Below are positions 1 to 15,996 of a stretch of DNA of 15,996 nucleotides, in pieces. The DNA is from Synergistaceae bacterium UBA1037. GTDB lineage: Bacteria > Synergistota > Synergistia > Synergistales > Synergistaceae. The stretch lies in contig DCEE01000013.1 of assembly GCA_002316795.1 (NCBI GenBank), forward strand, positions 20,020 to 36,015. Reading direction: 5' to 3'. The number at the start of each line of letters is the position of its first letter. Within the stretch, counting starts at the first letter, position 1. The position numbers and the translations under genes were made by a program. The notes under the pieces were generated by a model. That model was not told where the DNA came from. It did no database searches and was given only the letters and a program-made list of their open reading frames with translations.

Positions 1-11
1 CGCTTCGCATC

Positions 12-159
12 GCGGAGAATTTGTCTGACTCCGTCAGGCGGTGAATTCAAGATTTATGATTTAGGGGCCAATTCACCGCTGAATGGTTCATTCAACAAAT
101 TCTCCACGAGCGTTTTTCTCGTAAATTTACCGCGAGCGTATTTCTCGCAAATTCTCCGG
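12..159. repeat. Array A: motif repeats with hairpin spacers
   Basis: A 12-base motif, CAAATTCWCCGC or its complement, occurs six times: at 12-23 and 38-48 (complement), then 68-79, 96-105, 122-133 and 148-159. Most gaps between motifs are small perfect palindromes of unrelated sequence: CTGAC/GTCAG at 25-37, TGAAT/ATTCA at 80-94, ACGAG/CTCGT at 106-122 and GCGAG/CTCGC at 132-148. The gap at 49-67 is not palindromic. Bases 1-105 match the complement of 9779-9883 with about 8 differences in 105. The array probably continues left of the window. No ORF or terminator is evident here. Its function is unknown. Confidence 0.75.
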
Positions 160-200
160 GCTTGAAAAGTCACAGACCCTTGATAGCCCTGCCCAATATC

Positions 201-328
201 GCAATTGGGGCAGATCGTGGATGATGACGACGCAACATGCAGCGGGCCCTCGCGAAGGCGTATACCAATACGTCGAAGCGAGGGTCCGCAAGTGTTGCTA
301 AGTCAGCGCCGCGAGATGCCGCAATTGC
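201..328 (-). repeat. Long hairpin element, copy i (128 bp)
   Basis: The ends are inverted repeats (GCAATTG at 201-207, CAATTGC at 322-328). Read on the minus strand, the arms pair through much of their length: GCAATTG/CAATTGC, GGCA/TGCC, TGAC/GTCA, GCAAC/GTTGC, and GCGGACCCTCGC with GCGAGGGCCCGC (one mismatch). The apex is TTCGA-CGTAT-loop-ATACG-CCTTC. The same design is present at 9591-9721 and, more diverged, at 11586-11713 and 11717-11845. This copy ends 7 bases beyond the stop codon of the minus-strand aminotransferase, so it would lie in that gene's 3' untranslated RNA. A role in termination or RNA stability is inference. The remaining stretch 160-200 shows nothing I can identify. Confidence 0.8.
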
Positions 329-335
329 TGCCCGC

Positions 336-1499
336 CTACAAAGATTGTAGGAATTCTTTCAACCGCCCCATCCCCTCGCGTATATTATCCATCGAGCAGG
401 CATAGGAGAACCTCACAAAACCGGGGGCGTAGAAGGCTGCTCCGGGGACTGCGGCGACAAACTTCTCTTCGAGCAGCTTTTCACAGAACTTCATGTCGTC
501 GGGGATAGGGCTCTCCCGTACATCGATAAAGATGTAGAAGGCGCCCTCGGGGTCCCTGACCTTAACATAGGGCATATCTCTGACCAGGCCGAGGATGACT
601 CCGCGGCGCTCTTCGAAAGCCTCGCGCATCCTCTCAACGTCGGGATCTGCGTCCTTCACGGCTCCCCATGCTGCCCACTGGGCTATTGAGGATGCGTTTG
701 ACGTCAGGTGTGTCTGAAGTGTGTTCATCTTAGCTATCAGCGGTTTGGGGCCGAGCGCGTAGCCGATCCTCCAGCCTGTCATCGCATAGGCCTTGCTTGC
801 GCCGTTGATCAGGATGACCTTGTCCCTGAGGTCGGGAGCAACGTTCAGTATATTGACGTGTTTTGCGGACGCGTAGACGAGCCTCTCATAAATTTCGTCG
901 AAAATGATCCAGAGATCCTTTTCTCTTGCTATGTCAGCGATCATTTTCAGAGTCTCTTCGTTGTATATCGCCCCTGAAGGGTTTGAGGGGGAGTTGATTA
1001 TCATACCCACCGTTTTGTTGCTGAGGACAGCTTCGACTGCTTCCTTTGTCGGGATCAGATCTGTCTTGAGGGTATCGACTATTACTTCCTTTCCTCCCGC
1101 AAGGTGTATCTGCTCAACATAACTTACCCAGGCAGGCGAGAAAAGAAGGACTTCGTCGCCCGGATCGACAAACATCTGGAGGGCCTGGTAGAGGAGCGGC
1201 TTTGCTCCCGGCGCGATAAGGACTTCATCCGGGGCGTATTCAAGTCCGAAACGCCTCTTGTAGTAGTTGCAGACCTCCTTGCGGAGTTCAAGTATTCCTG
1301 AGTTTAGAGTGTAATGCGATTCACCGCGTTCGATGGCTTCGATCGCTGCCTTTGATGCACATTCGGGAGAGTTGAAGTCAGGTTCACCGAGACTGAATGA
1401 TATCATGGGTTTGCCTTCCGCTTTCATTGTTTTTGCCTTGGCGGAGATGCTTAAAGTAGCTGACGGCTGGATCTCAAGTATCCTTTTTGACATTTTCAT
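336..1499 (-). CDS. Class I/II PLP-dependent aminotransferase (aspartate aminotransferase-like)
   Basis: This 387-residue protein has the length and motif order of fold-type I aminotransferases of the AspB/AspC (subgroup I-gamma) type, cytosolic enzymes that move amino groups from amino acids to 2-oxoglutarate. Visible motifs are SLGEPDFNSP near residue 36, NPSG at 173-176, DEIYE at 201-205 (Asp contacts the pyridine nitrogen of PLP), GASKAYAMTGWRIGY with the PLP lysine at about 236, and FVRFSY near the C-terminus, whose Arg would bind the substrate carboxylate. The ATG at 1499 has a GAGGGGG ribosome site 7 bases upstream; a second ATG lies two codons in. The gene has its own promoter (1537-1564) and faces away from hpf. 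Substrate specificity (Asp, aromatic or Ala) cannot be told from sequence, so no symbol is given. Confidence 0.93.
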   Translation of the reverse strand: MKMSKRILEIQPSATLSISAKAKTMKAEGKPMISFSLGEPDFNSPECASKAAIEAIERGESHYTLNSGILELRKEVCNYYKRRFGLEYAPDEVLIAPGAKPLLYQALQMFVDPGDEVLLFSPAWVSYVEQIHLAGGKEVIVDTLKTDLIPTKEAVEAVLSNKTVGMIINSPSNPSGAIYNEETLKMIADIAREKDLWIIFDEIYERLVYASAKHVNILNVAPDLRDKVILINGASKAYAMTGWRIGYALGPKPLIAKMNTLQTHLTSNASSIAQWAAWGAVKDADPDVERMREAFEERRGVILGLVRDMPYVKVRDPEGAFYIFIDVRESPIPDDMKFCEKLLEEKFVAAVPGAAFYAPGFVRFSYACSMDNIREGMGRLKEFLQSL

Positions 1500-1536
1500 G
1501 ACATTTCCCCCTCTTTCATAGTCCTGCTTATTTGAG

Positions 1537-1564
1537 ATTATACCTTAGGCTTTTTTTGAGTCAA
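1537..1564 (-). promoter_or_regulatory. Sigma70-type promoter for the aminotransferase
   Basis: On the minus strand, TTGACT (complement of 1559-1564) is followed after 16 bases by a perfect TATAAT (complement of 1537-1542), about 40 bases upstream of the ATG at 1499. No other good promoter is visible for this gene. Confidence 0.65.
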
Positions 1565-1607
1565 TGAAGCCGATTTTCGAATAGGCAAATATACATAATT
1601 TAGTCGT

Positions 1608-1636
1608 TTGAGGGCGGCAGGATATGGTGATACAAT
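1608..1636 (+). promoter_or_regulatory. Probable hpf promoter with extended -10
   Basis: TTGAGG (1608-1613), a 17-base spacer and TACAAT (1631-1636), with the TG of an extended -10 at 1628-1629. It would start RNA near 1643 and give an hpf leader of about 45 bases. A TTGACA at 1636-1641 has no good -10 behind it. Confidence 0.5.
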
Positions 1637-1687
1637 TGACACACCAGCAATTAGTTTATCCACATCAGTACGAATGGAGGAGTTGCT

Positions 1688-2230
1688 ATGGAGGTACGTT
1701 TTCTTACGCGCAATGTGGAACTGCCGGCAGAGGTCAAAGAATATATGGAAAAGAAGGTCGGGAAGATCGAAAAATTCTTTGACAGGATCATTGACACGCA
1801 GGTTGCGTTGAACTTCAAGCGCGGGATGAATGTCGTCGAGATAACCTCCAATGTTAACGGGGTGGTAATGAGGGGCGAGGATTACGCGCCTGACCTCAGG
1901 AAAGCCTTTGACAAGGCGCTTAAGAACATCGAACGTCAGGTGAAGAGGCATAAGGGATATCTTACAGACAAGGCAAGGATGAAAGTCCAGGATTTCTCGT
2001 TTGATATAGATCCCGAACTTTTGCCTGCATATGCTGATAAGGAAGAGATGCCGCGCGAGATAGTAAAGACGAAGAAGTTCAACGTCGAAGTTATGACTCC
2101 TATTGAGGCGACAATGCAGATGGACCTTCTCGGACATAGTTTCTTCATTTTCAAAAACGATCAGTCCGGTGGAATAAATGTCGTCTACCGCAGGGAAGAA
2201 GGCGGATATGGCCTGTTGGAGCCCAAGTGA
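1688..2230 (+). CDS. hpf: Ribosome hibernation-promoting factor, long form
   Basis: The 180-residue product has the two-domain plan of long HPF. An S30AE/RaiA-like domain (about residues 1-100, starting MEVRFLTRNVELPAEVKEYM) binds the 30S decoding site. After a linker, a C-terminal dimerisation domain (about 122-180) carries the family signature VMTPIEATMQMDLLGHSFF and INVVYRREEGGYGLLEP. Long HPF alone pairs two 70S ribosomes into inactive 100S particles in stationary phase. GGAGGAG at 1676-1682 fixes the ATG at 1688. The gene has its own promoter and is closed by a strong terminator at 2308-2330, so it is probably monocistronic. A 276-codon open frame on the opposite strand is its shadow. 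Confidence 0.96.
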   Translation: MEVRFLTRNVELPAEVKEYMEKKVGKIEKFFDRIIDTQVALNFKRGMNVVEITSNVNGVVMRGEDYAPDLRKAFDKALKNIERQVKRHKGYLTDKARMKVQDFSFDIDPELLPAYADKEEMPREIVKTKKFNVEVMTPIEATMQMDLLGHSFFIFKNDQSGGINVVYRREEGGYGLLEPK

Positions 2231-2307
2231 TCTCCGGCTGACTGCAGCGCGGACCCTGTAGCAGAGTTCAAGGTTTTTGCAGCAGGGGCGATTAGTTGTA
2301 ATATAGA

Positions 2308-2330
2308 GGGGCCGAAAGGCCCCTTTTTTT
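2308..2330 (+). terminator. Rho-independent terminator behind hpf
   Basis: A GGGGCC stem, GAAA tetraloop and GGCCCC (2308-2323) are followed by seven T. This is a textbook intrinsic terminator between hpf and the helicase gene. Confidence 0.92.
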
Positions 2331-2368
2331 ATAAACCGTAAATAGAGACAAAAGGTGATCATAGACAT

Positions 2369-4333
2369 ATGTCTGATAAAATCATTGATTCTTTAAATCC
2401 CAAACAAAAAGAAGCTGTTGTTTACTGTGACGGACATGAACTTGTCCTTGCCGGAGCGGGCAGCGGCAAGACCCGCGTCCTTACTTCAAAGATAGCTTAT
2501 CTGATAGGCGCAAAGAAGGTCGCGCCATGGAGGATCCTTGCACTTACCTTTACGAACAAGGCCGCCAAGGAAATGAAGACAAGGGTCGAGAAACTCCTCG
2601 GGTCTGATCTCAGGGGCATGGAGGTGTCCACCTTTCATGCGTATGGACTCCGTTTTCTCCACAGATATCCGGACGCGCTTATGAAACTGGGCTATCCGAA
2701 AAGATTTGTTATCTTCGACAGGGGAGACACGAGGAACGTCATAAAGAAGATACTGACCCAGCTTGATATAGATCCCCGAATAATGGACGCAGGGGCGGCC
2801 ATCGAACTTATCTCAAGGGTCAAGACTGAATCGAATCCAGTGACCATGGGACCGGCGATCCAGACCAGATGGCTTCCTTTGTATGAAAAGTATAGACAGC
2901 ATCTGCTTTCGCAGGGAGCACTGGACTTTGACGACCTGATGACCCTGCCTCTCCATATCCTCGCCACTGACAAGGAGGTCCGCGAGCGGGAACGTTCCCG
3001 TCTGGACTGGATACTGGTCGACGAATACCAGGATGTGAACAGGCCCCAGTACCTCCTTTTGCGCTGTCTTGTCGATTCCGGAAGAAAGATAATGGTGGTC
3101 GGGGATCCGGACCAGTCCATATATGGGTGGCGGGGGGCCGACATGAGCATGATAATGAACTTTGCCAATGACTTCAGGGGAGCAAAGATCGTTGTCCTTG
3201 ACCAGAACTACAGGTCCACAGCAAAGATACTGGAGGGCGCGAACGGCGTCATCAGGAAGAACTCGGATAGGCATCCCAAGGACCTGTGGACCGCAGCGCC
3301 GGTGGGAGAGTTAATAAACATATACAGGTCGCGTACAGACAGGGATGAATCCGAATGGATATCAAACCGCATTGAGAGGCTGAGAGACGAGGGCTACAGG
3401 TATTGTGAGATGGCAGTCCTTTACAGGATGAATGCGCTCAGCCGGGCAATAGAGCAGGAACTCCTTGAAAAGGGCATTCCGTACAGGGTCATAAGGGGGC
3501 TTGCATTCTATGAAAGGCTTGAAGTCAAGGATGTCCTTTCGATGCTTCGTCTCGCCGTCAACCCCAGAGACAGCATATCCCTCGCCCGGGTGGCTAACGT
3601 TCCGGTCCGCGGCGTTGGAAAGAAGAGCGTCGAATTGCTCTCTGAACAGCTTCAGAAGACTGCCGGCATCGATGCGGCTGCTGTCTGGAAGGAAATTGCA
3701 GAAACCGGAGGGGGCCTGAAGGGGAAATCGGGTAACGGGATCCGGGAACTGGCGAAGAATATGCTTCAGATCCTCGAACTCTCTTCCGATGTCCACGAGG
3801 CTGTAAGGACCGTGCTCTACTCCCAGGGCTACGAGGAGTACCTGAAGGCCAACCACGCTGAAGACTGGGAGGAGAGGGTGGAGAACGTTCTTGAAATACT
3901 CTCCCTGGTTCCCGAGGACGGCGATATTGTCCAGGTCCTCACAGAGATACCCCTCTTCACTGATCAGGACACAGGGGACGATATGGAGGACAGGGTCAAC
4001 CTTCTCACGCTTCATGCAGCAAAGGGACTAGAGTTTCCTGTCGTATTCATAATGGGGATGGAAGAGGGCATCTTTCCCAGCGCACGTGCGGTCGAGGGGG
4101 AGAGCGACCTCTCAGAGGAGCGGAGGCTCTGTTACGTAGGCATGACCAGGGCAATGGAACGGCTCTTCATGAGCGGTTCCGCTTCGAGACTTCTCTTCGG
4201 AGGTGTGCAGAGAAACAGGACATCGAGGTTCATCGGTGAGATCCCGACGAGCTCAACTGAGATAAAAGACGATACGGCCGGAGGCGGTTATTTTGCTGAC
4301 AGTAGGACTGACAGGAGACGTTGGCGCTGGTAA
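2369..4333 (+). CDS. pcrA: PcrA/UvrD-type superfamily 1 ATP-dependent DNA helicase
   Basis: This 654-residue protein has all SF1A helicase motifs: the Q motif near residue 13, Walker A AGAGSGKT (28-35), Ia LALTFTNKAAKEM (57-69), II DEYQD (218-222), III GDPDQSIYGWRGA (245-257), IV QNYRS (279-283), V LLTLHAAKGLEFPVVF (545-560) and VI EERRLCYVGMTRA (583-595). It would unwind DNA 3' to 5' in repair and in removing RecA or stalled polymerase. The ATG at 2369 follows AAAGGTGATC (2351-2360), an extended match to the 16S rRNA 3' end. Bacillus PcrA and E. coli UvrD are about 720-740 residues. This one stops soon after the RFIGEIP segment, so it lacks the usual C-terminal RNA-polymerase-binding Tudor-like domain, and its last 13 residues are read from DNA shared with coaE. 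Confidence 0.95.
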   Translation: MSDKIIDSLNPKQKEAVVYCDGHELVLAGAGSGKTRVLTSKIAYLIGAKKVAPWRILALTFTNKAAKEMKTRVEKLLGSDLRGMEVSTFHAYGLRFLHRYPDALMKLGYPKRFVIFDRGDTRNVIKKILTQLDIDPRIMDAGAAIELISRVKTESNPVTMGPAIQTRWLPLYEKYRQHLLSQGALDFDDLMTLPLHILATDKEVRERERSRLDWILVDEYQDVNRPQYLLLRCLVDSGRKIMVVGDPDQSIYGWRGADMSMIMNFANDFRGAKIVVLDQNYRSTAKILEGANGVIRKNSDRHPKDLWTAAPVGELINIYRSRTDRDESEWISNRIERLRDEGYRYCEMAVLYRMNALSRAIEQELLEKGIPYRVIRGLAFYERLEVKDVLSMLRLAVNPRDSISLARVANVPVRGVGKKSVELLSEQLQKTAGIDAAAVWKEIAETGGGLKGKSGNGIRELAKNMLQILELSSDVHEAVRTVLYSQGYEEYLKANHAEDWEERVENVLEILSLVPEDGDIVQVLTEIPLFTDQDTGDDMEDRVNLLTLHAAKGLEFPVVFIMGMEEGIFPSARAVEGESDLSEERRLCYVGMTRAMERLFMSGSASRLLFGGVQRNRTSRFIGEIPTSSTEIKDDTAGGGYFADSRTDRRRWRW

Positions 4334-4889
4334 GAGTACCCTGGCCAGGGTGTGGGAAGAGATGGGGGCAACGGTCATCGATGCTGACAGGGTCGCGCGG
4401 GATATGTGGAAGGACCCTGATGTTCAGAGAAAGGCAGCTGAAAGATGGGGCAGCGATTTTTTTGACGGAGATCAGAAGTCTGTTAATGCAAAAATTGCTG
4501 CGAAAATATTTTCTGAAGAGGAAGAATATGAGTTTGTCTCAGATCTCCTGCACCCTGCGACTATCTCCGCGATCGAAAAGTTTGTAAAAGGTGCCGAAGG
4601 ATGGATCGTTGTCGAGATCCCCTTGCTTTTCGAATGCGGGCGCCCCGAATGGATGGATCTTGTGGTATTTGTTTCGGCGTCGCCGGAAAAGCGCGCTGAA
4701 CGCAACGCATCAAGGGGATGGGATGCCGGTGAGATAAAAAGGCGCGAGAGGAGGCTGATGCCAAGGGATGAAAAGATGGCGATGTCGGACTGGGTCCTCG
4801 AGAACATAGGTTCGAAGGAGGAATGGGAGGTCAAGGCCCGCGAACTGGGAAATATCTTTCTCGAAAGGGAGAGGTCCGCTAAATCATAA
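4293..4889 (+). CDS. coaE: Dephospho-CoA kinase
   Basis: The product (198 residues, close to the usual 200) catalyses the last step of coenzyme A synthesis, ATP-dependent phosphorylation of the 3'-hydroxyl of dephospho-CoA. It opens with MLTVGLTGDVGAGKST (P-loop at 8-16), then VIDADRVARDMW, the LLHPATISAIEKF and VVEIPLLFE segments of the CoA domain, and a lid region with R-rich SPEKRAERNASRGW. The start is TTG at 4293: GGAGG at 4280-4284 sits 8 bases upstream and the family N-terminus begins exactly there. It overlaps pcrA by 41 bases in another frame, implying translational coupling. Its 3' end overlaps the convergent thiW gene by 11 bases. Confidence 0.95.
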   Translation: MLTVGLTGDVGAGKSTLARVWEEMGATVIDADRVARDMWKDPDVQRKAAERWGSDFFDGDQKSVNAKIAAKIFSEEEEYEFVSDLLHPATISAIEKFVKGAEGWIVVEIPLLFECGRPEWMDLVVFVSASPEKRAERNASRGWDAGEIKRRERRLMPRDEKMAMSDWVLENIGSKEEWEVKARELGNIFLERERSAKS

Positions 4890-5409
4890 TATCCTCGAAA
4901 CTCCTGAGCACAGACCTCTTTTCAAGCGAGTAGAGCAGTGCCGCGCCTATAGCGGCGCCCGGCAGGCTGCTGACCAGAAATGAGAAGGCAAAGAAGGCAA
5001 AGCTTGCCGACGCTCCTGTTATCGGAGCCGCCACCATTGCGCTGACCCACGCGCCGATGATCCCCGTTCCGAAGGGTTCGGCCGCTGCCGAATACAGTTT
5101 ATGCCTCCCATGCAGAAAACGGGCGGCGATACCGACAGCAAGAGCTCCGAACATACTGCCGGGGAAGGCGAAGAGGCTTCCCGTCCCCATCATATTTCTG
5201 ATCAGGCTCGTAGTGAATGCTGCGCCCAGGGCCCAAAATGGGCCCAAAAGAATTCCTGCTATCACATTTATCGAGTGCTGGAATGGGAAGCACCTTACAG
5301 GTCCGGCAGGGATCGAGACAAAGGAGAGTGCGACTCCTGTGCCTGCAAGAATTCCCGCAGCCAGTGCCTTCTTGAAAAAAGTCTTATTGAATGCTTCGTT
5401 TTTGTTCAT
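4879..5409 (-). CDS. thiW: ECF transporter substrate-binding membrane subunit, ThiW family (thiazole uptake)
   Basis: This is a 176-residue hydrophobic protein with about five or six membrane segments and the ThiW hallmark RCFPFQHSINVIAGILLGP at about residues 39-57, followed by a small-residue-rich stretch (LIRNMMGTGSLFAFPGSMFGA). ThiW proteins are S components of energy-coupling-factor transporters, thought to capture the thiazole precursor of thiamine and to use a shared EcfAAT module encoded elsewhere. The frame opens at a GTG at 5418, but AGAGG abuts that codon. The ATG at 5409, with 8 bases between AGAGG and ATG, is the better start. It lies divergent to thiN, which supports a thiamine role. 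It overlaps coaE tail to tail with no terminator visible between them. Confidence 0.88.
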   Translation of the reverse strand: MNKNEAFNKTFFKKALAAGILAGTGVALSFVSIPAGPVRCFPFQHSINVIAGILLGPFWALGAAFTTSLIRNMMGTGSLFAFPGSMFGALAVGIAARFLHGRHKLYSAAAEPFGTGIIGAWVSAMVAAPITGASASFAFFAFSFLVSSLPGAAIGAALLYSLEKRSVLRSFEDIMI

Positions 5410-5566
5410 CCCAAACACCTCTTCAGTCAGTGATCATTATTCCGGGGATCCGTTCTCTCTTCTTTCATGCAGCCTATGTCTGACTGCGGTTTCCTCCGGC
5501 TATGATATTCTATCAAAGAATGAGCGGTGATGAGAATATTTTCAGCTGTGCTTTTACGGGTTAATG

Positions 5567-5572
5567 TATAAT
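5567..5572 (+). promoter_or_regulatory. Perfect -10 box upstream of thiN
   Basis: TATAAT lies 38 bases before the TTG start at 5610. No good -35 is seen at the right distance, so this may depend on an activator or be a weak promoter. Confidence 0.35.
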
Positions 5573-5609
5573 TGCCGGATAGTCATACTTCTTTTGGGAG
5601 TTGTTTTTA

Positions 5610-6317
5610 TTGAAAACTATAGTTCTGCCTGACTTGATGATAGAGACAGAGTGCGGAACGGATATCACCATGATGGTGCTTGGCGGAAGAAGGCCGGCTG
5701 CAGAGTGGATGAGGTCCGTTGATTTCCACGGGAACCTTTGGGCGGTGGACAGCGGCGTGGATCCCTGTTTCGATGCGGGTATCCTGCCGGACAAGCTGGT
5801 CGGGGACGGAGACAGCGCATCCCCGGAGGCGTGGAAGTGGGCTGTCGACAACGGGGTTGATGTCTCGAAGTTCGAGAAAGACAAGGATCTTACAGACTTT
5901 CAGCTCGCACTTGATCTCCTCTCCCAAAAAGACAAGGCGTGCGAAAAGGCTCTCTTTGTAACAGGGGGATTTGCCGGAAGGTTTGACCACCTCTGGTCTA
6001 CAGTCGTCTCTTTCCTAAACTGCTGCGGCAACATCAGGCCTCTTGGAATGGCCGATGAGAGAGAGGGCATGATCTTTCTGCACGGACCTGAAGGTTTGAA
6101 GATCAGTTTCAGCAGGACCCCCGGCGCGATATCCCTGATATCCTTCACCGGCGAAAGCAGGGGCGTATCGATCAAGGGGGTAAAATGGCCTCTTGAGGAC
6201 GTCGTACTTAAATATGGAGAGCCGTACAGCGTAAGCAACAGGCTTGCTGACGGCAGAGAGGCCGAAGTCTCGGTAGGGTGCGGGACAGTAGGAGTATATT
6301 GGGTCTGGGAAGTATGA
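5610..6317 (+). CDS. thiN: Thiamine pyrophosphokinase
   Basis: The 235-residue protein converts thiamine plus ATP into thiamine pyrophosphate, the active cofactor. Family motifs seen are VLGGRRP (23-29), AVDSGVD (45-51), VGDGDS (64-69), KDLTDFQLALDLL (92-104) and the GGFAGRFDHLWS segment (119-130), followed by a beta-rich C-terminal domain that binds thiamine. The frame is open from a TTG at 5601, but GGGAG at 5596-5600 directly abuts that codon. The TTG at 5610, 9 bases after GGGAG, is the likelier start. With divergent thiW it suggests scavenging of thiamine or its thiazole. It lies 87 bases upstream of the M50 protease gene. Confidence 0.93.
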   Translation: MKTIVLPDLMIETECGTDITMMVLGGRRPAAEWMRSVDFHGNLWAVDSGVDPCFDAGILPDKLVGDGDSASPEAWKWAVDNGVDVSKFEKDKDLTDFQLALDLLSQKDKACEKALFVTGGFAGRFDHLWSTVVSFLNCCGNIRPLGMADEREGMIFLHGPEGLKISFSRTPGAISLISFTGESRGVSIKGVKWPLEDVVLKYGEPYSVSNRLADGREAEVSVGCGTVGVYWVWEV

Positions 6318-6357
6318 AGATATGGGCAATTTGCCGGTAAGTGCCTCTTGTCAGTCG

Positions 6358-6366
6358 TGATAAAAT
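6358..6366 (+). promoter_or_regulatory. Extended -10 element upstream of the M50 protease
   Basis: TGaTAAAAT lies 38 bases before the TTG at 6405. The same nine bases form the -10 of the strong argG promoter at 7891-7899. No clear -35 precedes it here, so confidence is limited. Confidence 0.4.
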
Positions 6367-6404
6367 ACATTTTGTGAGATTTCTGATCGATAGGGATGTG
6401 ATCA

Positions 6405-7025
6405 TTGGTGTTTTTTGGTGGCGGAAATATGACGGCGCGTCTGGCTGAACTTCTTCTAAGCCTGCCTGCGGTGCTTTGGGCTATAACTTTTCACGAATTT
6501 TGTCACGGCTATGCCGCTATGAAACTGGGGGATCCGACAGCTAAGATGGACGGCAGGCTAAGCCTGAACCCGCTCCATCACCTTGACCCCATAGGCGCGC
6601 TCTGCCTTCTGCTTTTCAGGTTCGGGTGGGCGAAACCGGTCCCGATCAACCCCGGATATTTCAAGAACCCGAGAAGGGATATGGCTCTGGTGAGTTTGGC
6701 GGGCGCCGCGGGAAACATACTTACGGCTTTTGTATGCGCACAGCTTGTAAAGCTTTTTCCTGCGCTTTTCCAGACCTATGCCGCACAGCAGTTTATCCTG
6801 ATAATGATCTACATGAACGTGGGACTTGCCGCCTTCAACCTTCTGCCCATCCCCCCGCTTGACGGGTCGCGCGTTCTTTACGTGATGCTTCCCTACAAAT
6901 ATATGCATATCTATTACACATTGGAAAGGTACGGGATGTTCGTCATTGTGGCGCTGATGATACTTGGAGTGATCCCTGTCCTGATGAATCCTTTGATGAG
7001 ACTTATCCTCAATGTCATACTATAG
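6405..7025 (+). CDS. Site-2 protease (M50) family membrane metalloprotease
   Basis: This 206-residue integral membrane protein belongs to the small bacterial rhomboid-independent M50 group. The zinc site is HEFCH (residues 30-34) in the first membrane helix, and the third ligand lies in NLLPIPPLDGSR (145-156, Asp 153). GDPTAKMDGRLSLNP and HLDPIGAL are typical of this subfamily. Such enzymes cut substrates inside the membrane, but no substrate can be inferred. AGGGATGTGATC at 6392-6403 matches the extended anti-16S consensus at 10 of 12 positions, which favours the TTG at 6405. An ATG at 6429 would give 198 residues and leave the active site intact. It is followed after 14 bases by surE, probably in one transcript. 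Confidence 0.92.
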   Translation: MVFFGGGNMTARLAELLLSLPAVLWAITFHEFCHGYAAMKLGDPTAKMDGRLSLNPLHHLDPIGALCLLLFRFGWAKPVPINPGYFKNPRRDMALVSLAGAAGNILTAFVCAQLVKLFPALFQTYAAQQFILIMIYMNVGLAAFNLLPIPPLDGSRVLYVMLPYKYMHIYYTLERYGMFVIVALMILGVIPVLMNPLMRLILNVIL

Positions 7026-7039
7026 GCGGTATCAAGTAA

Positions 7040-7858
7040 ATGAATATCCTGCTTACAAATGATGACGGAGTATATTCGATCGGAATACAGACGCTGGCGA
7101 AGAGCCTGACAGAAGCGGGGCACAACGTTCTTCTTGTAGCTCCGGACAGGGAGAGGAGCGGCTGCGGCCATGCCATGACTATGGACAGGCCTGTGCACAT
7201 AAGGAACGTGAACAGACTCTTCCTCTCTGCTGATTTCACAGCCAAGGCCTGCGACGGAACACCTACTGACTGCGTAATAATGGCCATAGACGCAATGGGA
7301 TTTGAACCCGACATGGTCATATCAGGCATAAACCAGGGACCCAACCTGGGTGACGACCTCACCTACTCCGGTACCGTATGCGCTGCTATGGAGGGCGTGA
7401 TCTTCGGCTATCCCTCTATAGCCGTATCGCTCGTCATGAGCTCGAAAGACAAGGAACTGCACAATGAAACGGCGGCTGAGATACTGATGGCGCTTCTTGA
7501 CTGGACAAAAGAGTCTCCTGTCCCGGAGGGGATCCTGTACAACGTCAACGTTCCCAATATCCCTCTCTCGGAGATCAAGGGCGTTTTCGTGACAAGGAAA
7601 GGCATCCGACGCTACGTTGACAAGATAAGGACAGTAAAGACACCTTCCGGCGGGGAGGCCTACTGGATAGGCGGGAACATTGAGGACGACATGTCAGACG
7701 GCACCGACGTATGGGCGGTGGCTAACAATTATGTTTCTGTCACACCTGTGCACATGGAAATGACAAGTTTTGAAACGCAGAGAGATTGCAAGGAAGCCGG
7801 TCTGGAAGCTTATATAGAGACTAAAATCAACAATGATTCGATAACACATAAAAAATAA
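7040..7858 (+). CDS. surE: 5'/3'-nucleotidase SurE
   Basis: The 272-residue protein begins MNILLTNDDGV, the SurE signature with metal-binding Asp8 and Asp9. Ser40 lies in RERSGCGHAMTM, and ISGINQGPNLGDDLTYSGTV (95-114) carries the metal-ligand Asn at 98. SurE removes phosphate from nucleoside 5' or 3' monophosphates, exopolyphosphate and, in E. coli, acts in stationary-phase survival. The length is typical. The start ATG has only a weak AGGCGG upstream, consistent with coupling to the preceding protease gene. No terminator follows. The argG promoter begins 14 bases after its stop. Confidence 0.96.
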   Translation: MNILLTNDDGVYSIGIQTLAKSLTEAGHNVLLVAPDRERSGCGHAMTMDRPVHIRNVNRLFLSADFTAKACDGTPTDCVIMAIDAMGFEPDMVISGINQGPNLGDDLTYSGTVCAAMEGVIFGYPSIAVSLVMSSKDKELHNETAAEILMALLDWTKESPVPEGILYNVNVPNIPLSEIKGVFVTRKGIRRYVDKIRTVKTPSGGEAYWIGGNIEDDMSDGTDVWAVANNYVSVTPVHMEMTSFETQRDCKEAGLEAYIETKINNDSITHKK

Positions 7859-7871
7859 ACGATAGTTTTTG

Positions 7872-7899
7872 TTGACATTTAGGTAATAAGTGATAAAAT
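7872..7899 (+). promoter_or_regulatory. Strong sigma70 promoter of the argG leader
   Basis: A perfect TTGACA (7872-7877), a 16-base spacer and TAAAAT (7894-7899), with an extended -10 TG at 7891-7892. RNA would begin near 7906 and run about 425 bases before the argG start codon. Confidence 0.8.
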
Positions 7900-7943
7900 A
7901 CCACACAGTTTTTAGAAAATACCCTGAAAAGGAGGCTGGAACT

Positions 7944-8054
7944 TTGCATTATACCGCTGTCGAACGAGCACGACGTACCCGACGAATCGACCTTATCACG
8001 CATAACAAATGCGATGACGGGGCCATGGATTCGATCGCTCGGCGACAGAGATAA
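7944..8054 (+). CDS. Candidate arginine-rich leader peptide upstream of the argG T-box
   Basis: AAAAGGAGG (7927-7935) lies 8 bases before a TTG that opens a 36-codon frame ending in TAA at 8052-8054. The peptide reads MHYTAVERARRTRRIDLITH and continues to ARRQR. Eight of 36 residues are Arg, five of them within residues 8-14 (CGA, CGA, CGT, CGA, CGA). CGA is the codon at five of the eight Arg positions, whereas none of the 13 Arg codons I read in argG is CGA. The Arg cluster lies upstream of T-box Stem I and the stop codon lies inside Stem I, so a ribosome's position could control that fold. Leader peptides rich in the regulated amino acid are classic attenuators. That this one is translated is inference from the ribosome site and composition. 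Confidence 0.5.
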   Translation: MHYTAVERARRTRRIDLITHNKCDDGAMDSIARRQR

Positions 8055-8266
8055 AGTGCCATCGGCTGAAAGCACTTTTCGCAGGTAGTATCGAAGTTCC
8101 CGCACCCCAGAGCAGAACCCGAAGAAAGATCGTTTCGATCAAGTAGGGGTCCGGCAGTTTTCCGAAAACAAACTAACCAAGTGGGCGCACAGCGCCAACG
8201 AGGGTGGCACCGCGGGTAAAGTATACTCGTCCCTCTTCCTTAACCGGAAGAGGGACGAGTTTTTTT
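8010..8266 (+). promoter_or_regulatory. T-box riboswitch controlling argG, probable Arg (CGC) specifier
   Basis: The T-box sequence AGGGTGGCACCGCGGG is at 8201-8216, flanked by AACGAG/CTCGT antiterminator arms. Stem I can be drawn: TGC (8010-8012)/GCA (8112-8114), a kink-turn-like GATGA/AGA, GGGG (8019-8022)/CCCC (8105-8108), TTCGAT (8030-8035)/ATCGAA (8090-8095) and AAAGTGC (8053-8059)/GCACTTT (8072-8078), with the conserved apical GGCTGAAAGC. The loop between the CCCC and ATCGAA strands is GTTCCCGCA. The triplet before the final purine is CGC, an Arg codon, matching argG. A GATCG/CGATC hairpin (8128-8140) and a pseudoknot-like Stem II segment follow. Uncharged tRNA should favour read-through into argG. 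The specifier assignment comes from hand-folding. Confidence 0.85.
8225..8266 (+). terminator. Regulated T-box terminator
   Basis: ACTCGTCCCTCTTCC (8225-8239) and GGAAGAGGGACGAGT (8246-8260) form a perfect 15-bp stem with a 6-base loop, followed by a run of seven T. The first arm shares its CTCGT with the antiterminator, so the two folds exclude each other. Confidence 0.93.
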
Positions 8267-8329
8267 GTCTATTTGAGCGGACAGGTGCTCAAAAAATAAA
8301 TTTTAAAAAAAATCAAGGAGGAAATTGAA

Positions 8330-9592
8330 ATGATGACAGCAGAAAAAAAAGGCAAGGTAGTATTGGCGTACAGCGGAGGACTTGATACCTCAGTGGCGAT
8401 CCCCTGGCTCCACGATCAGGGCTACGACGTAGTGACCCTCACAATGAACGTTGGCCAGCAGGCTGACAATCTTGAGGAGATAAAGGCAAAGGCCTATGCC
8501 GCGGGAGCTGTGAAAGCCTATGTAGTCGACCTGCGTGAGGCCTTCATCGACACCTTCGTATGGCCGGCCCTTAAGGCAAACGCAGTATACCAGGGAGTCT
8601 ATCCCCTCAACTCCGCACTTTCGCGCCCGATGATAGCTCAGGCACTTATCTGGTGTGCCGAGAAAGAGGGAGCCGTCGCAGTGGCTCACGGATGCACAGG
8701 CAAGGGACAGGACCAGGTCCGTATCGAAGTTTGCTGCAACGCGCTCAACCCTGATATCGAAGTCCTTGCTCCCGTCCGTGACTGGGGTTTCACAAGGGAA
8801 GAAGAGATGGACTACGCCGAAGCTCACAACGTTCCGGTGCCGACGACGCGTAAGAGCCCGTACAGCCTCGACGACAACCTCTGGGGCCGTTCGATAGAGT
8901 GCGGCATTCTCGAAGATCCCTGGAACGAACCTCCCAAGGATGCATACGCTCTAACAGCAGATCCCAAGGAAGCTCCCGACGAAGAGGTAACAATCGAGAT
9001 CACATACGAGGCCGGTATCCCCGTAGCGATAAACGGAGAGAAGATGGGGAGCATCGAACTGATAGACTTTATGAACAAGACCGCCGGAAAAGCCGGGTTT
9101 GGAAGGATCGACATGGTCGAAGACAGGCTCGTCGGATTCAAGAGCCGCGAAGTTTACGAGTGCCCCGGGGCCCTGGCACTGATGGAAGCCCACAAGAAGC
9201 TCGAGACTATCACCCTCTCAAAGGACACCCTCAAGACCAAAAAAGAACTTGAGGTGAGGTTCGCGGAGATGGCATACGAAGGCTACTGGTTCTCCCCCCT
9301 GATGGAAGCCGTCCAGGCATTCATGGACAGCACTCAGAAGGCCGTCAACGGGACAGTGAGGATGAAGTTCTACAAGGGCAACGGCATTGTCAACGGAATG
9401 AAGTCCGAGAGCTCCGTCTACAATAAAGCCCTTGCCACATATTCGTCCGGCGACATATTTGACCAGTCAGCCTCTGTAGGATTCATCAAGATCTGGGGAA
9501 TGCCGATAAAGACATGGAGACAGACGCACAAGGAGAAGAACGTCAACCCCATCGATGCGTTTATTACTGCCAAAGGTAAAGACGCCTTCTAG
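8330..9592 (+). CDS. argG: Argininosuccinate synthase
   Basis: The 420-residue cytosolic enzyme joins citrulline and aspartate using ATP, the penultimate step of arginine synthesis. The ATP-binding signature AYSGGLDTSVA is at 13-23. AHGCTGKGQDQVR, the substrate-binding TTRKSPYSLDDNLWGRSIECG and the VYECPGALALMEAH segment are all as in the family. Length is within the usual 400-450. AAGGAGG at 8315-8321 is 8 bases before the ATG at 8330; the ATG directly after it is possible. It is the only gene downstream of the T-box before a repeat region, and no argH follows, so argininosuccinate lyase must be encoded elsewhere. Its TAG overlaps the first base pairs of hairpin element ii. Confidence 0.97.
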   Translation: MMTAEKKGKVVLAYSGGLDTSVAIPWLHDQGYDVVTLTMNVGQQADNLEEIKAKAYAAGAVKAYVVDLREAFIDTFVWPALKANAVYQGVYPLNSALSRPMIAQALIWCAEKEGAVAVAHGCTGKGQDQVRIEVCCNALNPDIEVLAPVRDWGFTREEEMDYAEAHNVPVPTTRKSPYSLDDNLWGRSIECGILEDPWNEPPKDAYALTADPKEAPDEEVTIEITYEAGIPVAINGEKMGSIELIDFMNKTAGKAGFGRIDMVEDRLVGFKSREVYECPGALALMEAHKKLETITLSKDTLKTKKELEVRFAEMAYEGYWFSPLMEAVQAFMDSTQKAVNGTVRMKFYKGNGIVNGMKSESSVYNKALATYSSGDIFDQSASVGFIKIWGMPIKTWRQTHKEKNVNPIDAFITAKGKDAF

Positions 9593-9721
9593 TAATTGGG
9601 ATCTATAGCAGCGCTAACTTAGCAAAGCTTGCGGAGCCTTCCTTCGACGTATGTCCAATACGCCTTCGGAAGGCTCCGCTGCGCGTTGCGTCGTTATCAC
9701 TTGCTCTAGATCCCAATTACT
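9591..9721 (+). repeat. Long hairpin element, copy ii (131 bp)
   Basis: The ends are a perfect 15-bp inverted repeat (AGTAATTGGGATCTA at 9591-9605 and its complement at 9707-9721). The apical stem GCGGAGCCTTCC/GGAAGGCTCCGC is a perfect 12 bp around TTCGA-CGTAT-GTCCA-ATACG-CCTTC. Compared with copy i, arm bases differ at paired positions on both sides (for example TAAC/GTTA against TGAC/GTCA), so pairing is conserved rather than sequence. It begins inside the argG stop codon and may act on the 3' end of argG RNA. No T run follows, so it is not a standard terminator. Confidence 0.85.
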
Positions 9722-9763
9722 GCAATTGGGGCATCTCGTGGCGCTAACTTAGCAAAGCTGGCG
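9722..9763 (+). repeat. Half copy of the long hairpin element (v)
   Basis: GCAATTGGGGCATCTCGTGG and the following TAACTTAGCAAAGC match the 5' arm of copies i and ii closely, but the matching 3' arm is absent. At about 9764-9778 the sequence runs into array B. It looks like a hairpin truncated by deletion or by insertion of the array. Confidence 0.65.
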
Positions 9764-9778
9764 GCGAGGTCGTCCGCC

Positions 9779-9938
9779 GGAGAATTTGCTGAATGGACCA
9801 TTCAGTGGTGAATTGGCCCTTAGATCATAAATCTTGAATTCTCCGCCTGACGAAGTCAGGCAAATTCTCCGCGATGCGAAGCGAGCAAATTCACCGCAGC
9901 GTAGACACTGCAATTTCACCGCCGGTGCCCTTGCCGGC
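9779..9938. repeat. Array B: motif repeats with hairpin spacers
   Basis: Bases 9779-9883 are an inverted, roughly 92 percent identical copy of 1-105. Further motif copies follow: GAATTCTCCGC at 9836, CAAATTCTCCGC at 9861, CAAATTCACCGC at 9886 and CAATTTCACCGC at 9911, a strict 25-base period. Spacers are mostly palindromic and all different: CTGAAT/ATTCAG at 9788-9804, CTGAC/GTCAG at 9847-9859, GCAG/CTGC at about 9896-9911, and GCCGG/CCGGC at 9921-9938. Together with elements ii and v it fills the gap between argG and the convergent gntR gene. The remaining 50 bases before gntR show nothing further. Confidence 0.75.
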
Positions 9939-9989
9939 TGCTTTTACAACCGCTCAGCAATTACTCAGCGCGGTATGTCCCCGCCGCAC

Positions 9990-10637
9990 CTACTGTCTCA
10001 GCGCCTCCATCGCAAGTCGTATGTGTTCCTGCATCAATTTCACACATTTGGCTTCGTCATGCTCCTTCAGGGCTTCCATGAGCCTGATGTGCTCTTCGAG
10101 GCTTGGATTGTCTGCGAAGTTGAAGAATGATTCGAAGAATATCGTCTGGACATAGGTCCTTGAGAGGATGTTCTTTACATATCCGGCCAGCGTGCTGTTG
10201 CCGGAAGACTCGGCAATGATCAGGTGGAATGCATCATTAACGTTCATGTACAGCTCAAGGTCTTTTTTCTCAAAGGCTTTTCTTTCGTTGTCTATCTGTT
10301 CCTGGAGCATACAAATCTGAAGGGGGGTGATGAGGCGTGCTGCCTTTCTGATGGCCATTACCTCAAGGTTGCCCCTGACTTCGTAGGTGTCTATTATCTC
10401 CTGTTTTGTAGGGGACGCCAGGCAAGCGCCCCATCCCGGGACGATCTGGACAAGCCCCTCGTTCTCCAGCCTTCGCAGCGCTTCCCTGACGGGCGTCCTG
10501 CTGACGTTATAATCCTTGGCTATCGATATCTCGGGAAGCCTCTGTCCGCTTCTCAGAGTCTTGTCAAAAATGCCCCTGCGGATGCCTTCGTACACATGAT
10601 CCGCCGATGTTTTTCCGGGAGTGTTGCTTCTCGCCAT
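9990..10637 (-). CDS. GntR family transcriptional regulator with FCD ligand domain
   Basis: The 215-residue protein has an N-terminal winged helix-turn-helix (about 11-75: ADHVYEGIRRGIF, then LPEISIAKDYNVSRTPVREALRRLENEGLV, the standard GntR signature) and a C-terminal all-helical FCD domain (about 80-210). The likely metal and ligand residues of the FCD domain are Asp135, His138, His183 and His205. Such proteins usually sense small carboxylates or amino acids. The frame extends 21 codons upstream, but the ATG at 10637 has GGGGATGATC just before it and matches the family start. It is divergent from the SDR gene, with paired candidate operators between them, suggesting that it controls both. 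The ligand is unknown. Confidence 0.92.
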   Translation of the reverse strand: MARSNTPGKTSADHVYEGIRRGIFDKTLRSGQRLPEISIAKDYNVSRTPVREALRRLENEGLVQIVPGWGACLASPTKQEIIDTYEVRGNLEVMAIRKAARLITPLQICMLQEQIDNERKAFEKKDLELYMNVNDAFHLIIAESSGNSTLAGYVKNILSRTYVQTIFFESFFNFADNPSLEEHIRLMEALKEHDEAKCVKLMQEHIRLAMEALRQ

Positions 10638-10661
10638 CTGATCATCCCCACTTGATTTCCG

Positions 10662-10681
10662 TATGGTAACAAATATATACA
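10662..10681 (-). promoter_or_regulatory. Candidate GntR operator, left half of an inverted pair
   Basis: TATGGTAACAAATATATACA resembles, at 15 of 20 positions, the complement of the site at 10750-10769. It covers the -10 box of the gntR promoter, as expected for autorepression. Confidence 0.45.
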
Positions 10682-10700
10682 GTTGTACCTTATTGTGCAA
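10672..10700 (-). promoter_or_regulatory. Promoter of gntR
   Basis: On the minus strand, TTGCAC (complement of 10695-10700), 17 bases, then TATATT (complement of 10672-10677), about 35 bases upstream of the ATG at 10637. Confidence 0.5.
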
Positions 10701-10709
10701 GCAAAATAC

Positions 10710-10738
10710 TTGACATAAAAAAGAGTATCATATATAAA
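10710..10738 (+). promoter_or_regulatory. Promoter of the SDR gene
   Basis: TTGACA (10710-10715), a 17-base spacer and TATAAA (10733-10738) make a near-consensus sigma70 promoter. RNA would start near 10745, just before the right operator candidate. Confidence 0.75.
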
Positions 10739-10749
10739 GAATTAAAGCA

Positions 10750-10769
10750 TGTATGCATTGTATACCATA
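10750..10769 (+). promoter_or_regulatory. Candidate GntR operator, right half of an inverted pair
   Basis: TGTATGCATTGTATACCATA lies just downstream of the predicted SDR start point, where a bound repressor would block transcription. Its complement resembles the site at 10662-10681. Confidence 0.45.
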
Positions 10770-10804
10770 ACAGGAAAATTTCATATATTAGAGGAGTGGT
10801 CTCT

Positions 10805-11587
10805 GTGCTGGATCTCAATAAACTCTGTAATATGAAGGGTAAGACCGCAGTCGTCACAGGTGCTGCATCAGGTATAGGCGCCGGCATCTCAAAGTTTTTT
10901 GCGGATGCGGGCATAACCGTGGTGATGGCTGACATCAACGAAGAGCTTGCAAAATGTGTCCAAAGTGAAATAGCCTCTGCCGGCAACAATGCCGTTTTCA
11001 TAAAATGCGACGTCACAAAAGAATCCGACTGCAAAACTCTGGTTGACGCCGTTGTTGAGAAATTCGGAAGGATCGACATACTTGTCAACTGCGCGGGTGT
11101 TGCCCGCCGCCACACAGTGGAAACACTTTCCGAGGCGGACTGGGACCTCGCGCTGAATGTTACTCTCAAGAGTGTATTCCTGATGAGCAAACATGTCGTA
11201 CCCTACATGAAAAAAGCCGGCGGAGGAAAGATCGTAAATATCGGTTCGGGATGGGCCCTCAAAGGCGGAGACCACGCCGTCTCCTACTGCGCTGCGAAGG
11301 GCGGAGTCTGGAACATGACAAGGGCAATGGCTATCGACCATGGTCCCGACAATATTAATGTAAACTGCGTCTGCCCGGGGGATATAGATACGCCGATGCT
11401 GAAGAGCGAGTGCGAGCAGCTTGGCGGGGTGTATGACGAAAAGTATAAGGAAGATTGCGCGCAGCGGCCTATGGCCAGGCTGGGCGCACCCTTGGACGTG
11501 GCGATGTGTGTTTTCTTCCTTTGCAGCGATATGGCACCATGGGTGACTGGCTCCAGCTTAGTCGTCGATGGCGGGGGCATAGCTTAA
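10805..11587 (+). CDS. Short-chain dehydrogenase/reductase (classical SDR)
   Basis: The 260-residue NAD(P)-dependent oxidoreductase has all classical SDR landmarks: TGAASGIG (18-25) for cofactor binding, Asp43 at the end of beta-strand 2 (suggesting NAD(H) preference), CDV (68-70), NCAG (95-98), Asn118, and the catalytic Ser148, Tyr161 and Lys165 (YCAAK), then CPGDIDTPM and the C-terminal GSSLVVDGGGIA. The frame opens at a GTG at 10796, which overlaps the ribosome site GAGGAG. The GTG at 10805, 8 bases after it, is the better start. The substrate is unknown; it could be a hydroxy acid, sugar or polyol. Divergence from a GntR-FCD regulator suggests an inducible catabolic role. Its stop codon overlaps hairpin element iii. 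Confidence 0.93.
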   Translation: MLDLNKLCNMKGKTAVVTGAASGIGAGISKFFADAGITVVMADINEELAKCVQSEIASAGNNAVFIKCDVTKESDCKTLVDAVVEKFGRIDILVNCAGVARRHTVETLSEADWDLALNVTLKSVFLMSKHVVPYMKKAGGGKIVNIGSGWALKGGDHAVSYCAAKGGVWNMTRAMAIDHGPDNINVNCVCPGDIDTPMLKSECEQLGGVYDEKYKEDCAQRPMARLGAPLDVAMCVFFLCSDMAPWVTGSSLVVDGGGIA

Positions 11588-11713
11588 AACGGCGATTATA
11601 CGCGCCATCTACTTTGTGACCGGCCGGCGTTCGATCCTCGACGTATCAGATATACGCCTCCGGTGCGAACGCCGACCAATCACTTCGTATCTGGCACGTC
11701 TAATCGCCGTTTT
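11586..11713 (+). repeat. Long hairpin element, copy iii (128 bp)
   Basis: The ends AAAACGGCGATTA (11586-11598) and TAATCGCCGTTTT (11701-11713) are a perfect 13-bp inverted repeat. Inner arms pair as ACG-GCC/GGC-CGT, GTGA/TCAC and GGCGTTCG/CGAACGCC, with the apical core TCGA-CGTAT-CAGAT-ATACG-CCTCC. It begins inside the TAA of the SDR gene. Confidence 0.85.
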
Positions 11714-11716
11714 GGT

Positions 11717-11845
11717 TAAACGGCGAATATATGGGGCATCTACTTCGTGGCAGGCTGGCGTTCGATCCTCGACGTATCAGATATACGCCTCCGGTATGGG
11801 CGCCAACCAGCCACATCGCATCTGCCCCATCTAATCGCCGTTTTA
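11717..11845 (+). repeat. Long hairpin element, copy iv (about 128 bp, tandem with iii)
   Basis: It follows copy iii after 3 bases. A block of 39 bases around the apex (11757-11795) is identical to 11626-11664 in copy iii, while arms differ yet still pair: GGGGCA/TGCCCC here for the ACGCGCC/GGCACGT of copy iii, and GTGGC/GCCAC for GTGA/TCAC. Near the apex several A-T and G-C pairs of copy iii become T-G wobbles, tolerated in RNA. Confidence 0.85.
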
Positions 11846-11866
11846 CCGGCGGGGTTGGGGAAACAT

Positions 11867-11906
11867 AAAAAATATTAAAAATTGGGAAGATTTTTTAAAT
11901 ATTTTT
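11867..11906 (+). repeat. AT-rich inverted repeat before gcvPA
   Basis: AAAAAATATTAAAAA (11867-11881) can pair with TTTTTTAAATATTTTT (11891-11906) around a 9-base loop, with one bulge. It ends 19 bases before the ATG at 11926 and might be a promoter-associated AT tract or a weak leader hairpin. No clear -35/-10 pair was found between here and element iv. Confidence 0.4.
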
Positions 11907-11925
11907 GATTTGGGGGGTAATTTTT

Positions 11926-13311
11926 ATGGGGAAGAGGGTTTACCCGTATATTCCGAACTCTTTGCCTGAGGTACAGGAGGAGATGCTGAAGTTTATCGGG
12001 GTCGGAGCGATCGAGGATCTTATCGCGGATATTCCGGAAGAGGTCCGGATGAAGGAGCCGATGGAGCTTCCTGAGCCTTACGGTGACGAAGCTGGTCTTT
12101 ACAGGCATGTGAGCGGGATCATGAACAAAAACAAGACGGCGGAAGAGCTTCGCTGTTTCCTTGGAGCAGGCTGCTACAACCGTTATGTGCCGGCAGTCGT
12201 CGATGAGGTCATCAACAGGTCCGAGTTCCTGACGGCTTATGCCGGTGAGCCTTATGAGGATCACGGCCGTTTCCACGCACTCTTTGAATATCAGTCAATG
12301 ATGGCTGAGCTGCTTGATTTTGACGTCTGCAACGTCCCGAACTACGACGGAAGCCAGGCATGTGGCACAGCACTCAGGATGGCAACAAGGATAACTAAGA
12401 GAAAAGAGGTACTCATCCCGAGGAACCTCAACCCAGATGTGCTTAAGGTAGTCGAGACTTATCTGCAGCCGGATGTGAAGATCTCCTATGTTGACTACAA
12501 CGCGAAAACAGGACGCATCTGCCTCGACAGCCTGAAGGCGAAGCTTACGGACAAGGCAGCGGCAGTACTCATCATGAACCCCAATTTCTTTGGGATCATA
12601 GAGGAAAAGGCCCAGGAGATCGCTGATATGGCGCATAAGGCGGGAGCAATGATGATCGCATATGTGGAGCCCTCCACACTCGGTGTGCTCACACCTCCGA
12701 GCCGCTACGGGGCAGACATAGCCTGCGGTGATATCCAGCCTCTCGGCATCCACATGAACTACGGGGGCGGAGTCGCAGGTTTTGTCGCAACGAACGAAAA
12801 ACCCGAGATCATAGAGGAATATCCCTCGAGGCTCTTTGGGATAGCGCCCACGAGCGAAGGCGAGTGGGGTTTCGGCGATGTCCTTTGGGAGCGTACCTCC
12901 TTTGCAAACAGGGACAGCGCCAAGGAATTTGTCGGCACACACTCAGCCCTCTGGGGCATAGCAGCCGGCGTCTATCTTGCTTCTATGGGCCCTCAGGGCA
13001 TGAAGGAGCTGGGGGAGGCCGTATTGCAGCGCCAGATATGCCTGAAAAAAGTTCTTGGAAAGGTCAGGGGTATAAAACTCGACCGCTTCTCGGGAACACC
13101 CTTCCAGGAGGTAGTCGTTGATTTCAGCGGCACCGGCAGGAAAGTTTGCGAGATAAACGAGAAGCTTCTTGAGAAGGGGATACTTGGCGGTTATGACCTC
13201 GGCAGGTCCTTCCCGGAACTTGAAGGATGCGCTCTTCTCTGCGTTACGGAGCAGACTTCGATGGAAGACATCAGGGCCGTCGCGGATGCGCTGAACGGGA
13301 TACTGGAATAA
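11926..13311 (+). CDS. gcvPA: Glycine dehydrogenase (decarboxylating) subunit 1-like protein, divergent
   Basis: The 461-residue protein is a homologue of the N-terminal half of glycine cleavage P-protein (fold-type I PLP family, non-lysine subunit), starting MGKRVYPYIPNSLPEVQEEM. Family features include FLGAGCYNRYVPAVVDEV, RSEFLTAYAG, ALFEYQSMMAELLDFDV, NYDGSQA, NPNFFGIIE and YGADI. It differs from typical GcvPA where I know the consensus: the EISQG motif after TAY reads EPYEDHGRFHA, GQSLG reads IQPLG, and the EKATSNICTNQAL region reads DSAKEFVGTHSAL. The ATG at 11926 follows GGGGGG (11912-11917); 7 in-frame codons upstream look like leader. It is followed after 13 bases by gcvPB. No gcvT or gcvH is in the window, so classical glycine cleavage is likely but not certain. 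Confidence 0.85.
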   Translation: MGKRVYPYIPNSLPEVQEEMLKFIGVGAIEDLIADIPEEVRMKEPMELPEPYGDEAGLYRHVSGIMNKNKTAEELRCFLGAGCYNRYVPAVVDEVINRSEFLTAYAGEPYEDHGRFHALFEYQSMMAELLDFDVCNVPNYDGSQACGTALRMATRITKRKEVLIPRNLNPDVLKVVETYLQPDVKISYVDYNAKTGRICLDSLKAKLTDKAAAVLIMNPNFFGIIEEKAQEIADMAHKAGAMMIAYVEPSTLGVLTPPSRYGADIACGDIQPLGIHMNYGGGVAGFVATNEKPEIIEEYPSRLFGIAPTSEGEWGFGDVLWERTSFANRDSAKEFVGTHSALWGIAAGVYLASMGPQGMKELGEAVLQRQICLKKVLGKVRGIKLDRFSGTPFQEVVVDFSGTGRKVCEINEKLLEKGILGGYDLGRSFPELEGCALLCVTEQTSMEDIRAVADALNGILE

Positions 13312-13324
13312 GGAGGGACCACTG

Positions 13325-14890
13325 ATGGACAGCTTGACCAGAATGAAAAGATTCCGCCAGGCAAGGTGGAACGAACCGATAATATACGAACTCAGCGAAC
13401 CCGGACAGCGTGCAGTTCTTGTTCCGGGGCTGTGCTGCGACTGCGTTTCAAAAGAAGATGTCCTTGGGACACTTCCCAAAGGAATGGTAAGGGAGGATAT
13501 GGCAAATCTTCCCGAGATCGCCCAGCTTCAGCTTGTTAGGCACTATAACCACCTATCGCAGGGGAATATCGGAGTTGACGGAAACATCGACATAGGCCAG
13601 GGAACGTGCACGATGAAGTACAGCCCCAAGGTACACGAACGTCTTGCCGGATCACCCAAGATGCTGCACATGCATCCGCTTCAGCCTGCAAAGACAGCTC
13701 AGGGCATACTTGAGATCATGTACAAAACGGGAGAGCTTTTTAAGTCGATCTCCGGACTTGACGTATTCAGTGTCCAGCCCGGCGGCGGGTCCCACGGAGT
13801 GCTGGCTCTTGCTTCGGTCGTTAGGGCATACTGGCGTGACAGGGGTGAAGAGGCGAAACGCGATGAAGTGATAACTACCCTCTTTTCACACCCGGCAGAC
13901 GCAGCTGTACCGATAGTCAAGGGATACAAGGTGACTATCATACAGCCCGATTCTAATGGATATCCCGATATCGAGGCCTTCAAAGCAGCCCTTTCGGACA
14001 GGACGGCCGCTATCTTCTTCACCAACCCCGAAGACACCGGCATTTTCAACGTCAGGATAAAAGAGTTCACAAGACTTGCCCATGAAAAGGGAGTCCTCTG
14101 CTGTTATGACCAGGCCAACGCGAACGGTCTGCTGGGGATCACAAGGACTGCGGAAGCAGACTTTGACATGTCGTTCTTCAATCTCCACAAGACCTTCTCG
14201 GCCCCCCACGGATGCGGCGGCCCTGCGACCGGGATGGTGGCGGCCAGGAAAGAGCTCCGTCCCTACATGCCCGTCCCGCTTGTTGAGTACTCTCCTGAAA
14301 AGGGATACTACCTCGACTTCGACCTGCCCAAATCATGCGGGAAGATAAAATCCTTCTGGGGCGTCATTCCTGTCGTGCTGAAGGCCTATTCGTGGATAAT
14401 GACCCTTGGTGCCAAAGGCCTTGAGGAAGTCTCACGGGTCGCGATCCTGAACAACAACTACTGCATGAAGAAGATCCTTGCCATAAAGGGGGCTTCGATG
14501 AGCTTCCCGAACCATCCCTCCCGCATAGAGCAGGTCCGTTACAGCTGGGAGAAACTCAAGGAGGATACGGGGTTCGGGACCGCGGACGTACAGCGCTGCA
14601 TAGCGGATTTCGGGACCCACTACTGGTCCAGCCATGAGCCGTTCGTCATCCCGGAACCCTTCACGATCGAGCCAAGCGAATCCTATTCCAAAAAGGACAT
14701 CGACGACTACTGCGCAGTCCTTGAAGAGATATCCAGGATGTGTTACGAGGAACCCGAAGCGGTCAGACACGCGCCGTCAGACAGCACGGTACACCACATC
14801 GACCACGACTACTTCGACGATCCGGCGAAATATTCAATAACCTGGCGCTCTTACAACAGGAAGTTCAAGGGTTACTTCGAGCCTAAATAA
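13325..14890 (+). CDS. gcvPB: Glycine dehydrogenase (decarboxylating) subunit 2-like protein, divergent
   Basis: The 521-residue homologue of the C-terminal, PLP-binding half of P-protein. The PLP lysine is Lys289 in NLHKTFSAPHG, Asp262 is in CYDQANANG, and GTCTMKYSPK lies at 93-102. In glycine decarboxylase this half forms the aldimine with glycine, releases CO2 and passes the aminomethyl group to lipoyl-GcvH. Here several usual motifs are altered: QPAAGAHGE reads QPGGGSHGV (151-159), DSAHGTNPASA is shortened to LFSHPADAA (186-194), YDGAN reads YDQAN, HGGGGPG reads HGCGGPA. The C-terminus has an extra tail ending RKFKGYFEPK. AGGAGG before the ATG is a good ribosome site. It is coupled by a 1-base gap to the following kinase-like gene. 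Confidence 0.87.
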   Translation: MDSLTRMKRFRQARWNEPIIYELSEPGQRAVLVPGLCCDCVSKEDVLGTLPKGMVREDMANLPEIAQLQLVRHYNHLSQGNIGVDGNIDIGQGTCTMKYSPKVHERLAGSPKMLHMHPLQPAKTAQGILEIMYKTGELFKSISGLDVFSVQPGGGSHGVLALASVVRAYWRDRGEEAKRDEVITTLFSHPADAAVPIVKGYKVTIIQPDSNGYPDIEAFKAALSDRTAAIFFTNPEDTGIFNVRIKEFTRLAHEKGVLCCYDQANANGLLGITRTAEADFDMSFFNLHKTFSAPHGCGGPATGMVAARKELRPYMPVPLVEYSPEKGYYLDFDLPKSCGKIKSFWGVIPVVLKAYSWIMTLGAKGLEEVSRVAILNNNYCMKKILAIKGASMSFPNHPSRIEQVRYSWEKLKEDTGFGTADVQRCIADFGTHYWSSHEPFVIPEPFTIEPSESYSKKDIDDYCAVLEEISRMCYEEPEAVRHAPSDSTVHHIDHDYFDDPAKYSITWRSYNRKFKGYFEPK

Positions 14891-14891
14891 A

Positions 14892-15996
14892 ATGAAGATC
14901 GGCTTCCTCATCAACCCTGTTGCAGGAATGGGAGGAAAAGTTGCTCTCAAAGGCACCGACGGAGAAGATATTCTCCGTCGGGCCATTGAGCTTGGTGCGG
15001 TCCCGGAGGCTGAAAAGCGTGCTTGGTCCGCTCTTGCCATATTCAGGGAAGCCGCTTCAGATCATCATTTATATGCTCCTGCGGGCGAGATGGGGGGAAA
15101 GATTCTCTCTGAAAACGGTTTAAAACCTGAGATAGTATTTGATCCCATACAAAAAACGACCGCTGATGATACTAAAAGAGCAGTATCCCTCATGCTTGAA
15201 GCAGGGGCCGAAGTAATAGTTTTTGCAGGCGGTGACGGAACTGCACGTGACATATGCTCTGTGGTCGGAGAGACCGTTCCGGTGATAGGCATACCTGCAG
15301 GAGTGAAGATACATTCGGCCGTCTACGCCAAAAGGCCGAAGGATGCCGGCATGATGGTAAAGAATATTCTTCAGGGCAAGGTCAACAGATTCGTTCTTGC
15401 GGAGGTAATGGACCTTGATGAGGATGCTTTCCGAAACAACATAGTCAGAGCACAGCTTTATGGATATATGAAAGTCCCGGATGACAGGGAGTTCATGCAG
15501 GACAGGAAATCAGGAAGCCTGTCCTCTGATGATTCGGAAAGGCTTGATATCGCAGCCTATGTGATCAAAAACATGCGCGAAGATGAAATATATCTGATAG
15601 GGTCGGGAAGCACTACATACTCGATAAAAGAGAACCTTAACGCAGAGGGCACGCTGCTTGGAGTGGATGCTGCAGTAAACAGGGCAATTGCAGGAAAAGA
15701 CATGACAGAGAAGGAGATCAGAGGCGCACTTTCAGGTTTTGAAAAAGAAAAACGCCATCTTGTAATAACAGTCATCGGGGGACAGGGCCATATATTCGGA
15801 AGGGGCAACCAGCAGCTCAGCCCTGACGTAATAAGGATGATCCCAAGAGAAAACATAATGGTCATCGCCAACGCTTCAAAGATGTCTGCCCTTTTCGGAA
15901 AGTCCCTTATAGCAGATACGGGAGATCCCGTACTGGACGAGGAACTGAAGGGCTACTTCCCTGTAATTACAGGCTTCGGCAAAAAGATTATGGCAA
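14892..15996 (+). CDS. ATP-NAD kinase / AcoX-like family protein (partial, runs off the end)
   Basis: The frame is open for 368 codons from the ATG at 14892 to the window edge. It begins MKIGFLINPVAGMGGKVALKG, with the NAD-kinase diacylglycerol-kinase fold signature FAGGDGTARD (111-120), PVIGIPAGVKIHSAVYA, IGSGSTTYSI and VIGGQGHIFGRGNQQLSPDVIR. This is the AcoX-like branch of NAD kinases, about 360-380 residues long, so little is probably missing. Activity may be NAD phosphorylation or phosphorylation of a related substrate; branch members are often found next to dehydrogenase complexes such as acetoin dehydrogenase. The start follows the gcvPB stop by 1 base and has no ribosome site of its own, so it is probably translated by coupling. 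Confidence 0.88.
   Translation, partial: MKIGFLINPVAGMGGKVALKGTDGEDILRRAIELGAVPEAEKRAWSALAIFREAASDHHLYAPAGEMGGKILSENGLKPEIVFDPIQKTTADDTKRAVSLMLEAGAEVIVFAGGDGTARDICSVVGETVPVIGIPAGVKIHSAVYAKRPKDAGMMVKNILQGKVNRFVLAEVMDLDEDAFRNNIVRAQLYGYMKVPDDREFMQDRKSGSLSSDDSERLDIAAYVIKNMREDEIYLIGSGSTTYSIKENLNAEGTLLGVDAAVNRAIAGKDMTEKEIRGALSGFEKEKRHLVITVIGGQGHIFGRGNQQLSPDVIRMIPRENIMVIANASKMSALFGKSLIADTGDPVLDEELKGYFPVITGFGKKIMA

What the first reader, a model, noticed from the sequence alone, without database searches (positions are those of the whole stretch)
7906..8266. Arg-rich leader peptide stacked on an Arg T-box: possible two-sensor control of argG
A frame with a strong ribosome site (7927-7935) encodes 8 Arg in 36 codons, five of them within seven codons just before Stem I, and its stop lies inside Stem I. 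If Arg-tRNA is scarce, a ribosome stalled at the cluster leaves Stem I free to bind uncharged tRNA; if plentiful, the ribosome reaches 8052 and would melt Stem I. Both sensors then work in the same direction. T-box leaders rarely have about 100 extra bases and a translated frame in front.
Basis: partly seen in the sequence, partly recalled or inferred. Interest (0 to 1): 0.85.

Follow-up and report, generated by a model that had tools for sequence, protein, structure and literature searches.

The report
Ribosome-gated arginine T-box switch
In many Synergistota bacteria the arginine gene argG carries two stacked starvation sensors in its leader RNA: a conserved short reading frame packed with arginine codons, whose stalled ribosome is predicted to free the first stem of a tRNA-sensing T-box switch right behind it, so that argG would be switched on only when both sensors report scarce arginine.

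Summary
A T-box (RF00230, E 1.2e-14, under Rfam's cut-off) precedes argG; its specifier CGC and UGGC bulge fit the genome's one tRNA-Arg(ACG). A 36-codon frame (TTG 7944, stop 8052) has 8 Arg, five in seven codons, four of them CGA (2.7% of Arg codons in the genome sample). Of 110 argG upstreams read in the phylum, 59 have T-box plus Arg leader, 22 a T-box without, 29 no T-box seen; 0 of 20 non-argG T-boxes have an Arg cluster. New: (1) leader codons follow the T-box specifier: AGR is 56 of 117 leader Arg codons where the specifier is AGA, 20 of 156 where it is CGC/CGT. (2) The Arg-codon stretch pairs with the 5' strand of Stem I. In folding the naked leader shuts lower Stem I (mean 0.02, 50 leaders) and a ribosome on the last Arg codon frees it (0.70); natural leaders block it more than the mean of synonymously recoded ones in 48 of 50. 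Predicted: stalling unlocks Stem I, then uncharged tRNA-Arg antiterminates. No bench test; one subgroup shows no pairing signal.

The parts
7872..7899 (+). sigma-70-like promoter, TTGACA-16-TAAAAT
   Evidence: 11 of 12 matches; 0.8 such sites expected in shuffles
7927..7935 (+). ribosome-binding site AAAAGGAGG of the leader frame
   Evidence: sequence; ribosome-site matches of varying strength in relatives
7944..8054 (+). Arg-rich leader frame, TTG start, TAA stop, 36 codons, 8 Arg
   Evidence: Arg leader in 59 of 110 argG upstreams
7965..7985 (+). Arg cluster CGA GCA CGA CGT ACC CGA CGA (five Arg in seven codons; all read by tRNA-Arg(ACG) by standard decoding)
7957..7969 (+). leader arm of predicted anti-Stem I helix 1 (CTGTCG and CGAGC)
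8037..8048 (+). Stem I arm of predicted anti-Stem I helix 1 (GCTCG and CGACAG), also part of Stem I
7981..7990 (+). leader arm of predicted anti-Stem I helix 2, pairing with 8026-8036
8011..8113 (+). T-box Stem I (K-turn GCGATGA 8011-8017, AG bulge AGAGA 8047-8051, distal GCUG 8065-8068, GAGC 8110-8113)
   Evidence: alignment; motif names from the S2 legend of PMC5794164; K-turn label recalled
8101..8103 (+). specifier codon CGC (Arg), followed by A
   Evidence: alignment; in relatives CGC/CGT (33 of 53 leaders) or AGA (20 of 53), read by eye (L073 and L074)
8117..8155 (+). Stem II region
   Evidence: alignment
8184..8196 (+). Stem III hairpin GGCGC/GCGCC
   Evidence: alignment, sequence
8201..8215 (+). 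T-box sequence AGGGTGGCACCGCGG; bulge UGGC 8205-8208 complements tRNA-Arg(ACG) 3' end GCCA
8225..8266 (+). intrinsic terminator, 15 pairs plus T run; its 5' arm overlaps the antiterminator
8330..9592 (+). argG, argininosuccinate synthase
   Evidence: NF001770 574.8 bits over cut-off 334, TIGR00032 502.7 over 268.2

Best explanation
The 5' leader of argG holds a conserved Arg-rich reading frame directly in front of an arginine T-box, and it is predicted to work as a ribosome-gated T-box: without a stalled ribosome the Arg-codon RNA would pair with the 5' strand of Stem I and keep the tRNA sensor shut. When charged tRNA-Arg runs short, a ribosome halted on the Arg codons would cover that RNA arm; Stem I could then fold, uncharged tRNA-Arg(ACG) would bind specifier CGC and the UGGC bulge, the antiterminator would form and argG would be transcribed. 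When arginine is plentiful the ribosome would pass the cluster and end inside Stem I (stop at 8052), and the leader arm or the ribosome itself would keep Stem I unfolded, so the terminator at 8225-8260 wins. Shown by sequence: the frame, its conservation, the T-box parts, the tRNA match, the match of leader codons to specifier type, and the complementarity. Computed: the folding switch. Inferred: translation, stalling, tRNA binding and the effect on transcription.
For: Conservation: 59 of 110 argG upstreams carry T-box plus Arg leader, in seven of the 11 families sampled. In 53 non-redundant leaders the start lies 95-112 nt before CAGAGA of the AG bulge and every stop lies in Stem I (51 at +9 to +55) or its K-turn (two at -30). 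The best seven-codon stretch has 3 to 6 Arg in all 53; the +1 and +2 frames 0-2 in 103 of 106. Module: promoter to Stem I 101-118 nt in 58 of 59 with a leader, 19-33 nt in 18 of 21 without; of 20 non-argG T-boxes none has more than two Arg in seven codons and 19 have the promoter 16-37 nt away. Same tRNA: in the window genome all 40 tRNA matches were typed and one is tRNA-Arg(ACG), with 3' GCCA complementary to UGGC. Across leaders, AGR is 56 of 117 Arg codons with specifier AGA and 20 of 156 with CGC/CGT; argG's own codons do not explain it (L049: 0 AGR of 14 in argG, specifier AGA, 3 AGR in the leader; L030: 11 of 14 in argG, specifier CGT, 0 in the leader). Pairing: leader plus Stem I 5' strand folds better than recoded leaders with the same peptide in 51 of 53, 17 of 53 at or under 5%; window -35.4 against -24.5 kcal/mol, 0 of 100 as low. 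Switch over 50 leaders: lower Stem I 0.018 naked, 0.29 with the first and 0.70 with the last Arg codon in the A site; naked value below the mean of recoded leaders in 48 of 50 and of dinucleotide shuffles in 48 of 50; window 0.00, 0.70, 0.82. Pair counts: 84.1% of cells paired against 28-41% slid, covariation score above all 500 shuffles (A1); 92.1% against 21-47%, score reached by 6 of 500 (A2). CTCGK next to CAGAGA in 38 of 59 leader loci and 0 of 21 leaderless ones.
Against: No translation, stalling, structure probing or expression data. The 12 leaders of subgroup f1b show no specific pairing signal (means free 0.04, recoded 0.04, shuffled 0.06 over the ten scored; z -0.42). In the window itself recoded leaders also give near-zero Stem I (mean 0.02), so the specificity there rests on the energy test. 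In L030 and L077 even a ribosome on the last Arg codon leaves lower Stem I at about 0. The matched-versus-other-family duplex test is weak (-20.0 against -18.0, many own pairs not ranked best). The A1 structure was taken from one of its own sequences, which favours it over slid versions; sequences are related; A2 has one pair with double changes where shuffles give 1.6 on average; RNAalifold did not find the hairpin on a first alignment of group A. The fold model ignores K-turn, tRNA and kinetics. The in-frame synonymous excess is modest (23% against 16% and 11%). The specifier correlation is not corrected for relatedness; only L122 in f6 is a contrast within a family. CTCGK absence in leaderless loci may reflect other families. 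The TTG start is weak. 22 T-box argG leaders do without the frame.
Confidence: 0.6

Rival explanations
1. Melting only: Stem I folds by default; a ribosome that is not starved runs to the stop inside Stem I and melts it, so the T-box is off; leader RNA pairing plays no part.
For: All 53 stops lie in Stem I or its K-turn although the frame through Stem I differs between families. The f1b group has the frame but no specific anti-Stem I signal.
Against: Natural leaders suppress lower Stem I below the mean of recoded leaders with the same peptide in 48 of 50; CTCGK in Stem I occurs only where a leader exists (38 of 59 against 0 of 21).
Confidence: 0.24
2. Nascent-peptide sensor: the Arg-rich peptide itself stalls the ribosome, for example in response to free arginine, as fungal arginine attenuator peptides do (recalled), and codon identity does not matter.
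For: The core R-x-RRxR recurs as a peptide in several families and the in-frame synonymous share is the highest of the three frames.
Against: Residues outside the Arg cluster vary widely. Codon choice is special: CGA makes up 144 of 238 Arg codons in the best stretches but 0-1 codons in each of 17 argG genes counted and 2.7% in the window genome sample, and AGR share follows the specifier. Odds lowered from 0.08.
Confidence: 0.05
3. Ordinary T-box with a passenger frame: the T-box alone controls argG and the frame is a relic or only protects the RNA.
For: 22 argG T-boxes have no recognised Arg frame, so the T-box can do without it; L016 and L076 have no Arg cluster although they seem to keep much of the spacing by eye.
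Against: Constant length and Arg cluster in seven families; codon choice that follows the specifier; stronger-than-expected pairing with Stem I. Odds lowered from 0.1.
Confidence: 0.08

Closest known systems
T-box riboswitch (Rfam RF00230), transcriptional, Arg specifier
   Same: Stem I with AG bulge, distal GNUG, specifier CGC followed by A, T-box bulge UGGC, Stem III, terminator. The specifier ends in C, the common preference (passages of PMC7583486 and PMC7778990).
   Different: Scores under Rfam's cut-off; an added translated-looking leader of roughly 85 nt lies between promoter and Stem I and is predicted to control whether Stem I folds.
Leader-peptide attenuation (trp/his type)
   Same: Short frame with ribosome site after the promoter, clustered codons of the amino acid concerned, leader codons predicted to pair with a downstream RNA segment (description as in passages of PMC9413887).
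   Different: The RNA segment released by the stalled ribosome is predicted to be the T-box tRNA-binding stem, not an antiterminator; the termination decision stays with the T-box.
B. subtilis at operon (rtpA with leader peptide rtpLP), T-box plus Trp leader peptide
   Same: Two serial sensors of one uncharged tRNA, one a T-box, one a leader peptide (Chen and Yanofsky 2003, 2004: seen only as titles in the reference list of PMC11255114; details recalled).
   Different: Recalled: there the peptide lies downstream of the T-box and controls translation of rtpA. Here it lies upstream and overlaps Stem I.
Leucine-rich attenuator peptide of S. aureus ilv-leu
   Same: A leader peptide where B. subtilis uses a Leu T-box on the same operon (passages of PMC5794164).
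   Different: That leader lacks the conserved Stem I motifs according to the paper; either-or, not stacked.

Membership tests
T-box riboswitch RF00230 | covariance-model match | tested here: inconclusive
   E 1.2e-14 over positions 1-219 of 219, but 67.7 bits under the gathering score 93; 133 of 185 genomes of the phylum have a match at E 0.001 and 47 reach the cut-off
T-box riboswitch RF00230 | Stem I motifs AGVGA, GNUG, GAA...XXXA specifier loop | tested here: met
   AGAGA 8047-8051, GCUG 8065-8068, GAA then CGC A at 8101-8104 (motif list)
T-box riboswitch RF00230 | specifier fits the amino acid of the controlled gene | tested here: met
   CGC = Arg; gene is argG
T-box riboswitch RF00230 | T-box bulge complementary to the cognate tRNA 3' end | tested here: met
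   UGGC 8205-8208 and tRNA-Arg(ACG) ending GCCA
T-box riboswitch RF00230 | competing antiterminator and intrinsic terminator | tested here: met
   terminator 8225-8260 shares CGTCCCT with the antiterminator of the model alignment
T-box riboswitch RF00230 | binds uncharged tRNA | not testable with these tools
   needs binding or transcription assay
leader-peptide attenuator (trp/his type) | short frame with ribosome site and clustered codons of the regulated amino acid | tested here: met
   translation itself untested
leader-peptide attenuator (trp/his type) | leader codons pair with a downstream segment that has a competing partner | tested here: met
   by folding and pair counts only; not seen in subgroup f1b
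leader-peptide attenuator (trp/his type) | the released segment is itself the antiterminator | tested here: not met
   the released segment is the Stem I 5' strand, 8019-8045; T-box sequence and terminator are 8201-8266. Hence: works like an attenuator, not filed as one
at-operon type T-box plus leader peptide | T-box first, leader peptide downstream controlling translation | tested here: not met
   order reversed, frame overlaps Stem I; the defining order is recalled

The most novel reading that the evidence does not exclude
A riboswitch whose aptamer is licensed by translation: ribosome stalling on codons of one tRNA unlocks Stem I, which then tests the same tRNA directly for charging, making a two-key AND gate for arginine starvation that is found in most sampled families of the phylum Synergistota.
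Probability: 0.55. Interest if true: 0.88.

Novelty: new variant of a known kind. Interest (0 to 1): 0.8.

Why it matters
T-boxes are taken as ribosome-independent tRNA sensors and leader-peptide attenuators as ribosome sensors; here one RNA is predicted to put them in series, and leader codons follow the T-box specifier as if both watched the same tRNA. It would show how a ribosome can gate the folding of a riboswitch aptamer, give a natural AND gate that separates slow decoding from uncharged tRNA, and explain why some T-box leaders carry translated-looking extensions. The leaderless argG T-boxes and Acetomicrobium hydrogeniformans ATCC BAA-1850 (a named strain whose record carries the module) make it directly testable.

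Tried and rejected
RNAalifold on a first alignment found no leader hairpin in group A (-2.47) and only part of it in group B (-9.82); the MAFFT alignments with named structures were used instead. The matched-versus-other-family duplex test is weak because CGA-rich leaders pair with any GCTCG strand; I rely on recoding and shuffle controls. A first Stem I probability that averaged all Stem I pairs mixed in the apical hairpin, which both folds allow: observed 0.173, recoded 0.303, shuffled 0.395, observed below the recoded mean in 39 of 53 and below the shuffled mean in 45 of 53; with a ribosome on the third Arg codon it rose in 45 and fell in 1 of 53. It was replaced by lower Stem I pairs only, with three leaders (L020, L029, L074) dropped because fewer than five such pairs were defined. 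In L073 and L074 the 3' end of Stem I was set slightly short. Six near-duplicate leaders (L003, L064, L125, L127, L142, L143) are in the 59 but not in the 53. The automatic frame finder missed or mis-set L010, L029, L079, L080, L131, L133, L135 and L136; their starts were set by hand and their stops recomputed; in L136 the codon at the aligned start is GCG and a GTG lies one codon earlier. The leader and leaderless sets were assembled by hand. L076 was called leaderless although it seems to lie far from its promoter. L090 was first counted as without T-box and moved to leaderless after reading it, hence 22, while 21 loci entered the comparison; three of those 21 lie 82-108 nt from the promoter. 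In one search L031 read 101 nt, which by eye is a wrong anchor. Of the 33 T-box loci (best-scoring ones, capped), one is the window, 9 are argG, 3 had no motif and 20 non-argG ones served as control; L038 has no gene in its stretch and counts as non-argG because its genome's only argG match lies elsewhere. Planctomycete hit L162 of the scan is a chance match by eye; of the 23 hits five were read.

A T-box in front of argG was judged by motif and by eye, not by a covariance search of each upstream, so T-boxes may be missed among the 29 (L075 had only 205 nt). Literature: nothing on a leader frame in front of a T-box in nine searches of the held open-access library; subscription papers are mostly missing, and only passages of the papers named were seen.

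Full report
What is there. The window is a stretch of one contig of genome G000 (1.75 Mb, 64 contigs). Contigs of two same-genus genomes have the same lengths as named Synergistaceae records (298831 bases: G001 and DIWR01000011.1; 20589 bases: G002 and DBRW01000012.1), so the host is a Synergistaceae member by inference. Between surE (7040-7858) and argG (8330-9592) lie a promoter-like site 7872-7899 and a 15-pair terminator 8225-8260. Rfam finds the T-box model end to end at 8005-8237 (67.7 bits, E 1.2e-14, gathering score 93). The alignment puts GCGATGA (K-turn) at 8011, the AG bulge AGAGA at 8047-8051, the specifier CGC at 8101-8103 and the T-box bulge UGGC at 8205-8208.

The frame. TTG 7944 follows AAAAGGAGG (7927-7935) by 8 nt and runs to TAA 8052, 36 codons with 8 Arg. 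Five Arg codons lie in codons 7965-7985. Because Stem I begins near 8011, the frame runs about 44 nt into it. Arg makes up 5.59% of 35452 codons in 103 ORFs of sampled stretches of this genome, and CGA 53 of 1980 Arg codons; P(8 or more of 36) is 7e-4 and P(4 or more CGA of 5) 3e-6. All 40 tRNA matches of the genome fall in stretches typed with ARAGORN: four are tRNA-Arg, anticodons ACG, CCG, CCT and TCT, one each; the assembly is about 90% complete. The ACG tRNA ends in GCCA, complementary to UGGC. By standard decoding this tRNA reads CGU, CGC and, through inosine, CGA, so the specifier and all five cluster codons would report the same tRNA.

Conservation. argG was found in 164 of 185 held genomes of the phylum. 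I read the upstream DNA of 110 of them. 59 have a T-box plus an Arg-rich leader, 22 a T-box without a recognised Arg leader, and in 29 no T-box was seen. Leader-bearing loci fall in families f1, f2, f5, f6, f7, f9 and f10 of the 11 families sampled; leaderless T-boxes in f3 (12), f8 (1), f11 (3) and f1 (6). In the 53 non-redundant leaders the start lies 95-112 nt before CAGAGA of the AG bulge; 51 stops lie +9 to +55 after it, inside Stem I, and the two f2 stops at -30, in the K-turn, although the reading frame through Stem I differs between families. Peptides share an Arg core, for example LHYTAVERARRTRRI (window), MTLTLERRARRIRP, MLASLRIRRARRIRP, MAVTRMRRARRIRP, VLCGRLRRVRRIRPELPE. The best seven-codon stretch has 3 to 6 Arg in all 53; the two other frames reach 0-2 in 103 of 106. 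The in-frame synonymous share of codon differences is 23% against 16% and 11% in the other frames, a modest excess, so it is the Arg codons rather than the whole peptide that are kept.

Leader codons follow the specifier. Reading the specifier place by eye, 33 of the 53 leaders have CGC or CGT (all of f1, and L122 of f6) and 20 have AGA (f2, f5, f7, f9, f10 and the other two of f6) (L073 and L074). In codons 2-17 of the frame AGA or AGG make up 56 of 117 Arg codons in the AGA group (2 or 3 in every leader) and 20 of 156 in the CGC/CGT group (0 in 18, 1 in 10, 2 in 5 leaders), Fisher P 3e-10 without correction for relatedness. Codon use of argG does not explain it: among 17 argG stretches counted, L049 (AGA group) has 0 AGR of 14 but 3 in its leader (L119), and L030 (CGT) has 11 AGR of 14 but none in its leader; CGA occurs 0 or 1 time in each argG. 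Within f6, L122 has CGC and no AGR codon, its two relatives AGA and 2-3 AGR codons. This is what two sensors of one tRNA would show.

The module. The promoter ends 101-118 nt before Stem I (taken as 36 nt before CAGAGA) in 58 of 59 leader loci, and 19-33 nt in 18 of 21 leaderless argG T-boxes, the other three 82-108 nt. Of 20 non-argG T-boxes of the phylum none has more than two Arg in seven codons in front of Stem I, and 19 have the promoter 16-37 nt away; the twentieth (L031) was mis-anchored. A scan of one genome per species (84,980 species) for an exact leader-type Stem I signature gave 23 places, 22 in records named as Synergistota members, among them Acetomicrobium hydrogeniformans; five were read, four show the leader and the planctomycete one does not look like a T-box.

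Leader pairs with Stem I. The minimum-energy fold of the whole leader lacks lower Stem I; it pairs the Arg-codon stretch with the 5' strand of Stem I: in the window 7957-7969 with 8037-8048, 7981-7990 with 8026-8036, 7991-8003 with 8009-8022. In other families GACGAGC of the leader faces GCTCGTC of Stem I. Recoding the leader with synonymous codons, peptide and Stem I kept, makes the fold less stable on average in 51 of 53 leaders (mean z -1.29; 17 of 53 at or under 5%; window -35.4 against -24.5 kcal/mol). Pair counts for the window group (15 sequences) give 84.1% paired cells against 28-41% when slid and a covariation score above all 500 shuffles, with double changes such as G-C to A-U and C-G to U-A next to the CTCG arm; the structure came from one of these sequences, which favours it. 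For other families (19 sequences) 92.1% against 21-47%, covariation score reached by 6 of 500 shuffles, but only one pair with double changes. The sequences are related, so these counts are supportive, not proof.

The computed switch. For 50 leaders with a definable lower Stem I its mean pairing probability is 0.018 in the naked leader, 0.29 with the A site on the first and 0.70 with the A site on the last Arg codon of the cluster, and 0.80 for Stem I alone; it rises by more than 0.05 with the last-codon ribosome in 48 and falls in none. Synonymously recoded leaders average 0.165 and dinucleotide shuffles 0.254; the natural leader is lower than each mean in 48 of 50. In the window the values are 0.00, 0.70 and 0.82. 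Limits: recoded window leaders are also near zero (0.02), L030 and L077 stay near zero even with the ribosome, and the f1b subgroup does not differ from its controls. Some of its leaders pair the ribosome site and start region with Stem I instead, which may be a different gate.

Mechanism. I take the gate model as most likely. Transcription makes leader arm, Stem I 5' strand and Stem I 3' strand in that order, so the leader hairpin would form first. A ribosome starved on the cluster would cover the leader arm and leave everything from about 7978-7996 on free; Stem I could then fold and test tRNA-Arg. A ribosome that is not starved would run to 8052 and end inside Stem I. Both states of plenty (naked or fully translated) would leave Stem I unformed, and termination follows. 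Every step after the sequence facts is inference or folding prediction.

Known kinds. The switch core is a T-box by its motifs, though under Rfam's cut-off. The leader works like a trp/his attenuator, but the released element is the tRNA-binding stem, so I do not file it as one. The nearest two-sensor precedent is the B. subtilis at operon, where the order is, as recalled, T-box then leader peptide. The T-box review PMC7583486 has no occurrence of 'leader peptide' and the TBDB paper none of 'Synergist' in its main text; nine library searches found no description of a leader frame in front of a T-box.

Noticed in passing
L006-L013 (argG leaders of family f1): These T-boxes pass from Stem I almost directly to Stem III; the Stem II element GAAGAAAG...AAGTAG seen in the window is missing by eye.
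   Followed up: no
53 argG leaders, Stem I specifier place: The specifier switches between CGC/CGT and AGA across families, and within f6, together with the Arg codon type in the leader frame.
   Followed up: partly
L016 and L076 (argG leaders): T-box leaders without an Arg cluster although the promoter seems to lie far upstream of Stem I by eye, possibly decayed leader frames.
   Followed up: partly
L134, about 340-390 nt before argG: A terminator-like hairpin followed by a T run lies between a promoter-like site and the T-box of the family-f8 argG.
   Followed up: no
L019, upstream of argG: T-box motif lies 288 nt before argG instead of about 130 in its genus, an insertion of roughly 160 nt between terminator and gene.
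   Followed up: no
L031 and L033 (window's own genome): Two further T-boxes, in front of a transporter operon with an ABC ATPase (L031) and of a threonine-synthase-like gene (L033), gene names by eye, neither with an Arg leader.
   Followed up: partly
L052 and L056: In family f11 leaderless T-boxes much like those of argG precede a carA-like gene (gene name by eye).
   Followed up: no
f1b leaders L020, L021, L024, L066, L067, L070: Here Stem I pairs best with the ribosome site and start region of the leader frame, suggesting a variant gate that hides the leader's own translation start.
   Followed up: partly
G029:C48:1819-3006 and 6978-8165: Two argG copies with the same score on one contig; duplication or assembly artefact.
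   Followed up: no
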